NCBI RefSeq assembly: GCF_040732315.1
Contig: NZ_CP160388.1
Span: forward strand, 434,001 to 498,000
DNA: 64,000 nucleotides
Source: Oryzisolibacter sp. LB2S
Lineage (GTDB): Bacteria > Pseudomonadota > Gammaproteobacteria > Burkholderiales > Burkholderiaceae_C
Direction: 5' to 3'
In this document: piece by piece, positions 1-64,000 of the stretch
How the letters are laid out: every line of letters starts with the position of its first letter
Position numbering within the stretch: the first letter of the stretch is position 1
Notes under the pieces: generated by a model
Databases searched by the model: none
Told to the model about the DNA's origin: nothing
What the model saw: only the letters and a program-made list of their open reading frames with translations
Made by a program: the position numbers and the translations under genes

Positions 1-984
1 CGCTCGCGCGCACAGCACACGCGCGGGCGCGACGCCCAGCATATCGAGAGCCACTACGACCTGTCCGACGACTTCTACGCGCTGTGGCTCGATCCGCGGC
101 GCGTCTATTCCTGCGCCTATTTCCGCAGCGCCGACATGACGCTGGCCCAGGCCCAGGAGGCCAAGCTCGACCATATCTGCCGCAAGCTCATGCTGCGCCC
201 CGGCGAGCGCTTTCTGGACATTGGCGCGGGCTGGGGCGGCCTGCTGCTGTGGGCCGCAGAGCATTACGGCGTGGACGCCACCGGCATCACGCTGTCGCGC
301 CACCAGCATGCCCATGTGCAGCGGCTCATCGAGGAGCGCGGCCTGGGCGGTCGGGTGCGCATGCAGCTGCTCGACTACCGCGCGCTGCAGGTCGAGCGGC
401 CCTTCGACAAGATTGCCTCGGTGGGCATGTTCGAGCATGTCGGCCATGCGCAGATGGGGCAATACTTCGCAACCGTGCTCCGGTTGCTGCGCCCCGGTGG
501 CCTGTTCATGAACCATGGCATCACGGCCGGCGGGCTGGACAATGCCGCGGGCCTGGGCGCGGGCATGGGCGACTTCATAGCGCGCTACATCTTCCCCGGC
601 GGGGAGCTCATGCACGTGAGCCGCGCGCTGCAGGAGATGGCGCGTGCCGGGCTGGAGATGGTGGACACGGAAAACCTGCGCCCGCACTACGCGCGCACGC
701 TCTGGGCCTGGTCGGATGCGCTGGAGGCGCAGCTGGACGACGCGCGCCGCATCCTCGTCGAGCAGCATGGGGCCGAGCGCGGCGAGAAGGCCCTGCGCGC
801 CTACCGCCTGTATCTGGCAGGCTGTGCGCTGGCCTTCGAGCATGGCTGGATTGCGCTGCATCAGATGCTGGCCGTGCGCCCCACGGGCGATGTGGAGCAT
901 GGGCCGCTGCGGGGCGCACAGTCGGACTATGCTTTCAACCGCAGCTACATGTACAACGACGGGGCCTCGGGGCCTGCGCCCTGA
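1..984 (+). CDS. Cyclopropane-fatty-acyl-phospholipid synthase family methyltransferase (5' end outside window)
   Basis: The reading frame is open from base 1, so the N-terminus is missing; the first ATG (136) is internal. The residues before it (HYDLSDDFYALWLD, then YSCAYF) are the conserved entry to the CFA-synthase/mycolic acid methyltransferase fold. A SAM-binding glycine motif (LDIGAGWGG) follows, then the HVGHAQM and FMNHGITAGG segments. Family members transfer a methyl group from S-adenosylmethionine to unsaturated acyl chains of membrane lipids, making cyclopropane or methyl-branched chains. The C-terminal stretch ending in SYMYND is typical of the family. It ends 24 bp before a DUF1840 gene. 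The exact lipid product cannot be told from sequence. Confidence 0.85.
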   Translation, partial: RSRAQHTRGRDAQHIESHYDLSDDFYALWLDPRRVYSCAYFRSADMTLAQAQEAKLDHICRKLMLRPGERFLDIGAGWGGLLLWAAEHYGVDATGITLSRHQHAHVQRLIEERGLGGRVRMQLLDYRALQVERPFDKIASVGMFEHVGHAQMGQYFATVLRLLRPGGLFMNHGITAGGLDNAAGLGAGMGDFIARYIFPGGELMHVSRALQEMARAGLEMVDTENLRPHYARTLWAWSDALEAQLDDARRILVEQHGAERGEKALRAYRLYLAGCALAFEHGWIALHQMLAVRPTGDVEHGPLRGAQSDYAFNRSYMYNDGASGPAP

Positions 985-1008
985 CGCCTTGATTCCGGAA
1001 CCACAACC

Positions 1009-1332
1009 ATGCTCTACAAGTTCAAATCCCGCGCCACCGCCGATCTCATCATGCTCGAGCCCAACGGGCGCCAGCTGCTGGAGATCATCGGCAAGACGCC
1101 CGACGCCCACGGCATCGTGACCGCGGCGCAGATACCTGCAGCCATTGCCGCACTCGAGGCCGCCGTGCGCGCCGACGATGCCGCGCGCGGCCCGCAGGCC
1201 GACGACGACCAGGAGACGCCCGAGGACGATGCCGCGCCGCAGCACGACACCGTGAGCCTGCGCCGGCGCGCCGCGCCCTTCATCGACATGCTGCGCCGCA
1301 GCGCCGCCGAAGGCCACGACGTGGTCTGGTGA
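1009..1332 (+). CDS. DUF1840 domain protein
   Basis: 107 residues. The start (MLYKFKSRATADLIMLEPNG) and the C-terminal block (FIDMLRRSAAEGHDVVW) match the small DUF1840 family common in Betaproteobacteria. A GGAACC-type ribosome site precedes the ATG. The middle (about residues 60-85) is acidic and probably disordered. It follows the CFA-synthase-like gene on the same strand. No biochemical function is known to me for this family, and no motif here suggests one. Confidence 0.8.
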   Translation: MLYKFKSRATADLIMLEPNGRQLLEIIGKTPDAHGIVTAAQIPAAIAALEAAVRADDAARGPQADDDQETPEDDAAPQHDTVSLRRRAAPFIDMLRRSAAEGHDVVW

Positions 1333-1401
1333 CGCCTGCCGCTGCCCGCTGGCGCCGGCTGCACCGCCCAAGGTCTGCAACCGGCGCTGCATCATGAGAT
1401 G

Positions 1402-1431
1402 AAAAAAAGCCCGGTGCCTGGGCACCGGGCT
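1402..1431 (-). terminator. Rho-independent terminator of Bug copy 1
   Basis: An 11-base inverted repeat (1408-1418 / 1421-1431) is followed, in minus-strand sense, by a run of T (1402-1408). It sits about 25 bp after the stop of the Bug gene at 1455. The hairpin is repeated base for base at 5994-6022. Confidence 0.85.
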
Positions 1432-2419
1432 CGGGGCGTTGCGCCTGCGGGAGATCAGTCTGCGTAGGCGTTGGCGGCCTTGATCACGGCGCCCCACTTG
1501 TCGATCTCGGACTGCACGAACTTCTTGTGTTCGGCCGGCAGTACGCGCTTGTCGGCCACGACGACGGCGCCCAGGCCTTCCTGCTTCTTGATGAAATCGG
1601 GGTCCTTGACGGCCACCTGCAGGGCCTCGTTGATGCGCGTGAGCACCGCTACGGGCGTCCCCTTGGGCGCGTACAGGCCATGCCAGACCGAGACGCTGAA
1701 GTCCTTGAGGCCGCTCTCCTGCAGCGTCGGCAGATCCTTGAGCGCGGGCATGGTCAGGCGCTGGGCGGTGGTGACGGCAAAGGCCTTGACCTTCTTGCCC
1801 TCGATCTGCGACGTGGTGTTGGTCGTCTGGTCGCACATCAGGTCGATCTGGCCGCCGATCAGGTCGGTGATGGCCGGCGCAGCGCCCTTGTAGGCCACGG
1901 GCGTCATGTGCGACTGCAGCGCGCTCTGGAACATCAGGCCGCACAGATGGCCGGCCGAGCCCAGGCCCGAATGGCCCAGGTTGACCTTCTCCTTGTTCTG
2001 GGAGATCCAGGCCGACAGCTCCTTGAAGTTCTTCGCCTCCAGGGTCGGGCGCGAGATGATGGTCATGGGCACATCGTTGACGATGCCCAGGTACTCGAAG
2101 TCGTTCAGCACGTTGAACGACAGCTTGCGGTACAGCGAGGGGATGGTGGCCATGCCGATGTGCGTCAGCAGCAGGGTGTAGCCATCGGGCTGGGCGCGCG
2201 CGACCTTGGCCACGCCGATGGTGCTGCCGGCGCCGGCGGCGTTGTCGATGACGACGGTGGCGCCGCCCAGGGGCTTGCGCAGGGCCTCGGCCAGGTCACG
2301 TGCCACGCGGTCGGTGGGGCCACCGGCCGAGAACGGCACGACGATGGTGACGGACTTGCCTGCGGCCGGGAAGGTCTGGGCCGATGCGCAGAACGCGGCC
2401 AGGATGGCGGCGGTGGCCA
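1403..2419. repeat. Direct repeat, copy 1 (about 1,017 bp): Bug gene body plus terminator
   Basis: This stretch matches 5994-7010 at a constant offset of 4,591 bp. Wherever compared the bases agree, and shadow reading frames on both strands give the same translations in both copies. Identity starts at the A-run of the terminator. It ends inside the signal-peptide codons, where copy 1 continues with sequence unlike copy 2. Same orientation as copy 2. Confidence 0.92.
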
Positions 2420-2444
2420 AGGAAATGTTGAAAGCAATTTTCAT
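1455..2444 (-). CDS. Bug-family (TctC-like) periplasmic solute receptor, copy 1
   Basis: 329 residues. N-terminal signal peptide ending near CASAQ, then the Bug hallmarks VTIVVPFSAGGPTDRVARDLAE and NAAGAGSTIGVAKVARAQPDGYT (read as separate segments). Bug proteins bind small organic acids in the periplasm and deliver them to tripartite tricarboxylate transporters or signal their presence; no TctAB-type membrane partner lies in the window. The start at 2444 (MKIAFNIS) gives the same length as copy 2; an upstream in-frame start is possible. From residue about 9 it is identical to the protein at 6046-7035, but its first residues and upstream DNA differ. It lies 62 bp downstream of the esterase gene and is probably co-transcribed with it. 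Ligand unknown. Confidence 0.88.
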   Translation of the reverse strand: MKIAFNISLATAAILAAFCASAQTFPAAGKSVTIVVPFSAGGPTDRVARDLAEALRKPLGGATVVIDNAAGAGSTIGVAKVARAQPDGYTLLLTHIGMATIPSLYRKLSFNVLNDFEYLGIVNDVPMTIISRPTLEAKNFKELSAWISQNKEKVNLGHSGLGSAGHLCGLMFQSALQSHMTPVAYKGAAPAITDLIGGQIDLMCDQTTNTTSQIEGKKVKAFAVTTAQRLTMPALKDLPTLQESGLKDFSVSVWHGLYAPKGTPVAVLTRINEALQVAVKDPDFIKKQEGLGAVVVADKRVLPAEHKKFVQSEIDKWGAVIKAANAYAD

Positions 2445-2506
2445 GAGACTAGCTGAGGAAGTTGTGCAGGAGAGGCGGGGCGACAGCTTGGTTGAAGGCG
2501 TTGAAC

Positions 2507-3877
2507 TCATTCCGGTCGTTGGCGTGCGGCCACGCGTGTTTCCAATGCTGCAGGTGTGTAGGATGGACTGAAGCTGCAGCCAGCGCCGAACTGCGCCTCG
2601 AACTCGATACAGGCGGATGCAATCTCAGCCGGAGTTGGTTTGGTGCCGGTTGCAACCCAGTGCAATAACGCCTTCATAAGCGTTGGATAGGTGGGGTCGC
2701 TGATGTAGCTGTGCGTGCCCTCGTTGGTGAACGTTTGTACCAATCGCCCTGCGCTGCCGCCTCGCTGCATCAACGAGCGAAAGTATGCGTCCAGTTCTAC
2801 GAATGCGGTCGGATCGCTGATCCATTTGACCGTGAGCACGGGCACGGGAATCTTGCCGGTTGGATCCATGTCGTCGGCGAGCTTGCGATAGGCCGTGGGG
2901 TCGGCTCGGTAGCGCAGCACGCCTGCATTGAGTGCGACATCATCAGACGAACCCGTGTAGATGGCCCCTTCATTGCCAAATGGACTGACGCCACCGGTGC
3001 GCTTGCTGGATATGTCCTGAAAGTGCAGCGTTCCCCAGTTCAGATGCGACAGGATTTGACTTTCCGGAATCCGTATCACGTTCACCAGTGTTTGCACTTT
3101 TGCCTGCTGCTCTGCCGTACGTTGTGATGCAGGTTTATTGAGCGCTAGGCATTCGTTGGCACGGCTGGCGATATCTGCCTGTTTCATGCTTGTGCCTGCG
3201 GGCAAGCCCAGGTTGAGAGCGTACTGAGGCTCGCTGGGGCGTGGGTGGTTCCCGCATAGGTATTGATACACAACGCGCAGGTCGGTCCGGAAATCGTATG
3301 AGCGCGTACCGCCACCGAGCACGCCACTGGACAGTAGCACGCCGTCATACGGCTGCTCGCCTACTGTTTCCTGGGTGAAGGTTTCCGCAGCCTTGACGGC
3401 CACAGCCGCGCCCCACGATTGGCCATGCAAGATGGTGCGCTCGGGCTTGCCCACATGCGAGCGGAAGATTCCGCGTAGGCGCTCGGTATCCTCAGCCGCC
3501 GCACGGGCCTCAACCCCTCCCTGGCGGAACGTGGATCCGGCCCAGGCGTAACCTGCCTTGACCATGATGGCCCAGCGCGTCAGATCCTCTTCGGCTCGTT
3601 CGATGGTAGGCGCACTCAACGAAGGGCCTCCATGTGCATGCAGAACCAGAGTGCCGTTCCAGTTGGCTGGCTTGGCAATCAGGTAGTACGCGCCCTTAGA
3701 GTCAACTCCCGACAGGCATGAGGCCGTGGCTGGAACTGCAGTGGGGCAGGTCGTGGCTTGAGGTGCCTTTTCAATGGAGCTGGCTGGTCCGCTGAGCGTC
3801 ACTGAGCCGCCACCACAGCCGGCAACGCCCGAAAGAACGAGAAGAGTGGCGCCGCCGAGGCGCAATGAACGATGCAT
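2507..3877 (-). CDS. Alpha/beta hydrolase lipoprotein (esterase-like)
   Basis: 456 residues. The signal peptide carries a lipobox (VAGC, lipid-modified Cys21), so the enzyme is probably anchored to a membrane on its periplasmic or outer face. HAHGGPS (about residue 80) looks like the oxyanion-hole region, GQSWG (Ser154) is the nucleophile elbow, and NEGTHS near residue 400 could carry the catalytic histidine. Substrate unknown. It is divergent from the LysR gene at 3998 and upstream of Bug copy 1, so LysR may control this hydrolase/receptor pair. Codon use is visibly more AT-rich than in flanking genes, suggesting separate ancestry. Confidence 0.78.
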   Translation of the reverse strand: MHRSLRLGGATLLVLSGVAGCGGGSVTLSGPASSIEKAPQATTCPTAVPATASCLSGVDSKGAYYLIAKPANWNGTLVLHAHGGPSLSAPTIERAEEDLTRWAIMVKAGYAWAGSTFRQGGVEARAAAEDTERLRGIFRSHVGKPERTILHGQSWGAAVAVKAAETFTQETVGEQPYDGVLLSSGVLGGGTRSYDFRTDLRVVYQYLCGNHPRPSEPQYALNLGLPAGTSMKQADIASRANECLALNKPASQRTAEQQAKVQTLVNVIRIPESQILSHLNWGTLHFQDISSKRTGGVSPFGNEGAIYTGSSDDVALNAGVLRYRADPTAYRKLADDMDPTGKIPVPVLTVKWISDPTAFVELDAYFRSLMQRGGSAGRLVQTFTNEGTHSYISDPTYPTLMKALLHWVATGTKPTPAEIASACIEFEAQFGAGCSFSPSYTPAALETRVAARQRPE

Positions 3878-3997
3878 GGATGTCTCCTTGGGTGGGGGTG
3901 TTGTGCTAGGGCTGTTGTTAGCGCCTGCTGGTGATTCTGGGAGGACTTGTTTAATATTTCAAAGATTTTTAATGTATGAGTTGAATACGTTGTTCAT
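3878..3997. promoter_or_regulatory. Divergent AT-rich promoter region, esterase / lysR
   Basis: 120 bp between divergent starts, with a strongly AT-rich patch at about 3948-3995 in otherwise GC-rich DNA. LysR regulators usually act on such shared regions. T-N11-A matches occur, but AT-rich sequence produces them by chance, so no operator is assigned. Confidence 0.45.
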
Positions 3998-4915
3998 ATG
4001 GAATTGCGCCATCTTCGCTATTTCCTTGCCGTGGCAGAGGCAGGGCACATAACCCGGGCCGCCGAGCACCTGGGAATACAGCAGCCTCCGCTGTCACATC
4101 AGATTCGCGCGCTGGAAGCAGAGCTGGGCACAGAACTTTTTGTTCGACATGCCAAGGGTGTGGACCTCACGCATGCGGGTTGTCAGCTGCGTGCCGAAGC
4201 CATGCGACTGATGAATGATTTCGAGTCCATGACCGGTCGCATGCAGGCATTCGTGCGTGGTGAGCATGGGCGCATCGAAGTGGGCTTCACGAGTTCGGCG
4301 GCGGCCCATGCGTTCACTCCCGAGGTGCTGCGTTTATGTCGTCGGCGCTACCCCGGCATCGCACTGAACGTGCGTGAAAACAATGCCGCAGAAATCACCG
4401 AGGCGCTGGCCGGAGGCCAACTGCATTGCGGTTTTTTGCGCTTGCCTGTGTCACAGCCAGAAGGAGTGGTCTTTGAGCCTCTGCTTGACGAAGACGCGGT
4501 GCTGGCAATTCCCAAGGACCACAGGTTGGCGCGAGCGCGCTCGCGGCCGGTTGCTCTCAAAGAACTGCACGGTGAGCGCTTGGTGCTGGTCCGTCGGCCC
4601 GGCGCGCCGGGGCTCTACGCCAACCTGCTGGCTCTTTGTGCGCAACACGCAGTGCATGTGGAACTTGCCGCCGAGGTGGAGCGGATGATGACCAATGTGA
4701 ACCTGGTGGCTGCTGGCGTGGGGCTGTCTATCGTACCGGAGTCCGTGCGCGGGATGCATCCACATGCCGTTGTGTATCGCGTGTTTGAGCCCTCGGTGCG
4801 CTTAAGCGCACCGCTTACCCTTGCGTATCGGCGGAACGATTGCGCGGGCCCGATAGGCGGGTTTGTCGCCTTGGCGCGTGAGCTTGCGCAGCGACACGTT
4901 CAGAGGGCGTGTTGA
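3998..4915 (+). CDS. LysR-family transcriptional regulator
   Basis: 305 residues. The N-terminal winged helix-turn-helix (FLAVAEAGHITRAAEHLGIQ, then PPLSHQIRALEAELGTELF) is textbook LysR; residues from about 90 form the effector-binding domain. LysR proteins bind DNA as tetramers and respond to small metabolites. It is divergent from the esterase gene and 26 bp upstream of a Bug receptor on its own strand, so it probably regulates one or both. Lower GC than the window average, like its neighbours from 2420 to 5990. Confidence 0.93.
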   Translation: MELRHLRYFLAVAEAGHITRAAEHLGIQQPPLSHQIRALEAELGTELFVRHAKGVDLTHAGCQLRAEAMRLMNDFESMTGRMQAFVRGEHGRIEVGFTSSAAAHAFTPEVLRLCRRRYPGIALNVRENNAAEITEALAGGQLHCGFLRLPVSQPEGVVFEPLLDEDAVLAIPKDHRLARARSRPVALKELHGERLVLVRRPGAPGLYANLLALCAQHAVHVELAAEVERMMTNVNLVAAGVGLSIVPESVRGMHPHAVVYRVFEPSVRLSAPLTLAYRRNDCAGPIGGFVALARELAQRHVQRAC

Positions 4916-4941
4916 AACTCAGCATGTAAACGGACCACGCA

Positions 4942-5883
4942 ATGCTGTCGCGTCGTGGCTTGCTTCGGGCCATCTGCCTTTCTGTCTATTGGTCATCGGA
5001 GGTTGTGCCGCGTGCAGTGGCGCAGCAGGCCTGGCCTTGTCAGGCCGTCAGGCTGCTGGTGGCTTACCCGCCCGGTGGTGTGAGCGACATGATGGCCCGG
5101 GTACTGGCGGAACAATTGTCTGCCACATGGGGGGTGCAAGTTCGTGTGGAGAACAGGCCCGGAGCCAGTGGCACCCTTGCCTTGCGTTCGCTGTTACGCA
5201 GTGCGCCCGATGGGCACACCCTGGCTTTTGCCGCGGTGACTGCTGTGGCATTGCTGGACGAGGCTTGGAACGATACGCCGCGGCTGAGCGTCGTACCCGT
5301 GGCTGGAGTGATGCGCACGCCTATGTTGCTGGTAGGCACACCAGCGCTGAAGGCAAGCACCTTTGCGGAGATGTTGGTCGAGGCACGACAGGTCCCCGGA
5401 GGTCTGCGCTGGGCAACGACAGGGACGGGGACGACGGGTCACTCGGTGTTGCAACGCATTGCCAGTGCCACGGGAATACGATTCGTTCATGTGCCTTACA
5501 AAGGGGGAGGGCAACAGATTACGGATGCGCTGGGCGGGCACTTTGAACTCTTGTCTACGAACGTGGCGTCGCGCCAGCTTGAAGCGCTGCACAGGAGAAA
5601 ACTCAGGGCGCTGGCTGTGGGTGCTCCGCAGCGTTTGCCCGTGTTGCCGCAGGTGCCAACGTTTGCGGAGCTGGGATACGCACAGGCAAATCTGGACTCC
5701 TTGTTCGGCCTGTTTGCTCCACCACATACACCCGAGTCTTTGGTCGAACGCGTACATGACGGCGTGGCGCACGCATTGAGAGAGCCATCCATCCGCGAGA
5801 AGCTGCTCGCCGCCAACAATCAACCTTTCGATGGTTCCGTCGTAGATTTCTCACGTGAGGTGTTGCAGAAGGCTGAGCGCTAG
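4942..5883 (+). CDS. Bug-family solute receptor
   Basis: 313 residues. A twin-arginine-like N-terminus (MLSRRGLLRA) begins a signal peptide with likely cleavage after AVAQ. Bug features follow: VRLLVAYPPGGVSDMMARVL, NRPGASGTLA, APDGHTLAF and later VPYKGGGQQITDALGG. It is clearly different from the duplicated Bug genes on either side. Located 26 bp after lysR, so probably co-transcribed. The ribosome site is weak (GGA about 12 bases upstream), suggesting translational coupling to lysR. Ligand unknown. Confidence 0.85.
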   Translation: MLSRRGLLRAICLSVYWSSEVVPRAVAQQAWPCQAVRLLVAYPPGGVSDMMARVLAEQLSATWGVQVRVENRPGASGTLALRSLLRSAPDGHTLAFAAVTAVALLDEAWNDTPRLSVVPVAGVMRTPMLLVGTPALKASTFAEMLVEARQVPGGLRWATTGTGTTGHSVLQRIASATGIRFVHVPYKGGGQQITDALGGHFELLSTNVASRQLEALHRRKLRALAVGAPQRLPVLPQVPTFAELGYAQANLDSLFGLFAPPHTPESLVERVHDGVAHALREPSIREKLLAANNQPFDGSVVDFSREVLQKAER

Positions 5884-5993
5884 GCCACTTGCCGTTTGAG
5901 CTGTATGCATTCTCCTGTGCACGGTGAGGAAGGCACCATTTGCAGGCGCGTTGGCGTGCCGTCGGCCCGCAGGATTACCCGCAATCGGCGCAC

Positions 5994-6022
5994 AAAAAAG
6001 CCCGGTGCCTGGGCACCGGGCT
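5994..6022 (-). terminator. Rho-independent terminator of Bug copy 2
   Basis: Same hairpin as at 1402-1431: stem arms 5999-6009 / 6012-6022 with an A-run on the plus strand (5994-5999) giving U's in the minus transcript. It also faces the end of the Bug gene at 5883. Confidence 0.85.
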
Positions 6023-7010
6023 CGGGGCGTTGCGCCTGCGGGAGATCAGTCTGCGTAGGCGTTGGCGGCCTTGATCACGGCGCCCCACTTGTCGATCTCG
6101 GACTGCACGAACTTCTTGTGTTCGGCCGGCAGTACGCGCTTGTCGGCCACGACGACGGCGCCCAGGCCTTCCTGCTTCTTGATGAAATCGGGGTCCTTGA
6201 CGGCCACCTGCAGGGCCTCGTTGATGCGCGTGAGCACCGCTACGGGCGTCCCCTTGGGCGCGTACAGGCCATGCCAGACCGAGACGCTGAAGTCCTTGAG
6301 GCCGCTCTCCTGCAGCGTCGGCAGATCCTTGAGCGCGGGCATGGTCAGGCGCTGGGCGGTGGTGACGGCAAAGGCCTTGACCTTCTTGCCCTCGATCTGC
6401 GACGTGGTGTTGGTCGTCTGGTCGCACATCAGGTCGATCTGGCCGCCGATCAGGTCGGTGATGGCCGGCGCAGCGCCCTTGTAGGCCACGGGCGTCATGT
6501 GCGACTGCAGCGCGCTCTGGAACATCAGGCCGCACAGATGGCCGGCCGAGCCCAGGCCCGAATGGCCCAGGTTGACCTTCTCCTTGTTCTGGGAGATCCA
6601 GGCCGACAGCTCCTTGAAGTTCTTCGCCTCCAGGGTCGGGCGCGAGATGATGGTCATGGGCACATCGTTGACGATGCCCAGGTACTCGAAGTCGTTCAGC
6701 ACGTTGAACGACAGCTTGCGGTACAGCGAGGGGATGGTGGCCATGCCGATGTGCGTCAGCAGCAGGGTGTAGCCATCGGGCTGGGCGCGCGCGACCTTGG
6801 CCACGCCGATGGTGCTGCCGGCGCCGGCGGCGTTGTCGATGACGACGGTGGCGCCGCCCAGGGGCTTGCGCAGGGCCTCGGCCAGGTCACGTGCCACGCG
6901 GTCGGTGGGGCCACCGGCCGAGAACGGCACGACGATGGTGACGGACTTGCCTGCGGCCGGGAAGGTCTGGGCCGATGCGCAGAACGCGGCCAGGATGGCG
7001 GCGGTGGCCA
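5994..7010. repeat. Direct repeat, copy 2 (about 1,017 bp): Bug gene body plus terminator
   Basis: Matches 1403-2419 at constant offset 4,591. The left edge is the terminator A-run; the right edge is within the signal-peptide codons of the Bug gene. The two copies bracket 3,574 bp containing the esterase, lysR and bug genes. Confidence 0.92.
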
Positions 7011-7035
7011 GTGTGAGCTTGAAGGGGTGGTTCAT
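6046..7035 (-). CDS. Bug-family solute receptor, copy 2 (probably ancestral position)
   Basis: 329 residues, starting MNHPFKLTLATAAIL with an AGGAGC-type ribosome site (upstream plus-strand text gctcctttg). Mature protein identical to copy 1 at 1455-2444. It lies 81 bp downstream of the CoA-ligase gene of the ABC-transporter operon on the same strand and so plausibly belongs to that acid-uptake unit. A strong terminator follows. The native-looking upstream context suggests this is the resident gene and that the esterase/lysR block was inserted beside it; that is inference. Confidence 0.9.
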   Translation of the reverse strand: MNHPFKLTLATAAILAAFCASAQTFPAAGKSVTIVVPFSAGGPTDRVARDLAEALRKPLGGATVVIDNAAGAGSTIGVAKVARAQPDGYTLLLTHIGMATIPSLYRKLSFNVLNDFEYLGIVNDVPMTIISRPTLEAKNFKELSAWISQNKEKVNLGHSGLGSAGHLCGLMFQSALQSHMTPVAYKGAAPAITDLIGGQIDLMCDQTTNTTSQIEGKKVKAFAVTTAQRLTMPALKDLPTLQESGLKDFSVSVWHGLYAPKGTPVAVLTRINEALQVAVKDPDFIKKQEGLGAVVVADKRVLPAEHKKFVQSEIDKWGAVIKAANAYAD

Positions 7036-7116
7036 GATGCTCCTTTGATTGAAACGCGCAATGATAGGGCGCGAATTGCGTGGCGCCAGCCCCTCGGTGC
7101 CGGTGTCGGTGCTGTG

Positions 7117-8370
7117 TCAGCGATAGCTGCGTGCGTCCTCGATCACCTTGCCGTCGTTGGGCAGGCTGCCCGGGGGCAGCATCTGCACCTCGCCGCGCAG
7201 CTTGGTGACCTCGCGCAGCGCATCCTGCAGCAGATCGGCCAGGCCGGGCGCGGTCTCCTGGGTCTCGACCTGCAACACCATCTGGTCATTGGCCATCTCG
7301 CCGCTGACCACCAGGCGGGCCTTGGTGATCTGCGGGAAGCGCTTGACGACCTGCGCCACCTGACCCGGGTGCACGAACATGCCGCGCACCTTGGTGGTCT
7401 GGTCGGCGCGCCCCAGCCAGCCCTTGATGCGGGTGTTGGTGCGCCCCGTGGGGCAGGCGCCGGGCAGCACGGCCGAGAGGTCGCCGGTGCCGAAGCGGAT
7501 CAGCGGGTAGTCGGGGTTGAGCGTGGTGACCACCAGTTCGCCGACCTCGCCCTCGGGCACGGGGTCGCCCGTGCCGGGGCGCACGATCTCCACGATCACG
7601 CCCTCGTCGAGCACCAGTCCCTCGCGTGCGCTGGTCTCGTAGGCGATCAGGCCCAGGTCGGCCGTGCCATAGCACTGGTAGCCGGCGACGCCCTGCTGGG
7701 CGAACCAGTCGCGCAGCGAGGGCGGGAAGGCCTCGGCCGAGAGCAGGGCCTTGGTCAGGCTGGGGAGCTCGACGCCCATCTCGGCGGCCTTCTCGAGAAT
7801 GATCTTCAGAAAGCTCGGCGTGCCGATGTAGCCCGCGGGCCGGAGGTCGGCCATGGCCTGCACCTGCTGCTCGGTCTGGCCCGTGCCGCCCGGAAACACC
7901 GTGCAGCCGAGCGCGTGGGCGCCGCTTTCCATCATCGAGCCCGCGGGCACGAAGTGGTAGGAGAAGCAGTTGTGCGCGAGCTCGCCCGCGCGAAAACCCG
8001 CGGCGTACAGCGCGCGCGCCATGCGCCAGTAGTCGGAGCGCGCGCCCTCGGGCTCGTAGATCGGACCGGGGCTGGCGAACACGCGCGGCATGGCGGCGCC
8101 GAAGCCCGTGGTCGCAAAGCCGCCGAAGGCGTTGTCCGCGCGCTGGGCCTGCTGGCGCTCGTGCAGTTCGTACTTGCGTGTCACGGGCAGCTGGGCCAGC
8201 GCCGCGCGGCTGGTGACGGCCCGGGCATCGACGCCGGCCAGGATGCTCGCGAATGCGCTGCTGGACTTTTGCGCGTGCGCAATCTGCTGCGGCAGGGCAG
8301 CCATCAGCGCGGCTTCGCGCTCCTCGGGACTGCGGGTTTCCAGCGCGTCGTAAAACGGATTCATGGCCAT
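7117..8370 (-). CDS. Phenylacetate-CoA ligase-like AMP-forming enzyme (PaaK family)
   Basis: 417 residues from the ATG at 8370, chosen because AGGAA lies 4 bases upstream; 8364 is an alternative. Features include a CYGTADLG substrate-pocket segment, LVVTTLNPDYPLIRFGTGDLS, and a C-terminal domain with GRADQTTKVRGMFVHPGQV. These are typical of PaaK-like ligases that activate an aromatic or related acid to its CoA thioester using ATP. It is the last enzyme gene of the operon starting at 15554, downstream of livF-like, with a dispersed repeat (8398-8448) between them. Precise substrate unknown. Confidence 0.87.
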   Translation of the reverse strand: MAMNPFYDALETRSPEEREAALMAALPQQIAHAQKSSSAFASILAGVDARAVTSRAALAQLPVTRKYELHERQQAQRADNAFGGFATTGFGAAMPRVFASPGPIYEPEGARSDYWRMARALYAAGFRAGELAHNCFSYHFVPAGSMMESGAHALGCTVFPGGTGQTEQQVQAMADLRPAGYIGTPSFLKIILEKAAEMGVELPSLTKALLSAEAFPPSLRDWFAQQGVAGYQCYGTADLGLIAYETSAREGLVLDEGVIVEIVRPGTGDPVPEGEVGELVVTTLNPDYPLIRFGTGDLSAVLPGACPTGRTNTRIKGWLGRADQTTKVRGMFVHPGQVAQVVKRFPQITKARLVVSGEMANDQMVLQVETQETAPGLADLLQDALREVTKLRGEVQMLPPGSLPNDGKVIEDARSYR

Positions 8371-8397
8371 GCTTTCCTGTGCGGGTGGACTATGGGT

Positions 8398-8448
8398 AAA
8401 AATGGCCGCCAACGCTTGCCAGTAAAGCGCGAGCAGCTATGAAAATTG
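8398..8448 (+). repeat. Dispersed palindromic repeat, copy a
   Basis: Carries the family pattern TGGCC-N4-ACGCTT, short loop, AAAGCGC, then GCAGCTAT and a short A-rich tail. Fills the gap between the livF-like stop and the PaaK-like start. Confidence 0.72.
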
Positions 8449-8451
8449 CGG

Positions 8452-9261
8452 TCATGCGAGCCAGCGCTTGCGCCGCTTGTAGCTCTTCACGTCCTTGAAG
8501 CTCTTGCGCTCGCCGCCGCCGACTCCGAGGTAGAACTCCTTGACGTCCTCGTTGTTGGCGAGTTCCTGGGCCGGGCCGTCCATGACGATGCGGCCGCTCT
8601 CCATGATGTAGCCGTAGTCGGCGTACTTGAGGGCCATGTTGGTGTTCTGCTCGGCGAGCACGAAGGTGACCTTTTCCTTGCTGTTGAGGTCCTTGACGAT
8701 GTGGAACACCTCGTCGACGATCTGCGGCGCCAGGCCCATGGAGGGCTCGTCGAGCAGCACGATGCTGGGGTTGCACATCAGCGCGCGGCCGATGGCGCAC
8801 ATCTGCTGCTCGCCGCCCGAGGTGTAGGCCGCCTGGCTCGTGCGCCGGGTCTTCAGGCGCGGGAAGTAGTTGTAGACCTTCTCCAGGTTGCGCGCGATCT
8901 CGGCCTTGTCGGTGCGCGTGTAGGAGCCGGTCATGAGGTTCTCCTCGATCGTCAGGTGGGCGAAGCAGTGGCGCCCCTCCATCACCTGGACCACGCCGCG
9001 CTTGACCAGGTCCGCGGGCGAGAGGTTCTCGATGCGCTCGCCGCGCAGTTCGATGCTGCCCTTGGTGACCTCGCCGCGCTCGGCCTTGAGCAGGTTGGAG
9101 ATGGCACGCAGCGTGGTCGTCTTGCCCGCGCCGTTGCCGCCCAGGATGGCGACGATGCTGCCCTCGGGCACCGCGAGCGAGACGCCCTTGAGCACCAGGA
9201 TCACATGGTTGTAGATGACCTCGATGCCGTTGACGCTCAGAACGATGTTTTTGCTGTCCAT
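8452..9261 (-). CDS. Branched-chain amino acid-type ABC transporter ATPase (LivF-like)
   Basis: 269 residues from the ATG at 9261 (AAGG upstream); the longer open frame has no better start. Walker A GGNGAGKTT, a TSGGEQQM signature near the ABC signature position, and Walker B VLLDEPSMGLAP. LivF is one of two cytoplasmic ATPases powering HAAT-family importers. The C-terminus is basic and longer than usual (KSYKRRKRWLA). Neighbours supply all other parts of the transporter, plus two CoA ligases, so the cargo is more likely an organic acid than an amino acid. Confidence 0.92.
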   Translation of the reverse strand: MDSKNIVLSVNGIEVIYNHVILVLKGVSLAVPEGSIVAILGGNGAGKTTTLRAISNLLKAERGEVTKGSIELRGERIENLSPADLVKRGVVQVMEGRHCFAHLTIEENLMTGSYTRTDKAEIARNLEKVYNYFPRLKTRRTSQAAYTSGGEQQMCAIGRALMCNPSIVLLDEPSMGLAPQIVDEVFHIVKDLNSKEKVTFVLAEQNTNMALKYADYGYIMESGRIVMDGPAQELANNEDVKEFYLGVGGGERKSFKDVKSYKRRKRWLA

Positions 9262-9397
9262 GGTGTTGCCTTCGCTTTGCCAATCGGGAGGGCTGCGCTC
9301 GCAACCCTCTCGATTGGCGGCTGCCGGCCGGCAGCCGCCGTGCAAGGGCCGCCGCGACGAGCCGCCGCATCGGGCGGCAGCTCTCGCGCGCGGCGCC

Positions 9398-10744
9398 TCA
9401 GGACGATGCCTGCCCCGGGGACTGGCAGTCCTTCACGTCGCGGCGCTGCATCTTCTTGTCGGCCAGGTACTTGTCCGCGCCGGTCTTCACCATGGGCTTG
9501 ATGATCTGCTCGTCAGCCTGGTACCAGTCGCTGCTCATCTTCCAGTTCTTGCCGTCCCAGGTATGCACGCGCGCCCAGGTCGATCCCATGTGGTCGGAGC
9601 AGCTCGTGGAGATGGGGCGGATCACGTCGTTGAAGCCCAGCGCGTCCAGCCTCTTCTGGTCGAGCGCCAGGTTCTCCAGGCCCCAGCGCACCTGCTCGCC
9701 CGTCATGACCTTGCCCTTGCCGAAGTGCTCCTGCGCGCGGCGCACGGCCTCCACGCTCAGCATCTGGATGATGACGCCGCGCGTGTACAGCACCGAGCCC
9801 ACCTCGTCCTTCGGACCTGTGCCCTGGCCCTTGTCGTGCACGTACTTCAGGATGTCCTGCATCACCTTGGACTGCGTGCCATGGCCGTTGAGCGCCAGCG
9901 CGTGGTAGCCCTTGGCGCCATCGCCCACGTCGCGCACATCGGGCTCGGCACCGGCCCACCACACGCCATACATCTTGTCGCGCGGGTAACCCGTGGCCTG
10001 GGCCTCCTTGAGGGCGGTGGAGTTCATCACGCCCCAGCCCCACAGCAGCACATAGTCGGGCCTGTCCTTGCGCACCTGCAGCCAGGTGGCCTTCTGCTCC
10101 ACGCCGGGGGCCGTCACGGGCAGCAGCTGCAGCTCGAAGCCGTGCATCTTGGCGCGCTCCTGCAGGAGCGGGATGGGCTCCTTGCCGAACGGGCTGTCGT
10201 GGTAGACGAGGGTGATCTTCTTGCCCTTGAGCTTGTCCAGGCCGCCGGCGTTCTTGCCGATGTGCTGGATCAGGATGTCGGCACCCGTCCAGTAGCTGCC
10301 CATGAGCGGGAAGTTCCACTTGAAGGCCATGCCGTCCTGCGAGACGGACAGGCCGTAGCCCAGCGTCATCAGCGGAATCTTGTCCACGGGCGCCTTCTCG
10401 GTCAGCGCAAAGGTGATGCCGGTGGCCTGAGGGTCGAACACCGTCACGCCGGGGCGGCTCTTGAGGCGCTCGTAGCATTCGACGCCGCGGTCCGTCATGT
10501 AGCCGGTCTCGCATTCCTCGAACGTGAGCTTGACGCCGTTGATGCCGCCGTCGCGCGCGTTGATCATCTTGATGTAGTCCTGCTTGCCGTTGGCCCAGGG
10601 CGTGCCGTTGGGAGCGTAGGGACCGGTGCGGTAGGACAGCAGCGGGAAGAACTGTTCCTTGGCCTGCGCGAAGGCGTTGGTGGCCACGCCGGCGGCGCCT
10701 GCGGCCACTACGGCGGTTGCGATCACGATCTTCGATAGCTTCAT
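9398..10744 (-). CDS. ABC transporter substrate-binding protein (LivK/HAAT type)
   Basis: 448 residues with signal peptide (MKLSKIVIATAVVAAGAAG, cleavage near AFAQ). The body is a type I periplasmic binding fold: YRTGPYAPNGTPWANG near the mature N-terminus and VTLVYHDSPFGKE-like segments between the lobes. It captures the ligand in the periplasm for the LivH/LivM-like permeases encoded just upstream. Members of this subgroup sit next to CoA ligases in betaproteobacteria and are thought to bind carboxylic acids; the ligand here is not known. Confidence 0.92.
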   Translation of the reverse strand: MKLSKIVIATAVVAAGAAGVATNAFAQAKEQFFPLLSYRTGPYAPNGTPWANGKQDYIKMINARDGGINGVKLTFEECETGYMTDRGVECYERLKSRPGVTVFDPQATGITFALTEKAPVDKIPLMTLGYGLSVSQDGMAFKWNFPLMGSYWTGADILIQHIGKNAGGLDKLKGKKITLVYHDSPFGKEPIPLLQERAKMHGFELQLLPVTAPGVEQKATWLQVRKDRPDYVLLWGWGVMNSTALKEAQATGYPRDKMYGVWWAGAEPDVRDVGDGAKGYHALALNGHGTQSKVMQDILKYVHDKGQGTGPKDEVGSVLYTRGVIIQMLSVEAVRRAQEHFGKGKVMTGEQVRWGLENLALDQKRLDALGFNDVIRPISTSCSDHMGSTWARVHTWDGKNWKMSSDWYQADEQIIKPMVKTGADKYLADKKMQRRDVKDCQSPGQASS

Positions 10745-10784
10745 GGTTGTCTCCTAGTTAGAGGTGGTTGGAAGCAGGGGGGAG

Positions 10785-11861
10785 TCAATGCGGGAAGGGC
10801 CACACGCGCAGCTTCTGCTTGGCGGTGGACCAGAGCTTGGCCAGGCCATGCGGCTCGACGATGAGGAACCAGACGATGAGCGCGCCAAAGATCATGAGTT
10901 CCGCGTGGGACAGCCCGGCGGTGGAGATCTCGATGCCGAACAGATCCAGGAATCCGGGCAGGAACTGGTTGAGGAAGATGGGCAGCACGACGATGAAGGC
11001 AGCGCCGAAGAAGCTGCCCATGATGGAGCCCAGGCCGCCGATGATGACCATGAACAGCAGCTTGAAGGACACCTCGACCGAGAACGCGGCCGGCTCCCAC
11101 GAGCCTAGGTGGACGAAGGCCCACAGGGCGCCCGCCATGCCAATGATGAAGCTGCTGACCGCGAAGGCCGATAGCTTGGCGAACATGGGGCGGATGCCTA
11201 TCACCGCAGCGGCCACGTCCATGTCGCGAATCGCCATCCACTCGCGGCCTATGGCGCCGCGTACCAGGTTCTTGGCCAGTAGGGCCACGACCACGAGCAG
11301 CGCCAGGCAGAACAGGTACTTGCTCATCGCGCTTTCTATGGGCATGCCCAGCACCTGCAGATCGTTCACCGACACCGAGCCGGAGTCGGAGTTGTTCGTG
11401 AGCCACTTGATGCGCAGAAACATCCAGTCGCTGAAGAACTGCGCCGCCAGGGTGGCCACCGCCAGGTACAGGCCGCGCACGCGCAGGCTGGGCAGGCCGA
11501 ACAGGATGCCGAAGAACGTGGCGCACAGACCGCCAAGGATCAGCGCGGGAACCAGCGGCATGCCCGGAAAGCGCACGAAGAAGTTGAACGCACCGTAGGC
11601 GCCCACGGCCATGAAGGCGCCCGAGCCCAGCGAGATCTGCCCGCAATAGCCCACCAGGATGTTCACGCCCAGCGCCGCCATCGACATGATGACCAGCGGA
11701 ATCAGGATGGCGCGGTAGAAGTAGTCGCTGGCCAGCATGGGGACCAGCACGAAGGCCGCGGCCACCAGGGCCAGGACGACGATGCGATCCTGAGCGATGG
11801 GGAAGATCTGCTGATCTGCGCGGTAGCTGGTCTTGAACTGGCCGTTTTCTCTGTAGAACAT
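10785..11861 (-). CDS. Branched-chain-type ABC permease (LivM-like)
   Basis: 358 residues from the ATG at 11861, preceded by a strong GGGGGAG ribosome site. About ten hydrophobic segments. VGYCGQISLGSGAFMAVGAY is the LivM signature and IGGLGSIMGSFFGAAFIV is the EAA-like loop that contacts the ATPase. It forms the membrane channel with the LivH-like partner encoded 14 bp upstream. The open frame continues far upstream but there it is a shadow of livH. Confidence 0.93.
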   Translation of the reverse strand: MFYRENGQFKTSYRADQQIFPIAQDRIVVLALVAAAFVLVPMLASDYFYRAILIPLVIMSMAALGVNILVGYCGQISLGSGAFMAVGAYGAFNFFVRFPGMPLVPALILGGLCATFFGILFGLPSLRVRGLYLAVATLAAQFFSDWMFLRIKWLTNNSDSGSVSVNDLQVLGMPIESAMSKYLFCLALLVVVALLAKNLVRGAIGREWMAIRDMDVAAAVIGIRPMFAKLSAFAVSSFIIGMAGALWAFVHLGSWEPAAFSVEVSFKLLFMVIIGGLGSIMGSFFGAAFIVVLPIFLNQFLPGFLDLFGIEISTAGLSHAELMIFGALIVWFLIVEPHGLAKLWSTAKQKLRVWPFPH

Positions 11862-11875
11862 TCTCGGCTCCCCCC

Positions 11876-12805
11876 TTAGACGCGATCGATGATTTTTTCC
11901 CCAAAGAGCCCCTGGGGTCTGAACAAGAGAAACACCAGGGCCAGCACATAGGCAAACCAGATCTCGATGCCACCGCCCACGAAGGGGCCGAGGTAGACCT
12001 CGGAGAGCTTCTCTCCCACGCCGATGATCAGGCCGCCGATGATGGCGCCAGGCACGCTGGTCAGCCCCCCCAGGATCACCACCGGCAGCGCGCGCAGCGC
12101 CACCGTGGTCAGCGAGAACTGCACGCCGAGCTTGCTGCCCCAGATCATCCCGGCCACCAGGGCCACGACACCGGCCACGCACCAGACGATGACCCAGATG
12201 CGGTTGAGCGGAATGCCGATGGACTGTGCCGCCTGGTGGTCGTCGGCCACGGCGCGCAGCGCGCGGCCCGTGCCAGTCTTCTGGAAGAACAGGCTCAGCA
12301 GCACCACGAGCGCGGCGGCGATGGCGGCGGCGATCACGTCTTCCTTGTTCACCAGCACGCCGCCCTCGAACACCGACTCCAGCAGGAACGTGGGGTCCTT
12401 GGGCATGCCCACGTCGATCTTGTAGATGTCGCTGCCGAACAGCGTCTGGCCCAGGCCTTCCATGAAGTAGGTGATGCCCAGCGTGGCCATCAGCAGCGTG
12501 GCGCCTTCCTGGTTCACCAGGTGGCGCAGCACCAGCCGCTCGATGATCCAGGCGCAGACGAACATGATGGCACCCGCGATGATGAAGGCCGCGAGGTTGG
12601 CCAGCACCATGTTCTCGATGCCGGTCCACGCCGGGATCCATTCCGCGAAGCGCGCCATGGCCAGGGCCGCGAACAGCACCATCGCGCCCTGCGCGAAGTT
12701 GAACACGCCCGAGGCCTTGAAGATCAGCACGAAGCCCAGCGCCACCAGCGAGTACAGCATGCCCGCCATCAGGCCGCCGATGAGGGTTTCCAAAAAGAAT
12801 GCCAT
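11876..12805 (-). CDS. Branched-chain-type ABC permease (LivH-like)
   Basis: 309 residues, all membrane segments and short loops. Start LETLIGGLMAGMLYSLVALG, then VFNFAQGAMV and, near the C-terminus, VILGGLTSVPGAIIGG, all standard LivH motifs. Partner of the LivM-like permease (14 bp apart). Ends in LFGEKIIDRV. Part of the minus-strand operon 15554 to 7035. Confidence 0.93.
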   Translation of the reverse strand: MAFFLETLIGGLMAGMLYSLVALGFVLIFKASGVFNFAQGAMVLFAALAMARFAEWIPAWTGIENMVLANLAAFIIAGAIMFVCAWIIERLVLRHLVNQEGATLLMATLGITYFMEGLGQTLFGSDIYKIDVGMPKDPTFLLESVFEGGVLVNKEDVIAAAIAAALVVLLSLFFQKTGTGRALRAVADDHQAAQSIGIPLNRIWVIVWCVAGVVALVAGMIWGSKLGVQFSLTTVALRALPVVILGGLTSVPGAIIGGLIIGVGEKLSEVYLGPFVGGGIEIWFAYVLALVFLLFRPQGLFGEKIIDRV

Positions 12806-12826
12806 GGTTGCTCTCCTGCCTTGCCC

Positions 12827-13612
12827 TCAGTGCCCGGCGCCCAGGTAGGCGCGGATCACGTCCTCGTTGTTGCGCACTTCATCGGGCGCGCCGTCGCCGA
12901 TCTTCTTGCCGTAGTCCAGCACCACGACGCGGTCGGAGATGTCCATCACCACACCCATGTCATGCTCGATGAGGACGATGGTGGTGCCGAACTCGTCGTT
13001 CACGTCGAGGATGAAGCGGCACATGTCCTGCTTTTCCTCGACGTTCATGCCGGCCATGGGCTCGTCGAGCAGCAGCACCTGCGGCTCCATGGCGAGCGCC
13101 CGTCCCAGGTCGACGCGCTTTTGCAGGCCGTAGGGCAGCTGGCCCACGGGGGTCTTGCGGTACGCCTGTATCTCCAGGAAGTCGATGATGTGCTCGACGA
13201 ACTCGCGGTGTGCGATCTCTTCGCGCGCGGCCGGGCCTATGCGCAGCGCCTGCATGAGCAGGTTGCTTTTGATCTTCAGGTTGCGCCCGGACATGATGTT
13301 GTCGATCACGCTCATTCCCTTGAACAACGCCAGGTTCTGGAAGGTGCGCGCCACGCCCATCTCGGCCACCTGGCGGCTGTTCATGTGGTCGAAGGTCTTG
13401 CCACGGAAGGTGATGGAGCCCTCGCTCGGCGTGTAGACACCGTTGATGCAGTTGAGCATCGAGCTCTTGCCCGCGCCGTTGGGGCCGATGATGGAGCGGA
13501 TCTCGTGTTCCTTGACGTTGAACGAGATGTCCGTGAGCGCCTTCACGCCGCCAAAGCGCAGGCTGATGTTCTTGATGTCCAGGATGACATCGCCGATCTT
13601 CTTGCTGGTCAT
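12827..13612 (-). CDS. Branched-chain-type ABC transporter ATPase (LivG-like)
   Basis: 261 residues. Walker A GPNGAGKSS, Walker B VLLLDEPMAGMN, and H-loop LIEHDMGVVMDISDRVVVL. The usual LSGGQ signature is replaced by LPYGLQKR, typical of this HAAT subgroup. Second cytoplasmic ATPase of the importer. It is 10 bp downstream of the acyl-CoA synthetase gene and 21 bp upstream of livH. Confidence 0.93.
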   Translation of the reverse strand: MTSKKIGDVILDIKNISLRFGGVKALTDISFNVKEHEIRSIIGPNGAGKSSMLNCINGVYTPSEGSITFRGKTFDHMNSRQVAEMGVARTFQNLALFKGMSVIDNIMSGRNLKIKSNLLMQALRIGPAAREEIAHREFVEHIIDFLEIQAYRKTPVGQLPYGLQKRVDLGRALAMEPQVLLLDEPMAGMNVEEKQDMCRFILDVNDEFGTTIVLIEHDMGVVMDISDRVVVLDYGKKIGDGAPDEVRNNEDVIRAYLGAGH

Positions 13613-13622
13613 TGCGTGTTCC

Positions 13623-15554
13623 TCAGGCGGCGGCGCGGGCCGGGTGGGTCTTGGCGTCGACGATCTTGAGCGTGGCGCTCACACTGCCCTTGCGCCCGTC
13701 CTCGAACTTCACCTGGGTCTCGATGAACTGCTCGCTCTTGCCCGCATACAGCGCATCGATGAGCACGCCGTACTTGTCGGCGATGAAGTTGCGCCGCACC
13801 TTGCGCGTGCGCGTGAGCTCGTCGTCGTCGGGGTCGAGCTCCTTGTGCAGCACGAGAAAGCGCGCCACCTGGGTGTCGGCCATGCCGGTCTCGCCCGCGA
13901 GGTCGGCATTCACCCGGGCCACGCAGTCGGCGACCAGCTCCAGCACCTTGGCCTTGGAGGCCAGGTCCACATAGCCCGCGTAGGGCAGGTTCTGGCGCTC
14001 GGCCCAGTTGCCCACGGCGTCGAAGTCGATGTTGATGAAGGCGCAGACCTGATCCTTGTCATGGCCGAAGCACACGGCCTCCTTGATGTGCGGGAAGAAC
14101 TTGAGCTTGTTCTCGATGTAGTTGGGCGCGAACATCGCGCCTCCGGCGAGCTTGCCCACGTCCTTGGCGCGGTCGATGATGCGCAGCTGGCCGCGCGCGT
14201 CGATCACGCCGGCGTCGCCCGTGTGAAACCACCCGTTGGCGTCGATCACCTCGGCCGTGGCGTCGGGACGCTTGTAGTACTCCTTGAGCACCGACACGCC
14301 CTTGACCAGCACCTCGCCGTTGTCGGCGAGCTTGAGCTCTATGCCCGGCGCGGCCTGGCCCACGGTGTTCAGATCCACCTGGCCGTCGCGCTGCAGGCAG
14401 ACATAGGCGCAGGTCTCGGTCTGGCCGTAGAACTGCTTCAGGTTGATGCCTATGGAGCGGAAGAAGCGAAACAGCTCGGGCCCGATGGCCGCGCCCGCCG
14501 TATAGGCCACGCGGATGCGCGACAGGCCCATGGCGTTGCGCAGCGGCCCGTACACGGCGAAATCGGCCAGGCGGTACTTGAGCCGGTCGAGCGCACCCAC
14601 GGGCCGGCCGTCCAGAATGTCCGAGCCCACGCGGCGCGCGAGCTGCATGGCCTTTTCATACATGCGGCGCTTGAAGGGCGCGGCGTCCTCCATGCGGATC
14701 TGGATCGAGGTCAGCATGCCCTCGAACACGCGCGGCGGCGCGAAGTAGTACGTGGGGCCGATCTCGCGCATGTCTATGCTCACGGTGCTGGCAGACTCCG
14801 GGCAGTTGATGGTGTAGCCCGCCACCAGCCACTGCGCGAGCGAGAACAGGTGGTCGCCCACCCAGGCGGGCGGCAGGTAGGAAATGATGCTGTCGCTCGG
14901 GCCCAGCCTGTCCACCTCGGCCGCGCCGCTGGCCGCGCCGATGAAGGATGCATGCGTCTGGCACACGCCCTTGGGCTTGCCCGTGGTGCCCGAGGTGTAG
15001 AGGATGACCGACACGTCCTGGGCGCCGATCTGGCCGAGCATGGCCTCCCAGACGCCGGGATGCTCGTCGTCCCACTTGCGGCCGCGGGCCACGAGGTCGG
15101 CCCGGCTGATCAGGCCGGGCTGGTCGTAGTTGCGCAGGCCGCGCGGGTCGTCGTAGATGATGTGGGTCAGGCCCGAGGTGGACTCGCGCACCTCGAGCAG
15201 CTTGTCCACCTGCTCCTGGTTTTCGGCGAAGGCGAAGTGGATGTCGGCGTCCTCGATGACGAAGCTCATCTCGCTGGCCACGGCATCCTGGTAGAGCGGA
15301 ATCGGCACCCCGCCTATGCTCTGCACCGCGACGAAGCCCATGTACACATGGGGGCGGTTGTCGCTGATCAAGGCCAGGTTCTGCCCCTTGGCAAAGCCCA
15401 GCGACAGCAGGCCGCAGGCCATGGCGCGCACCTCGGCGGCGGCGGCCTTCCAGCTCCAGGTCTGCCAGATGCCATATTCTTTTTCGCGCAGCGCCGGGGC
15501 GTCCGGGCGCTGGGCGGCGTGCTGCAGCAGCAAATGGGGGAATGTGGTCGTCAT
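13623..15554 (-). CDS. Long-chain acyl-CoA synthetase-like AMP-binding enzyme
   Basis: 643 residues from the ATG at 15554 (AGGAA upstream). The AMP-binding P-loop YTSGTTGKPKG, FYGQTETCAY, and GWFHTGDAG plus IIDRAKDV identify an ANL-superfamily synthetase, which makes an acyl-adenylate and then an acyl-CoA. Length and motifs resemble FadD15/long-chain types. It is the first gene of the ABC-transporter operon, so it probably activates the imported acid. Whether the substrate is aliphatic or aromatic cannot be decided here. Confidence 0.9.
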   Translation of the reverse strand: MTTTFPHLLLQHAAQRPDAPALREKEYGIWQTWSWKAAAAEVRAMACGLLSLGFAKGQNLALISDNRPHVYMGFVAVQSIGGVPIPLYQDAVASEMSFVIEDADIHFAFAENQEQVDKLLEVRESTSGLTHIIYDDPRGLRNYDQPGLISRADLVARGRKWDDEHPGVWEAMLGQIGAQDVSVILYTSGTTGKPKGVCQTHASFIGAASGAAEVDRLGPSDSIISYLPPAWVGDHLFSLAQWLVAGYTINCPESASTVSIDMREIGPTYYFAPPRVFEGMLTSIQIRMEDAAPFKRRMYEKAMQLARRVGSDILDGRPVGALDRLKYRLADFAVYGPLRNAMGLSRIRVAYTAGAAIGPELFRFFRSIGINLKQFYGQTETCAYVCLQRDGQVDLNTVGQAAPGIELKLADNGEVLVKGVSVLKEYYKRPDATAEVIDANGWFHTGDAGVIDARGQLRIIDRAKDVGKLAGGAMFAPNYIENKLKFFPHIKEAVCFGHDKDQVCAFINIDFDAVGNWAERQNLPYAGYVDLASKAKVLELVADCVARVNADLAGETGMADTQVARFLVLHKELDPDDDELTRTRKVRRNFIADKYGVLIDALYAGKSEQFIETQVKFEDGRKGSVSATLKIVDAKTHPARAAA

Positions 15555-15604
15555 TCCGGTTCCTATGGGACTCTGTGAAACGGGTGGACAGGCACCGGCG
15601 GGGG

Positions 15605-15632
15605 CCATGCCATCGCAGAATTGCGGGCATGG
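15605..15632. promoter_or_regulatory. Near-palindrome in the leader of the CoA-ligase/ABC operon
   Basis: Arms CCATGCC (15605-15611) and GGCATGG (15626-15632) enclose a nested CGCA/TGCG pair around GAAT. It lies 51-78 bp upstream of the first gene. A repressor site or leader hairpin is possible; no regulator is assigned. Confidence 0.35.
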
Positions 15633-15777
15633 TAGGGAATACTTTGACGCCATAGTGTCTTTCTGACGACAATCTTCGGGTAAATCCTAGAAGGTCAAAC
15701 CCTGTTTTCGCTGGTTCGAGCCGGTGCGCGGCCATGCGGGCGGCCGCCGATGCGCGGGGGCGCTATCCTCCCCGCCC

Positions 15778-17445
15778 ATGTACGTCCCGTTCTTCGGCCT
15801 TGCGCATGCGCCGTTTTCCATCGCTCCCGACCCGCGCTACCTGTTCATGAGCGCGCGCCACCGCGAGGCGCTGGCGCATCTGCTCTACGGGCTCGAGGCG
15901 GGCGGCGGCTTCGTGCTGCTCACGGGCGAGATCGGCACCGGCAAGACCACCGTGTGCCGCTGCTTTCTGGAGCAGATTCCGGCGCACTGCAACGTGGCCT
16001 ACATCTTCAATCCACGGCTCACGGTGCCGGAGCTGCTGCGCTCCATCTGCGACGAGTTCGGCGTGGCGCACCGCGCCGCGGCGGCGGGGGGCGAAACCGT
16101 CAAGGACTGCCTGGACCCGCTCAACGCGTTCCTGCTCGCGCAGCATGCGGCCGGGCGCAACAACGTGCTCATCATCGACGAGGCGCAGAACCTTGCGCCC
16201 GACGTGCTCGAGCAGCTGCGCCTGCTCACCAACCTCGAGACCAGCGAGCGCAAGCTGTTGCAGATCATCCTCATAGGCCAGCCCGAGCTGCGCACCATGG
16301 TCGCCGCGCCCGAGCTCGAGCAGCTCGCGCAGCGTGTGATCGCGCGCTACCACCTCGACGCACTGAGCGCCGAGGAGTCGCAGCAGTACATCGCCCATCG
16401 CCTGGCCGTCGCGGGATGGCAGGGGCCGCCGCCGTTCGCGCGCCGGGCGCTCGCGCGCGTGCATGCGCTCACGCAGGGCGTGCCGCGGCGCATCAATCTG
16501 CTGTGCGACCGGGCCCTGCTCGGCGCCTATGCCGCGGGAGCGCGCGAGGTCACCGACGCCATGGTGCGCCAGGCGGCGCGCGAGGTGTTCGGCGCGCCCG
16601 CCGCGCGCACCGCGCCACGCCGCTGGGGGCTGGCCGCGGCGGCCGCGCTGGCCGGCGCGGTCGCGGCCGGTGCCATTGGCTGGGGCATGGGCTGGCGGCC
16701 CATGCAGGCGGGCGAAAAGGCGCAGTCCGTCGCCGCGACGCCGGCCCCAGCCGGGGCCGGCGCGCAGGAGGCTGCGCCGACCCCGAGCACCGGCCCGCGC
16801 CAGGGCGATGGTGAGCTGGCGTCGTTTCTTGCGCGCCAGCCCGCGGCGGACGCGCCCGCGGGCTGGCAGTGGCTTGCCCGGGCCTGGCAGGCGCAGGGGC
16901 CGCTCGCCGCGGGCGACCCCTGCGCGCAGCTCGCGCAGCAGGGGCTGCGCTGCCATCGCCAGCGCCGCGCCAGCCTGAGCCTGCTGCGCCTGCTCGACCG
17001 GCCGGTGCTGCTCACCCTGCATCCATCGCCCGCGCCCGAGGCCGGGCCGCAGGCCGTCGTGGTGATGCTGCGCCGGCTCGACGGCGACATGGCCACGCTC
17101 GAGGGCGAGGGCGGCGCACGCCAACAGGTGCCGGTGGCCGATCTGGCGCCCCTGTGGCGCGGCGAGATCGCCACCCTGTGGAAGGCACCCGCCAACCTGC
17201 CGCCCGGCGAGAGCGTGACGACGAGCGCCGCGGGCGCCGCCTGGCTCGAGCGGCGCCTGACCGCGGCCGGCACTCCAGCAGCCGATGCGCGCGGCCAGAA
17301 GCCCGAACAGCGGCTGCGTGCCCGCATTCATGCCTTCCAGCTGAGCCAGGGCCTGACGCCCGACGGCCAGGCTGGCCCCTTGACGCTGATGATGCTCAAC
17401 CGCGCCGCCGGCGTGCAGGAGCCCCGTCTGCGCAGCAATGATTGA
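15778..17445 (+). CDS. ExeA/GspA-type AAA ATPase with peptidoglycan-binding domain
   Basis: 555 residues from the ATG at 15778. Residues 1-270 are an ExeA-like ATPase: start YVPFFGLAHAPFSIAPDPRY, Walker A GEIGTGKTT (50-58), Walker B VLIIDEAQNL. A membrane helix follows at about 281-304, then an Ala/Pro linker and, near 500-545, a peptidoglycan-binding domain (FQLSQGLTPDGQAGPLTLMM). ExeA with ExeB/GspB helps place the type II secretion secretin across the wall in Aeromonas. The next gene is GspB-like and starts 5 bp later. No other gsp genes are in the window. Confidence 0.88.
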   Translation: MYVPFFGLAHAPFSIAPDPRYLFMSARHREALAHLLYGLEAGGGFVLLTGEIGTGKTTVCRCFLEQIPAHCNVAYIFNPRLTVPELLRSICDEFGVAHRAAAAGGETVKDCLDPLNAFLLAQHAAGRNNVLIIDEAQNLAPDVLEQLRLLTNLETSERKLLQIILIGQPELRTMVAAPELEQLAQRVIARYHLDALSAEESQQYIAHRLAVAGWQGPPPFARRALARVHALTQGVPRRINLLCDRALLGAYAAGAREVTDAMVRQAAREVFGAPAARTAPRRWGLAAAAALAGAVAAGAIGWGMGWRPMQAGEKAQSVAATPAPAGAGAQEAAPTPSTGPRQGDGELASFLARQPAADAPAGWQWLARAWQAQGPLAAGDPCAQLAQQGLRCHRQRRASLSLLRLLDRPVLLTLHPSPAPEAGPQAVVVMLRRLDGDMATLEGEGGARQQVPVADLAPLWRGEIATLWKAPANLPPGESVTTSAAGAAWLERRLTAAGTPAADARGQKPEQRLRARIHAFQLSQGLTPDGQAGPLTLMMLNRAAGVQEPRLRSND

Positions 17446-17450
17446 TTGCC

Positions 17451-18224
17451 ATGTCCTACATTCTTGATGCCCTGCAGCGCGCCCAGGCCGAACGCGGCCG
17501 GGGCGAGGTTCCCGGCCTGCACACGCCGCCACCGCCGGCCTTGCGCGCGCAGGCCGCACCATCGGCCCCGGCGCGCCTGGCCTGGCTGGCCGCCGCGTTG
17601 CTGGTCGGCGCGGGCCTGACGGGCGCCGCCTGGTGGCTCTGGCCCCGGCCGCCGGCACCTGCTGCCCTGGCGCCCCAGGCTCCCGTGCCTGCCACGGTGT
17701 CGGCCGCGCCGCCCGCACCGGCCGAACCCGCGGCGGTGCCGCAGGCACCTGCCGAGCGGCCTGCCGCATCGAGGCCGGTTGAGAGGCCAGCGGAAAAACG
17801 GGCCGAGAAACCCGCCGGGAAATCCGCGGAGAAGGCCGCGCAGAAACCCACGGAAAAGGCGGCAGACAGGGCCGCAGACCGGCCCGCGCGCAAGCCCGTG
17901 GAGAAGGCCGCCGCGGCACCGGAGCGCAGGCCTGCGGCGCCGCCGGCCGCCGCGCCCGGTCGCCCGGCCGCCCCGGAATCCAACGCCTCGGCCCCGGTGT
18001 TTGCCCAGGCCGATCTGCCCCCGGCCGTGCGCGAGCAGCTGCCCCGGCTGCAGCTCGCGGGTGTGACCTATTCGTCCAACCCGCTGTACCGCATGGTCAT
18101 CGTCAATGGCCAGGTGCTGCACGAGGGCGATCAGGCGGCCCCGGGGCTGGTGCTCGAGCGCATAGAGCCCGGGCGCACGGTCTGGGCGTTTCGCGGCTAT
18201 CGCTATGCGCTGCCCTCGCAGTGA
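17451..18224 (+). CDS. GspB-like general secretion pathway protein
   Basis: 257 residues from the ATG at 17451. Starts with the GspB signature MSYILDALQRAQAERGRG, then a membrane segment (LAWLAAALLVGAGLTGAAWW). A long Pro/Ala linker with KxxEK repeats fills about residues 70-180. The C-terminal GspB domain (LPPAVREQLPRLQLAGVTYS ... WAFRGYRYALP) ends the protein. Partner of the upstream ExeA-like ATPase. The linker probably spans the periplasm, and its low complexity makes precise alignment uncertain. Confidence 0.87.
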   Translation: MSYILDALQRAQAERGRGEVPGLHTPPPPALRAQAAPSAPARLAWLAAALLVGAGLTGAAWWLWPRPPAPAALAPQAPVPATVSAAPPAPAEPAAVPQAPAERPAASRPVERPAEKRAEKPAGKSAEKAAQKPTEKAADRAADRPARKPVEKAAAAPERRPAAPPAAAPGRPAAPESNASAPVFAQADLPPAVREQLPRLQLAGVTYSSNPLYRMVIVNGQVLHEGDQAAPGLVLERIEPGRTVWAFRGYRYALPSQ

Positions 18225-18238
18225 CTTGGAGTTTGAAC

Positions 18239-18292
18239 GAAATTGGGCCCTAGCCCTTTATTGACAAGCGCAAGCAGCTATCGAAACAATAG
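18239..18292 (+). repeat. Dispersed palindromic repeat, copy b
   Basis: AAATTGGGCCCTAG at the left, CAAGCGCAAGCAGCTAT at the right, matching the family pattern. Located between gspB and the Crp/Fnr-type gene, so it may lie in that gene's upstream region. Confidence 0.7.
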
Positions 18293-18345
18293 TTTGCCGC
18301 CGGGCTTCGTGGTATTCCCGCTGCCCCCGGTGGCGCTTTGGCGCG

Positions 18346-19071
18346 ATGCTCGCGGCCATGAGCCAAGAACTGTCCCTGCACCAGCGCCGCCGCCCGCCCA
18401 CCGTGCAGGAGCTCGACGGCATTCCCTGGCTGGTGCGGCTGCTTCCCGCCGAGCGCGAGCGCGCCGTGGCCGCCGTGGTCGTGGGTGACGCCAACCCCGG
18501 CGACTATGTCTGCCGCGTGGGCCGGCCCGTGACCTACTGGTTTGGCGTCGTGCAGGGGCTGCTCAAGATGAACACCGACAACGCCGACGGCGCCAGCATG
18601 ACCCTGGCCGGCCTGCCGCCGGGCGGCTGGTTTGGCGAGGGCACGGCCGTCAAGCGCGAGCCCTACCGCTACAACGTGCAGGCGCTGCGCAAGAGCCTGG
18701 TGGCCGGTCTGCCCATAGACACCTTCCACTGGCTGCTCGACCATTCCATTGGCTTCAACCGTTTCGTCATGAGCCAGCTCAACGAGCGCCTGGGCCAGTT
18801 CATCGCCGTGCGCGAGATCGACCGCCTCACCAACCCCGACCTGCGCGTGGCGCGCAACCTCGCGGCGCTGTTCAATCCCGTGCTCTACCCCGGCGTGGGC
18901 GAGGTGCTGCGCATCACCCAGCAGGAGCTCGCCTACCTCGTGGGCCTGTCGCGCCAGCGCGTCAACGAGGCCCTGGCCGTGCTGCAGGACCAGGGCGCGA
19001 TCCGCGTGGAATATGGCGGCCTGCGCGTGCTCGACCTGCAGGCGCTGCGCGTCGGCCAGTTTCTGCGCTGA
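18346..19071 (+). CDS. Crp/Fnr-family transcriptional regulator
   Basis: 241 residues; an internal Met at residue 5 is an alternative start. Residues about 25-130 form the cyclic-nucleotide-binding-like beta barrel (GLPPGGWFGEGTAVKREPYR). The C-terminal helix-turn-helix is ITQQELAYLVGLSRQRVNEAL. No FNR-type cysteine cluster is visible in the N-terminus, so it is not an obvious oxygen sensor. Preceded by a dispersed repeat and followed 116 bp later by htpG. Targets unknown. Confidence 0.9.
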   Translation: MLAAMSQELSLHQRRRPPTVQELDGIPWLVRLLPAERERAVAAVVVGDANPGDYVCRVGRPVTYWFGVVQGLLKMNTDNADGASMTLAGLPPGGWFGEGTAVKREPYRYNVQALRKSLVAGLPIDTFHWLLDHSIGFNRFVMSQLNERLGQFIAVREIDRLTNPDLRVARNLAALFNPVLYPGVGEVLRITQQELAYLVGLSRQRVNEALAVLQDQGAIRVEYGGLRVLDLQALRVGQFLR

Positions 19072-19187
19072 GCGCCGCCGTCTCCCGGGCCCTTGAAGCG
19101 GGCGTTTTCGCCCCCAGATGCGGTGGCGTTCCGGCGTTGCCGGAAATCACGCCTACGTCATAGATCGATCCGATTCAGAAAACGCCC

Positions 19188-21152
19188 ATGAGCAAGCACA
19201 CCCATTCGTTCCAGGCCGAAGTCGCACAGCTGCTGCACCTGGTCACGCATTCGCTGTACTCCAACAAGGAAATCTTTCTGCGCGAGCTGGTCTCCAACGC
19301 CAGCGACGCCTGCGACAAGCTGCGCTTCGAGGCGCTCAACGACGCCACGCTGTTCGAGGACGCGCCCAACCTGGAGGTGCGCCTGTCCTTCGACAAGGCC
19401 GCGCGCACCCTCACCATCACCGACAACGGCATCGGCATGAGCACGCAGGAGGCGATAGACCACCTGGGCACCATCGCCAAGAGCGGCACCAAGGACTTCA
19501 TGAGCCGCCTCACGGGCGACCAGAAGCAGACTGCGAGCGAACAGGGCCAGCTCATCGGCCAGTTCGGCGTGGGCTTCTACTCGGGCTTCATCGTCGCCGA
19601 CCGCATCACCGTGGAGAGCCGCCGCGCGGGCCTGAAGGCCAGCGAGGGCGTGCGCTGGGCCAGCAGCGGCGCGGGCGACTTCGAGGTCGAGCAGATCGAG
19701 CGCGCGGCGCGCGGCACCAGCGTCATCCTGCACCTGCGGGGCGATGCCGAGGAATACCTCAACGCCTGGCAGCTCAAGCAGATCATCGGCAAATACTCCG
19801 ACCACATCAGCCTGCCCATCCTCATGGAAAAGGAGGAATGGAAGGAGGGCGAGAAGGAGGGCGAGCCCGGCAGCATGGTCAAGACCGGCGAGTGGGAGAC
19901 CGTGAACAAGGCCAGCGCCCTGTGGTCGCGCCCCAAGAAGGACATCACGCCCGAGCAGTACCAGGACTTCTACAAGTCCATCAGCCATGACTTCGAGGCG
20001 CCGCTGACCTGGAGCCACAACCGCGTCGAGGGCAATACCGAGTACACGCAGCTCCTGTACATCCCGGCCAAGGCCCCGTTCGATCTGTGGAACCGCGACA
20101 AGAAGGCGGGCGTGAAGCTGTATGTCAAGCGCGTCTTCATCATGGACGACGCCGAGGCGCTGATGCCGCAGTACCTGCGCTTCGTCAAGGGCGTGATCGA
20201 CTCCGCCGACCTGCCGCTCAACGTGAGCCGCGAGCTGCTGCAGGAGTCGCGCGACGTGCGCCTGATCCGCGACGGATCGGTCAAGCGCGTGCTCTCCATG
20301 CTCGAAGACCTGGCCAAGCACGACAGGCATGAGGCCGCGGCCGAAGGCGCCGACGGTGTCACCGATGTGGTGAGCGAGGAGGACAAGGCCAAGGAGGGCA
20401 AGTACACGCAGTTCTATGCCGAGTTCGGCGCCGTGCTCAAGGAGGGCCTGGGCGAGGACTTCGCCAACCGCGAGCGCCTGGCCAAGCTGCTGCGCTTTGC
20501 CTCCACGAGCAGCGACGCCGTCACCGTGTCCCTGGCGGACTACAAGGCGCGCATGAAGGAGGGCCAGGAGGCCATCTACTACATCACCGCCGACACCCTG
20601 GCCGCGGCCAAGCACAGCCCGCAGCTCGAGGTCTTCAGGAAGAAGGGCATCGAGGTGTTGCTCATGACCGACCGCGTGGACGAGTGGGCGCTGAACTACC
20701 TGCACGACTTCGACGGCACGCCGCTGCAGTCCGTGGCCAAGGGCGCGGTGGACCTGGGCAAGCTGCAGGACGAGGCCGAGAAGAAGGCGGCGGAGGAAGC
20801 CGCCGAGTCCTTCAAGCCCGTGCTGGCCAGGCTCAAGGAGGCGCTCAAGGACAAGGCCGAGGACGTGCGCGTGACCACGCGCCTCGTCGATTCGCCCGCC
20901 TGCCTCGTGGTGCAGGACGGCGGCATGAGCACGCAGCTCGCGCGCATGCTCAAGCAGGCCGGCCAGAGCGCGCCCGAGACCAAGCCCGTGCTCGAGGTCA
21001 ACCCCGAGCATGCCCTCGTCAAGAAGCTCGACGGCAGCGTGCATTTCCACGACCTGGCGCATATCCTGTTCGACCAGGCGCTGCTCGCCGAAGGCGGCCT
21101 GCCCGACGACCCGGCGGCCTACGTCAAGCGCGTGAACGCGCTGCTCGCGTAA
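19188..21152 (+). CDS. htpG: Molecular chaperone HtpG (Hsp90)
   Basis: 654 residues. N-terminal GHKL ATPase: [20 protein letters not shown], then [16 protein letters not shown] and [11 protein letters not shown]. The middle domain has the [20 protein letters not shown] segment, and the C-terminal dimerisation domain ends at LLA. Cytosolic ATP-dependent chaperone that helps fold and remodel client proteins, often under heat or oxidative stress. Slightly longer than the E. coli protein (624). No CIRCE or sigma-32 promoter was recognised in the 116 bp upstream. Confidence 0.98.
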
Positions 21153-21178
21153 CCCATCCCACATGAGGACCTGAACCC

Positions 21179-21628
21179 ATGCGCCATCGATTCCCTGCAC
21201 GATGGAGCGCCACCCTGGCACCGAGGCTGGCGATCGCCGGCCTGCTTGCGGGCCTGCTCGCGGGCTGTGGCTCGGTGGGCGGCGGCGTGGGCGTTGGCAT
21301 CCCCGTGGGCCCGGTCTCCATTGGCGTGGGGCTGGGCACGGGCGGCGTCAGCGCCGGCGTGGGTGTGGGCGCCGGGCCGGTGGGCGTGGGCGTCGGGGTG
21401 AACCAGCGCGGCCAGGTGCTGGGCGGCGCCGGCGTGGGCGTCTCCACCGGCGTGGGTGGAGCCCGCGTGGGTGCGGGCGTGGGCAGCTCGACGGTGCTGC
21501 ATGACCCGGCACGCAACGATGCCGCGCCGGCTCAAACCGAAACGCCGGCACCGGCCGGCGACGCAGTCGAGTGGCGCGATTCCAGCGGCCGGGTCGTGCC
21601 GGCCTGCAGGGTCGAGGGGGGCTGCTGA
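21179..21628 (+). CDS. Glycine/valine-rich lipoprotein of unknown function
   Basis: 149 residues. The signal peptide ends in the lipobox LLAGC (Cys30). The next 90 residues are almost only Gly, Val, Pro, Ser and Ala in GVGVG-type repeats, as in glycine-zipper outer-membrane proteins. The C-terminal 25 residues are ordinary (VEWRDSSGRVVPACRVEGGC) with two cysteines. It follows htpG by 26 bp and is convergent with lldD. It may be surface-exposed or bury its glycine-rich part in a membrane; function unknown. Confidence 0.72.
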   Translation: MRHRFPARWSATLAPRLAIAGLLAGLLAGCGSVGGGVGVGIPVGPVSIGVGLGTGGVSAGVGVGAGPVGVGVGVNQRGQVLGGAGVGVSTGVGGARVGAGVGSSTVLHDPARNDAAPAQTETPAPAGDAVEWRDSSGRVVPACRVEGGC

Positions 21629-21638
21629 GCCTGCGGGC

Positions 21639-22778
21639 TCAGGCTTCGCGCACCAGCATCTCGCCCGAGATGTCGGCCACGCGGGCCACGCTGGTCAGCG
21701 TCATGGCCACGCGCATTTCCTTCTCCAGCAGCTCCAGCAGCTGCTTGACGCCGGCCTCGCCGGCGGCGGCCAGCGCATAGATGTAGGCGCGGCCTATCAT
21801 GGCGCAGTCCGCGCCCAGGGCCAGGGCGCGCACGACATCCAGGCCATTGCGCACGCCCGAGTCGAGCAGGATCTTGATCTGCCCCTTGACCGCGTCGGCG
21901 ATCGCCGGCAGCGCGCGCGCCGAGGACAGCACGCCGTCGAGCTGGCGCCCGCCATGGTTGGAGACGATGATGCCGTCGGCGCCAAAGCGCACGGCGTCCT
22001 TGGCGTCCTCGGGGTCGAGGATGCCCTTGATGACCATGGGTCCCTTCCAGAACGCACGAATCCACTCCAGGTCCTTCCAGGAGATGGAGGGGTCGAAGTT
22101 CGCACCCAGGTAGCCCATGTAGTCCTCCAGGCCCGTGGGGCGGCCGCGGTAGGCCGAGATGTTGCCCAGGTCGTGCGGACGCCCCAGCAGCCCCACATCC
22201 AGCGCCCAGCGCGGGTGCAGCACGGCCTGCAGGTAGCGGCGCATGGCGGCGTTGGGGCCGCTCATGCCCGAATGCGCGTCGCGGTAGCGTGCGCCGGGCA
22301 CGGGCATGTCCACGGTGAACACCAGGGTCGAGCAGCCGGCCGCCTGGGCGCGCTCGAGCGCGTTCTGCATGAAGCCGCGGTCCTTGAGCACGTAGAGCTG
22401 GAACCACATGGGGCGGCGGATCTGCGGCACGACCTCCTCAATGGGGCAGACCGAGACACTGGACATGGTGAACGGAATGCCGTGCGCGTCGGCCGCGCGC
22501 GCGGCCTGCACCTCGCCGCGGCGGCGGTACATGCCGGTCAGGCCCACGGGCGACAGCGCCACGGGAATGCTGAGCTTCTCGCCGAACAGCTCGGTGCTGG
22601 TGTCGAGCTGACTCATGTCCTTGAGCACGCGCTGGCGCAGCGCCACGGCCGACAGGTCGTCGACGTTGCGCCTGAGCGTCTGCTCGGCATAGGCGCCGCC
22701 GTCGATGTAGTGGAACAGAAAGGGCGGCAGGAACTTCTCTGCGGCGGCGCGGTAGTCGGCGCTGGAGGAAATGATCAT
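21639..22778 (-). CDS. lldD: L-lactate dehydrogenase, FMN-dependent
   Basis: 379 residues from the ATG at 22778 ([20 protein letters not shown]), which aligns with the start of E. coli LldD as I know it. High similarity continues through [40 protein letters not shown] and [10 protein letters not shown] (active-site His). It oxidises L-lactate to pyruvate at the inner membrane and passes electrons to the quinone pool. It starts 10 bp after the lldR stop, so translation is probably coupled. Third gene of lldP-lldR-lldD. Confidence 0.97.
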
Positions 22779-22788
22779 GGCAGGGTTC

Positions 22789-23577
22789 TCAGGCAAGAGG
22801 GTTGGTGGTGGTCAGCAGCGGCGGCACCAGGTCCGGTGTCAGGCGCATGGAGCGCTCGCGCCGTGCGCGGTCTTCGTCGAGGCGCTGTATGGTCGTGCGC
22901 ACATGCTCGAGGTGCTCGCCCATGCATTCGCGCGCGCGCTGGGCATCGCCGTCGAGGATGGCCTGCAAGAGCGCCTGGTGCTGCGCCGTCAGCGCCTGCA
23001 CCGTCGTCGGCGTGTTCTGGTGGAACATCTCGTGGCGGTTGCATTCCACGGTGGACAGCACCAGGGTGAACAGGCTGTGCATGACCTGCACCAGCACCAG
23101 GTTGTGCGAGGCCTCGGCGATCGCGAGGTGAAACTGCGCGTCGGCACGCGCGGCCAGTTCGGCGTGGCCGCCCTGCTGGTGCGCGAGCATCACGTCGAAG
23201 CAGCGCCGGATGCGCTCCTTGTCCTGCTCTGTGGCGCGCTGCGCGGCCAGCCAGGCGGTGCTGGTCTCGAGCGCATGGCGCGCCTCGAGCACGTCGTAGC
23301 GGTAATGCGGGTCGGCATTGATCAGGCCCGCCAGCGGCTGCATGGCCTGCTGCAGCCAGTCGGCCGTGGGGCGCGGCTGCAGATAGGTGCCGTCGCCACG
23401 GCGCGCCGAGAGCACGCCCTGGCTGGTCAGTTTCTGTATGGCCTCGCGCACCGAGGTGCGCGAGACGCCGAGTTCCTCGGCCAGCAGCCGCTCCGCGGGC
23501 AGGCGCTGGCCGGCCTGCAGGCCGCGGGCCTGGATCAGGGCCAGAAGCTGTTCGACGACGTGATCGGCAAGACGCAT
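22789..23577 (-). CDS. lldR: GntR/FadR-family lactate regulator
   Basis: 262 residues from [20 protein letters not shown]; an in-frame ATG at 23619 would add 14 residues and overlap lldP, and neither start has a good ribosome site. Winged helix: [20 protein letters not shown], then a FadR-C (FCD) ligand domain containing [10 protein letters not shown]-like ([15 protein letters not shown]) and [14 protein letters not shown] segments, closely similar to E. coli LldR. LldR senses L-lactate and controls lldPRD by binding two operators. Two perfect operators are found upstream of lldP (25413-25427, 25528-25542). Confidence 0.94.
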
Positions 23578-23597
23578 GGGGGCAATCGTGGGTGGTT

Positions 23598-25283
23598 TCA
23601 GTGACCCGGAATCATCCACGGCAGCACATAGGCCTGCAACGTCGTCATCAGGCCGATGATCACCGCGAAGATCAGGCTGTGCTTGACCGTGAAGCGGAAC
23701 AGGTCCGACTCCTTGCCCGCCAGACCCACGGCCGCGCAGGCGATGGCAATCGACTGCGGCGAGATCATCTTGCCCGTCACGCCGCCCGTGGTGTTGGCCG
23801 CCACGGTGAGCACCTGGGGCAGGCCGAGCTGCTGCGCCGTGGTGGCCTGCAGCGCGCCAAACAGCGCGTTGGCCGAGGTGTCCGAGCCCGTGAGGAACAC
23901 GCCAATCCAGCCCAGGAAGGGCGAGAAGAAGGTGAACGCCTGGCCCGTGTGCGCCAGCGCCAGGGCCAGCGTGGCCGACAGGCCCGAGTAGTTGGCAATG
24001 AAGGCGAACGCCAGCACCATGCCGATGGAATAGATCGGCACCAGCAGCTCCCTGAAGGTCTCACCCAGCGTGGCCACGGCCTTGGCCGGAGACAGCCGCG
24101 AGAAGACGATGGTGATGATGGCGCCGATCATGATGGCCGTACCCGTGGCCAGCAGCCAGTTGAAGCTGTAGACCGCGCCGTAGGGCGTGGCGCCGGCCAC
24201 CACGGGCGGCATCTTGGCCACCAGGTTGTGCAGCATGGGCACGGGGATGTTGATGACCGTGGAGGCCAGCGGGCCGCCCGCGGCAAACAGGGCCTTGAAG
24301 GGCTTGACGCTCCAGATCGTCACCATGGCCGTGAGGATGATGAAGGGCGACCAGGCCTTGAGGATGGTGACTGTGGTCAGCGGCGGGTGGGTGTCGGCCG
24401 GGCGGGCGGCCTTGACATCGTGCGCGCCCTGCGCGCCACCCTCGGTCTCGAAGCGGAAGATGCGCTTGGGCTGCCAGACCTTGAGGAAGGCCGTGAGCGC
24501 CACCAGCGAGACGATGGCCGAGGTGATGTCGGGCAGCTCGGGGCCGATGTAGTTGGCCGTGAGGAACTGCATCAGCGCGAACGATCCGCCGCCGACGAGC
24601 ACGGCGGGCCAGGTCTCCTTGACGCCGCGCCAGCCGTCCATGATGGCCATGAGCCAGAACAGCACGATCACGGTCATGAACGGCAGCTGGCGCCCGGCCA
24701 TCTGGCCGATGGCGAACGCGTCCACGCCCGACACCTGGCCGGCCACGATGATGGGGATGCCCATGGCGCCGAAGGCCACGGGCGCCGTGTTGCCGATCAG
24801 GCACAGGCCGGCCGCGTACAGCGGCTTGAAGCCCAGGCCCACGAGCAGCGCCGCCGTGATCGCAACGGGCGCGCCAAAGCCCGCCGCGCCCTCGAGGAAG
24901 GCGCCGAAGCAAAAGCCCACCAGGATCAGCTGCAGCCGCTGGTCCGGCGTGACCGACAGGATGGACGAGCGGATCACGTCGAACTGCCCCGTCTTGACCG
25001 AAATCTTGTAGAGGAACACCGCCGCCACGATGATCCAGGCGATGGGCCACAGGCCGTAGAAGAAGCCGTACACGGCCGAGGCCAGCGCCGCGCTGGCCGG
25101 CATCCGGTAGAACAGCAGCGCCACGCCCAGGGCCAGCAGCACCGTGATCGTGCCGGCCTGGTAGCCCTTGAGGCGCAGCCGGGTCAGCGCGAGAAAGAAG
25201 AAGACGATGGGGATGAGGGCAACCAGGGCCGAGATCCAGATGTTCCCGGCAGGGTCGTAGTTCTGTTGCCAGAGGGTTTGCAT
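23598..25283 (-). CDS. lldP: L-lactate permease
   Basis: 561 residues from [20 protein letters not shown]; the open frame continues upstream but without family similarity. Many transmembrane helices with the LctP signatures [20 protein letters not shown] and [17 protein letters not shown]. It imports L-lactate (and related 2-hydroxy acids) with protons. First gene of lldPRD; the ribosome site is poor. Its 130 bp leader ends at the proximal LldR operator. Confidence 0.96.
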
Positions 25284-25412
25284 GGGCGAAAAGCGTTGGT
25301 GCGGGCCGCAAGGGCCTGCGGTTGTCAGTCGCCCCCGTCTGCCGCCCGCGGACGGGGGCAAGGGGAGGCTTGCATGCCTCGTGCCACGGCATGGGCCGGG
25401 AGTGGTCTGCAA

Positions 25413-25427
25413 ATTGGTATAACCAAT
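25413..25427. promoter_or_regulatory. LldR-type operator O-proximal
   Basis: Perfect inverted repeat ATTGGT-ATA-ACCAAT. It fits the FadR-subfamily consensus TnGTnnnACnA. Its centre is 115 bp from an equally perfect second site. Lies 130 bp upstream of lldP. Confidence 0.8.
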
Positions 25428-25475
25428 ATGGTCTGTGGCGCGGAGTGCGGCGATTTTCGTGCCGTAGGCAAATCC

Positions 25476-25510
25476 TTGGTTATAGGGTTAGTACCTAGAA
25501 ACATAACCAA
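25476..25510. promoter_or_regulatory. Inverted repeat between the LldR operators; possible lldP promoter
   Basis: TTGGTTAT (25476-25483) and ATAACCAA (25503-25510) form perfect 8-base arms 19 bases apart, each resembling an operator half-site. On the minus strand TATAAC (25484-25479) could be a -10 box; the spacing to any -35 is not ideal. Confidence 0.4.
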
Positions 25511-25527
25511 TTCTGCATTTTCTGATT

Positions 25528-25542
25528 ATTGGTCGTACCAAT
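25528..25542. promoter_or_regulatory. LldR-type operator O-distal
   Basis: Perfect inverted repeat ATTGGT-CGT-ACCAAT, same arms as the site at 25413 but with a different spacer. The paired arrangement mirrors the O1/O2 organisation known for E. coli lldPRD, where looping is proposed. Confidence 0.8.
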
Positions 25543-25617
25543 ATCCGTCGTCGATCGCCTGCAAGGCCCGCCCGGTTCGCGCTCGTCGCACGCACGGGAA
25601 TCGACGGATTGCCTCTG

Positions 25618-25669
25618 TTTTGATAGCTGTCTGCGCTTGTCAGCAAAGGGCTGGAGGCCAATTTGAGCC
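25618..25669 (-). repeat. Dispersed palindromic repeat, copy c
   Basis: Minus-oriented member: TTTTGATAGCTGTCTGCGCTT, loop, then GGGCTGGAGGCCAATTTGAG. One of the fullest copies. Located in the lldP/bug intergenic region. Confidence 0.78.
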
Positions 25670-25790
25670 AAATTCTGGGCGCCTGCATGCGACAGCGCGG
25701 CGCCGGGCTTGCAGGGATTCCCTAGTGCGGAGCGCGGGCCCGCGCCCGCATCATCGATGCCCCATTTCGACCATTACCAGGAGACAACGC

Positions 25791-26771
25791 ATGGGAATCA
25801 AGACCGTACTGGCCACCGTGGCCCTGGCTCTGGGCTGCGCGGCCACTGCCCAGGCGCAGACCGGCAACTACCCCAGCCGCCCCATCACCCTGGTGGTGCC
25901 GGCCGGCGCCGGCGGCGGCACGGACGTGGTGGCGCGCGTGCTGGCCGACGAGCTGGGCAAGCGCCTGGGACAGGCCGTGGTGGTGGACAACAAGACCGGC
26001 GCATCGGGCATGCTCGGCACCCAGGCCGTGGCGCGCGCCGCCCCCGACGGCCACACGCTGCTCGTGGCCTATTCCACGCCCGTGTTCTACGCGCACCACA
26101 TCTTCGCCAAGGTGCCCTACGACATCCGCAAGGACTTTGCCTTCATCACCCAACTGGCGGCCACCAGCCTGGTGATGATGGTCAACGCCAATGTGCCCGT
26201 GACGAACATGAAGGAATTCATGGCCTGGGCGCAGCAGAACAAGGGCAAGATCAACTACGGCTCCTACGGCCAGGGCTCGGCCGGCCACCTGATGAGTGCC
26301 TACCTGAGTGACTCGCGCAAGCTCGACATGACCCATGTGGCCTACAAGAGCGAGGCGCCGCACATCCAGGACCTGGCCGGCGGCGTGGTCTCCTGGGGCC
26401 TGGGCACGATCGCCGCGGCCCAGGGCGTGATCAAGGACCATCGCATCCGCCCCATCGCCATCTTCGGCCCGAGGCGCCTGGCCGAGCTGCCCGATGTGCC
26501 CACCATGGCCGAGCAGGGCTTTGCCGACCCCGAGTTCAACACCGTCGCCTGGTTCACGCTGCTCGCGCCCGCGGGCACGCCCAAGCCCATCCTGCAGCGC
26601 CTGGAGAAGGAGTCCGTGGAGATCATCCACTCCACGCCCATGAAGGCGCGCTTCCAGGTCTTCGGCCTGGAGTCCGTGCCGGGCGGCTCGGCGCAGTTCC
26701 ACAAGGATTTCGATGCCGTCGATCCGGTGATCGCGAAGCTCGTGAAGATCTCCGGCGTCAAGGCCGAATGA
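25791..26771 (+). CDS. Bug-family solute receptor
   Basis: 326 residues from the ATG at 25791, preceded by CAGGAGACAACGC (strong ribosome site); the much longer open frame upstream is not coding. Signal peptide ends near ATAQAQ. Bug motifs: ITLVVPAGAGGGTDVVARVL, NKTGASGMLGTQAVARAAPD, YKSEAPHIQDLAGG. It is divergent from lldPRD and shares its control region, so a link to organic-acid uptake is possible but unproven. No transporter partner nearby. Confidence 0.9.
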   Translation: MGIKTVLATVALALGCAATAQAQTGNYPSRPITLVVPAGAGGGTDVVARVLADELGKRLGQAVVVDNKTGASGMLGTQAVARAAPDGHTLLVAYSTPVFYAHHIFAKVPYDIRKDFAFITQLAATSLVMMVNANVPVTNMKEFMAWAQQNKGKINYGSYGQGSAGHLMSAYLSDSRKLDMTHVAYKSEAPHIQDLAGGVVSWGLGTIAAAQGVIKDHRIRPIAIFGPRRLAELPDVPTMAEQGFADPEFNTVAWFTLLAPAGTPKPILQRLEKESVEIIHSTPMKARFQVFGLESVPGGSAQFHKDFDAVDPVIAKLVKISGVKAE

Positions 26772-26916
26772 ATCCGCTGCCGGAGGCGGTCCCGGCTGGG
26801 TTCAATGACATCGAGGGTCAACGGCAACGCTGAGCAAGTCGTGCCTCTTGATCTTTCGCAAGGCAGCGTTACCCTGCCGAAGCAGACTGCCCAGGTTCAT
26901 GGAGGCAAGGCCCACG

Positions 26917-27996
26917 ATGCTCACCCGACGCGAGTTCGCGATGACGGCGCCTCTGCTGCTCGGTGCCTGCGCTCCGGATGGCGAGAGCTACGACGCTGCG
27001 GTAGCGCGTACCTGGCGGCTGGACGCCTCACCGGGCCTTGACGGTCTGGCGCTGCTGCACGAGCTGGTTCGCTGTGCCACCTTGGCGCCGTCGAGCCACA
27101 ACACGCAGTGCTGGAAGTTCGCGCTGCAGGACGGGGCCATCACGATCCGGCCCGACATGACGCGCCGCTGCCCGGTCGTTGATCCCGACGATCACCACAT
27201 GTTCGTCTCGCTCGGTTGCGCCGCCGAAAACCTGGCGCAGGCCGCACTCGCTCACGGCCTGGCGGCGCAGGCGCGCTTCGACGCGGTCGGCGACCGGCTG
27301 CACGTTGAGCTGACGCCGACGGCCGCGATGGCATCGCCATTGTTCCGGGCGATCCCGCAGCGCCAGTCCACCCGGGCCGAGTACGACGGCAAGCCCCTGT
27401 CCCCTGAGGATCTGCGCCTGCTCGAGCGCGCCGCTGCCAGCGACGCCGTGCAGCTCGTGCTGCTGACCGGGAGGGCGGCGCTGGAGGCTGCGCTCGAGTT
27501 CATCGTGCAGGCCAACACCATCCAGATGAATGACAAGGCCTTTGTCGACGAACTGAAGGCGTGGATTCGATTCTCCAGCAGCGACGCGGTGCGCCTTGGC
27601 GACGGGCTGTACGCAGCGTCCTCCGGTAACCCAACGCTGCCTGCCTGGCTCGGAAACGCGATCTTCAGTCACGTCGTCACGGCCAGGGGCGAGAACGACA
27701 AGTACGCCGCGCAGGTGCGCAGCTCTGCGGGCATCGCGGTATTCGTCGGATCTTCGAACGACAAGGCAGGCTGGATCGAAGTGGGTCGCGCCTATGAGCG
27801 CTTCGCCTTGCAGGCCACTGCGCTGGGCGTGCGCACCGCACATCTGAACCAGCCGATCGAGGTCGCATCCATGCGCCCGCAGTTTGCGGACTTCCTGGGC
27901 ATGCCGGGGATGCGGCCGGATCTGGTACTGCGCTTCGGCCGCGGACCGACGCTGCCGCCTTCGCTGCGGCGCCCGCTGCAGGCCGTGCTGGCCTAG
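26917..27996 (+). CDS. Nitroreductase-like (Acg-family) lipoprotein
   Basis: 359 residues from the ATG at 26917 (GGAGG 11 bases upstream). The N-terminus has a twin-arginine motif (TRREF) followed by LLGAC, so it may be a Tat-exported lipoprotein. The body shows CATLAPSSHNTQCWKF, PQRQSTRAEYDG and WIEVGRAYERFALQATALG, which match the nitroreductase-like Acg/Rv3131 fold that binds FMN. The reaction is unknown. The stop codon TAG lies in the CTAG target sequence of the adjacent IS element, so the insertion is exactly at the gene's end. Confidence 0.78.
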   Translation: MLTRREFAMTAPLLLGACAPDGESYDAAVARTWRLDASPGLDGLALLHELVRCATLAPSSHNTQCWKFALQDGAITIRPDMTRRCPVVDPDDHHMFVSLGCAAENLAQAALAHGLAAQARFDAVGDRLHVELTPTAAMASPLFRAIPQRQSTRAEYDGKPLSPEDLRLLERAAASDAVQLVLLTGRAALEAALEFIVQANTIQMNDKAFVDELKAWIRFSSSDAVRLGDGLYAASSGNPTLPAWLGNAIFSHVVTARGENDKYAAQVRSSAGIAVFVGSSNDKAGWIEVGRAYERFALQATALGVRTAHLNQPIEVASMRPQFADFLGMPGMRPDLVLRFGRGPTLPPSLRRPLQAVLA

Positions 27997-28048
27997 GGCG
28001 TGTTAACACTAATTGTTTTTGCGCCCGCCATGGCACAGACTGGCAGCC

Positions 28049-28812
28049 ATGGAGATAACGCCAGAACAATTCGCCAAGATCGAGCACTGCCTTCCCACGC
28101 AGCGAGGAAACGTCAGCCTGAGCAACTTGCAGGTCGTCAACGCCATCCTCTACGTAGCCGAGCATGGCTGCAAGTGGCGTGGACTGCCCAAGCGCTTCGG
28201 TAACTGGCACACGATCTACACGCGCATGAACCGCTGGACCAAGGCTGGGGTCCTCGACAGAATGTTCGAGGAACTGCAGAAGGCTCAGGTTGTGCGCATC
28301 AAGATCGAGGCGGTGTCACTGGACTCCACAAGCATCAAGGTGCACCCAGACGGCACGGGCGCGCTAAAAAAAACGGCCCCCAATCCATCGGCAAGTCTCG
28401 AGGTGGATGGACAACCAAGATTCATATGGTTGCCGCGGATGCTCGAACGGCCATAACGTTCTCACTGTCGCCGGGCCAGGCCGGCGATGCCCCACAAGGG
28501 CGCGAACTGCTCGCCAGCCTGGGCGCCCCGAACCGGCCGCTGCACCTGCTCATGGACAAGGCCTACGAGGGCAACGAGACGCGCCAGTTGGCGCTCGATT
28601 TGGGCTACATCCCCGTCGTGCCACCGCTGCGTACCCGCGTCGAGCCTTGGGAGTACGACCGCGAGATGTACAAGCGCCGCAACGAGGTTGAGCGTCTATT
28701 CCGCCGCCTCAAGGGCTTCCGGCGCATCTTCACGCGGTTCGAGAAACTCGACATCATGTTCCTCGGCTTCATCAGCTTTGTACTCGTCGCTGATGGGCTT
28801 CGGATGTGTTAA
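28049..28812 (+). CDS. IS5-family transposase (two frames joined by -1 frameshift)
   Basis: The first frame runs from the ATG at 28049 to about 28456; the second ends at 28812. The A-run 28366-28373 gives a perfect A AAA AAA slippery heptamer; slipping back one base yields KKNGPQSIGKSRGGWTTKIH, the normal IS5 continuation. The DDE triad is visible as LDSTSIKVHPDG, LLMDKAYEG and NEVERLFRRLKGF. Programmed -1 frameshifting is typical of this IS group, so the gene is probably intact rather than broken. The stop codon TAA lies in the right terminal repeat. Confidence 0.88.
28366..28373 (+). other. -1 ribosomal frameshift site in the IS transposase
   Basis: Eight consecutive A's; in the first frame they read CTA AAA AAA ACG, giving the slippery order A AAA AAA. 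Resulting frame continues to the catalytic D and E residues. Confidence 0.75.
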
Positions 28813-28844
28813 CAGGCCCTAGCAGCCCGCTTCGGGACGGGACC

Positions 28845-30362
28845 GTGCTCGATCGGGCCTTCATCATTTCGTGGGGCGCGCTCCTGCGTCAGCGTGGCGT
28901 GGCTGCTTGGCTGGTTGCCGCAGCGACGTCGGCCGCGGCCCAGGCAGGCCCGCCGCCGCAGGACGCTGCCGTCCTTCACCGCATCGACGCGTTCGTCGCC
29001 GAACAAGCGGCCGACTCGGGCATTCCGGGCGTGGCAATCGCGGTGCTTCAAGACGGCCGGGCATCCCATGTGCGCGGCTTCGGTCATGACGGACATGGCA
29101 ACCCGATCACCGGCGACACCCCGTTTCCCATCGGTTCGCTGACCAAGTCCTTTACCGCGCTGCTCGTGCGGCAGGCCATTGACGCCGGGCAGCTTGACGC
29201 CGACGCACCCGTACAGCGCTATCTGCCCTGGTTTCGTGTCGCGGATGCGCAGGCCTCGCCACGCATCACCCTGCGCCATCTGCTCCATCAGACCAGTGGC
29301 TTCTCACGCGCCGACGGCATCGCGCCGCTGCTGCAGGGCAGCCACGCCAGCGTCGGGGAGCTCGCGCGCGGCATGGCAACCACGGCATTGAACCGCCCCG
29401 TAGGTGAGCGCTTCGAATACAGCAACCTGAACTACGTCTTGCTCGGCGCGGTGCTGCAGGCCGTGACGGGCAAGCCCTGGGATGCGTTGATGCGCGAACG
29501 CGTGCTGCAACCCCTGGCGATGACACACAGCCACACCGACCACGCCAGCGCCCGGCGTGATGGCATGACTGCGCTGCACCGCATGTGGTTCGGCGTACCG
29601 GTGGCGCATGACACACCGTTGCTGCCGGGTTTTGCTCCCACCGGAAGCCTGGTCGCAAGCGCGGCCGACATGGCGCGCTACCTGCAGATGATGCTGTCCG
29701 GCGGTGCCGCGCCTGGCGGGCGCGTGGTGTCGGCCGGGGCGGTGACGCAACTGCTTGAGCCGGCTTCGCCGCCCAGCCGATCGACGCTGATGTCCTCGGA
29801 CTTCCGCTTTCGGTACGGTGAAGGATGGTTTGTCGGCCCTTTTGGCGCGGCCACCGATGCGCGCTGGCATCTGGGCAACCTGGCGTCGTTTGCTGCCTGG
29901 ATGGTGCTGCTGCCCGATACCAAGCAGGCCGTCGTGGTGTTGATCAACGCCAACAGCGAGCTGCCGTTCGGCGAGGTCAATGCGGTGATGAGCCGCCTGC
30001 CGATAGGCGTGGTGAATCTGCTGCGTGGCCAGCCTGCGCCGCAGGGTCCGAGCCTGCGCCGATCCTACGTGCCGTTTAACGCGGCGGCGGTGCTCGCCGT
30101 CGCCGCGGGCGTGGCGCTGGCCTGGCGGGCCGGGCGTGCTCGGCTTGCGCGCTGGTCGCTGCTGTTGGCATTGCTGGCCGTCGCCGCTGCCCTGGTGCTG
30201 CGTGTCGTGGGGTTGACGGCGGCCATGCTCGCGGCGTCTGCGCCCGACCTCGCGCTGGTATTGGCCGTCTTGGGCAGCGTGCTGTGTCTGCCGGCGCTGT
30301 GGCGTGCCTGGTCGTGGGCCTGGCATGCACGGCGCCATCGCGGTCGGATATCGCAGCCGTGA
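28845..30362 (+). CDS. Serine hydrolase (beta-lactamase / D,D-peptidase family) with C-terminal membrane segments
   Basis: 505 residues from GTG 28845, the first start outside the IS; the true N-terminus is uncertain because the IS is only 23 bp upstream. Signal-like WLVAAATSAAAQ, then SLTK (SxxK nucleophile motif), YSN (YxN motif, FEYSNLNYVLLG) and HLGN in the KTG-like position. Residues from about 415 form three or four hydrophobic helices. Such enzymes hydrolyse peptides, esters or amides at the periplasmic face; beta-lactam resistance should not be assumed. Its stop overlaps the next gene's start. Confidence 0.83.
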   Translation: MLDRAFIISWGALLRQRGVAAWLVAAATSAAAQAGPPPQDAAVLHRIDAFVAEQAADSGIPGVAIAVLQDGRASHVRGFGHDGHGNPITGDTPFPIGSLTKSFTALLVRQAIDAGQLDADAPVQRYLPWFRVADAQASPRITLRHLLHQTSGFSRADGIAPLLQGSHASVGELARGMATTALNRPVGERFEYSNLNYVLLGAVLQAVTGKPWDALMRERVLQPLAMTHSHTDHASARRDGMTALHRMWFGVPVAHDTPLLPGFAPTGSLVASAADMARYLQMMLSGGAAPGGRVVSAGAVTQLLEPASPPSRSTLMSSDFRFRYGEGWFVGPFGAATDARWHLGNLASFAAWMVLLPDTKQAVVVLINANSELPFGEVNAVMSRLPIGVVNLLRGQPAPQGPSLRRSYVPFNAAAVLAVAAGVALAWRAGRARLARWSLLLALLAVAAALVLRVVGLTAAMLAASAPDLALVLAVLGSVLCLPALWRAWSWAWHARRHRGRISQP

Positions 30363-31336
30363 AGCGCTCGATCATCCTTGCCCTGACCGCTGGCGCCTTT
30401 GCGGTCGTCTTGGCCGCAGCAGTGGTGATTAGGCCGCGCTTCGATCGCGATCTGGCAGCGGCCACCGAGCGCGCCGCGCAGGGCGGCGTGCTGCTGGCCA
30501 CGCGCTGCGGCCCCATCGAGGTGCAGCAAGCCGGTCAAGGCATCCCGCTGCTGGTGATTCACGGCAGCGGCGGCGGCCATGACCAGGGGATGGCCTGGGC
30601 GCAACCGCTGGTGCGGCGAGGCGTGCGCGTGATCGCCATGTCGCGCTTCGGCTACCTGCGGACACCTCGTCCGGCCGACGCCTCGCCCGAGGCGCAAGCC
30701 GATGCCCATGTCTGTCTGCTCGATGCACTGGGTGTCACCCGGGCCGGCGTGGTGGGGATCTCTGCCGGCGGGCCCTCGGCCATGCAGACCGCCATCCGCC
30801 ACCCGGCTCGCGTCAGAGCCCTGGCGCTCGTCGTCCCCATTGCCTACAAGCCGGGCGCGGTGGCCGATTCCGCGCCACCGGCACCGGACGCGAGGGACAG
30901 GATGCTGCTGCATCTGCTCGGTTCGGACTTCCTGTTCTGGACGGCCTTGCACGTGGCCAGGGATCAGGTCATCCGTCATGTGCTGGCCACAGCGCCCGAG
31001 CTCGTCGCAGGCGCCAGTGCGGCGGAACGGGCACGGGTCAACGACATGGCCGAGCGCATCCTGCCCGTGTCCGCGCGCGCCGCGGGGCTGCGTGACGACA
31101 CCGGCCTGGGCAAGCGTCTCGGACCCTATGCGCTGGAGTCTATTCGCGCGCCGGCCCTGGTGATCAGCGCGCGCGACGATGGCTTTGGCACCTACGCCAC
31201 GGCGCATTACACGGCCAGTCGCATACCCGGCGCGAGGTTCATGGGCTTCGACCGCGGTGGCCATTTGCTTGTGGGCCACGATGAGGCGGTGCACGCGGCG
31301 ATCATCGACTTGCTGCGGGAGCGCGTCGCGCCATGA
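30359..31336 (+). CDS. Alpha/beta hydrolase
   Basis: 325 residues from GTG 30359; GTGA overlaps the TGA of the preceding gene by four bases, strongly favouring this start and translational coupling. N-terminal hydrophobic anchor (SIILALTAGAFAVVLAAAVV). IHGSGGGHDQG (oxyanion hole), GISAGGPSAM (nucleophile Ser), ISARDDGFG (acid) and GGHLLVGH (His). Substrate unknown. Probably works in the same compartment and pathway as the coupled serine hydrolase. Confidence 0.85.
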   Translation: MKRSIILALTAGAFAVVLAAAVVIRPRFDRDLAAATERAAQGGVLLATRCGPIEVQQAGQGIPLLVIHGSGGGHDQGMAWAQPLVRRGVRVIAMSRFGYLRTPRPADASPEAQADAHVCLLDALGVTRAGVVGISAGGPSAMQTAIRHPARVRALALVVPIAYKPGAVADSAPPAPDARDRMLLHLLGSDFLFWTALHVARDQVIRHVLATAPELVAGASAAERARVNDMAERILPVSARAAGLRDDTGLGKRLGPYALESIRAPALVISARDDGFGTYATAHYTASRIPGARFMGFDRGGHLLVGHDEAVHAAIIDLLRERVAP

Positions 31337-31403
31337 AGCCCCGTGGCCGGCAGGCTTGTCATGGTCTTTCGGTCAGCAGAATCCCGCGCCGACACCGCAC
31401 CAT

Positions 31404-32438
31404 TCACCCCACCAGCGGCTCCTCGCGCATGGCCTCTATCTGTTCGCGCAGCAGGTCCACCTGGCCGCGCCAATAGGCGCTGCCGCCGAACCAGGGGAAG
31501 TTGTGCGGAAAGGTCGGGTCGCCCCAGCGCCGCGCGAGCCAGGCGCTGTAGTGGATCAGGCGCAGCGTGCGCAGCGGCTCGATGAGCGCGAGCTCGCGCC
31601 GGTCGAAGGCGCGCAGCTGCTCGTAGCCCTCGAGCAGCGTCGACAGCTGCAGCGAGCGCTGGCGCCGGTCGCCCGACAGCAGCATCCACAGGTCCTGCAC
31701 CGCAGGGCCCATGCGCGCGTCGTCCAGGTCCACGAAATGCGGGCCGCCCTGGCCCGCGTCATCCACGGGCGTCCACAGCACATTGCCGGGGTGGCAGTCG
31801 CCGTGCAGGCGGATGGCCTCTGCATCCTTGAGGCCAAATTGGCCTGCAGCGCCCGGTGGGAAAGCGCTGGAAGCTATCAATTCAAGAGCTTCGTCGCAGG
31901 CGCTGCGCCATGCCGCCTGCTGGTCCAGCGGGATGATCCGCGTCGCCAGCAGCCAGTCGCGCGGCTCCTGGCCAAAGCTCTGCAGATCGAGTCGCGGGCG
32001 CTCCACGAAGGGCCGCTCTGCGCCCACGTTGTGGATGCGCGCGAGGTACCGGCCCAGCCATTCGAGCACCTCGTAGTCGTCGAGCTCGGGCATGCGCCCG
32101 CCGCGCCAGGGGCTGATGGAGAAGTCAAAGCCCGCGTGCCGGTGCAGGCTGCGGCCCTGCAGGATCAGCGGCGCCACCACGGGCACCTCGGCCGCGGCCA
32201 GCTCCTGGGCGAAGTCGTGTTCCTCCTGGATCTGCGCCTGGCTCCAGCGGCCGGGGCGGTAGAACTTGGCGACGACGCGGCTGCCGTCCTCCAGCGTCAC
32301 CTGGTAGACGCGGTTCTCGTAGGAGCCCAGCGCCATCAGCCGGCCGTCGCCGTTCAGCCCCAGGCCCGCGAGGGCGTCGAGCACCAGGTCGGGCGTGAGG
32401 CTGGCGTAGGGGTGGGGGCTGTCGTCGGGCGTGCGCAT
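31404..32438 (-). CDS. srkA: Stress-response kinase SrkA (YihE/RdoA) with inserted repeat
   Basis: 344 residues from the ATG at 32438. Aminoglycoside-phosphotransferase-like kinase: GSYENRVYQVTLEDG and VVAKFYRPGRW (ATP lobe), LHGDCHPGNVLW (catalytic Asp214) and FVDLDDARMGP. The E. coli homologue is a cytosolic Ser/Thr kinase linked to envelope stress and survival. Residues about 185-203 (IASSAFPPGAAGQFG) are encoded by a copy of the dispersed repeat lying in frame just before the catalytic loop. The open frame continues upstream into the previous gene, but only this start fits the family. Confidence 0.9.
   Translation of the reverse strand: MRTPDDSPHPYASLTPDLVLDALAGLGLNGDGRLMALGSYENRVYQVTLEDGSRVVAKFYRPGRWSQAQIQEEHDFAQELAAAEVPVVAPLILQGRSLHRHAGFDFSISPWRGGRMPELDDYEVLEWLGRYLARIHNVGAERPFVERPRLDLQSFGQEPRDWLLATRIIPLDQQAAWRSACDEALELIASSAFPPGAAGQFGLKDAEAIRLHGDCHPGNVLWTPVDDAGQGGPHFVDLDDARMGPAVQDLWMLLSGDRRQRSLQLSTLLEGYEQLRAFDRRELALIEPLRTLRLIHYSAWLARRWGDPTFPHNFPWFGGSAYWRGQVDLLREQIEAMREEPLVG
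31831..31886 (+). repeat. Dispersed palindromic repeat, copy d (inside srkA)
   Basis: CCAAATTGGCC, GCAGCGCC, loop, AAAGCGCTGGAAGCTATCAA on the plus strand, antisense to srkA. It contributes about 18 codons without a stop. Confidence 0.72.
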
Positions 32439-32470
32439 GCGGCGATTGTCGCGCGTCGCTGGCCGGCTCG

Positions 32471-32518
32471 CATGCCGGGCTACATGCGGGGTCACATGCG
32501 GGGTTACATGCCCAGTGC
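32471..32518. repeat. 12-bp tandem repeat (three units plus a partial)
   Basis: CATG[C]-type units begin at 32471, 32483 and 32495, with a partial at 32507. It fills the gap between srkA and the kinase-Usp gene, whose stop codon lies in the third unit. Confidence 0.65.
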
Positions 32519-33943
32519 GCCGAACGGCAGCTGCTGCTTGACGAGGATGACGGTGCAGGGCGCGTCGCGCGCCACGCGTATGGGCACGGTGTCGATGAAG
32601 CGCTGCAGCTGCAGCCCATGCGTGGCCGCGCCCAGGATCATCATGCTCACGCGGTTGGCCTCGGCAAAGCGCACCAGGGCCTGGGCCACGTCGCCGGCCT
32701 CGAGCACGTGGTAGCTGGCGCTGTGCTGCGACAGGTCGAGGCCGCCGGCCCATTGCTTGAGGCGCGCCAGATGCTGGCGCTGCAGCGTGGTCTCGCTGCG
32801 CGTGCTGTCCGAGGTGCTGCTCGCCGACGACTTGATCACCGACACGCAGGCCAGGCGCGCGCCCGGGCGTATGCCGAGCGAGCGCGCGGCGGCCTCGCGC
32901 AGCGAATACAGCGTCGCGTCCTGCACGTCCTCGTGCGGCACGGCCACCATGAGGATGGGCACCTCCGCGATCTGGCGCGTGGGCAGGGGGCTGGGCTGGT
33001 AGTGCATGCCCGCGGCCTTGATCCAGCGCTTGAAATGGGTCCCGAGGCCCGGCCCGCGCAGGCGCCGCCCGCGCTCGGTGATGGGCACCTGATCGGGGTT
33101 GGCCAGGTCGAAGGCCAGGTGCGCGGCCGAGGGGTAGCGCTGCGCGGCCTCGGGCTCCAGGCAGCGCAGGATCACCTCCTGCAGCCATTCGGGCAGGTCG
33201 GGGCGGTGCTGGCGCGGCGGTGCGGGCGTCATCCACAGGCGCTGGCGCAGGCCGGCCTGGGTGGTGGGCGAGCCGAACGGCAGCTCGCCCGTGGCCATCT
33301 CGTAGAGCATGACGCCGATGGCGAAGATGTCGCTGCGCAGGTCGCCGCGCACGCCCACCACCTGCTCGGGCGCGATCCAGGTGGGCGAGCCCACGGCCTT
33401 GCGCATCTCCTCGGCCAGCAGGTCGGGGTAATGCGCGTGGCAGGACAGGCCGAAGTCCAGCAGCACCACGCCGCCGTCGCCACGCAGCAGCACGTTGGCG
33501 GGTTTCAGATCCAGGTGGCAGACGTTCTGCTGGTGGATGCTGTGCGCGGCCATGGCGGTGGCGCTGCCTATGCGCGCGATGGCCTCGAAGCTGCGCGCGG
33601 CGTGGTCCTCGGGCCCATGCCGGTCCAGCCAGTGCTGCAGCGTGTCGCCCGGCACATATTCCATGACCAGATAGGGCAGGCGCATGAGGTCGCCCGCGGC
33701 CACGAAGCGCGGCGTGTGCGGGCCGGTCAGCGTGGGCAATATGGTCAGCTCGACCTCGAAGCTCACGATGTTCTCGGCCCCGTCGCTCGCTGTCATGCGC
33801 GGGATCTTCATGGCCAGGTCAAAGCCCGGATTGCGCGCGGCGTTGGCATAGCCGACGCGGTAGATATGGGCCATGCCGCCTGCGTGGATGCACTCGTGCA
33901 CCACGAAGCCGTCGATCTCGGTGCCGGGCTCGAGCAGCTTCAT
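32504..33943 (-). CDS. Serine/threonine protein kinase fused to a universal stress protein domain
   Basis: 479 residues from the ATG at 33943. Hanks-type kinase: glycine loop HAGGMAHIYRV, LAMKIP (ATP-binding Lys), HLDLKPANVLL (catalytic Asp), LLDFGLSC, and SPTWIAPEQ. From about residue 310 a UspA-like domain follows, with ILMVAVPHEDVQDATLY at its start and ILGAATHGLQLQRFIDTVPI near the end. No transmembrane segment is visible, so it is likely cytosolic. It starts 4 bp after a metallophosphoesterase gene and precedes srkA; the three could form a phosphorylation/stress module. Confidence 0.9.
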   Translation of the reverse strand: MKLLEPGTEIDGFVVHECIHAGGMAHIYRVGYANAARNPGFDLAMKIPRMTASDGAENIVSFEVELTILPTLTGPHTPRFVAAGDLMRLPYLVMEYVPGDTLQHWLDRHGPEDHAARSFEAIARIGSATAMAAHSIHQQNVCHLDLKPANVLLRGDGGVVLLDFGLSCHAHYPDLLAEEMRKAVGSPTWIAPEQVVGVRGDLRSDIFAIGVMLYEMATGELPFGSPTTQAGLRQRLWMTPAPPRQHRPDLPEWLQEVILRCLEPEAAQRYPSAAHLAFDLANPDQVPITERGRRLRGPGLGTHFKRWIKAAGMHYQPSPLPTRQIAEVPILMVAVPHEDVQDATLYSLREAAARSLGIRPGARLACVSVIKSSASSTSDSTRSETTLQRQHLARLKQWAGGLDLSQHSASYHVLEAGDVAQALVRFAEANRVSMMILGAATHGLQLQRFIDTVPIRVARDAPCTVILVKQQLPFGALGM

Positions 33944-33947
33944 GGAT

Positions 33948-34709
33948 TCACCGGCCCTTTTCCAGCCGGTCGGCAAAGAAGGCCGGCAGGCCGCTCGCGC
34001 GCACGGCGGCGGCCGCCGCGATGTGGTCGTAGGCCACGCGATGGAAGGTGAGCGTGGCCGCGTCCGCGTCGAACAGCGCGTACATGGCGCGGGTGTCGCC
34101 GTCGCGCGGCTGGCCGCACGATCCCACGATGGCCAGCCATTGCCGGTGTGGCGGCACGGGCACGGGCACACCCGGCTGCGGGGTAAAGCGCATCAGCTTG
34201 GCCGTGGGCGTGAGGAAGTACAGCGCCTGCTCGTGCACATGGCCGCTGAACACGTAGCGAATGGCCGGGTCCATGCGCGTGGCCGCGGCCATGGAGCGCT
34301 CGGCCGCACTGCCGTCGGTGATGTAGTGCCAGCGCTCGGGGCCGTCGGCGCTCGCGTGCACCAGCAGCGCGTCCGGGCCCATGCGCGCGGTCAGCGGCAG
34401 GCCGGCCAGAAAGTCGCGATGCCGCGGGCTCAGCTGCGGATAGGTCCACTGCGCGCTCTGCTCGCCCAGGGTCTGGGCGCCCGCGGGGGGCGTGAGGGCG
34501 GCCGCATCGTGGTTGCCGCGCACGCACAGCGCGCCTTCGTCGCTCACCAGGTGCATCAGCCGGTCGAGCACCGGCGCCGGGTCGGCGCCATAGCCCACCA
34601 GATCACCGAGCAGGGCCAGCTGCTGCGCGCCCTGGGCGTGGGCATGTTCGAGGCAGGCCTCCAGGGCCTGCAGATTGGCGTGAATGTCGGAGAGCAGGGC
34701 GATCTTCAT
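33948..34709 (-). CDS. Calcineurin-like metallophosphoesterase
   Basis: 253 residues. Metal-binding motifs in order: SDIHANLQAL (D-x-H), LGDLVGYGADP (GD), RGNHDAA (GNHD), and VFSGHVHEQAL (GHxH). This matches the YfcE/ApaH-like family that hydrolyses phosphodiesters or phosphoproteins with two metal ions. It is translated just upstream of the kinase-Usp gene (4 bp gap), so it could be the opposing phosphatase; the substrate is unknown. Confidence 0.9.
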   Translation of the reverse strand: MKIALLSDIHANLQALEACLEHAHAQGAQQLALLGDLVGYGADPAPVLDRLMHLVSDEGALCVRGNHDAAALTPPAGAQTLGEQSAQWTYPQLSPRHRDFLAGLPLTARMGPDALLVHASADGPERWHYITDGSAAERSMAAATRMDPAIRYVFSGHVHEQALYFLTPTAKLMRFTPQPGVPVPVPPHRQWLAIVGSCGQPRDGDTRAMYALFDADAATLTFHRVAYDHIAAAAAVRASGLPAFFADRLEKGR

Positions 34710-34875
34710 GATCCCGACATGATGGCGTCAGTTGCTGAGTGTGGGCTTTCACGCGGGGCGGCGGCGAACTAGGGAAAACGCTGGGTGCCCAGGTCTTGCC
34801 CACTGCGCCGCAGCCAGTCGGCGCCCGCGCATGCGCCTGGCCGGGCACATGCGTGGGTGGCGGGTGCGGGGCAGG

Positions 34876-36066
34876 CTAGCCCTGGCGTTCCAGTCGCGCT
34901 CGAATTGTGGCGGCCAGCGCGGCGATGGCGATGTCGATCTGCGCGGCGCTGGCGGTCACGAACGACAGGCGCAGCGTGCGCGGGTCGCCATGGTCGGCGT
35001 AGAAGGCGGCGCCGGGCACGAAGGCCACGTTGCGCTCCACGGCCGCGGGCAGCAGCTCGATGGCGTTCAGGCCCTCGGGCAGGCGCACCCACAGGAACAT
35101 GCCGCCGGCCGGGCGGTTCCAGCTCACGCCCAGGCCGGCCATCTCGCGCTCGAGCGCGGCCAGCATGGCGTCGCGCTGCTGCCTGTAGAGCGTGCGAATC
35201 GTGGGCACATGGCGATCGAGGAAGCCGTCCTTGAGCACCTCGGCGACGATGCGCTGGTTGAAGCTGGGCGTGTGCAGGTCGGCCGCCTGCTTGGCCTGCA
35301 GGAGCTTGGGGTAGATGGCCTTGGGCGCGACCACATAGCCCAGGCGCAGGCCCGGCGCCAGCACCTTGGAGAAGCTGCCCAGATAGATGCAGCCATCGGG
35401 GTTGCGCGCCGTCATGGGCGCGGGCGGGGGCTGGTCGAACCACAGGTCGCCATAGGGGTTGTCCTCGACCAGCGGGATGCCGAGCTCGGCCGCCCTGGCA
35501 GACAGCGCGGCGCGACGTTCCTCGCTCATGGTGCGGCCCGTGGGGTTCTGGAAGTTGGGCAGCAGGTACATGAAGCGCGCGCGGTCGGCGCTGCCGCCCG
35601 CCTGGGCGACAAAGTCCTCGACCAGCGGGCCCTCGTCGTCGCTGGCCACGCTCACGATGCGCGGCTCCATGGGCGTGAAGGCCTGCAGCGCGCCCAGGTA
35701 GGTCGGGGTCTCGACGAGCACGCGGCTGTCCTTGTCGGCCAGCACCTTGGCCACCAGGTCCAGGCCCTGCTGCGAGCCCGTGGTGATGAGCACCTGGGCC
35801 GGATCCACGTCCCAGGGCAGCCACTGCGCGACGGCCTCGCGCAGCGCAGGGTAGCCCTCGCTCGCGGCGTACTGCAGGGCCGACTGGCCGTCGTGCGTGA
35901 GCACCGTGGCGCAGGCCGCGGCAAATTCATGGACCGGGAAGGTCTTGGGCGAGGGCAGTCCGCCGGCCAGGCTGATGATGCCGGGCTTCTCGGTGACCTT
36001 GAGGATCTCGCGGATCACCGAGGGGTTCATTTTTTCGGCGCGTGCGGCCAGGGTCCAGTGCGTCAT
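34876..36066 (-). CDS. PLP-dependent aminotransferase (class I/II, LysN/2-aminoadipate type)
   Basis: 396 residues from the ATG at 36066 (GGAGATATACGA upstream). ISLAGGLPSPKTFP is characteristic of the LysN/KatII-like subgroup; QNPTGRTMSEERR, EDNPYGDLWF and YLGSFSKVLAPGLRLGY (PLP lysine) follow. Transfers amino groups between an amino acid and a 2-oxo acid; specificity is not decidable. Minus-strand gene downstream of the DMT transporter. Confidence 0.92.
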   Translation of the reverse strand: MTHWTLAARAEKMNPSVIREILKVTEKPGIISLAGGLPSPKTFPVHEFAAACATVLTHDGQSALQYAASEGYPALREAVAQWLPWDVDPAQVLITTGSQQGLDLVAKVLADKDSRVLVETPTYLGALQAFTPMEPRIVSVASDDEGPLVEDFVAQAGGSADRARFMYLLPNFQNPTGRTMSEERRAALSARAAELGIPLVEDNPYGDLWFDQPPPAPMTARNPDGCIYLGSFSKVLAPGLRLGYVVAPKAIYPKLLQAKQAADLHTPSFNQRIVAEVLKDGFLDRHVPTIRTLYRQQRDAMLAALEREMAGLGVSWNRPAGGMFLWVRLPEGLNAIELLPAAVERNVAFVPGAAFYADHGDPRTLRLSFVTASAAQIDIAIAALAATIRARLERQG

Positions 36067-36177
36067 TCGTATATCTCCAAAAAGGCGTGGTACGCCATCC
36101 ATCTGCTCAAAAAAATTGCCGTTGTGCGGCATGCTGCCGCCCTGCGGGTGGAGCGGCGCGCGCAGCATAACGCAAGC

Positions 36178-37110
36178 TCAATTCCCCACTGGCATGCGCC
36201 GGCCCACGGCCACGGTGGCCACCACGGCCGCGGCAAAGCCCAGCGTCACCAGGTCCAGCGGCTCGCCCAGCAGCGGCATGGCCGCGAGGATCGAGAAAAA
36301 CGGCTGCAGCAGCTGCGTCTGGCTCACGCGCAGCGCGCCGCCCAGGGCCAGCCCGCGGAACCAGGCAAAGAAGCCGGCCCACATCGAGAACACGCCCACG
36401 TACACAAAACCGCCCCAGGCCGACGCCGCCACGGGCTGCGTGGGCCAGAGCCAGAGCGCGGCCGGCAGCGTGACGGGCAGCGCCAGCAGGCAGACCCAGC
36501 AGATCACGCGCTCGGCGCCCAGGTCGGGCGTGATGCGCGCGCCATGGATGTAGCCGACCGAGGCCGCCACCACCGCGGCGACGAGCAGCGCGTCGGCCGG
36601 CTCCGCGCTGAAGCCATGGCCGAACTGCCAGCCGCGCAGCAGCGAGAACGCCACCACCAGCGCGCTGCCCAGCACGGCGCAGACCCAGAAGCCCAGGCGC
36701 GCGCGCTGGTGCAGCACCAGCGCGGCCACGGCGGCGGTCACCAGTGGCAGCAGCGCCGTGACCACGGCCGCGTGGCTGGCCGTGACGCTGCGCAGCGCAT
36801 AGGCCAGCAGCAGCGGGTAGCCGAGCACATTGCCCAGCACGGCCCAGCCCAGGTGCCTGAGCTGGTGCCGCGCGGGCCGCGGCGAGCGCGTGACCAGCAG
36901 AAACACCGCCGACAGCAGGCCCGCGAGCGCCGCACGCCCGAGCGTGACGAACCAGGGCGAGAGCTGGGGATGCTCATGTGTGCCCGTGGCCAGGCGCGTG
37001 GCCGGCAGCGTGACGGCAAAGATCGCCACGCCGAGCACGCCCAGCCACAGGCCCAGGGTTTCGGTGCGGTGCGTGTTGGGCATGGCCGCGTGGTGGGTGC
37101 GGGTGCTCAT
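36178..37110 (-). CDS. DMT-superfamily (EamA) transporter
   Basis: 310 residues from the ATG at 37110 (AGGA upstream); 37083 is an alternative. About ten transmembrane helices in two EamA halves, with typical GNVLGYPLLLAYALRSV and SQTQLLQPFFSILAAMPLLG segments. Probably an inner-membrane exporter of amino acids or other metabolites. Divergent from the MocR-type regulator at 37280, which likely controls it, a common pairing. The shared 169 bp region contains candidate operators. Confidence 0.9.
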   Translation of the reverse strand: MSTRTHHAAMPNTHRTETLGLWLGVLGVAIFAVTLPATRLATGTHEHPQLSPWFVTLGRAALAGLLSAVFLLVTRSPRPARHQLRHLGWAVLGNVLGYPLLLAYALRSVTASHAAVVTALLPLVTAAVAALVLHQRARLGFWVCAVLGSALVVAFSLLRGWQFGHGFSAEPADALLVAAVVAASVGYIHGARITPDLGAERVICWVCLLALPVTLPAALWLWPTQPVAASAWGGFVYVGVFSMWAGFFAWFRGLALGGALRVSQTQLLQPFFSILAAMPLLGEPLDLVTLGFAAAVVATVAVGRRMPVGN

Positions 37111-37215
37111 GCCGTCATCCTGCGGCGGGCGGCGAGGCGCGCTGTGCTGCAGTCGCGCGCGGGCATGGGGTGTGCAAGGTAGGGCATGGGGATGGCGGCT
37201 TCTTGATGGCGAGCC

Positions 37216-37255
37216 TGTACTGTAGGGCCGTTGCCCATTACAGTACCAATACAGT
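37216..37255. promoter_or_regulatory. Candidate MocR operator array (TACAGT repeats)
   Basis: TACTGTA (37218-37224), TACAGTA (37239-37245) and TACAGT (37250-37255). The first two are inverted and 21 bp apart; the last two are direct and 11 bp apart, roughly helical-turn spacing. Lies between the divergent DMT and MocR genes. Confidence 0.6.
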
Positions 37256-37279
37256 TGCTCTGACACAGAATCGATCTGT

Positions 37280-38764
37280 ATGGGCCCATCCACTGACACA
37301 GCCATGCTCACCCGCACGCCCGAACGCAGCCTGACCGAACAACTGGCCGAGCGCTTTGCCGAGCGCATACGCGCGCGCCTGCTGCCCGCGGGCGCGCGCC
37401 TGCCCTCGGTGCGCGAATGCGCGCGCCAGCAGGGCGTGAGCCCCTACACCGTGGTCGCGGCCTACGACAAGCTGCTCGCCCAGGGCCTGGTGGAGGCGCG
37501 GCGTCAGCGCGGGTTCTTCGTGCGCGATATTGCACAGAATATGCCTCCAGGGCAGGTGGGTAAATCGCTGGCAGCTATGTCTTCAGGAGCGGAGCAGGCA
37601 TCGCCACTGGGCACGATAGGCGTGCGCATGACGGGCTCGCAGATCAACGCCACGGCGCTGATGCGCGGCATGTTCTACCAGGCGTCGGCCAAGCCCCAGC
37701 CCGGCTCGGGCGTGCTGCCCGTGGCCTGGCTGGGGGAGGCGCGCTTTCTACCCGCAGCCGTGCGCAAGATCACCGCCGGCCCGGCGCTGCAGGGTGGGTC
37801 GCTGAGCTATGGCGAGCCCATGGGCGACGCGGGCCTGCGCCGGGCGCTGGCGCGGCGCATGGCCGACATCGACATTGCCGCGGCGCCCGAGCAGATCATG
37901 ACCACCGTGGGCGCCACGCAGGCGCTCGACATCGTGAGCCGCGCGCTGCTCAAGGCCGGCGACCCGGTGATGGTGGAGGAGCCCGGCTGGAGCGTGGAGT
38001 TCGCGCGCCTCGACGCCCTGGGCATGCGCGTGCTGCCCGTGCCGCGCGGCCCCGCGGGGCCGGACCTGGACGTCATGGCGCGCTACTGCGAGCTGCACGC
38101 GCCCAGGCTGTTCGTGAGCGTGAGCGTGCTGCACAACCCCACGGGCTACAGCCTCTCGCCGGCGGTGGCGCACCAGGTGCTGCAGCTGGCCGAACGGCAT
38201 GGCTTTCACATCGTCGAGGACGACACCTACGGCCATATCGCGCCCGAGCACGCGACGCGCCTGGCCGCGCTCGACGGCCTGCGCCGCACCATCTACGTGA
38301 ACGGCTTTGCCAAGATCCTCGCGCCCAACTGGCGCGTGGGCTACCTGGCCGCGCCGCCCGAGCTCGTCGAGCGCCTGCTCGACACCAAGCTGCTGTCCAC
38401 GCTGACCACGCCGTCCCTGCTGGAGAAGGCGCTCGCCCTGTGCATAGAACAGGGCCAGCTGCGCCGCCACGCCGAGCGCATGCGCCAGCGCCTGGCCCAG
38501 GCGCGTGCGCGCAGCGTGCAGCTGGCGCTGGCCGCGGGTTGCCGCTTCGCCGCCGAGCCCGCGGGCATGTTCGGCTGGGTGGACACGGGTGTGGACACCG
38601 ACCTGCTGGCCCAGCGCATGCTCGACGAGGGCTATCTGATCGCCCCCGGCGCGCTCTTCCGCGCCACGCGCCGGCCCTGCACGCTGATGCGCATCAACTT
38701 CGCCACCACGCAGGAGCCGGCGTTCTGGCAGGCCTGGAGGCGGGTGGTGCAGGAGCTGCAATAG
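37280..38764 (+). CDS. MocR-type regulator (GntR HTH fused to aminotransferase domain)
   Basis: 494 residues; Met at residue 9 is an alternative start. Residues 18-82 are a GntR winged helix (LPSVRECARQQGVSPYTVVA). Residues from about 115 form a class I aminotransferase-like domain with SVLHNPTGYSLSP, EDDTYGHI and NGFAKILAPNWRVGYL (PLP lysine). MocR proteins use PLP or its adducts as effector. Residues about 86-103 in the linker are encoded by a dispersed repeat copy. Divergent from the DMT exporter, its probable target. Confidence 0.92.
   Translation: MGPSTDTAMLTRTPERSLTEQLAERFAERIRARLLPAGARLPSVRECARQQGVSPYTVVAAYDKLLAQGLVEARRQRGFFVRDIAQNMPPGQVGKSLAAMSSGAEQASPLGTIGVRMTGSQINATALMRGMFYQASAKPQPGSGVLPVAWLGEARFLPAAVRKITAGPALQGGSLSYGEPMGDAGLRRALARRMADIDIAAAPEQIMTTVGATQALDIVSRALLKAGDPVMVEEPGWSVEFARLDALGMRVLPVPRGPAGPDLDVMARYCELHAPRLFVSVSVLHNPTGYSLSPAVAHQVLQLAERHGFHIVEDDTYGHIAPEHATRLAALDGLRRTIYVNGFAKILAPNWRVGYLAAPPELVERLLDTKLLSTLTTPSLLEKALALCIEQGQLRRHAERMRQRLAQARARSVQLALAAGCRFAAEPAGMFGWVDTGVDTDLLAQRMLDEGYLIAPGALFRATRRPCTLMRINFATTQEPAFWQAWRRVVQELQ
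37535..37587 (+). repeat. Dispersed palindromic repeat, copy e (inside the MocR gene)
   Basis: GCCTCCAGGGC, loop, TAAATCGCTGGCAGCTATG, degenerate but in the family order. Lies in frame in the linker codons, on the coding strand. Confidence 0.55.
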
Positions 38765-38804
38765 CGGCGCGTTGCAGCGACTGATCCGCTCAAGACATGG
38801 CGCG

Positions 38805-39794
38805 CTAGCCGCACGCCGCCGCCTCGGCCGCAATGCGGCGCACGCAGTCGCCGGCGGGCTCCAGTGCCGTGATGCGGTCGACCCCGCGGCCGGCGTAGAG
38901 GGCCATGGCCTCGAAGTCGCCGGTCATGGAGCGCAGCGGCGAGTCGGTGCTGAACAGATGGATGGGGCGGCCTTCCTCCTCGCCGACCACCGCGCGGCCC
39001 GTGGCGGGCGGGGCCGCGAATGGATCGCCGCGCTCGCCCCGCGTGACGCTGCTTCTGAGCACGCGCACGGCCGCGTGGGGCGGCCAGTTGACGTGGAAGT
39101 CCTCGGTCAGCACCGTGTCGCTGGCGCGCGCGGCCAGCAGGCGGCGCTTGTGGTAGTCGTGCGCAAAGGATTCGTGCGTGGCGATGAGCGCCGTGCCGAG
39201 CACCGCGGCCTGGGCGCCCAGGGTCAGCACGCGCGCCACGTCGCGCCCGTCGGCCAGGCCGCCCGCGGCGGCCACGGGCACCTGGGCCACGGCCAGCACA
39301 TCGGCCAGCAGCTCGGCCAGTGGCTGGCGCCCGCGCACATGGCCACCGGCCTCCACGCCCTGGGCGATGAGGGCCTGCGCGCCCGCCTGCTGCGCGGCCA
39401 GCGCGTCGGCCACCGAGCCCACCTGGTGAACCACGGTGATGCCCGCGCCGCGCAGGCGGGCGACGACGGCGTGGTCCACGTCCCAGAACAGGCAGACCAC
39501 GGGCACGCGCAGCGTGATGCACAGGTCGATCTGAGCGCGCAGCAGCGGCGCGGGCGTGGCGGCCGGGATGAGGTTTACGCCAAACGGTGCCCGGGTGCGG
39601 CCGCGCACCTGGCCCACCTCGCGGTCGATGAGCGCCAGCGGCTCGCGCACCATGCCGAGAAAGCCGAAGGCGCCGGCCTCGGTGACGGCGGCCACGAGCT
39701 CCGAGCGCGCCACGCCGCCCATGCCCGCCAGCACGATGGGCAGGCGGCAGCCCAGCAGTTGACACAGGGCGGTGGGGTGGAGGGTGTCTGGCAT
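38805..39794 (-). CDS. Nitronate monooxygenase-family flavoprotein
   Basis: 329 residues. TIM-barrel FMN enzyme: LPIVLAGMGGVARSELVAAV at the N-terminus, QGVEAGGHVRGRQPL (His-containing active-site loop), PVAAAGGLADGRDVARVL and GAQAAVLGTALIAT (phosphate binding). The family oxidises alkyl nitronates or related compounds, though several members have other activities (2-nitropropane dioxygenase/enoyl reductase-like). Convergent with the MocR gene. Confidence 0.88.
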   Translation of the reverse strand: MPDTLHPTALCQLLGCRLPIVLAGMGGVARSELVAAVTEAGAFGFLGMVREPLALIDREVGQVRGRTRAPFGVNLIPAATPAPLLRAQIDLCITLRVPVVCLFWDVDHAVVARLRGAGITVVHQVGSVADALAAQQAGAQALIAQGVEAGGHVRGRQPLAELLADVLAVAQVPVAAAGGLADGRDVARVLTLGAQAAVLGTALIATHESFAHDYHKRRLLAARASDTVLTEDFHVNWPPHAAVRVLRSSVTRGERGDPFAAPPATGRAVVGEEEGRPIHLFSTDSPLRSMTGDFEAMALYAGRGVDRITALEPAGDCVRRIAAEAAACG

Positions 39795-39913
39795 GGCGGC
39801 TCCTGCGGGCGGATCGGGCCGGCCATCATGCGGCGCCGCGGTGCCGGGCGCAAGCCGCGGGCACTGGCGGCAGGGGCTTTGTCCGGGCCGCGGCCCCACG
39901 CGCTCACAGCCTC

Positions 39914-41308
39914 TCAGCCCGCAAACACCCCCAGGCCCGTGAGCATGACGAGCAGGATCAGCACCGGCGTGACCCAGCGCAGCAGCAGGCACAGCACGCG
40001 CGCCAGGCCCTGGTTGCCGAGCGTGCCCTGGTTGGACAGCTGGGCGGCGAACGCGCGCTCGCCCCAGGCCCAGCCGACGAAGAGCGCGATGGCGATGCCG
40101 CCCGCGGGCATGAGCAGGTTGGACGAGACGAAGTCCGCCCAGTCGAACAGCGTGCGCCCGCCGGGGCGCACATGGGCCAGCGTGCTCTGGCTCAGGGCGC
40201 AGCCCGCGCCCGGCAGCATCAGCACGAACAGCGTGAGCAGCGTGGCCCGCGGCCGCGTCAGGCCCCAGCGCTCGTGCAGGATGGCGACCGGCACCTCCAT
40301 GATGGACAGCATGGCGCCAGTGGCGGCGATGGCCGTGAGGATGAAGAAGGCCGCGAGCAGCACCTGCCCGCCAGGCATCTGCGCGAACACCGCGGGAATG
40401 GTGATGAATACCAGCGAGGGCCCGGCCGACGGCGCGAAGCCAAAGCTGAACACCGCCGGAAAGATGGCCATGCCCGCGAGCAGCGACACCGACAGGTCGG
40501 CCAGCATGACGCGCACGGCCGTGGCGGGGATGTTCTGTCCGGGCGTGAAGTAGCTGCCGTAGGTCATCATCGTGCCCATGCCGATGGAGAGCTTGAAGAA
40601 CGCCAGGCCCATGGCCGTGAGCACCACGGCGGGCGTGATCCTGTGCCATTCGGGCGCGAACAGAAAGGACAGCGCCTCGGCCCGGCCCGGCAGCGTCAGG
40701 CTGTAGCCGCACAGCAGCACCAGCAGCAGGAACAACAGCGGCATGAGCCTCTTGGTCACGGCCTCGATGCCCTTGGTGACGCCCAGCAGCAGAATGCCGC
40801 CGATCAGGCCCAGCACCACCCACTGCCAGACGAGCGACTGCACCGGGTCGCGCACCAGGGCGTCGAAGCTGGCCTGCGTCTGCACCGGGTCGCTCGACAG
40901 CAGGCGGCCCGCGACCGCCTTGGCCACGTAGGCGAAGACCCAGGCCACGACCTCGGAGTAGAACGACAGGATCAGAAAGGCCGCCGCCATGCCGGCCGCG
41001 CCGATCAGCCACCAGGGCGCGCCCCGGGGCGCGAGCTGGCGCAGCGCCGAGATGGGGTTGGCGCGCGCCTGGCGGCCGATGGCGATCTCGGCAATCATGA
41101 GCGGCAGGCCGATGAGCAGCGTGGAGAGCAGGTAGATCAGCAGAAAGCCTGCGCCGCCGTTGGCCCCGGTGAGCGAGGGGAACTTCCAGATATTGCCCAG
41201 ACCCACGGCCGAGCCCAGCGTGGCGGCCAGAACGCCCAGGCCGGAGGAAAAACCGCCGCGCGTGCCGGCAGCGGCGGAGGTCGCGTGGTGAGAGCCTTGT
41301 TTGCTCAT
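39914..41308 (-). CDS. Sodium:neurotransmitter symporter (NSS) family transporter
   Basis: 464 residues. GVLAATLGSAVGLGNIWKFP is the LeuT-type TM1 sodium-site signature; FLILSFYSEVVAWVFAYVAK and SFGFAPSAGPSLVFITIP lie in later helices. About 11-12 helices. Imports amino acids or similar solutes with sodium across the inner membrane. A dispersed repeat (copy f) begins immediately upstream of the start codon, so it forms most of the leader, and no ordinary ribosome site is seen. Confidence 0.92.
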   Translation of the reverse strand: MSKQGSHHATSAAAGTRGGFSSGLGVLAATLGSAVGLGNIWKFPSLTGANGGAGFLLIYLLSTLLIGLPLMIAEIAIGRQARANPISALRQLAPRGAPWWLIGAAGMAAAFLILSFYSEVVAWVFAYVAKAVAGRLLSSDPVQTQASFDALVRDPVQSLVWQWVVLGLIGGILLLGVTKGIEAVTKRLMPLLFLLLVLLCGYSLTLPGRAEALSFLFAPEWHRITPAVVLTAMGLAFFKLSIGMGTMMTYGSYFTPGQNIPATAVRVMLADLSVSLLAGMAIFPAVFSFGFAPSAGPSLVFITIPAVFAQMPGGQVLLAAFFILTAIAATGAMLSIMEVPVAILHERWGLTRPRATLLTLFVLMLPGAGCALSQSTLAHVRPGGRTLFDWADFVSSNLLMPAGGIAIALFVGWAWGERAFAAQLSNQGTLGNQGLARVLCLLLRWVTPVLILLVMLTGLGVFAG

Positions 41309-41365
41309 AATTTGATAGCTGCTTGCGCTTTGTGGGCGGGCGCAGCGGGCAAATAAGGCCGATTA
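41309..41365 (-). repeat. Dispersed palindromic repeat, copy f
   Basis: AATTTGATAGCTGCTTGCGCTT, loop, GCGCAGCGGGCAAATAAGGCC. Abuts the start codon of the NSS transporter. Confidence 0.72.
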
Positions 41366-41404
41366 TCGGGCAAGGGAGGCGCGCTCGCAGCCTCTCGCAG
41401 CCCT

Positions 41405-42601
41405 TCAGTCTCTGAGCTCGGACAGCACGCGCAGCAGGGCGCGGTTCACGTCCTCGATCGCCATCTCGTGCGCCTCGCAGAGCTGGTCGATGCGTGCGGC
41501 GTCGTCGAGCTCCAGCGCGCAGGCCAGCTCCAGGCTGGGGGCATAGGCGCCGGTGCGCAGCACGCTGGCGTTGAAGATGCGCTCGGACAGCGGCAGGCGG
41601 CGCAACAGGGTGCTCAGGGGCTCGTGCAGCAGCTCGTCGAGCTGCGACAGCAGGCCGCACAGGTAGACCTCGCCGCGCAGCTCGGTGCTCGATCCCGGCT
41701 GCAGCAGCTGCTCGGTCAGGCGCGCGCGCAGCACCATGGCCGTGCGTATGGGGCGCAGGTCGGGCTCGGTGGCGGCGTGCGGCAGCAGCTCCATGAGCCA
41801 GCGCGAGAGCGAGCCATAGCCCATCATGACCAGGCCGCGGCGCAGCGAGTTCACGCCCGTGCGCAGGCCCATGGCCGCGGAGTTGGTGTAGGTGAGGAAG
41901 CGGTAGGCCAGCAGCGGGTCCTCGCCCAGGATGTGCTCCAGGCGGTCTATGGACTGGTCTGCGTCTATGGCCTTGAGCAGCTTGTGCACCACCTCGTGTG
42001 CGGGCGCGAGCGGCTGCAGGCGCAGGTCGTGGAGCACATCCTCCATGGGCCAGCCGGCGACGGCCAGCGCGCCGCCCCTGTCCAGACACAGCGTGAGCAG
42101 GGCGCGGCTTGCGACATGCTCGTACATCTGCCCGGCGATCAACGGGCTGGTCTGCCCCGCGGTCGCCGCGGCCGTGAGGGCCTGCAGCGCGTCCTGGCCC
42201 GACAGCTGCAGCAGGCTGTTGTCGAACAGCCGCGCCGTGTCCGCGTCGGGCAGGCTGTGATACGGGCCGCGCCAGACCAGGCGCAGGCCGCGGCCATGTG
42301 CCTTCTCGGCGGCCTCGCGGATGGCGGGCTGGGCCAGCGCGTCGCGCGGCACCTCAATCCATGGCGCGCCGCGTGGCGCGTGCTGCAGCAGGTCCAGCAG
42401 CAGCCGGTGCGAGCGCGGCGACAGCAGCAGCGGGGGCGAGCCGGCGCTCCAGAGTTCCTGCACGGTGCGCAGCAGGTGCGCGGCATCGACCTGCCTCGTA
42501 CCCTGGCCATGGATGTACAACTGCACGCCGGCCAGCTTGCGCGCGGCGTTCCACAGGGGCCGGTAGCCCAGCACCAGGCTGCCTAGAACGGATTGGACCA
42601 T
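41405..42601 (-). CDS. HDOD-domain signalling protein (YuxH-like)
   Basis: 398 residues. N-terminal region LGYRPLWNAARKLAGVQLYI resembles a degenerate EAL domain without catalytic residues. The C-terminal HDOD domain runs from about residue 195, with EDPLLAYRFLTYTNSAAMGL and VYLCGLLSQLDELL. HDOD proteins act in signalling, often with motility or c-di-GMP. It lies 58 bp after the flgL stop on the same strand, at the end of the flagellar cluster. Confidence 0.85.
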   Translation of the reverse strand: MVQSVLGSLVLGYRPLWNAARKLAGVQLYIHGQGTRQVDAAHLLRTVQELWSAGSPPLLLSPRSHRLLLDLLQHAPRGAPWIEVPRDALAQPAIREAAEKAHGRGLRLVWRGPYHSLPDADTARLFDNSLLQLSGQDALQALTAAATAGQTSPLIAGQMYEHVASRALLTLCLDRGGALAVAGWPMEDVLHDLRLQPLAPAHEVVHKLLKAIDADQSIDRLEHILGEDPLLAYRFLTYTNSAAMGLRTGVNSLRRGLVMMGYGSLSRWLMELLPHAATEPDLRPIRTAMVLRARLTEQLLQPGSSTELRGEVYLCGLLSQLDELLHEPLSTLLRRLPLSERIFNASVLRTGAYAPSLELACALELDDAARIDQLCEAHEMAIEDVNRALLRVLSELRD

Positions 42602-42659
42602 GGGACGGATTCAGACAGGACGATGAAGGTGGGCATTGTCACGCCGGTGTGGCGGCGGC

Positions 42660-43913
42660 CTATCCGTTGATGTAATTGAACAGCGACAGGCGCTGCACCT
42701 GGGCATAGGACTTGAGCGCGGCCTCGTAGCCCACGCTGGCGTTCTGGAAGTCCGAGATGCCCTGCATCATGTCCAGGTCCTCGGCGCGCGAGCGATCGGC
42801 CTCGAGCTGGATGCTGCGGTTCGTCTGGTCGCCCGTGATGCGGTCGGCGCGGTTGAGCAGTTCGCCGGCGTAGCCGCGTATGTTGTGCAGCTTCTCCATG
42901 CCGGCGTCGATGCTGGCCAGTGCCTGACTCACGGCCTGGGCGGCGGCGCTGCTGTCTGTCGCGCCCCCTATGTTCTGGATGGCGCTGTCGATGCTGCTCA
43001 TCAGGCTGGAGCTGGGTTTGAGCGCGATGGCGTCGCCTGCCGCCGGTGTGCCGTTCACGGTGAAGGTCAGGCCGGGCACGCCGGTGACGGCGATGGTGCC
43101 GCCCTTGTCCGGCGCGAAGTCGGGCGCCGTGATGGGGGCGGACGTGACGCCCGTCGTGGTGTTGGTGATGGTGTAGGTGGCAGAGAGGGTGCCTGCCGTG
43201 GCACCCGGTCCCACGGCGGTGAAGTCGATGCGGTAGCCATCGCCCGTGATCTGGGTCGGATCCGACGGCGAAATGGCCGATGTTCTGAGGCTGCTGCCGG
43301 TCGTGCCGGCGCTCACGGTGGCCTCGTACACGCCGTCGCGCCGGGGGTCGAACATCAGGGCCGCGTGCCCATCGAGCGTGGTGGTGATGGAGGTGCCGCT
43401 GCTGCTGCCCTGGCCGGGCAGGCCATCGAAAATGTAGTCGGGGGCGGCACTCAATGGGCCGGTAAATGGCGTGAGCGCGCTGCCCAGGGCGCCGAGCAGC
43501 GGTATGCCATTGGTGTCCTTGCGGTTGATCACCTCGGACAGCTGCTCGCGCAGGCTCTGGATCTGGTTGGCGTAGGTCTTGCGGTCTTCGGGTTTGAGGG
43601 CGCCGCCGCCCGCGGCCACGACGAGCTGGCGAATCTCCTGCACCAGACCCACGGCATCGCCCAGCGTCGATTCGGCCTGGGCGATGGCGTTGCGCTGCAC
43701 CTCCAGCGCGCGCTGCTCCGTCTGTATGCGGCTGATGCGCGTGAGCGCGCGCTCGGCCTGCGCGGCGGCCACGGGGTCGTCGCTGGGCCGCACCACGCGC
43801 TTGCCCGAGGTCAGGTTCTCCTGCAAATCCACCAGGCTTTTTTGCCGCGCGGCCAGGTTTCGCAGCGTGCTGTCGTACATGTTGGCGGTGCTGACGCGGT
43901 AGAAGTTTGTCAT
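42660..43913 (-). CDS. flgL: Flagellar hook-associated protein 3 FlgL
   Basis: 417 residues. Flagellin-like N-terminus (RVSTANMYDSTLRNLAARQK, SGKRVVRPSDDPVAAAQAER) and matching C-terminal helix (MQGISDFQNASVGYEAALKS). Joins the hook to the filament with FlgK. Starts 1 bp after flgK. Last gene of the flgB-L block. Confidence 0.95.
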   Translation of the reverse strand: MTNFYRVSTANMYDSTLRNLAARQKSLVDLQENLTSGKRVVRPSDDPVAAAQAERALTRISRIQTEQRALEVQRNAIAQAESTLGDAVGLVQEIRQLVVAAGGGALKPEDRKTYANQIQSLREQLSEVINRKDTNGIPLLGALGSALTPFTGPLSAAPDYIFDGLPGQGSSSGTSITTTLDGHAALMFDPRRDGVYEATVSAGTTGSSLRTSAISPSDPTQITGDGYRIDFTAVGPGATAGTLSATYTITNTTTGVTSAPITAPDFAPDKGGTIAVTGVPGLTFTVNGTPAAGDAIALKPSSSLMSSIDSAIQNIGGATDSSAAAQAVSQALASIDAGMEKLHNIRGYAGELLNRADRITGDQTNRSIQLEADRSRAEDLDMMQGISDFQNASVGYEAALKSYAQVQRLSLFNYING

Positions 43914-43914
43914 C

Positions 43915-45894
43915 TCATCGGCCCATGGTCTGGATCAGGTTGTCGAAGATGTTCTGTGCGATCTGCAGCACCTTTGCCGAGGCCTGGTAGGCCTGCTGGT
44001 ACTGGATCAGCTTGGCGGCCTCCTCGTCCAGGTTCACGCCCGAGACCGCCGTGCGGCTGGCCTCCAGGTTGCTGGCAATGGATTCCGAGAGATTGGCCGC
44101 GTACTGCGCGCTTTGCGTGCGCGTGCCCACCTGGGCCATGAGGCCGGCGTAGCCATCGGCCAGCGTGGACTCGTCGAACATCTTCACGTCGCGCAGCGCC
44201 ATCAGGGCGCTGGCGTTGCCGGCGTTGCGGGTGTAGATGCCGCCGTGTAGCGGGTCCAGGGCGTTGCCCACGGTCACGGTGTCACCGGCATTGGGGTTGC
44301 CCTGCAGGGTGATCTGCCAGCCGTCGATGTTGATGGCCTGGCCCGAGGTATAGGAATAGACCGGAGGGGGGCCGACGGTGATGGGGGTGAGTGGCGTCGG
44401 CGGTGTGGTGGCGATGTCCATCGGCGTGCCGCCATTGGTGATGGTGAAGCCGCCTGTGCCATTGAATGTCAGGGTCGCAGGGGTTCCGGCGGCTGGGAGC
44501 GTCAGAGCCGGGATGCCCGTGGCCTTCAGGCTCGCGAGCTGCAGCGTGCCGCCGTTGGACGTGCCCATGGCCGCGTTCACGGGGTTGGCAGCGGCCAGCT
44601 CGCGCGGCGAGTACACCAGGGACTGCATGGTGGCGGCGGCGCCAGTGAACGGCTTGAACAGAATGCTTTCGCCGGCAGCCCCTCCCGCAGGAAGGTGGAA
44701 CGTCAGCCCGTCGACGGTGAGCTGAGCCGGGTAGGTGGTGCCGGTGAACGAGGTGGCCTGGTTGTCCGACAGACGAACGACCATCGGGTCGCCGCTGGGG
44801 GTGAATCGCACCTCATAGTCCGAAGCGGCGAACCGTGTGGGATCGCTGTACGACACCGTGCTGCCGACGGCCGTCAGGCTCTTGGTGTAGCCGGGGCTGC
44901 TGGCGGGTACGGTGAACAGGTCGCCCCCGGTGTTTCCATCGAGCGTCAGGCCCAGGCGATTCTGGGCGTTCATGCTCATGCCAATGGCCAGCGCCATGCG
45001 CCCGAGCAGGTTGCGCCCCTCGGTCAGGCCGTTGTTGGCAAAGCGCAGCAGGCCCGCCACCTCGCCACCGCCGAGCGTGCCGTCCTCCATCTCCACGGGC
45101 GCCGCGCCCTGGCGGTTGAAGAACAGTCGCATCTGGCCGCTGCCCGGGAACTGCGTTGACTCGCCCACCGACACCTCGCTGGCCGCGCTGCCCAGCACCA
45201 GCGCCTGGCTGCCGCCGATGAACACGCCCACGGTGCCGTCGTCGGCAGGGATCTGCGTGGTCTGTATGTACTGGTTGAGCTCGCGGATCAGCTGGTCGCG
45301 CCGGTCCAGCAGGTCGTTGGGCGACTGGCCGTTGCCCTTGACGCGCGCGATCTGCTCGTTGGCCTCGGCAATGCTCTTGGCCAGCTGGTTGATGCGCGTC
45401 GCGTCGTTGTTCAGCTGCTCGGTGACCGAATATGCGATCTCCTGCAACTGTTCGGCGCTGCCGCGCATGCGCGATGCCATTTCGTCCATGCGCGTGAGCG
45501 TGACGGTGCGCGCCGTGATGTCGTTGGGCGAGGCGACGACGTCGGCCAGCGAGTTGAGCATGTCGGTGATGGCCGCGCCCAGGCCACTGGTGCCGCCCTT
45601 GAATACGTCCTGCAGCTGCGCCAGACGCTCGGCGCGCACCGTGTCGCCGGCCTGCACGGCCTGGGCGGCCGCGGCCTGGCGCGTGAGCAGCTCGTTGTGG
45701 TTGCGCAGGATGGTGGCCACCTGCACGCCGTTGCCGATGTAGCCGCCGCCGCTGAATTGGCCCTGCACGGTCTGCATGGACACGCTCTGGCGCGAATAGC
45801 CTGCCGTGCTGACGTTGGCGATGTTGTGCCCTGTGGTCTGCAGGGCGACCTGGTTGGCGAGGAGGGCGCGGGCGCCGACGTTGAGCAGGCTCAT
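43915..45894 (-). CDS. flgK: Flagellar hook-associated protein 1 FlgK
   Basis: 659 residues. Starts MSLLNVGARALLANQVALQT with the HNIANVSTAGYSRQ motif, and ends with the conserved VNLDEEAAKLIQYQQAYQAS. The middle region is variable, as usual. First of the two junction proteins between hook and filament; secreted through the flagellar export apparatus. Lies 17 bp downstream of flgJ. Confidence 0.96.
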   Translation of the reverse strand: MSLLNVGARALLANQVALQTTGHNIANVSTAGYSRQSVSMQTVQGQFSGGGYIGNGVQVATILRNHNELLTRQAAAAQAVQAGDTVRAERLAQLQDVFKGGTSGLGAAITDMLNSLADVVASPNDITARTVTLTRMDEMASRMRGSAEQLQEIAYSVTEQLNNDATRINQLAKSIAEANEQIARVKGNGQSPNDLLDRRDQLIRELNQYIQTTQIPADDGTVGVFIGGSQALVLGSAASEVSVGESTQFPGSGQMRLFFNRQGAAPVEMEDGTLGGGEVAGLLRFANNGLTEGRNLLGRMALAIGMSMNAQNRLGLTLDGNTGGDLFTVPASSPGYTKSLTAVGSTVSYSDPTRFAASDYEVRFTPSGDPMVVRLSDNQATSFTGTTYPAQLTVDGLTFHLPAGGAAGESILFKPFTGAAATMQSLVYSPRELAAANPVNAAMGTSNGGTLQLASLKATGIPALTLPAAGTPATLTFNGTGGFTITNGGTPMDIATTPPTPLTPITVGPPPVYSYTSGQAINIDGWQITLQGNPNAGDTVTVGNALDPLHGGIYTRNAGNASALMALRDVKMFDESTLADGYAGLMAQVGTRTQSAQYAANLSESIASNLEASRTAVSGVNLDEEAAKLIQYQQAYQASAKVLQIAQNIFDNLIQTMGR

Positions 45895-45911
45895 GGTTCA
45901 GTGTCTCTTCA

Positions 45912-46838
45912 TCAGGTACGTGTGCCCTGGGCCTGCGCCAGCAGCGGCGAGCGCGCCACGCCCAGCGTGCTCTGGATGGCGCGGCTGAGCTTGCTGGCGT
46001 ACTGCGGGTCGGTGGCGTAGCCGGCCTTTTGCAGCGCCGCCGCGTAGGCCTGGGCCGAGTGGGTCTGGGTGCGCGCCTTCTCGTAGCGCGGGTTCTCGTT
46101 GATCAGTCTTGCGTAGTCGCGAAACGATTCCTCGTAGGAGTCGTAGGCGCGGAATCTGGCCACCGTCTTGCGCGGTTGGCCGTTCACGTACTCGGTGGTT
46201 GTGACCTCGGCCACCTTGCCGGTCCAGCCCTTGCCGGCCTTGATGCCGAACAGGTTGAAGGAGTTGCTGCCGTCCCTGGTGCGGATCTCGCTCCTGCCCC
46301 AGCCGGTCTCGTGGCCGGCCTGGCCGAGCATGAAGCTCGCCGGGATGCCGCTGTCCTGCGCGACGCGCGTGGCGGCCGCATGGTGGTGCTGCACGAAGTC
46401 CTCGCGCCCCTTGGGGCCGCGCGCGCGCGGGTTGTCCACGGGGCTGCTCTTGCGCAGGGTACTGTCCAGGCTCAGCGTGGAGCCTGGCAACAGCGTGGTC
46501 TCGCCACCGCCGAGTTGCCTGGACAGCTGGCGCTGTATGGCCTCGGACAGCCCGCCGGGCAGGCCGGACATCTGCACCGACAGCTGCTGGTCGAACAGAT
46601 CGCCCGCCAGATTGCCCTCGGCGCTGTCGAGCAGGCCGGACTTGGCCGTGGCCTCGCGCATGCTCTTGATGAGCTCGCGCATGAACAGGGACTCGAGCTG
46701 CTTGGCTGCCTCGCGGGTGGCGTCGGCCTGGGTCTCGCCGTTGCCGGCCTGCAGCTTGAGCGCGTTGAGCGCGCGCCCGTCCACGGCCAGCGACTGGCGC
46801 GCGTTCGCGGCGTGCGTGAGGGTGGGAGAGAAGGCCAT
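45912..46838 (-). CDS. flgJ: Flagellar rod-assembly protein and muramidase FlgJ
   Basis: 308 residues. N-terminal rod-capping domain (residues about 35-115, KQLESLFMRELIKSMREA) and C-terminal glucosaminidase domain from about 150 (FMLGQAGHETGWGRSEI with the catalytic Glu). It opens the peptidoglycan so the rod can pass through the periplasm. Its start overlaps the flgI stop by one base (TGATG). Confidence 0.95.
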   Translation of the reverse strand: MAFSPTLTHAANARQSLAVDGRALNALKLQAGNGETQADATREAAKQLESLFMRELIKSMREATAKSGLLDSAEGNLAGDLFDQQLSVQMSGLPGGLSEAIQRQLSRQLGGGETTLLPGSTLSLDSTLRKSSPVDNPRARGPKGREDFVQHHHAAATRVAQDSGIPASFMLGQAGHETGWGRSEIRTRDGSNSFNLFGIKAGKGWTGKVAEVTTTEYVNGQPRKTVARFRAYDSYEESFRDYARLINENPRYEKARTQTHSAQAYAAALQKAGYATDPQYASKLSRAIQSTLGVARSPLLAQAQGTRT

Positions 46839-47983
46839 CAGATCACCTCCAGCTCGGCATTGAGCGCGCCCGCGGCCTTGATGGCCTGCAGGATGGCGAG
46901 CAGGTCCTGCGGCGTGGCGCCCAGGGTGTTGAGCGCGCGCACCACGTCGGCAAGCTGTGGCGATGCCGGCACCTGCATCACCTTGCCGCCGTCCTGCCTG
47001 AGCTGGATGTCGCTCTTCTGCGCCACCACGGTCTGGCCCTGCGACAGCGGCGCGGGCTGGCTGATCACGGGCGTGCTGCTGATGGTGATGGACAGGTTGC
47101 CATGGGCGATGGCGCAGGGGCCGAGCGTCACGGCCTGGTTGAGCACGATGGAGCCGGTGCGCGCGTTGATCACCACCTTGGCGGCGGGTGTGGAGTCGGG
47201 CAGCTGCAGCTCCTCGAGCTCGGCGATGAAGTTCACGCGCGCACCCGGGTTCTGCGGCGCGCGCACCTGCACCGAGCGGCCGTCGAGCGCCATGGCCGTG
47301 CCCGCGCCCAGGCGCATGTTGATGACGCTGGCGACCTTGCGCGCGGTCTGGAAGTCCGAGGCGTTCAGGCCCAGGGTGATGGTCTCGCCGTCGTGCAGCG
47401 GTGTGGGCACGGTGCGTTCGACCAGGGCGCCCGCGGGGATGCGGCCCGCACTCAGGTGGTTCACCTGCACCTTGCTGCCGCCGGCCGAAGCGCCGGCGCC
47501 GCCGACCACGAGGTTGCCCTGGGCCAGGGCGTAGATCTCGCCGTCGGCGCCGCGCAGCGGCGTGGCGATCAGCGTGCCCCCGCGCAGCGACTTGGCATTG
47601 CCCATGGAGGCCACGCTCACGTCAATCGTCTGGCCGGGCTGGGCAAATGCGGGCAGCTCGGCCGTCACGATCACGGTGGCCACGTTCTTGAGCTGCGGCG
47701 CCGTGGCGCCCGCGGGCAGGCTGATGCCGGCCTGCTGCAGGTAGTTCTGCATGGCCTGGGTGGTGATCGGCATCTGCGTGGTCTGGTCGCCCGTGCCGTC
47801 GAGCCCCACCACCAGGCCATAGCCCGTGAGCTGGTTGCTGCGCACGCCCTGCACGGCGGCCACCTCCTTGATGCGCAGCGCGTGCGCTGGTAGTGCCGCG
47901 GCCAGCGCCAGCAGCCCGAACGCCGCAAGCTGCCGCAGCGCGCGGACGGCGGCCGATGAGGGGAGCGGGACAAAGGTGGTCAT
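46838..47983 (-). CDS. flgI: Flagellar P-ring protein FlgI
   Basis: 381 residues with a signal peptide (AAFGLLALAAALPAHA). The mature part begins LRIKEVAAVQGVRSNQLTGY with VGLDGTGDQTTQMPITTQAM next; ends in LQAIKAAGALNAELEVI. Forms the peptidoglycan-level bushing ring around the rod after Sec export. Separated from flgH by 140 bp, the longest gap in the block, part of which is a dispersed repeat. Confidence 0.97.
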   Translation of the reverse strand: MTTFVPLPSSAAVRALRQLAAFGLLALAAALPAHALRIKEVAAVQGVRSNQLTGYGLVVGLDGTGDQTTQMPITTQAMQNYLQQAGISLPAGATAPQLKNVATVIVTAELPAFAQPGQTIDVSVASMGNAKSLRGGTLIATPLRGADGEIYALAQGNLVVGGAGASAGGSKVQVNHLSAGRIPAGALVERTVPTPLHDGETITLGLNASDFQTARKVASVINMRLGAGTAMALDGRSVQVRAPQNPGARVNFIAELEELQLPDSTPAAKVVINARTGSIVLNQAVTLGPCAIAHGNLSITISSTPVISQPAPLSQGQTVVAQKSDIQLRQDGGKVMQVPASPQLADVVRALNTLGATPQDLLAILQAIKAAGALNAELEVI

Positions 47984-48065
47984 GGCGATGATTGTGGGCT
48001 GCCATGTGCCGCGCGAAGCATCAAAAAGACGCGAGAAATGCCGCCTTTTTGCGCAACACGGATTT

Positions 48066-48123
48066 CAATGAAAACGGCCTCAAGCGCTTTGCTGTAAAGC
48101 GCTGGAAGCTATTAAAGTGATAG
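48066..48123 (+). repeat. Dispersed palindromic repeat, copy g
   Basis: The clearest hairpin of the family: AAGCGCTTT-GCTG-TAAAGCGCT, then GGAAGCTATTAAAG. Lies directly downstream of the flgH stop, between flgH and flgI. Confidence 0.82.
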
Positions 48124-48807
48124 TCAGAAAGGGGCGACGGAATTGAAGGCGCGCGACAGCCAGCCCATGGCCTGGGCCTCGCTCTGCGCGCCGCGCCCGC
48201 GCGACTGCAGGCGCGCATTGGCCACCTGGGTGGAGGCCACCACGCTGCCCGGCTGCAGCGAGCGCGGGTCCACCGTGCCCGAGAAGCGCAGCACGTCCAC
48301 GTTCTCGTTCACGCCGATCTGTTTCTCGCCCGCCACCACCAGGTGGCCGTTGGGCAGCACCTCGATGACGGTGGTCGAGATCGAGCCGGTGAAGGTGTTG
48401 CTGCTCTCCGTGCCGCCCTTGCCGGAGAACTCGTTGGCGCTGGTCGCGCCCAGGTCCAGCTTGCCCAGCTTGCTCGCGCCGACGAACGGAAAGGCCGAGA
48501 TGCCTGCCGATGTCTTGGAGCTGCGGTCGATGCTGGAGCTGGAGTTCTGCTTGGCCGTGACCTTCTCCACGATCTGTATGGTGACGATGTCGCCCACCAG
48601 ACGCGCGCGCCGGTCCTCGAAGGCCGGGCGGTAGCTCGCGGCGTGGAACAGGCTGCCCGTGGCCGGCCCCGTGGGGCGCGGCGTGGCGGCCACGGGCGGC
48701 GCCGCCGTGGGCAGCAGGTCCACGGGCGGCGGTGGGTTCAGGCTGGCGCAGCCCGCGGCCAGCAGGGCCAGGGCGGCGGGGGCGATCAGGCGCAAGGAGG
48801 CGGTCAT
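48124..48807 (-). CDS. flgH: Flagellar L-ring lipoprotein FlgH
   Basis: 227 residues from the ATG at 48807. Lipobox LLAAGC (Cys20) for outer-membrane anchoring. GDIVTIQIVEKVTAKQNSSS, FSGKGGTESSNTFTGSISTT and FSGTVDPRSLQPGSVVASTQ are conserved. Forms the outer-membrane ring of the basal body. 11 bp after flgG. Its stop codon is immediately followed by a dispersed repeat. Confidence 0.96.
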   Translation of the reverse strand: MTASLRLIAPAALALLAAGCASLNPPPPVDLLPTAAPPVAATPRPTGPATGSLFHAASYRPAFEDRRARLVGDIVTIQIVEKVTAKQNSSSSIDRSSKTSAGISAFPFVGASKLGKLDLGATSANEFSGKGGTESSNTFTGSISTTVIEVLPNGHLVVAGEKQIGVNENVDVLRFSGTVDPRSLQPGSVVASTQVANARLQSRGRGAQSEAQAMGWLSRAFNSVAPF

Positions 48808-48818
48808 GGCGCTTGCCC

Positions 48819-49601
48819 TCACAGCTGCGACAGCTTGGCCAGCATCTGGTCGCTGGTCTGAATGGCCTTGGAGTTCATCTCGTAGGCGCGCTGGGTCTGG
48901 ATCATGGTCACGAGCTCCTCGACCACGTTGACGTTGGAGGTCTCGAGAAAGCCCTGGCGCATGACGCCCAGGCCGTTCGTGCCCGGCTGACCCTGCTGTG
49001 GTGGGCCCGAGGCGGCCGACTCCTTGTACATGTTCTGCCCCACGGGCTGCAGCCCCGCGGGATTGATGAAACTGGACATGGCCAGCTGGCCCAGCTCCAC
49101 CGGTGCGGTGCTGCCCGCGACGACAGCGCTGACTACCCCGGATTCGCTGATGCTGACGCTGCTCGCTCCCTGCGGGACGGTGATGCCGTTGCCCACGGGC
49201 AGGCCGCCTGACGTCACCAGGCGCCCCTGCGAGTCGAGCTGGAACGAGCCGTCGCGCGTGTAGCCAATGGTGCCGTCGGGCAGCTGGATCTCGAAGAAGC
49301 CGTCGCCGTTGATGGCCACGTCCAGGCTGTTGTTCGACTGCTGCAGACTGCCTTGCGTGAAGTTGCGGCTGGTGGCCACGGTGCGCACGCCCAGGCCCAG
49401 GTGCAGGCCCGTGGGCAGCTGGTTCTCCTCGCTGGTCTGGCTGCCGACCTGGCGCAGGTTCTGGTAGATCAGGTCCTCGAACACCGCGTTGTTGCGCTTG
49501 AAGCCGGTGGTGGAGACGTTGGCCAGGTTGTGCGAGATCACGTCCAGTTGGGTCTGCTGGGCGCTCATGCCGGTCTTGGCGATCCACAGGGAATTGATCA
49601 T
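48819..49601 (-). CDS. flgG: Flagellar distal rod protein FlgG
   Basis: 260 residues from the ATG at 49601, preceded by AAGGAGAAAACCC (strong ribosome site). [33 protein letters not shown] and the C-terminal [20 protein letters not shown] are standard. Forms the distal rod. An inverted-repeat pair fills part of the 117 bp to flgF. Confidence 0.97.
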
Positions 49602-49628
49602 GGGTTTTCTCCTTCGGAAGAAGCTGCT

Positions 49629-49699
49629 GTCATTCCCGCGCAGGCGGGAATCCACAGGCGGCACGACGGGCGCTGGATCCCCGCGTGCGCGGGGATGAC
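49629..49699. repeat. dRS3-like inverted repeat pair
   Basis: GTCATTCCCGCGCAGGCGGGAAT and the opposing GGATCCCCGCGTGCGCGGGGATGAC. Each is a palindrome on its own and the two are inverted relative to each other. Located between flgG and flgF. Resembles the ATTCCC-N8-GGGAAT repeats known from Neisseria and other bacteria. Confidence 0.75.
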
Positions 49700-49718
49700 G
49701 GGCCAGGGAGGCGGTTGT

Positions 49719-50459
49719 TTAGCCATTCAGGCTCAGCAGCTGTGCTGCCGACTTGTCATCGTTCTCGGCGGTCTGCAGCAGGCGCATCTGCTGCTCGAAC
49801 TGGCGCGCCGCGGCGATCATGCCGACCATGGCCTCCACCGGGTTCACGTTCGAGCCCTCGAGCGCGCCGGCCAGCAGGCGGGCGCCCGGGTCGCTGGCCA
49901 TGGGCTCGCCCGAGGCGGTGCGAAACAGCCCGTCGTCACCGCGCTGCAGCGGGTCGTCCTGCTGGGGCGTGGCCAGTTTCAGCCGGCCCAGGTTCTGCGG
50001 TTGCTGGCCGGGCACCTGGGCGGTGATGGTGCCGTCCGCACCCAGCGTCAGCTCGGCCCCTTGAGGCGCGGTGATGGGTGTGCCGCCGTCCGAGAGCGCG
50101 GGCAGGCCGGTGGGCGTGACGAGCTGGCCCTCGGGCGTGAGCTCGAAGTTGCCGGCGCGCGTGTAGGCCTCTGTGCCGTCCAGCCCCTGCACGGCAAACC
50201 AGGCATTGCCCATGGCCATGGCATCGAGGTTGCGGCCCGTGCGCTGCACCGGGCCGGGGGTCTCGACATGACCCGAGGTGGCCTCGAGCGCGAACACGCG
50301 TGTGGTCGATCCGCTGCCCTGCAGCGGCACGGAGCGGAAGTTGGACATCTCGGCGCGAAAGCCGTTCGTGGAGACGTTGGCCAGGTTGTGCGACAGCACC
50401 GACTGGCGGTGCGCTGCCGCACTCGCGCCGGTCATGCTGGTGTAGATGATGCGGTCCAT
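49719..50459 (-). CDS. flgF: Flagellar proximal rod protein FlgF
   Basis: 246 residues. [35 protein letters not shown], ending VNPVEAMVGMIAAARQFEQQ. Proximal rod subunit, exported without a signal peptide. 25 bp after flgE. Confidence 0.96.
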   Translation of the reverse strand: MDRIIYTSMTGASAAAHRQSVLSHNLANVSTNGFRAEMSNFRSVPLQGSGSTTRVFALEATSGHVETPGPVQRTGRNLDAMAMGNAWFAVQGLDGTEAYTRAGNFELTPEGQLVTPTGLPALSDGGTPITAPQGAELTLGADGTITAQVPGQQPQNLGRLKLATPQQDDPLQRGDDGLFRTASGEPMASDPGARLLAGALEGSNVNPVEAMVGMIAAARQFEQQMRLLQTAENDDKSAAQLLSLNG

Positions 50460-50484
50460 GGCGTGGCCTCTGCGTCAGCGGGTG

Positions 50485-51648
50485 TCAGCGCAGGTTGACG
50501 AGGGTGGACATGACCTGGTCCTGCGTCTTGATGGTTTGCGCGTTGGCCTGGTAGGCGCGCTGCGCGGTCATCATGTTCACGAGCTCGGCCGTCAGGTCCA
50601 CGTTGGAGTCCTCCAGCGCGCCCGAGCGCAGCGCGCCGAGGTTGCCGCTGCCGGGCTGGCCAGGGACGGCAGGGCCAGACTCGATGGTCGCCGCCCAGTT
50701 GTTGTTGCCTATGGGCGCGAGCCCCTGGGTGTTGCGAAAATTCGCCAGTGCCAGTGATCCTTCCGATCTGGTCACGCCGTTGGAGTAGCGGGCCATGATC
50801 CGTCCGTCGTCACCGATGTTGATGCCGGTGAGGCTGCCTGCGGTGTAGCCCGTTTGCGTCAGATCGGTGACGGCAAACTTCGCGCCGTATTGCGTTGCGC
50901 GGCTGAAATCAACACTGGTTGAAAAGGCGGTCGAAGCCGGCGGGCTGGGAATGTTGAGCGTTCCTGTGGCTCCGGCCGTGATGGAGCCGCTGCTGGGATC
51001 GAAGCTCAGGGGCGGCAGAGTGATCGGGGCGCCCCCTGCCACCGCTGCTGTGGCGCTCCAGGCATTGGGGCCGGTGTTGGTGAATTCGAAGTCCACCGTG
51101 ATGGGCTTCCCAAGATCGTCAAAGACCTGAATGGATGTTCCGTACATGGTGCCCACCGTCGCGCGAGCGTCAAGATTGAATTCGGCGGAAACACTGCCGG
51201 TCTTCTGCGGAGCGATGTACGCCCCCGTCGGAAACACGATGGGAGCCAACGTGGTGCTGCCGGCTGGGTAGCCCATCAATTTTTCACCGCTGTTGGTGAC
51301 CAGGTTGCCAAGATCGTCCAACTTGAAGTTGCCGGCGCGGGTGTACGTGTGTGGAGAGCCGTTGCTTGGCTGAAGGATGAAGAACCCATTGCCATTGATG
51401 GCCACGTCGAGGTTGTTGCCCGTGACGGTGATGTTGCCCTGCGTGAACTGCTGCGCCACGGCGCCCACCTGCACGCCAATGCCGGCGTTGGTGCCGCCCG
51501 AGGTGCCGATGGCAGATGCCACCATGTCGGCGAACTCGGTGCGCGATGCCTTGAAACCCACCGTGCCCGAGTTGGCGATGTTGTGGCCGATGACGTCCAG
51601 GTTTTTCGACGATGCATTCAGGCCCGAGAGGCCTTGTTGGAAACCCAT
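50485..51648 (-). CDS. flgE: Flagellar hook protein FlgE
   Basis: 387 residues. MGFQQGLSGLNASSKNLDVI, NSGTVGFKASRTEFADM, and C-terminal VDLTAELVNMMTAQRAYQAN. Polymerises into the hook. The middle region is less GC-rich than neighbours, as is common for surface-exposed variable parts. 33 bp after flgD. Confidence 0.97.
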   Translation of the reverse strand: MGFQQGLSGLNASSKNLDVIGHNIANSGTVGFKASRTEFADMVASAIGTSGGTNAGIGVQVGAVAQQFTQGNITVTGNNLDVAINGNGFFILQPSNGSPHTYTRAGNFKLDDLGNLVTNSGEKLMGYPAGSTTLAPIVFPTGAYIAPQKTGSVSAEFNLDARATVGTMYGTSIQVFDDLGKPITVDFEFTNTGPNAWSATAAVAGGAPITLPPLSFDPSSGSITAGATGTLNIPSPPASTAFSTSVDFSRATQYGAKFAVTDLTQTGYTAGSLTGINIGDDGRIMARYSNGVTRSEGSLALANFRNTQGLAPIGNNNWAATIESGPAVPGQPGSGNLGALRSGALEDSNVDLTAELVNMMTAQRAYQANAQTIKTQDQVMSTLVNLR

Positions 51649-51681
51649 GGTGTTCTCCCTGTCGGTTGTTGGTGTGCGTGA

Positions 51682-52344
51682 TCAGAGCACGCCCAGGACC
51701 TTGGCGTAGTTGACGGTGTTGCCGTTGTCCAGCGTCAGCGTCAGGGCTCCCGCATTGGAGCCCGTGGCCATGACCTTTGACTGCGCGAGTGTGGTGGCCT
51801 GGACGGCGCTTTCTCCGTTCGTGGCCGTCACGCGAAAGCGCAGGTCACTCGCGTTGCCGCTGTACTTGCCCGCATCCCAGTCGAAGCTGTGGCGGCCACC
51901 CTCCAGTGCACCCATGTCCATGGTGTCGACCACCACGCCGCCGGGCGTGACGATCTCCACCTTCACGCCGGTGGCGGCACCGGCCAGGTTGAAGAGGCCC
52001 TTGCCAGCGTCGTCGGTGAAGGTCAGGTTGTTGCCCTCGGAGAGCACCGAGCGCCCGATCAGAGAGATGCCCTGGATCTGCTGCATGGTGCTGAACTGCT
52101 CGGCCATGGTCTGCATGGTCAGGTTCAGCGTCTGCAGGCCCGTCACGGTGTTGATCTGGGCCATCTGCGTCGTCATCTGTGCGTTGTCCAGCGGATTCAT
52201 CGGATCCTGGTTGTTGAGCTGGGCGACGAGCAGCTTCAGAAACCGGTCCTGCATCGCGGCCGGGTCGGTGGATGAGTCGCGCCTTGTCGAGGTGGTGGTG
52301 GCGCCGGCATCCAGGGCGCTGGTGTCTATGGGAGAAATAAACAT
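51682..52344 (-). CDS. flgD: Flagellar hook-capping protein FlgD
   Basis: 220 residues from the ATG at 52344. The conserved FlgD segment is QDRFLKLLVAQLNNQDPMNP with MTTQMAQINTVTGLQTLN next; a C-terminal Ig-like/tudor region follows. Scaffold at the growing hook tip. The open frame continues upstream as a shadow of flgB and flgC. Confidence 0.96.
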   Translation of the reverse strand: MFISPIDTSALDAGATTTSTRRDSSTDPAAMQDRFLKLLVAQLNNQDPMNPLDNAQMTTQMAQINTVTGLQTLNLTMQTMAEQFSTMQQIQGISLIGRSVLSEGNNLTFTDDAGKGLFNLAGAATGVKVEIVTPGGVVVDTMDMGALEGGRHSFDWDAGKYSGNASDLRFRVTATNGESAVQATTLAQSKVMATGSNAGALTLTLDNGNTVNYAKVLGVL

Positions 52345-52361
52345 GCGAGGCTCTCCGTGGC

Positions 52362-52766
52362 TTACTGGCCCATCTGCAGGGTCTTGAGCAGCAGCGACTT
52401 GGCCGTGTTCATGACCTCCACGTTGTTCTGGTACGAGCGCGAGGCCGAGATCATGTTGACCATCTCCTCCACCGCGTTCACGTTGGCGTGCGTCACATAG
52501 CCCTCGGCGTCGGCCACGGGGTTGGCCGGGTCGTGCACGCGCCGGCCCGGTGCATCGCTCTCCTGGATGGTGGAGACGCGCACGCCGGCGGCGCCGTCCG
52601 GGCCCATGGGTGTGGTCTGGAACACCACCTGGCGCGCCCTGTAGGCCTGGCCGTCGGGGCCGGCCACGGCGTCCACGTTGGCCAGGTTGCTGGCGACGAC
52701 GTTCAGGCGCTGCGACTGCGCGCTGATGGCGCTGCCCGAGACGTTGAAGATGGAGAACATGGACAT
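52362..52766 (-). CDS. flgC: Flagellar proximal rod protein FlgC
   Basis: 134 residues. MSMFSIFNVSGSAISAQSQR, NVVASNLANVD, and C-terminal VNAVEEMVNMISASRSYQNN. Proximal rod subunit. 15 bp after flgB, 17 bp before flgD. Confidence 0.97.
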   Translation of the reverse strand: MSMFSIFNVSGSAISAQSQRLNVVASNLANVDAVAGPDGQAYRARQVVFQTTPMGPDGAAGVRVSTIQESDAPGRRVHDPANPVADAEGYVTHANVNAVEEMVNMISASRSYQNNVEVMNTAKSLLLKTLQMGQ

Positions 52767-52781
52767 GGTCTGGGTTCCTGG

Positions 52782-53198
52782 TTACTGGCCCTGGATGGCG
52801 CTGAGCATGGTCTTGGCGTTGCCGTTGATGAAGCGCAGCGTGGCCTCGTAGCGCACGGCGTTGTCCACGAAGGCGGCGCGCTCGCGGTCCATGTCCACGC
52901 TGTTGTTGTCCAGGCTGGGCTGGGTCTGCAGGCCGTAGCCGAGCCGGCTGTCCGAGCTGCCGCCGGTCGCGGCCGGCAGGGGGATATGGCGCGCATCGCT
53001 CGTGCTCTGCTGGCGCATGCCGGTCGGGGACTGCATGCCCTGCGCGGCGCGCATGGCGTCCGCAAACCTGACATCGCGCGCCACATAGCCCGGCGTGTCT
53101 GCGTTGGCGATGTTGCTCGCGATGACGCGCTGGCGCTCGGCACGCAGCAGCAGCGCGTTGCCGTGAAAATCCAGTCGCTGGGTCAGTTTGTCGAGCAT
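52782..53198 (-). CDS. flgB: Flagellar proximal rod protein FlgB
   Basis: 138 residues from the ATG at 53198. MLDKLTQRLDFHGNALLLRA, IASNIANADTPGYVARDVRF, and C-terminal YEATLRFINGNAKTMLSAIQ. First gene of flgBCDEFGHIJKL. Divergent from flgA, with a shared 198 bp control region. Confidence 0.96.
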   Translation of the reverse strand: MLDKLTQRLDFHGNALLLRAERQRVIASNIANADTPGYVARDVRFADAMRAAQGMQSPTGMRQQSTSDARHIPLPAATGGSSDSRLGYGLQTQPSLDNNSVDMDRERAAFVDNAVRYEATLRFINGNAKTMLSAIQGQ

Positions 53199-53238
53199 GG
53201 TGGCCTGCCTTGAGGTGAGCGGTTGGTGGCGTGCGTCG

Positions 53239-53244
53239 ATTATC
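53239..53244 (-). promoter_or_regulatory. Candidate -10 box for the flgB operon
   Basis: GATAAT on the minus strand about 40 bp upstream of flgB; no good -35 box, which would fit an activator-dependent (for example FlhDC-type) promoter. Confidence 0.35.
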
Positions 53245-53396
53245 AAAACGGCCCACATGCGCGAAGGCGCGAAGAACGCTGGGTTTGAGGCGTTGTTCGG
53301 GCGTTCCCCGGCCCGCACCGCGCCCTACATTGACGGCTCAAGAATGGCGCCCCTGGCCGGCCATGCGGCGGGCGCCCCTGCTGCCGGAGATCTGCC

Positions 53397-54134
53397 ATGC
53401 CGTCCTGTTCGTCCCATCACCCGCGTCGTGGCGCCTTGCTGCGCTGCCTGGCCGTCGTTGCCGGCCTGTGCCTATCCATGTCGGCCCGGGCCGACCAGAC
53501 GCCCGAGCTCGGCGCCATCACCCAGCGCTGGCTCGACGAGGCGCTGGCGCAGCCAGCCACGGGCGGCACCCTGCCGCTGCGCATGGAGGTGAGCGTGGGC
53601 CAACTCGATCCGCGCCTGCGCCTTGCGCCCTGCGCGCGGGTCGAGCCCTATCTGCCCGCCGGCGCGCGCCTGTGGGGGCGCACGCGCCTGGGGCTGCGCT
53701 GTGTCGACGGTGGCGTGCGCTGGAACGTGTTTCTGCCCATCACCGTCAAGGCCTACGGACCTGCGTGGGTGCTGGCCGGCAATGTGGCCACGGGCACCGT
53801 GCTGACGCAGCACGATGCCATGGAGTCCGAGGTGGACTGGGCCGCGGAGCGCGCCGCCATCGTCGCCAACCCCGAGGCCTGGGTCGGACAGATCGCCGCG
53901 CGCCCGCTGCTTGCCGGTCAGGCGCTGCGCCAGGACATGGTGCGCGCGCCCGATTTGTTCAAGTCAGGCGCACAGGTGCGCGTGGTGGCTCAAGGGCAGG
54001 GGTACGCGGTCACAGCGGTGGGCCGGGCCCTCAGTGCCGGCAGCGAGGGGCAGAATATTCGTGTCCGCATGGCGAATGGCAGGCTAGTAAGCGGCATTGT
54101 TCTATCCGACGGGACGATAGAGGCGGCTTTGTGA
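53397..54134 (+). CDS. flgA: Flagellar P-ring assembly chaperone FlgA
   Basis: 245 residues with a signal peptide (LRCLAVVAGLCLSMSARA). The SAF-like C-terminal region has GPAWVLAGNVATGTVLTQHD, LAGQALRQDMVRAPDLFKSG, and ends GTIEAAL. Periplasmic chaperone for FlgI. Divergent from flgB and upstream of flgM. Confidence 0.94.
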   Translation: MPSCSSHHPRRGALLRCLAVVAGLCLSMSARADQTPELGAITQRWLDEALAQPATGGTLPLRMEVSVGQLDPRLRLAPCARVEPYLPAGARLWGRTRLGLRCVDGGVRWNVFLPITVKAYGPAWVLAGNVATGTVLTQHDAMESEVDWAAERAAIVANPEAWVGQIAARPLLAGQALRQDMVRAPDLFKSGAQVRVVAQGQGYAVTAVGRALSAGSEGQNIRVRMANGRLVSGIVLSDGTIEAAL

Positions 54135-54156
54135 GTGCTTGCCCTCAATAAACCGC

Positions 54157-54183
54157 TAAAGTCCCCGATCCACTGACCGAAAA
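54157..54183 (+). promoter_or_regulatory. Sigma-28 (FliA) promoter for flgMN
   Basis: TAAAGTCC (54157-54164), an 11-base spacer, and ACCGAAAA (54176-54183). This compares with the enteric sigma-28 consensus TAAAGTTT-N11-GCCGATAA. 44 bp before the flgM start. Confidence 0.7.
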
Positions 54184-54227
54184 CATGGCTACCGGCCCTG
54201 CGGTCCAGCGGGGGAGTGGAGAGTGTG

Positions 54228-54548
54228 ATGAAGATAGGCAACAACCCGGATAGCGCGAATCTCGTGTCCCAGGCCGCCGCCAGGCAGCAGGCCAGGGCGG
54301 CTGCGCCCGCGCCGGCCGCCGAGGCCGCAGCGCAGACTGCGTCGCGTGCCACGGCGGGAGTGCCTGTCACGCTGTCGTCGGCGGCGCGCGGCGTCGAGGC
54401 CGGCCGCAGCACCGCGGACTTCGATGCCGGCAAGGTCAGGGCCGTCAAGGCCGCTATCGAAAACGGTACCTTCAAGGTCGACGCCGAGGCCGTGGCCGAC
54501 AAGCTGCTGGCCAACGCGCAGGAAGTCCTGTCGCACACCCGCGGCTGA
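54228..54548 (+). CDS. flgM: Anti-sigma-28 factor FlgM
   Basis: 106 residues from the ATG at 54228 (GGAG 6 bases upstream). MKIGNNPDSANLVS at the start; the C-terminal FliA-binding region is DAGKVRAVKAAIENGTFKVD followed by AEAVADKLLANAQEVL. It holds FliA inactive until exported through the completed hook. Preceded by a sigma-28-type promoter, which gives feedback control; followed by flgN 28 bp later. Confidence 0.94.
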   Translation: MKIGNNPDSANLVSQAAARQQARAAAPAPAAEAAAQTASRATAGVPVTLSSAARGVEAGRSTADFDAGKVRAVKAAIENGTFKVDAEAVADKLLANAQEVLSHTRG

Positions 54549-54576
54549 TTCATTGCCTCCAGGCGAGGAGACCTGC

Positions 54577-54915
54577 ATGTCATTGGACGACACCCTCTCC
54601 CACATCGATGCGCAGCTGCAGGAGATGCAGGCTGCGCTTCTGTCCCTGGATCCTCAACTGCTGGAGCAGGCCGCCATTCAGCTGCGCGAGGCGGTGCTTG
54701 GGCTCGCCCAGGCCATGGGCCCCGGCGTGCCCGAGGACATGACCGAACGCGTGCTGGCCACCGCCACGCAGCTGAACCTGGTGCGCAACCAGCTGGCGCG
54801 CGTGCAGGCGCTGACCGAGCGGCAGGCGGCCTCGCTGCTGCCGCCGGTGCAGGGCGTGACCTATGGCCCCGCCGGCGGAGCGCAGAGGGCGCGCTTGCAT
54901 CGCGCGCCAAGGTAG
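54577..54915 (+). CDS. flgN: Flagellar export chaperone FlgN
   Basis: 112 residues from the ATG at 54577 (GAGGAGACCTGC upstream). Helical, with a start LDDTLSHIDAQLQEMQAALL and a middle QLNLVRNQLARVQALTERQA, as expected for FlgN-type chaperones of FlgK and FlgL. Assignment rests on position after flgM and helical character as much as on motifs. Confidence 0.8.
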   Translation: MSLDDTLSHIDAQLQEMQAALLSLDPQLLEQAAIQLREAVLGLAQAMGPGVPEDMTERVLATATQLNLVRNQLARVQALTERQAASLLPPVQGVTYGPAGGAQRARLHRAPR

Positions 54916-54926
54916 TCCTGCCTGTC

Positions 54927-56303
54927 TCACGGCGCTTGCATCGCTCCCGCCTGTGCGATGGCGGGCAGCACATGCCCAATGGGTGGGGTGCGTTCCCTGC
55001 CGGTCGCGGATGTCGGGCGATAGTGTCTTGCCACACGGGCAGGCCGTCGCGCGCCCTCGACCGCCGCGACCAGCGTGAGCGGCAGAACGTCGCGCTGTGC
55101 GTGGCTGCCGCCGAGCCGGTGCGCCACTGGGGACAGGCTGGCCAGCAGCGCAATCGCCACCATCAGGTCGCCACGCACGAAGGCGCGCAGCGCGCGCACG
55201 GCGGGCAGGCCGAGTTCGCGCGTCGTCTCGCCATGGCGCGTGGGCCGCGCGGCGCTGCGCAGCAGCGCCTGCTCGAGTCGTTCGGCGCGGCCGCCGTCGT
55301 CGGCCATGGCGAACGCGAGCATGGCGTGCACGTCGGCGAAGCTGCAGGTCCCGTCCTCGATGTGCGGCTCCCAGGCCAGGGCGAGATCGGTGGCGCGCCC
55401 GCCGACATCGGCATCGCGCGCCTGCAGCCGGATGCGCCAGAGCAGCGACGTGGCATCGATCAGGTCCGACAGCGCCGGGGAAAGCCGAGGGTGGGGCGCC
55501 TGTCGATCGTAGATCGCGAGTGCGCACGCCGCGTCGCCGCATGCCAGGTGGAACAGAGCCGTGTGCCACCAGCCATGCGTGGCGAAGGTGGTGCCATCGG
55601 ACCAGGCCGCGGCATGCGCATGCATCCATCGCAGGCCCTCGTCGGGCCGCTCGGACATTTCGAAGACATGGGCCATCGCATGGTGCGCGCGCGCATCGAG
55701 GGCGTCCAGCTCCAGGGCGCGCTGCGCCGCATCCTCGGCGCGCGCCAGGTCGCCGGTCTCGACCAGGGCAAAGGCATGCATGGCCAGCGCCGAGCCATAC
55801 CCCGGCATGCCGGGGGAAAGGCGCCGCAGCGTGGCCCCCACGCGCGCGCCCATGCGCACCGTGTCGCCCGTGAGGTAGTCGATCGATTGCGCCACCTGCA
55901 GCGCGAGAAGGTCATGGGGCCGCGCGTCCAGCAGTCGGTCGAGGCAGGCGCGCATGCGCCCGAGGTCGTCGTCGAGCGCGGCGCCGATGGCGGTCAGGTG
56001 GAGCCGCTCAAACCGGTCGGCGGGCAGGCCGCGCGCCGCATCCAGGACGGTCCGCGCCGCGCGATGCTGCCGCGGATCGCGGCTGCACAGCAGCAGGTAG
56101 GCGCGCAGCGCATGGGCCATGACGAAGGCCGGCGCGGCGTGCAGCGCGTCGTCCAGCCATGCGTCGGCGCCCATGCGCCAGCTGCGTGCGGCGCACAGTG
56201 CCCGCTCGTAGGCGTGCGCGGCGCCGGTCGTGGCGCCGCTCAGCGCAATGCCGCGTGCGTCGTGGGGACGCCGACCGGGCGGGCTGCGGTGCATGGCAGG
56301 CAT
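54927..56303 (-). CDS. TPR-like protein of the TTC38 type
   Basis: 458 residues from the ATG at 56303 (AAAGG upstream). Rich in Ala and Arg, with helical hairpins such as GYGSALAMHAFALVETGDLA and HHAMAHVFEMSERPDEGLRW, and the characteristic HGWWHTALFHLACGD. This matches the tetratricopeptide-repeat protein 38 family, found in bacteria and eukaryotes, function unknown. No signal peptide. It lies 91 bp downstream of a methyltransferase gene on the same strand. Confidence 0.72.
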   Translation of the reverse strand: MPAMHRSPPGRRPHDARGIALSGATTGAAHAYERALCAARSWRMGADAWLDDALHAAPAFVMAHALRAYLLLCSRDPRQHRAARTVLDAARGLPADRFERLHLTAIGAALDDDLGRMRACLDRLLDARPHDLLALQVAQSIDYLTGDTVRMGARVGATLRRLSPGMPGYGSALAMHAFALVETGDLARAEDAAQRALELDALDARAHHAMAHVFEMSERPDEGLRWMHAHAAAWSDGTTFATHGWWHTALFHLACGDAACALAIYDRQAPHPRLSPALSDLIDATSLLWRIRLQARDADVGGRATDLALAWEPHIEDGTCSFADVHAMLAFAMADDGGRAERLEQALLRSAARPTRHGETTRELGLPAVRALRAFVRGDLMVAIALLASLSPVAHRLGGSHAQRDVLPLTLVAAVEGARRPARVARHYRPTSATGRERTPPIGHVLPAIAQAGAMQAP

Positions 56304-56394
56304 CGTGAACCTTTGCGGAGAAAGGGGTGGTGCACCCGGTGGGCTGGGGCCGTCGGCTTGCGCCTTGCGGCCCCGATGGCCGTGCGCCATCACG

Positions 56395-57216
56395 TCATGC
56401 CACCGTGATCACGACCTCGGCGTACTCGCCTGGCACCACGAGGCCATGGCCACGGCCTATGTCCAGCTCGTTCAGCAGCGACAGGATGTCGCGCTCGAGC
56501 GCGGCCTGGCCGGTCGCGTCCAGTGCGGCGAAGGCCTTGTGCGTGGGGCCGTAGTAGTCGCGAAAGACCTGCACGAAATGCTCGGCCGAGCGATAACGGA
56601 AGTTGAACAGCCGGTGCTGCACGCGCAGGTCGCGGGCGTGCGGCCCGAACAGCGAGACGAGATGCTCCTCGCTGCCCCACAGCGCCGGTGACTTCACGCC
56701 GGCAGGCGGTGCCACATGGGCGCCTATGGTCTTGAACAGGCGGCCGATGAAGCCGGGCGGCGTCCAGTTGGCCAGGGCGATGCGGCCGCCCGGGCGCACC
56801 ACGCGCAGCATCTCGCGCGCCGCGGTGGCCTGGTCGGGCGCAAACATCACGCCGAAGGTGGACATCACGACATCGAAGCTCGCCGCCTCGAAGGGCAGGG
56901 CCTCGGCATCGGCGGTCAGGAAGCGGACCTCGAGCCCATCGGCCTCGGCGCGGCGCCGGCCCCGCTCGAGCAGGGCGGCAACATAGTCGGTGGAGGTCAC
57001 GCGGGCGTAGCGGCGTGCCGCGGCCAGGGTGGCGTTGCCGTTGCCCGCTGCGACGTCGAGCACCTGCTCGCCCGCACGTATGTCGGCGGCCTCGGCGAGG
57101 CTCTCGCCGACGATCTGCAGGGTGGTGCCGACGATGGCGTAATCACCGCTGGCCCAGGTGGCTTGCTGACGCTGCTTGATGGCCGCAAAATCCGGCGCTG
57201 TCGAGGTGGTGGTCAT
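56395..57216 (-). CDS. Class I SAM-dependent methyltransferase
   Basis: 273 residues from the ATG at 57216. UbiE/Methyltransf_11-like: EQVLDVAAGNGNATLAAARR (SAM motif I), LPFEAASFDVVMSTFGVMFA (motif II), and LRVVRPGGRIALANWTPPGF (motif III). Substrate unknown. Divergent from an AraC-family regulator at 57357, which probably controls it and the TTC38-like gene downstream. Confidence 0.88.
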   Translation of the reverse strand: MTTTSTAPDFAAIKQRQQATWASGDYAIVGTTLQIVGESLAEAADIRAGEQVLDVAAGNGNATLAAARRYARVTSTDYVAALLERGRRRAEADGLEVRFLTADAEALPFEAASFDVVMSTFGVMFAPDQATAAREMLRVVRPGGRIALANWTPPGFIGRLFKTIGAHVAPPAGVKSPALWGSEEHLVSLFGPHARDLRVQHRLFNFRYRSAEHFVQVFRDYYGPTHKAFAALDATGQAALERDILSLLNELDIGRGHGLVVPGEYAEVVITVA

Positions 57217-57356
57217 GGTGTCTGTATCCCTTGGCTGGTTGAGGTGCCGACACATCGTTGGTCGGTGAGCCGATGATTCGCTTGTGCGGCCTTTGACGCT
57301 TCACCCTGCGTCCTGACTCTTTGCTCCAGCGTCCACCAATGCGCCGAGGTGTTGCG

Positions 57357-58379
57357 ATGACCACGCTCGATCCCCTGTCCGATGTGCTGCGCAGCGTGCG
57401 CCTGCGCGGCTCGGTGTTCTTTCACGTGAGCTGCCGCGACGAGTGGGCGGCGCTGGCGCCGCCGTCCGGCGAGCTCGGCCCCGCGGTGATGCCGGGCGCC
57501 GAACATGTGATCGAGTACCACATGTTCATCAAGGGCCAGGGGTGGATCGCGATCGACGGCGAGCCGCCGCAGCGCATGCACGAGGGCGAGGTCGTGATGC
57601 TGCCGCATGGCGACAGGCATGTCGTGTCCAGTGCGCCCGGCGTGGCGCCGGCCGACGAGGCCGCGGCCGAGGGCGACTGGCTGTTTCGCATGCGCGATGA
57701 CCCCAAGCCCATTCCGATCAGCTACCGCGGCGGCATGTTCGCGGCGGGCAGCGGCCTGCCGCCCGAGGAGAGCAGCACGGTCATCCTGTGCGGCTTCATC
57801 GCCTGCGACCTCAGGCCCTTCAATCCCCTGATCGATGCGCTGCCCAGGCTGCTGCACCTGCCGGCCGGTGGCATGGGCGCGTGGGTCGCGCCCATGCTCG
57901 AACAGGCGGCCAGCGAGACCGACCTGCGGCGCCCCGGCGGCAACGCGCTGCTGCAGCGCGTGAGCGAGATGGTGTTCGTCGACGGCGCGCGGCGCTATCT
58001 CGATTCGTTGCCGGCCGAGGCGCAGGGCTGGCTGGGCGCGCTGCGCGACCGTCAGGTGGGGCGGGCCATAGGCCTCATGCATGCCGAACCCGCGCACCCG
58101 TGGACGCTGGAGGAGCTGGGGCAGCGCGTCGGGCTCTCGCGCTCGGCCCTGCACGAGCGCTTCGTGTCACTGACCGGCATGCCGCCGGCACAGTACCTGA
58201 CCAACTGGCGCATGCAATGCGGCGCGCGCCTGCTGCGCGAGGGCGATGCCAACGTGGCCGCGGTGGCGCTGGAGGTCGGCTACGAGTCCGAGGCCGCGTT
58301 TGCGCGCGCCTTCAAGCGCGCCACCGGACTGCCGCCGGCGGCGTGGCGGCGCACGCAGCTGCCGGTGGACGTCCAGTAG
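57357..58379 (+). CDS. AraC-family transcriptional regulator with cupin domain
   Basis: 340 residues from the ATG at 57357 (GAGG 7 bases upstream). The N-terminal cupin_6-type domain (residues about 10-190) contains EYHMFIKGQGWIAIDGE. The C-terminal double HTH has WTLEELGQRVGLSRSALHER and VAAVALEVGYESEAAFARAF, then KRATGLPPAAWR. Divergent from the methyltransferase gene; the 140 bp between them should hold both promoters. Effector unknown. Confidence 0.93.
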   Translation: MTTLDPLSDVLRSVRLRGSVFFHVSCRDEWAALAPPSGELGPAVMPGAEHVIEYHMFIKGQGWIAIDGEPPQRMHEGEVVMLPHGDRHVVSSAPGVAPADEAAAEGDWLFRMRDDPKPIPISYRGGMFAAGSGLPPEESSTVILCGFIACDLRPFNPLIDALPRLLHLPAGGMGAWVAPMLEQAASETDLRRPGGNALLQRVSEMVFVDGARRYLDSLPAEAQGWLGALRDRQVGRAIGLMHAEPAHPWTLEELGQRVGLSRSALHERFVSLTGMPPAQYLTNWRMQCGARLLREGDANVAAVALEVGYESEAAFARAFKRATGLPPAAWRRTQLPVDVQ

Positions 58380-58398
58380 CCGCTGGCTGTTGTTGTGT

Positions 58399-58453
58399 AC
58401 TATTGAAAGAATAGCTGTCAGCGCACTGTGCAAGCGTGCTGGAGCCAAAAATC
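58399..58453 (-). repeat. Dispersed palindromic repeat, copy h
   Basis: ATAGCTGTCAGCGCACTGTG, CAAGCGTGCTGGAGCCAAAAA, in the family order on the minus strand. Lies between the convergent AraC and fliA genes and directly abuts the fliA stop. Confidence 0.75.
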
Positions 58454-58454
58454 G

Positions 58455-59171
58455 TCAATGTTCCCGCATCTTGGTGCGCAGCCGTGCGATGGCCTGGCTG
58501 TGCAGCTGGCACACGCGCGACTCGGTCACGCCGAGCACGGCGGCGATCTCCTTGAGATTCATGTCGTGCTCGTAGTACATGCCCATGATGTGCTGCTCGC
58601 GTTCGGGCAGCTGTCCGATCGCAGCCACCAGCGCCGTGCGCAGGCGCCGGTCGCGCAGCATGGACATGGGGTCCGCGCCCTCGTCGGCCGCATGGCGGTC
58701 CAGAAAGCCTTCGTCGCCCTCGTCGCTGCCGGTCATGTCCTCCAGATACACGAGCTGCGTGCCGCGCACCTTGCCCAGCAGCGCCTGATAGTCCTGCAGG
58801 CTCAGCCCCAGCTCGGCGGCGATTTCCGACTCCAGGGGGCTGCGCCCGAGGCGCTGCTCCACGCGCTGCAGGGCCTGCTCTATGTCCTTCTGGCTCTTGC
58901 GTGCGCCGCGGCTCATCCAGTCGCCGTCGCGCAGCTCGTCGAGCATGGCGCCGCGTATGCGCTGGCTGGCGAAGGTCTCGAACTGCACGCCCTGCGACGC
59001 CTCGTAGCGCGAGAGCGCGTCATTGAGGCCGATCAGGCCGACCTGGATCAGGTCGTCGAGCTCCACGTTCGGTGGCAGCTTGGCAATCATGTGATGGGCG
59101 ATGCGCCGCACCAGCGGCACATGCTGGTGGAACATGGCGTCGCGGTTGAGCTGGCCTTTGGCGGTGTACAT
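58455..59171 (-). CDS. fliA: Flagellar sigma factor FliA (sigma-28)
   Basis: 238 residues from the ATG at 59171, 4 bp after the flhG-like stop; 59204 is an alternative. Region 2: VELDDLIQVGLIGLNDALSR, FETFASQRIRGAMLDELRDG. Region 4: LPEREQHIMGMYYEHDMNLK, and EIAAVLGVTESRVCQLHSQA. Directs RNA polymerase to late flagellar and chemotaxis promoters such as the one found before flgM. Last gene of flhBA-flhF-flhG-fliA. Confidence 0.96.
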   Translation of the reverse strand: MYTAKGQLNRDAMFHQHVPLVRRIAHHMIAKLPPNVELDDLIQVGLIGLNDALSRYEASQGVQFETFASQRIRGAMLDELRDGDWMSRGARKSQKDIEQALQRVEQRLGRSPLESEIAAELGLSLQDYQALLGKVRGTQLVYLEDMTGSDEGDEGFLDRHAADEGADPMSMLRDRRLRTALVAAIGQLPEREQHIMGMYYEHDMNLKEIAAVLGVTESRVCQLHSQAIARLRTKMREH

Positions 59172-59175
59172 CGCT

Positions 59176-59979
59176 TCAATGGCTCCAGGTACGGGCGTTG
59201 GCATGGGCTGGGGCGTCATGGGCCGGCTGCAGTGGCATGGCGCAATCGAGCAGGACGGTGTTCTCCATGAGCTGCAGGGCGAGACGCTGTATCTCCCTGG
59301 GGCTGTGGGTCGCCACGGTCGTGGTGTGGACCTGCAGCCCAAGATGCCTGTGGGCACTGCGCTGCAGAGTGGCCAGGACCTGCGCCGTCTGGTGGGGCTG
59401 CGCGGCGGCCTGGGGCGGCACGACGGCCGCGACCGTGCAGCGCACACCCGCATGCAGCGCCAGATGTTTGAGCTGGCGGTAGCTGCGCACCATGCCCTGC
59501 GCGCCCGGGCCGGTCATGACCAGCGGAATGCTGGCGCTGCCCAGCAGCAGCGGTGCAAGCCGCTCGGCCGGGGCGTAGAGCACCACGGCCGCATAGGCGC
59601 GCAGCAGCGGCTGCAGGCGTTGCAGCACGCCGTCGTCACCGAGCTGGGCCCGGTCCGCGAGCCAGGCCAGGCCGCGCGCGGCGGGCAGCACGGCCAGCGA
59701 CAGGTCGTGCGCGGCACCGGCGTCCAGACCTTGCGCACCGGGCCAGGGCCGGGCGCCCAGCAGCTGCGCCAGACCCGGGCTGTGGTGGCTTTCCAGGGCC
59801 GTGCCGTCGAGCACGGCCACGGGGTAGCCCAGCCGCTGCAGGTGGGCGCAGAGCTGCCAGAGCAGCTCCAGCCATGGACCATCCTCGGGCGGTGCGACCA
59901 CGGGCAGCAGACGCAGCTCGCGCCGCGGGGTGTAGCTGTGCAGGCCCTGAGCCTGGTGAACGACGGAGTCAAGCAACAT
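59176..59979 (-). CDS. FlhG-position MinD-like protein without P-loop
   Basis: 267 residues; begins inside the end of flhF (11 bp overlap). The segment AAVVLYAPAERLAPLLLGSA and the RSYRQLKHLALHAGVRC stretch resemble MinD/FlhG. However, the expected N-terminal deviant Walker A (KGGxGKT) is absent; the corresponding region reads VVAPPEDGPWLELLWQL. FlhG normally counters FlhF to set flagellar number. Without a P-loop this protein probably cannot hydrolyse ATP and may act as a structural or regulatory partner. Confidence 0.75.
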   Translation of the reverse strand: MLLDSVVHQAQGLHSYTPRRELRLLPVVAPPEDGPWLELLWQLCAHLQRLGYPVAVLDGTALESHHSPGLAQLLGARPWPGAQGLDAGAAHDLSLAVLPAARGLAWLADRAQLGDDGVLQRLQPLLRAYAAVVLYAPAERLAPLLLGSASIPLVMTGPGAQGMVRSYRQLKHLALHAGVRCTVAAVVPPQAAAQPHQTAQVLATLQRSAHRHLGLQVHTTTVATHSPREIQRLALQLMENTVLLDCAMPLQPAHDAPAHANARTWSH

Positions 59980-61537
59980 GGGGCAGTCCTTGGTCGGCGG
60001 TCGCGTCGGTGGCCGGCGAGAAGAAGAAGTTGAGCTCGGCCTCCTTGGGGTCGAAGGCCGAGCTGGTGCGGCTGCGCATGGAGGCGGCGACGAGGCGCTG
60101 CGCGTCCGCGCGCTCCCAGTCCTCGGGCACGCGCTGGCCGTTGGTCACGCCGCGCAGCTCCATCTGGTGGCGGATCAGCGCGTCCAGCGCGGGCCCGAGC
60201 TTCACGGCCTCGTCCACCTTGGAGAGGATGGCCTGCTGTGCGCCGCCGGTCTTGAACGCGCCGAAGACATCGTCCAGCGTGTCGCCATGGCTGCTGGCGT
60301 TGAGCACCAGCAGGCGCTGCACCTCGGGCAGGTCCAGCACCTCGAGCAGCTCGCGCCGGCGCGGGTCGCGCGGGGCCACGCCCGTGGTGTCTATGAGCAC
60401 CATCCTCTTGCCCGCCAGCAGCCCCAGCAGGTCCTGCAGCGCGGCGCGGTCATGCGCCAGATGGGCCACCACGCCCAGCATGCGGCCATAGCTGCGCAGC
60501 TGCTCGTGGGCGCCCACGCGGTAGGTGTCCAGCGTGATCAGTCCGATGCTGCCCGGGCCGTGCACGCGCGCGCACAGCGCGGCCAGCTTGGCGGCCGTGG
60601 TGGTCTTGCCCACGCCGGTCGCGCCCACCAGGGCGTAGATGCCGCCGCGCTCGTAGATGGGCGCCTGCTGCGCGTCGGTGCGCAGGTTGCGCTCGAGCAC
60701 CTCCATGAGCCAGCGCACGGCATCGGCCGCGGCCATCTGCTCGGGCAGGTGTTCGAGCAGCGCGCGCGCGAGCGCGGGCGAGTAGCCCGCGCGTATGAGC
60801 TTGAGCATGAGCTGCGACTGGATCGGGTTCTGCCGGGCCTGGCCCAGCCAGGCCAGGGTGTTGAAGCGCTCCTCGATGAGCTCGCGCATGGACTGCAGCT
60901 CCTTCATCAGGTGTTGCTGGCCCGCGCCCGCGGCCAGGGTGGGGGCCGGTGCCGCCACGGGCTCGGCGCGGCGCGGCGCGAGCTGCTCGGCCCCGAGAGC
61001 CGCATGCATGCCGCGCAACGGGTTGTGGCGCACCACGGACATGGGCTGGGGCTGGGGCGCAGCCGGCCGCATCGGGGGCTCGACGGCGCGCTCGAAAGCC
61101 GGCTGGGAAGCGACGCGCTCGAACGCAGCGCGCTCGGCCAGCGCGCCGGCGCCGCCATGCAGCGCCTCGTGGCGGCGGCGCAGCATGCGCTCGCGCACAT
61201 AGTCCTGGAACGACAGCGTGCTCATGGCCAGCTGCTCGGTGTCCTTGGCGACGATGCTGCGTGCGCCGGACTCGGGCGCCGGGCGGGGTGCTTCCTGCGG
61301 CCTGCGGACCGGCCTCGTCGCGGCCATGTCGTCGGCGCGCTCCTGCAGCCGGCTGCCGGCCGCCGGTGCGGCCTCGCCCTGCAGGCTGGAGGACAGCGCG
61401 TCCTCCGCCGTGGCCATGACCTCCACGCCATCGGCCGTGGGGCGGTTGGAGAGGATCAGCGTGCCCTCGCCGAAGGCCATGCGCGCCTTGGCCAGTGCCT
61501 CGCGGGCGGTGGGGGCGATAAAGCGTTTGATGTTCAT
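59969..61537 (-). CDS. flhF: Flagellar GTPase FlhF
   Basis: 522 residues. N-terminal B domain start MNIKRFIAPTAREALAKARM, a low-complexity linker to about residue 205, then the SRP-type NG domain: GATGVGKTTTAAKL (P-loop, 305-318), DTYRVGAHEQLRSYG, VLIDTTGVAPRDPRR and LSKVDEAVKLGPAL. Directs flagellar placement at the pole. Start overlaps the flhA stop by four bases (ATGA). Confidence 0.95.
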   Translation of the reverse strand: MNIKRFIAPTAREALAKARMAFGEGTLILSNRPTADGVEVMATAEDALSSSLQGEAAPAAGSRLQERADDMAATRPVRRPQEAPRPAPESGARSIVAKDTEQLAMSTLSFQDYVRERMLRRRHEALHGGAGALAERAAFERVASQPAFERAVEPPMRPAAPQPQPMSVVRHNPLRGMHAALGAEQLAPRRAEPVAAPAPTLAAGAGQQHLMKELQSMRELIEERFNTLAWLGQARQNPIQSQLMLKLIRAGYSPALARALLEHLPEQMAAADAVRWLMEVLERNLRTDAQQAPIYERGGIYALVGATGVGKTTTAAKLAALCARVHGPGSIGLITLDTYRVGAHEQLRSYGRMLGVVAHLAHDRAALQDLLGLLAGKRMVLIDTTGVAPRDPRRRELLEVLDLPEVQRLLVLNASSHGDTLDDVFGAFKTGGAQQAILSKVDEAVKLGPALDALIRHQMELRGVTNGQRVPEDWERADAQRLVAASMRSRTSSAFDPKEAELNFFFSPATDATADQGLPHVA

Positions 61538-63627
61538 GACGATGCGCCTTGGAGGATGGGGCCGATGCGGATGGTGTGGGTCTCGGGGATCTCGCTGTGC
61601 GCCAGCACCTGCAGGCGCGGCGCCACGCGGCGTACCAGGCGGGCGATGGCGCCGCGGATGGCGTCGGGCACGAGCAGGCAGGCGGGCATGCCGAGCTCTT
61701 CCTGCTTGAGTGCCACCTCGGCCGCCTTCTGCGTGAGCAGGTCGGCCACGCCGGGGTCCAGCGCCGGGGCGTTGGCATTGGAGAGGGCCTGCACCAGCAG
61801 GCGCTCGAGACCGGGTTCGATGGCGATCACGCCGAGCTCGCGCACCGGGCCGTAGATCTGCTGCACGATGGCCGGCGCCAGCGCGATGCGCACGCGCCGC
61901 GCGAGCTCCGCGGGGTCCTGCGTGCTGGCGGCATGCTCGGCCAGGGTCTCGATGATGGTGCGGATGTCGCGGATGTGCACGGCCTCTTCCAGCAAGAGCT
62001 GCAGCACTTTCTGGAACGTCGTGATCGAGACCATCTTGGGAACCACTTCTTCTATGAGCTTGGGGGCCAGCCTGGCCACATGCTCCACGAGTTGCTGCAC
62101 CTCGGTGCGCGACAGGAGCCTGGCGGCCTGCACTTGCATCAAGTGTGACAAATGGGTGGCCATGACGGTTTCCGGATCAACGACCGTAAATCCCGCCATT
62201 TGCGCCGCTTCCCGCTGCGCCGCGTCGATCCAGTGCGCGGGCAGGCCGAAGGCTGGGTCGGTGGTGGGCGTGCCGATCAGCGGCGTGCTGATGCCGCCGG
62301 GGTTGATGGCCAGGAACATGCCGGGGAAGGCCTCGCCCTCGCCCACGACCACGCCGCGCAGCAGCACGCGGTAGGCGCTGGGCTTGAGCTCGAGGTTGTC
62401 GCGCACATGGACGGCGGGCGGCAGAAAGCCCACCTCCTGCGCAAACTTGCGCCGCACGCCCTTGATGCGCGTGAGCAGATCGCCCTGGCGGTTCTTGTCC
62501 ACGAGGGCGATCAGGCGGTAGCCCAGCTCCAGGCCCAGCAGATCGACGGGCTGCAGGTCGTCCCAGCTGGCCTCGCCATCGCTGACGGGTGCGGGCGCCG
62601 CCTCGGGCTCGGCCGTGGCAGCCTGCTGCTGGTGCCTCAGCAGCAGCCACGCGCCCCAGGCCAGCCCGCTGCCCATGACGAGGAACACGGCATGGGGCAT
62701 GCCGGGTATCAGGCCCAGCAGGATCAGCACGCCCGCCGTCACGCCGAGCACGCGCGGGGACAGGAACAGCTGCTGCACGATCTGCTGGCCCATGTCCTTT
62801 TCCTTGCCCACGCGCGAGACCACCATGGCGGCCGCCACAGAGATCAGAAGGCCCGGAATCTGCGCCACGAGCGCGTCGCCCACGGCGAGCAGGATGTAGC
62901 TGTTGGCCGCGTCGCCCGCCGACAGGCCGTGCGAGAGCATGCCTATGCAGAAGCCGCCGACGATGTTGATGAGCAGGATCAGGATGCCGGCCACGGCGTC
63001 GCCGCGCACGAACTTGCTCGCGCCGTCCATGGAGCCGAAGAAGTTGGCCTCTTCCTGCACCTCGGCGCGGCGGCGCTTGGCCTCCTTCTCGTCGATCAGG
63101 CCGGCATTCAGATCCGCGTCCACGGCCATCTGCTTGCCGGGCATGGCGTCGAGCGTGAAGCGCGCCGAGACCTCGGCGATGCGCTCCGCGCCCTTGGTCA
63201 CGACGACGAAGTTGATGACGACGAGGATGGCGAAGACGATCAAACCCACGGCGAAGTTGCCGCCGATCAGGAAATGGCCGAAGGCCTCGATCACCGCACC
63301 GGCCGCGCCCGGGCCGGTGTGGCCCTCGAGCAGCACCACGCGCGTGGACGCGACGTTGAGCGACAGGCGCATCAAGGTGGTGAGCAGCAGCACCGAGGGA
63401 AAGGCGGCAAAGTCCAGCGGCCGCAGCATGTAGGCCGAGACCATCATCACCATCAGCGCCACGGCGATGTTGAGCGTGAAGAAGGTGTCGAGCAGCCAGG
63501 CCGGAATCGGCAGCACCATCAGCGCGAGGATGGCGACCACCAGCAGCGGTGCGGCCAGGCCCTGCAGCGCCTGGCCATGGTTTGCGGCCCATTGCCGCAT
63601 GGTGTCGAGAGGGGCGGATGTCGTCAT
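61534..63627 (-). CDS. flhA: Flagellar export protein FlhA
   Basis: 697 residues. About eight N-terminal membrane helices with the FHIPEP-region segment TRVVLLEGHTGPGAAGAVIE and FTLDAMPGKQMAVDADLNAG, then a cytosolic domain from about 330 (VDLLGLELGYRLIALVD). It forms the export gate ring and docks chaperone-substrate complexes. Start overlaps the flhB stop (ATGA). Confidence 0.97.
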   Translation of the reverse strand: MTTSAPLDTMRQWAANHGQALQGLAAPLLVVAILALMVLPIPAWLLDTFFTLNIAVALMVMMVSAYMLRPLDFAAFPSVLLLTTLMRLSLNVASTRVVLLEGHTGPGAAGAVIEAFGHFLIGGNFAVGLIVFAILVVINFVVVTKGAERIAEVSARFTLDAMPGKQMAVDADLNAGLIDEKEAKRRRAEVQEEANFFGSMDGASKFVRGDAVAGILILLINIVGGFCIGMLSHGLSAGDAANSYILLAVGDALVAQIPGLLISVAAAMVVSRVGKEKDMGQQIVQQLFLSPRVLGVTAGVLILLGLIPGMPHAVFLVMGSGLAWGAWLLLRHQQQAATAEPEAAPAPVSDGEASWDDLQPVDLLGLELGYRLIALVDKNRQGDLLTRIKGVRRKFAQEVGFLPPAVHVRDNLELKPSAYRVLLRGVVVGEGEAFPGMFLAINPGGISTPLIGTPTTDPAFGLPAHWIDAAQREAAQMAGFTVVDPETVMATHLSHLMQVQAARLLSRTEVQQLVEHVARLAPKLIEEVVPKMVSITTFQKVLQLLLEEAVHIRDIRTIIETLAEHAASTQDPAELARRVRIALAPAIVQQIYGPVRELGVIAIEPGLERLLVQALSNANAPALDPGVADLLTQKAAEVALKQEELGMPACLLVPDAIRGAIARLVRRVAPRLQVLAHSEIPETHTIRIGPILQGASS

Positions 63628-64000
63628 GCCTTGCCTGCCGGGGTGAGGGCGCCGGTGGCTGCTGCCACGTCATGCGCGGGGATCTGGTGGTGCGGATCGA
63701 GTTCGGCCGGGATATGGGCGTCCGGCACGGGCTGTTCGCCGGGCATGGCGCCCTCGCCGCGCAGCGCGGCCTTGAGGCGGTACACATAGGCCAGCACCTG
63801 GGCCACGGCCGTGAACAGCTGGGTCGGTATGGGCTGCTCGAGCTCTGCATGGGCGTAGAGCGCGCGCGCCAGCATGGGCGACTGCAGCACCGGCACGCCA
63901 TGCTGCTCGGCCAGCTCGCGGATCCTGAAGGCCAGCAGGTCCGTGCCCTTGGAGACGACCTGGGGCGCGCCCATGGTGGCCTCGTCGTACCTGAGGGCCA
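63624..64000 (-). CDS. flhB: Flagellar export switch protein FlhB, C-terminal part (gene leaves the window)
   Basis: Open to the window edge. The visible residues ALRYDEATMGAPQVVSKGTD follow directly after the position of the NPTH autocleavage motif in the family. RELAEQHGVPVLQSPMLARA and QPIPTQLFTAVAQVLAYVYR complete the FlhB_CC domain. The tail of about 40 residues rich in Pro, His and Ala is longer than in enterics. FlhB sets the export specificity switch from hook to filament proteins. Confidence 0.94.
   Translation of the reverse strand, partial: ALRYDEATMGAPQVVSKGTDLLAFRIRELAEQHGVPVLQSPMLARALYAHAELEQPIPTQLFTAVAQVLAYVYRLKAALRGEGAMPGEQPVPDAHIPAELDPHHQIPAHDVAAATGALTPAGKA

Follow-up and report, generated by a model that had tools for sequence, protein, structure and literature searches.

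Two predicted LldR operators upstream of lldPRD in Oryzisolibacter and the probable helical phasing of their spacing among relatives

LldR, the regulator encoded within the lldPRD operon of Escherichia coli, was reportedly proposed by Aguilera et al. in 2008 to act through DNA looping. One figure legend presents a tetramer-loop model together with E. coli LldR as an activator working from the operator O1 (PMC5412874), and excerpted text elsewhere describes LldR boxes in two sets at every E. coli target (PMC10272880). LldR regulons have been reconstructed across Proteobacteria, with a table entry that reads LldR 55 (13) (PMC5343134). LldR, PdhR, GlcC and others share TKGT/ACMA boxes in which GT and AC stand 3 nt apart, and the same account of FadR-subfamily motifs covers double-site divergons and analyses the inter-site distance for them (PMC4494728). 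In the excerpts of these last two reports, distance is related to intergenic length and not to helical phase, and Oryzisolibacter is unnamed.

Looping by LacI, AraC and GalR favors spacings that are one helical turn apart, according to the excerpted account of a 2021 reporter screen in E. coli (PMC7804116). When LldR sites were placed at lacUV5 in this screen, the distal site gave no extra repression (PMC7804116). The proximal LldR site alone likewise had no effect (P = 0.47), and the assay may therefore lack sensitivity for LldR.

An lldPRD operon with two predicted LldR operators

The DNA considered here, referred to as the window, is a stretch of 64,000 nucleotides from Oryzisolibacter sp. 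LB2S. It carries lldP, lldR and lldD contiguously on one strand, and every one of the three exceeds its NCBIfam cut-off (Table 1). The regulator has Pfam GntR and FCD domains, shares 48% identity with E. coli LldR, and falls below the cut-offs for PdhR (182.8 versus 330) and GlcC (146.4 versus 301). The genome encodes another LctP-family permease at G000:C1:3753350-3754993, with 45% identity to LldP.

Table 1. Features of the lldPRD region, in window coordinates
Feature	Position	Strand	Basis and remarks
lldD, FMN-dependent L-lactate dehydrogenase	21642..22796	-	NCBIfam NF033901, 748.7 bits (cut-off 550)
lldR, FadR-subfamily GntR regulator	22792..23619	-	NCBIfam LldR equivalog, 378.6 bits (cut-off 311)
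lldP, L-lactate permease	23601..25283	-	NCBIfam NF007740, 1021 bits (cut-off 918)
Predicted operator O2, ATTGGTATAACCAAT	25413..25427	.	Leader, downstream of the predicted lldP promoter; exact match; conserved in relatives
-10-like hexamer GAAAAT of the predicted lldP promoter	25453..25458	-	TATAAT/TACAAT/GAGAAT at the aligned position in relatives
TAGGTACTAACCCTA, degenerate copy of the [AG]G[GT]GTTTACCCTG element	25483..25497	-	Alignment and measurement
Predicted operator O1, ATTGGTCGTACCAAT	25528..25542	.	Upstream of the predicted lldP promoter; exact match; conserved in relatives
Copy of dispersed repeat, TTGATAGCT-N4-GCGCTTG	25620-25639		Between O1 and the Bug gene
Conserved block like CAGGTATCCCCTATTGG	25710-25728		Just upstream of the Bug gene; alignment of three genomes of the genus
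Divergent Bug/TctC solute-binding protein gene	25791..26768	+	Pfam PF03401; not judged part of the LldR unit

The palindrome ATTGGT-N3-ACCAAT occurs twice in the window, with identical arms around ATA in one copy and CGT in the other and a start-to-start gap of 115 bp. An earlier note on this DNA, made from the sequence, had described two perfect operators at this distance and had likened them to the two of E. coli lldPRD. Both observations hold. The E. coli K-12 operon has the same order (lldP-lldR-lldD), two palindromes upstream of lldP and the regulator within the operon, and differs in a spacing of 126 bp. On a position weight matrix built mostly from relatives, the window's operators score 24.7 and 22.6 bits and the E. 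coli operators score lower (20.4 and 11.1). The motif class and the double sites also resemble those of the reconstructed LldR regulons, as excerpted (PMC5343134, PMC4494728). With its two predicted LldR operators, the window promoter is well formed and ordinary, and its layout is one already known for lldPRD. What is new here is the comparative evidence on spacing described below; no paper that treats helical phase in the spacing of LldR operators in different species was found by title or abstract in the open-licence literature.

Exact copies of the palindrome are restricted to this promoter in the 3,842,277-base genome, where a whole-genome search returned two sites only, both upstream of lldP. 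When up to two mismatches are allowed, the window still yields just these two matches, both exact; shuffled windows gave a mean of 0.40 matches and reached two in 7 of 100 shuffles. With up to one mismatch there are five places in the genome, two of them the exact sites, compared with two places for the reversed-pattern control. One of the one-mismatch sites (L004) lies inside an apparent coding sequence, and another (L003) adjoins the start of a PutA-like frame.

A single TTGGT-N3-ACCAA is common: 103 of 150 family genomes have at least one, and reversed controls are often equally frequent, which rules out the single site as a diagnostic of LldR control. Unlike the single site, the close pair is rare. 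It was found in 26 of 398 family genomes (Y/R allowed, 73-133 bp), 7 of 320 order genomes (73-133 bp) and 2 of 369 class genomes (68-128 bp), with reversed controls at zero among the matches listed. For the shorter core TGGT-N3-ACCA, 18 of 227 xanthomonad-type genomes had a pair and about 20 a control match. Because the control is about as frequent as the pattern, these pairs were used only beside lldP or lldR.

Relatives were collected by a genome scan for lldP, which supplied the best 80 loci among the matches listed, and searches of family, class and order genomes added more; the lldP search of the 369 class genomes at E 1e-180 found only five. The 450 bp before lldP were scanned with the matrix at 118 loci, taking the two best sites per locus with no distance restriction. 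Pairs were then kept when both sites scored at least 6 and lay at most 200 bp apart, a filter that excludes L063 (208 bp). Seven loci were without a usable pair, two of these being one locus fetched twice, and the remaining 111 reduce to 97 different sequences. Fifteen of the 26 family genomes with a pair have lldP beside it, two (G699 and G536) were retained among the non-lldP pairs, and nine were dropped for want of any lldP or lldR match in the locus. Several of the dropped spacings (74, 126, 125, 75, 91, 129, 82, 124 and 97 bp) are off the pattern described below. Of the 18 xanthomonad-type genomes, eight have lldP, seven have lldR-lldD with no lldP in the locus, and three with neither match were dropped. 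The seven lldR-lldD pairs (97-99 bp) are probable homologues of the lldP block and were left outside the statistics. One xanthomonad-type genome with lldP (G764) has a third site and hence spacings of 78 and 98 bp.

Across lldP loci, the operator pair tracks lldR. In a table of 99 such loci, lldR lies downstream on the same strand in all 80 that have a scored pair, and the eight loci with no lldR match at all (seven distinct, L009 and L050 being one locus fetched twice) have no pair. The other 11 carry an lldR-like gene and no pair in that table. Five of these do have pairs, at 118, 105, 104, 104 and 126 bp, and in three the only regulator is distant and divergent (31-40%), and a pair is absent. 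Sites at L063 and L170, where an lldR-like gene is present, are weak and off the spacing pattern, and L073 lacks upstream sequence. The five pairs at 104-126 bp are from plasmid records; they were added afterwards and stand outside the 97. No scored pair was found at the fetched lldP loci of Skermanella, Azospirillum, Aquabacterium, Cupriavidus and Deinococcus.

Taken with the LldR equivalog in the operon and the match to the E. coli layout, this co-occurrence makes the two palindromes well-supported predicted operators of LldR for lldPRD, as the earlier note had read them. ATTGGT-N3-ACCAAT resembles the PdhR box as well, and the genome has eight FCD-domain matches. That the main protein on these sites is another FadR-subfamily regulator, such as a PdhR, would agree with the likeness of boxes within the subfamily (PMC4494728). 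We nevertheless consider it most improbable, given that no further exact site exists in the genome and that the adjacent lldR co-occurs with the pair.

Probable helical phase of the operator spacing

Among the 97 different pairs upstream of lldP, the distance from O1 to O2 is 86 bp in one pair, 95-98 in 15, 103-108 in 20, 113-118 in 20 and 124-127 in 41, and the intervals 87-94, 99-102, 109-112 and 119-123 are empty. The periodicity measure R is 0.78 for this spacing. In the same loci it is 0.21 for the distance from O2 to the start codon and 0.17 for that from O1 to the start, and neither distance has a comparable period. The fit is best at a period of 9.8-10.0, somewhat short of the canonical 10.5.

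A naive jitter test (0/3000) ignores ancestry and carries no weight. Treating nine clade blocks as single values gives R = 0.86, with p = 0.0015 when periods from 9.5 to 11.5 are scanned and only p = 0.05 at a period of 11.0. For contrasts, p is 0.002 at a period of 10, 0.031 at 10.5 and 0.15 at 11; both blocks and contrasts were defined after the distances had been seen. Under a tree-aware null, in which spacing changes along the tree without regard to phase, p lies between 0 and 0.108, the upper end occurring with few events. When this null is matched to the data both in spread and in how many distinct values occur, p lies between 0 and 0.015.

Spacing class switches several times on the LldP tree, and by eye some 6-8 of the switches are independent. 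The Comamonas testosteroni group has 95-97 bp versus 115-117 in its sister group, and a Delftia clade has 124-127 versus 113-118, with G022 at 127. Acinetobacter puyangensis has 86 versus 103-108, Mixta 117-118 versus 124-127 in other enterics, and xanthomonads stand at 96-98. The Mixta step and the step between 96 and 115 are not whole turns of 10.5, and L063 and L170 depart from the pattern.

Two-operator arrangements also occur away from lldP, at eight loci that make up seven blocks. Seven of the loci lie beside an LldR-like regulator (34-47%), in divergons with spacings of 107, 127, 109, 108, 113, 117 and 108 bp, and one lies beside a TRAP-like gene with a spacing of 115 bp; partner genes (lutA-like, dehydrogenase-like, TRAP-like) were read from translated frames. 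The seven blocks fit the phase learnt from lldP (p = 0.033-0.040). By themselves, the non-lldP pairs have no significant periodicity (p 0.11-0.28). Regulator divergons at 107 and at 127 bp occur under one genus code.

Two of these loci have distinctive surroundings. In G699 the 115-bp LldR-type pair (L125, 1500-1629) is upstream of an apparent TRAP-type solute-binding gene and not of lldP; G095, of the same genus code, has lldP in place of this gene. In G536 three LldR-like sites, 53 and 108 bp apart (L139, 1447-1622), have an LldR-like regulator on one side and a dehydrogenase-like frame on the other.

These data suggest that operator spacing probably keeps its helical phase across relatives. 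We grade this as probable and not proven, since the choice of blocks followed inspection of the distances and the fitted period is slightly short. The same shortness, the few independent switches and the unmatched tree null (p up to 0.11) are what would be expected if the operators were real and their spacing clusters were due to chance and shared ancestry, with phase unselected. That account is unlikely in our judgment, since it is opposed by the matched tree null, by the aperiodic distances from O2 to the start in the same loci, and by the agreement in phase of the non-lldP pairs.

The predicted promoter and a possible loop

A predicted -10-like hexamer between the operators is conserved in an alignment of Comamonadaceae. 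The window's copy is 84 bp from the start of O1 and 31 bp before the start of O2. Thirty Comamonadaceae promoters were measured. All nine with spacings of 124-127 have 41-43 bp from the -10 to O2 and 82-86 bp from O1 to the -10. In 19 of the other 21, the -10 is 29-34 bp from O2, and in these 19 the distance from O1 to the -10 is 82-86 bp (15 promoters) or 65-67 bp (four). At L007 and L042 the automatic choice of -10 fell off the aligned hexamer. As judged from this alignment, the step from 115 to 125 bp is an apparent turn added downstream of the predicted -10 (31 to 42 bp), and the other step in Comamonadaceae is an apparent loss of about 18 bp upstream of it (84 to 66 bp).

Of the 30 Comamonadaceae lldP promoters, 27 have a conserved [AG]G[GT]GTTTACCCTG element 35-38 bp upstream of the -10. 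Exact AGGGTWWWCCCTR has 10 strand matches at seven places in the genome and none for the reversed control, and several of these places are just before frames read as PutA-, GlpD-, CoA-transferase- and LysR-like. A visual comparison of the conserved GGGTTTACCCTG element with the CrbR ACTU motif, as excerpted, showed no resemblance. Rfam gave no match over 25250-25850 at E up to 1.

From the observed sites and genes, the conservation of the pair with lldR and the spacing steps of about 10 bp, we infer the following mechanism, in which we have reasonable confidence. The two palindromes would serve as LldR operators of lldPRD that bracket its promoter. In the absence of lactate, an LldR dimer would bind each operator, and pairing of the dimers would close the DNA between them, about 11 helical turns, into a loop that spans the lldP promoter and shuts it. 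Lactate would loosen O2 and thereby release the promoter, after which O1 might aid activation, as described for E. coli. The earlier note had proposed looping at this spacing, and the phased spacing across relatives favors the idea; the published reporter screen, in which LldR did not loop, weighs against it (PMC7804116). The case for phasing differs in kind from that for LacI, AraC and GalR, as it is evolutionary, and no looping was seen in the experiment on LldR sites (PMC7804116, excerpted).

Alternatively, the promoter could have two separate LldR operators and no loop, with O2 blocking elongation and O1 acting as an activator site. The negative reporter screen (PMC7804116) and the description of E. 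coli LldR as an activator from O1 (PMC5412874) are in line with such an arrangement, which we regard as rather unlikely. It demands that the distance from O1 to RNA polymerase keep the same helix face, and a road-block requires no phase. The step from 115 to 125 bp falls between the -10 and O2 and leaves the distance from O1 to the promoter unchanged, so activator-polymerase facing alone would be hard put to explain the spacing. The sole O1-to-promoter step seen, 84 to 66 bp, amounts to 18 bp or 1.7 turns. An added downstream turn is a requirement of a loop and is not required by an activator touching polymerase. This alternative overlaps with that of chance and ancestry, and the likelihoods assigned to the two are not exclusive.

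A broader form of the looping model can be put forward, to which we give even chances. LldR would be a true looping repressor, and its loop would have changed in length by steps of one or two turns (about 86, 96, 105, 115 and 126 bp) during the evolution of beta- and gammaproteobacteria, through insertions or deletions both upstream and downstream of the promoter. Non-native geometry would then account for the negative lacUV5 screen, and the rule would extend to LldR-like regulators of other lactate-utilisation divergons. Natural promoters that differ from one another by about whole helix turns offer an independent line of evidence on LldR looping, and they are constructs at hand for testing it. 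Lactate biosensors make use of LldR and its promoter, according to excerpts of two reports (PMC5412874, PMC9775004), and spacing would be a design rule for them.

The divergent Bug gene

The earlier note had also raised the possibility that the divergent Bug gene shares control with lldPRD. Among 151 loci with an lldP match, which include duplicates and distant permeases, only four distinct genomes have a Bug ortholog (at least 90%) next to lldP and divergent from it: that of the window, two of the same genus (G004 and G142) and a close MAG locus (L038). Conservation of the divergent layout in these close genomes is what a shared divergon would predict. However, many relatives without the Bug gene keep the operator pair, and the distance from O1 to Bug varies (about 250, 285 and 455 bp in three aligned genomes), so that a Bug ortholog and the pair were not found at a fixed distance. 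The separate conserved block like CAGGTATCCCCTATTGG is probably Bug's own promoter or a regulator site. Shared LldR control of Bug is consequently unlikely, and a divergon in which the operator pair also governs this gene deserves very little credence.

The dispersed repeat between O1 and Bug, TTGATAGCT-N4-GCGCTTG, has 144 matches in the genome with up to one mismatch (69 forward, 75 reverse) and none for its reversed control; it has no Rfam match (25250-25850, E up to 1). Further along the window, an IS4/5-type transposase occupies two overlapping frames at 28013-28812, the first matching Pfam DUF4096 and the second recognised as kin by reading.

Follow-up and report, generated by a model that had tools for sequence, protein, structure and literature searches.

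An in-frame dispersed repeat in srkA of Oryzisolibacter, probably an old insertion inherited as a coding loop

A short run of DNA inside the srkA gene of Oryzisolibacter sp. LB2S resembles a repeat dispersed elsewhere in the same genome and lies just ahead of the catalytic loop of the encoded kinase. The locus raises the question of whether this run is a copy of the repeat read in frame, how long it has been there, and what has become of the peptide it encodes. We address this question in the window, which denotes the whole stretch of 64,000 nucleotides that was analysed (contig NZ_CP160388.1, positions 434,001 to 498,000 of the forward strand), and across relatives of its host.

The repeat copy in srkA

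The locus comprises the gene and the repeat copy, which we assign to a family named A:

31407-32438, minus strand: srkA, 344 aa (stop codon at 31404-31406)
31828-31883, minus strand, sense to srkA: family A copy, frame TTG ATA GCT, residues ~186-204, nhmmer 47.9 bits

SrkA belongs to the stress response kinase A/YihE family, with an APH fold. It scores 488 bits against the NCBIfam equivalog NF008738, and phmmer matches it to the solved homologue 1zyl (E. coli YihE) with an E-value of 8e-93. The catalytic motifs HGD and DLDD are present, and residues H212, G213, D214, H216, G218, N219, D237, D239, and D240 are invariant in 19 homologues.

The repeat is open in the frame of the gene and encodes residues ~186-204 (the LIASSAFPPGAAGQFGLK region), ahead of the HGDCHPGN motif that starts at residue 212. 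The initial annotation had proposed a stop-free dispersed repeat in frame near the catalytic loop, and this is confirmed with nhmmer: a model trained on 33 copies from elsewhere in the genome, the one in srkA being withheld, gives the real copy 47.9 bits, versus a best score of 9.5 bits in 3,000 codon-shuffled srkA sequences. The place given earlier (31831-31886) was right, although the repeat was found up to 3 nt away from it. Codons 183-201 have the lowest GC3 of the gene (37%), the lowest GC (54% versus a gene mean of 71%), and the worst codon score. In the AlphaFold model (mean pLDDT 81.5; best solved match 1zyl, TM 0.82), the helix formed by residues 171-191 terminates at the repeat, and pLDDT falls to ~50 over residues 191-200. 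The predicted structure fits a flexible loop for the repeat-encoded segment, low model confidence being no proof by itself.

Family A, a dispersed repeat of Comamonadaceae

The family A consensus is ~59 nt long, AT-ended, and imperfectly palindromic, reading roughly TTTTGATAGCTGCCAGCGCTTG-N7-AAGCGCTGGAGGCC..TTTGA..CAAAA; on its sense strand, TTG-ATA-GCT is the only frame open throughout. The inner arm shows 83% paired cells, with covariation not clearly above shuffles (66/500 were as high), and the TTTG/CAAA ends are complementary in 66% of cells. The family is truly dispersed, with 222 genome sites having at most two mismatches to TTGATAGCTNNNAGCGCNT versus 3 for the reversed pattern. A stringent pattern gave 164 matches in this genome (control, 1), 88-226 in genomes of g1, g2, and g11, where the lowest counts come from incomplete assemblies, and 408 in g16; matches were none or few in many other genera of f1 and in 24 other families. 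Family A is restricted to f1, one family of Burkholderiales that named loci identify as Comamonadaceae. Spread on plasmids or phages was considered and rejected: among the plasmids and phages searched, the repeat appeared in two plasmid records, both from one Diaphorobacter strain and at gene boundaries, and in no phage. A literature search of open-access papers found no description of this repeat.

Beyond srkA, the window contains the following copies:

8387-8446, minus strand: family A copy, 46.8 bits, outside a through-reading coding frame
18229-18287, minus strand: family A copy, 45.6 bits, outside a through-reading coding frame
25617-25675, plus strand: family A copy, 52.5 bits, outside a through-reading coding frame
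37526-37578, minus strand: degenerate family A copy in a MocR-like regulator, antisense to the CDS at 37280-38764 (plus strand), 18.9 bits
41309-41367, plus strand: family A copy, 37.7 bits, outside a through-reading coding frame
48061-48116, minus strand: family A copy, 47.3 bits, outside a through-reading coding frame
58411-58461, plus strand: weak family A copy, 18.7 bits

The MocR-like copy sits in the linker between the HTH and aminotransferase domains (GntR and Aminotran_1_2), with a positive coding score on both sides. The window also holds an exact direct duplication of 1,017 nt (1403-2419 and 5994-7010), with a spacing of 4,591 nt.

Insertions in other genes and a second family

The intragenic tally covers 117 mostly well-preserved family A copies of this genome, a subset of all copies. 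About 11 of the 117 lie in a frame flanked on either side by coding signal, and about 106 fall outside through-reading frames; with the coding fraction put roughly at 75% or more, family A is strongly depleted from genes. Most intragenic copies have old, eroded ends. In-frame copies backed by homology occur in FemAB-like (PF04339), ThiL, RecQ, Fmt, and PurL genes. Those in HsdM-like, alpha-2-macroglobulin-like, and Nudix-like genes, the latter two named by eye, and in the MocR-like gene of the window are probable. One further through-reading locus, L226, is doubtful, having no protein recognisable by eye, and stays out of the confirmed set.

Several genera share the repeat-like segment of FemAB-like, ThiL, Fmt, and PurL, and repeat-poor genera lack it; the net gain in these four proteins is about 4-12 residues, below the ~19 codons of the repeat. 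The RecQ site is empty in all six other genomes of the genus (YFGE-ESQP-CGNCDNC; YFGEESQPCGNCDNC and the like); RecQ of G021 has a segment similar to the repeat-derived one, so that the RecQ insertion may be either recent or old. In L277 (ThiL of G003) and L248 (HsdM-like), segments containing PLGxGRGEG look as though they stem from yet another repeat, inserted at these sites or close to them.

A second, unrelated dispersed repeat, family B, is GC-rich and ~80 nt long (GCCCCCACGCTC...CTGCCCCCCGAGGGGG...CTTGGGGCGGCCCGGCGG), and is in tandem in some cases. It occurs in frame in FemAB-like of G009, G010, and G021, in RecQ of G009, and in SrkA of G012, where it accounts for ~39 residues between WTPE and PGPHFVDLDDAR, away from the family A site. 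In RecQ, one and the same loop is occupied by family A in G000 and by family B in G009. The family B copies, in coordinates of their own loci, are:

L180, 1220-1303: family B, relative
L181, 1175-1421: family B, relative
L182, 1151-1314: family B, relative
L183, 1056-1144: family B, relative
L294, 2175-2283: family B, relative
L228, 1298-1377: family B, own genome

With the unrelated families A and B both present in these proteins, the SrkA case is hard to put down to accident. The general claim first made from srkA, that such repeats can add peptide segments to proteins, is better supported after this analysis than before, by the low-pLDDT loop of SrkA together with the in-frame copies in other genes.

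The SrkA loop across relatives

All seven g1 (genus) genomes have family A DNA at this srkA position, on the same strand and in the same frame, scoring 36.8-48.9 bits. Other carriers are g11 (46.1 bits), Acidovorax sp. (45.5), L039 (40.9), and Giesbergeria (37.9); lower scores are found in g2 (29.8), Rhodoferax (24.4 and 17.0), and g15 (21.4), with others down to 11-17 bits. The srkA homologues of Variovorax, Polaromonas, Limnohabitans, Hydrogenophaga, and other families are without family A DNA at this site. The earlier implication that close relatives lack the repeat does not hold: it is carried by six of six same-genus genomes and by several other genera, and therefore the insertion is old, not recent.

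Measured from the SACDEAL column to HGDCH, the loop has 22-25 residues in homologues outside the family, 33 in carriers, and 35 in the Rhodoferax type. An insert of ~18 residues, visible as a clean gap against homologues, had been expected. The size of the coding segment stood, at ~19 codons in frame; the clean gap was not found, and the loop is only about 8 residues longer (33 versus 25), or 8 to 10 over all carriers, although the repeat supplies ~19. This shortfall counts against a plain insertion, which fails to explain it without later trimming: the repeat may have taken the place of native residues, or the lengthened loop may have been cut back afterwards.

Three homologues, L017, L043, and L047, still encode the peptide, in DNA that resembles the repeat weakly or not at all. 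The initial annotation had held that the same residues in homologues without repeat DNA would speak against an insertion, and this was literally found; yet the SrkA tree groups the three with repeat-bearing rows. Most plausibly, then, their DNA lost the repeat pattern through synonymous change and the peptide was preserved. Counting against the insertion reading, the repeat-free homologues L055, L062, and L107 already have ALxLIA/MIA at the left edge. More broadly, repeat-free srkA, femAB-like, and thiL homologues often show [LM][IL]A where TTG-ATA-GCT of the repeat falls, which makes microhomology at insertion and decayed copies indistinguishable.

The tree, built without the loop columns, requires 13 changes of the presence label (shuffled mean, ~22), with a label threshold of 10 bits that scores decayed copies as absent. 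Presence is clustered, yet there is no clean single gain. Deep branches are weakly supported (35/88 open). Paracidovorax and G024, placed beside the g1 group, lack the repeat, so that loss or separate insertions are required. These observations give some room to the main rival, in which the loop of SrkA, as a tolerant insertion hot spot, took up family A separately in several genera. Its case draws on the 13 label changes, on a loop length that varies widely among homologues (22-66 residues), and on the use of the RecQ loop by both families and of a different SrkA site by family B in G012. We nevertheless regard recurrent independent insertion as rather unlikely, as many of the absent labels are decayed copies under the 10-bit threshold, and the 33-residue loop recurs with the same strand and frame in g1, g2, g5, g11, Acidovorax, Giesbergeria, and Comamonas. 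A single old insertion followed by decay and loss is the history that we infer; with 13 label changes against it under the thresholds used, it is preferred rather than demonstrated.

Selection on the insert

Within the genus, pN/pS is 0.50 for the insert, 0.24 for the preceding 100 codons, and 0.11 for the following 100 codons, and the corresponding pS values are 0.283, 0.299, and 0.21. The repeat-derived SrkA peptide is weakly constrained, and its DNA is not specially conserved. Near-neutral retention of the insert would be consistent with these values.

They also bear on the idea that srkA retains the repeat as a functional DNA or RNA element, such as a binding site or hairpin, with the peptide as a by-product. 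The partly complementary palindrome, its highly paired inner arm, and the well-conserved sequence of family A are what one would expect of such an element. This alternative, already weakened, is now distinctly improbable: synonymous sites of the insert are under no extra constraint relative to those upstream, L017, L043, and L047 retain the peptide and have lost the DNA pattern, and the srkA copy, folded as RNA, does not stand out (z -1.4). An RNA-structure or regulatory reading was rejected on this weak fold, on covariation not clearly above shuffles, and on an Rfam search of the window that returned no match. That an ordinary variable SrkA loop merely resembles the repeat, or that the repeat family was born from srkA, has a negligible chance of being right: variability of the loop among all homologues and the presence of ALxLIA in some repeat-free ones speak for it, but chance resemblance is refuted by the 3,000 codon shuffles, homologues outside the family have their 22-25-residue loop without the repeat, and the same repeat occurs in unrelated genes and at more than 150 mostly intergenic sites.

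A proposed history of the insertion

An old family A insertion in srkA, inherited as a coding loop, is very probably the explanation of the locus as a whole. Family A would have multiplied in some Comamonadaceae genera, chiefly at intergenic sites, and a minority of copies would have landed in genes and survived in loops with a stop-free register. The srkA insertion may predate the divergence of the genus from several other genera. The copy would have taken the place of, or pushed aside, some of the loop that joins helix 171-191 to the catalytic HGD, with a gain of ~8 residues. Presumably it has since been passed on like any other coding sequence, with purifying selection acting on it weakly. 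In some lineages, synonymous change probably erased the repeat DNA of srkA while the peptide remained.

Comparison with known repeat systems

By way of working, the closest known kind appears to be the Rickettsia palindromic elements (RPEs), for which in-frame copies in many Rickettsia genes are reported (PMC10969869, PMC3733652; Ogata et al. 2000, 2002 as reviewed in PMC10969869). Both are short dispersed palindromes found in frame in unrelated metabolic or housekeeping genes, adding peptides to presumably functional proteins, and in-frame open copies are present in srkA, femAB-like, thiL, recQ, fmt, and purL. Host and length differ: family A belongs to Comamonadaceae, not Rickettsiales, and measures ~59 nt versus ~150 bp for RPEs (PMC10969869). 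In addition, family A is mostly intergenic (~106/117), its net protein gain is smaller than the element, and several of its insertions are common to genera.

Family A resembles REP/REPIN-RAYT elements in being short, partly palindromic, present at more than 100 copies per genome, and mostly extragenic. Most REPs carry a GTAG/CGTC tag (PMC3733652), whereas the family A consensus has no evident one. This genome has one Y1_Tnp gene, near which the family A copy is weak (12.8 bits), and Y1_Tnp occurs about once per genome in repeat-rich and repeat-free genera alike. A RAYT as the mover of family A was rejected, and REP/RAYT membership is unsupported, because the presence of Y1_Tnp does not follow that of the repeat. 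MITEs (ERIC and similar) offer a third likeness, in that family A is small and non-autonomous, with ends that may be partly complementary and with occasional in-frame gene fusions such as are described for MITEs (PMC10969869); at ~59 nt, it is shorter than their 70-300 bp (PMC3733652). Family A is likened to RPEs by description rather than assigned to them, differing in lineage and length.

Significance

Most of what is known of in-frame palindromic repeats comes from Rickettsia. That other prokaryotes do likewise has been called conceivable (PMC10969869). We think it reasonably likely that two unrelated repeat families have long and repeatedly supplied new loops to Comamonadaceae housekeeping proteins (SrkA, RecQ, ThiL, Fmt, PurL, and FemAB-like), some of them so far domesticated that the peptide persists after the repeat DNA is gone. 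With two repeat families, insertions of graded age, empty sites, and many related genomes, Comamonadaceae allow the fate of repeat-derived peptides to be traced and tested.
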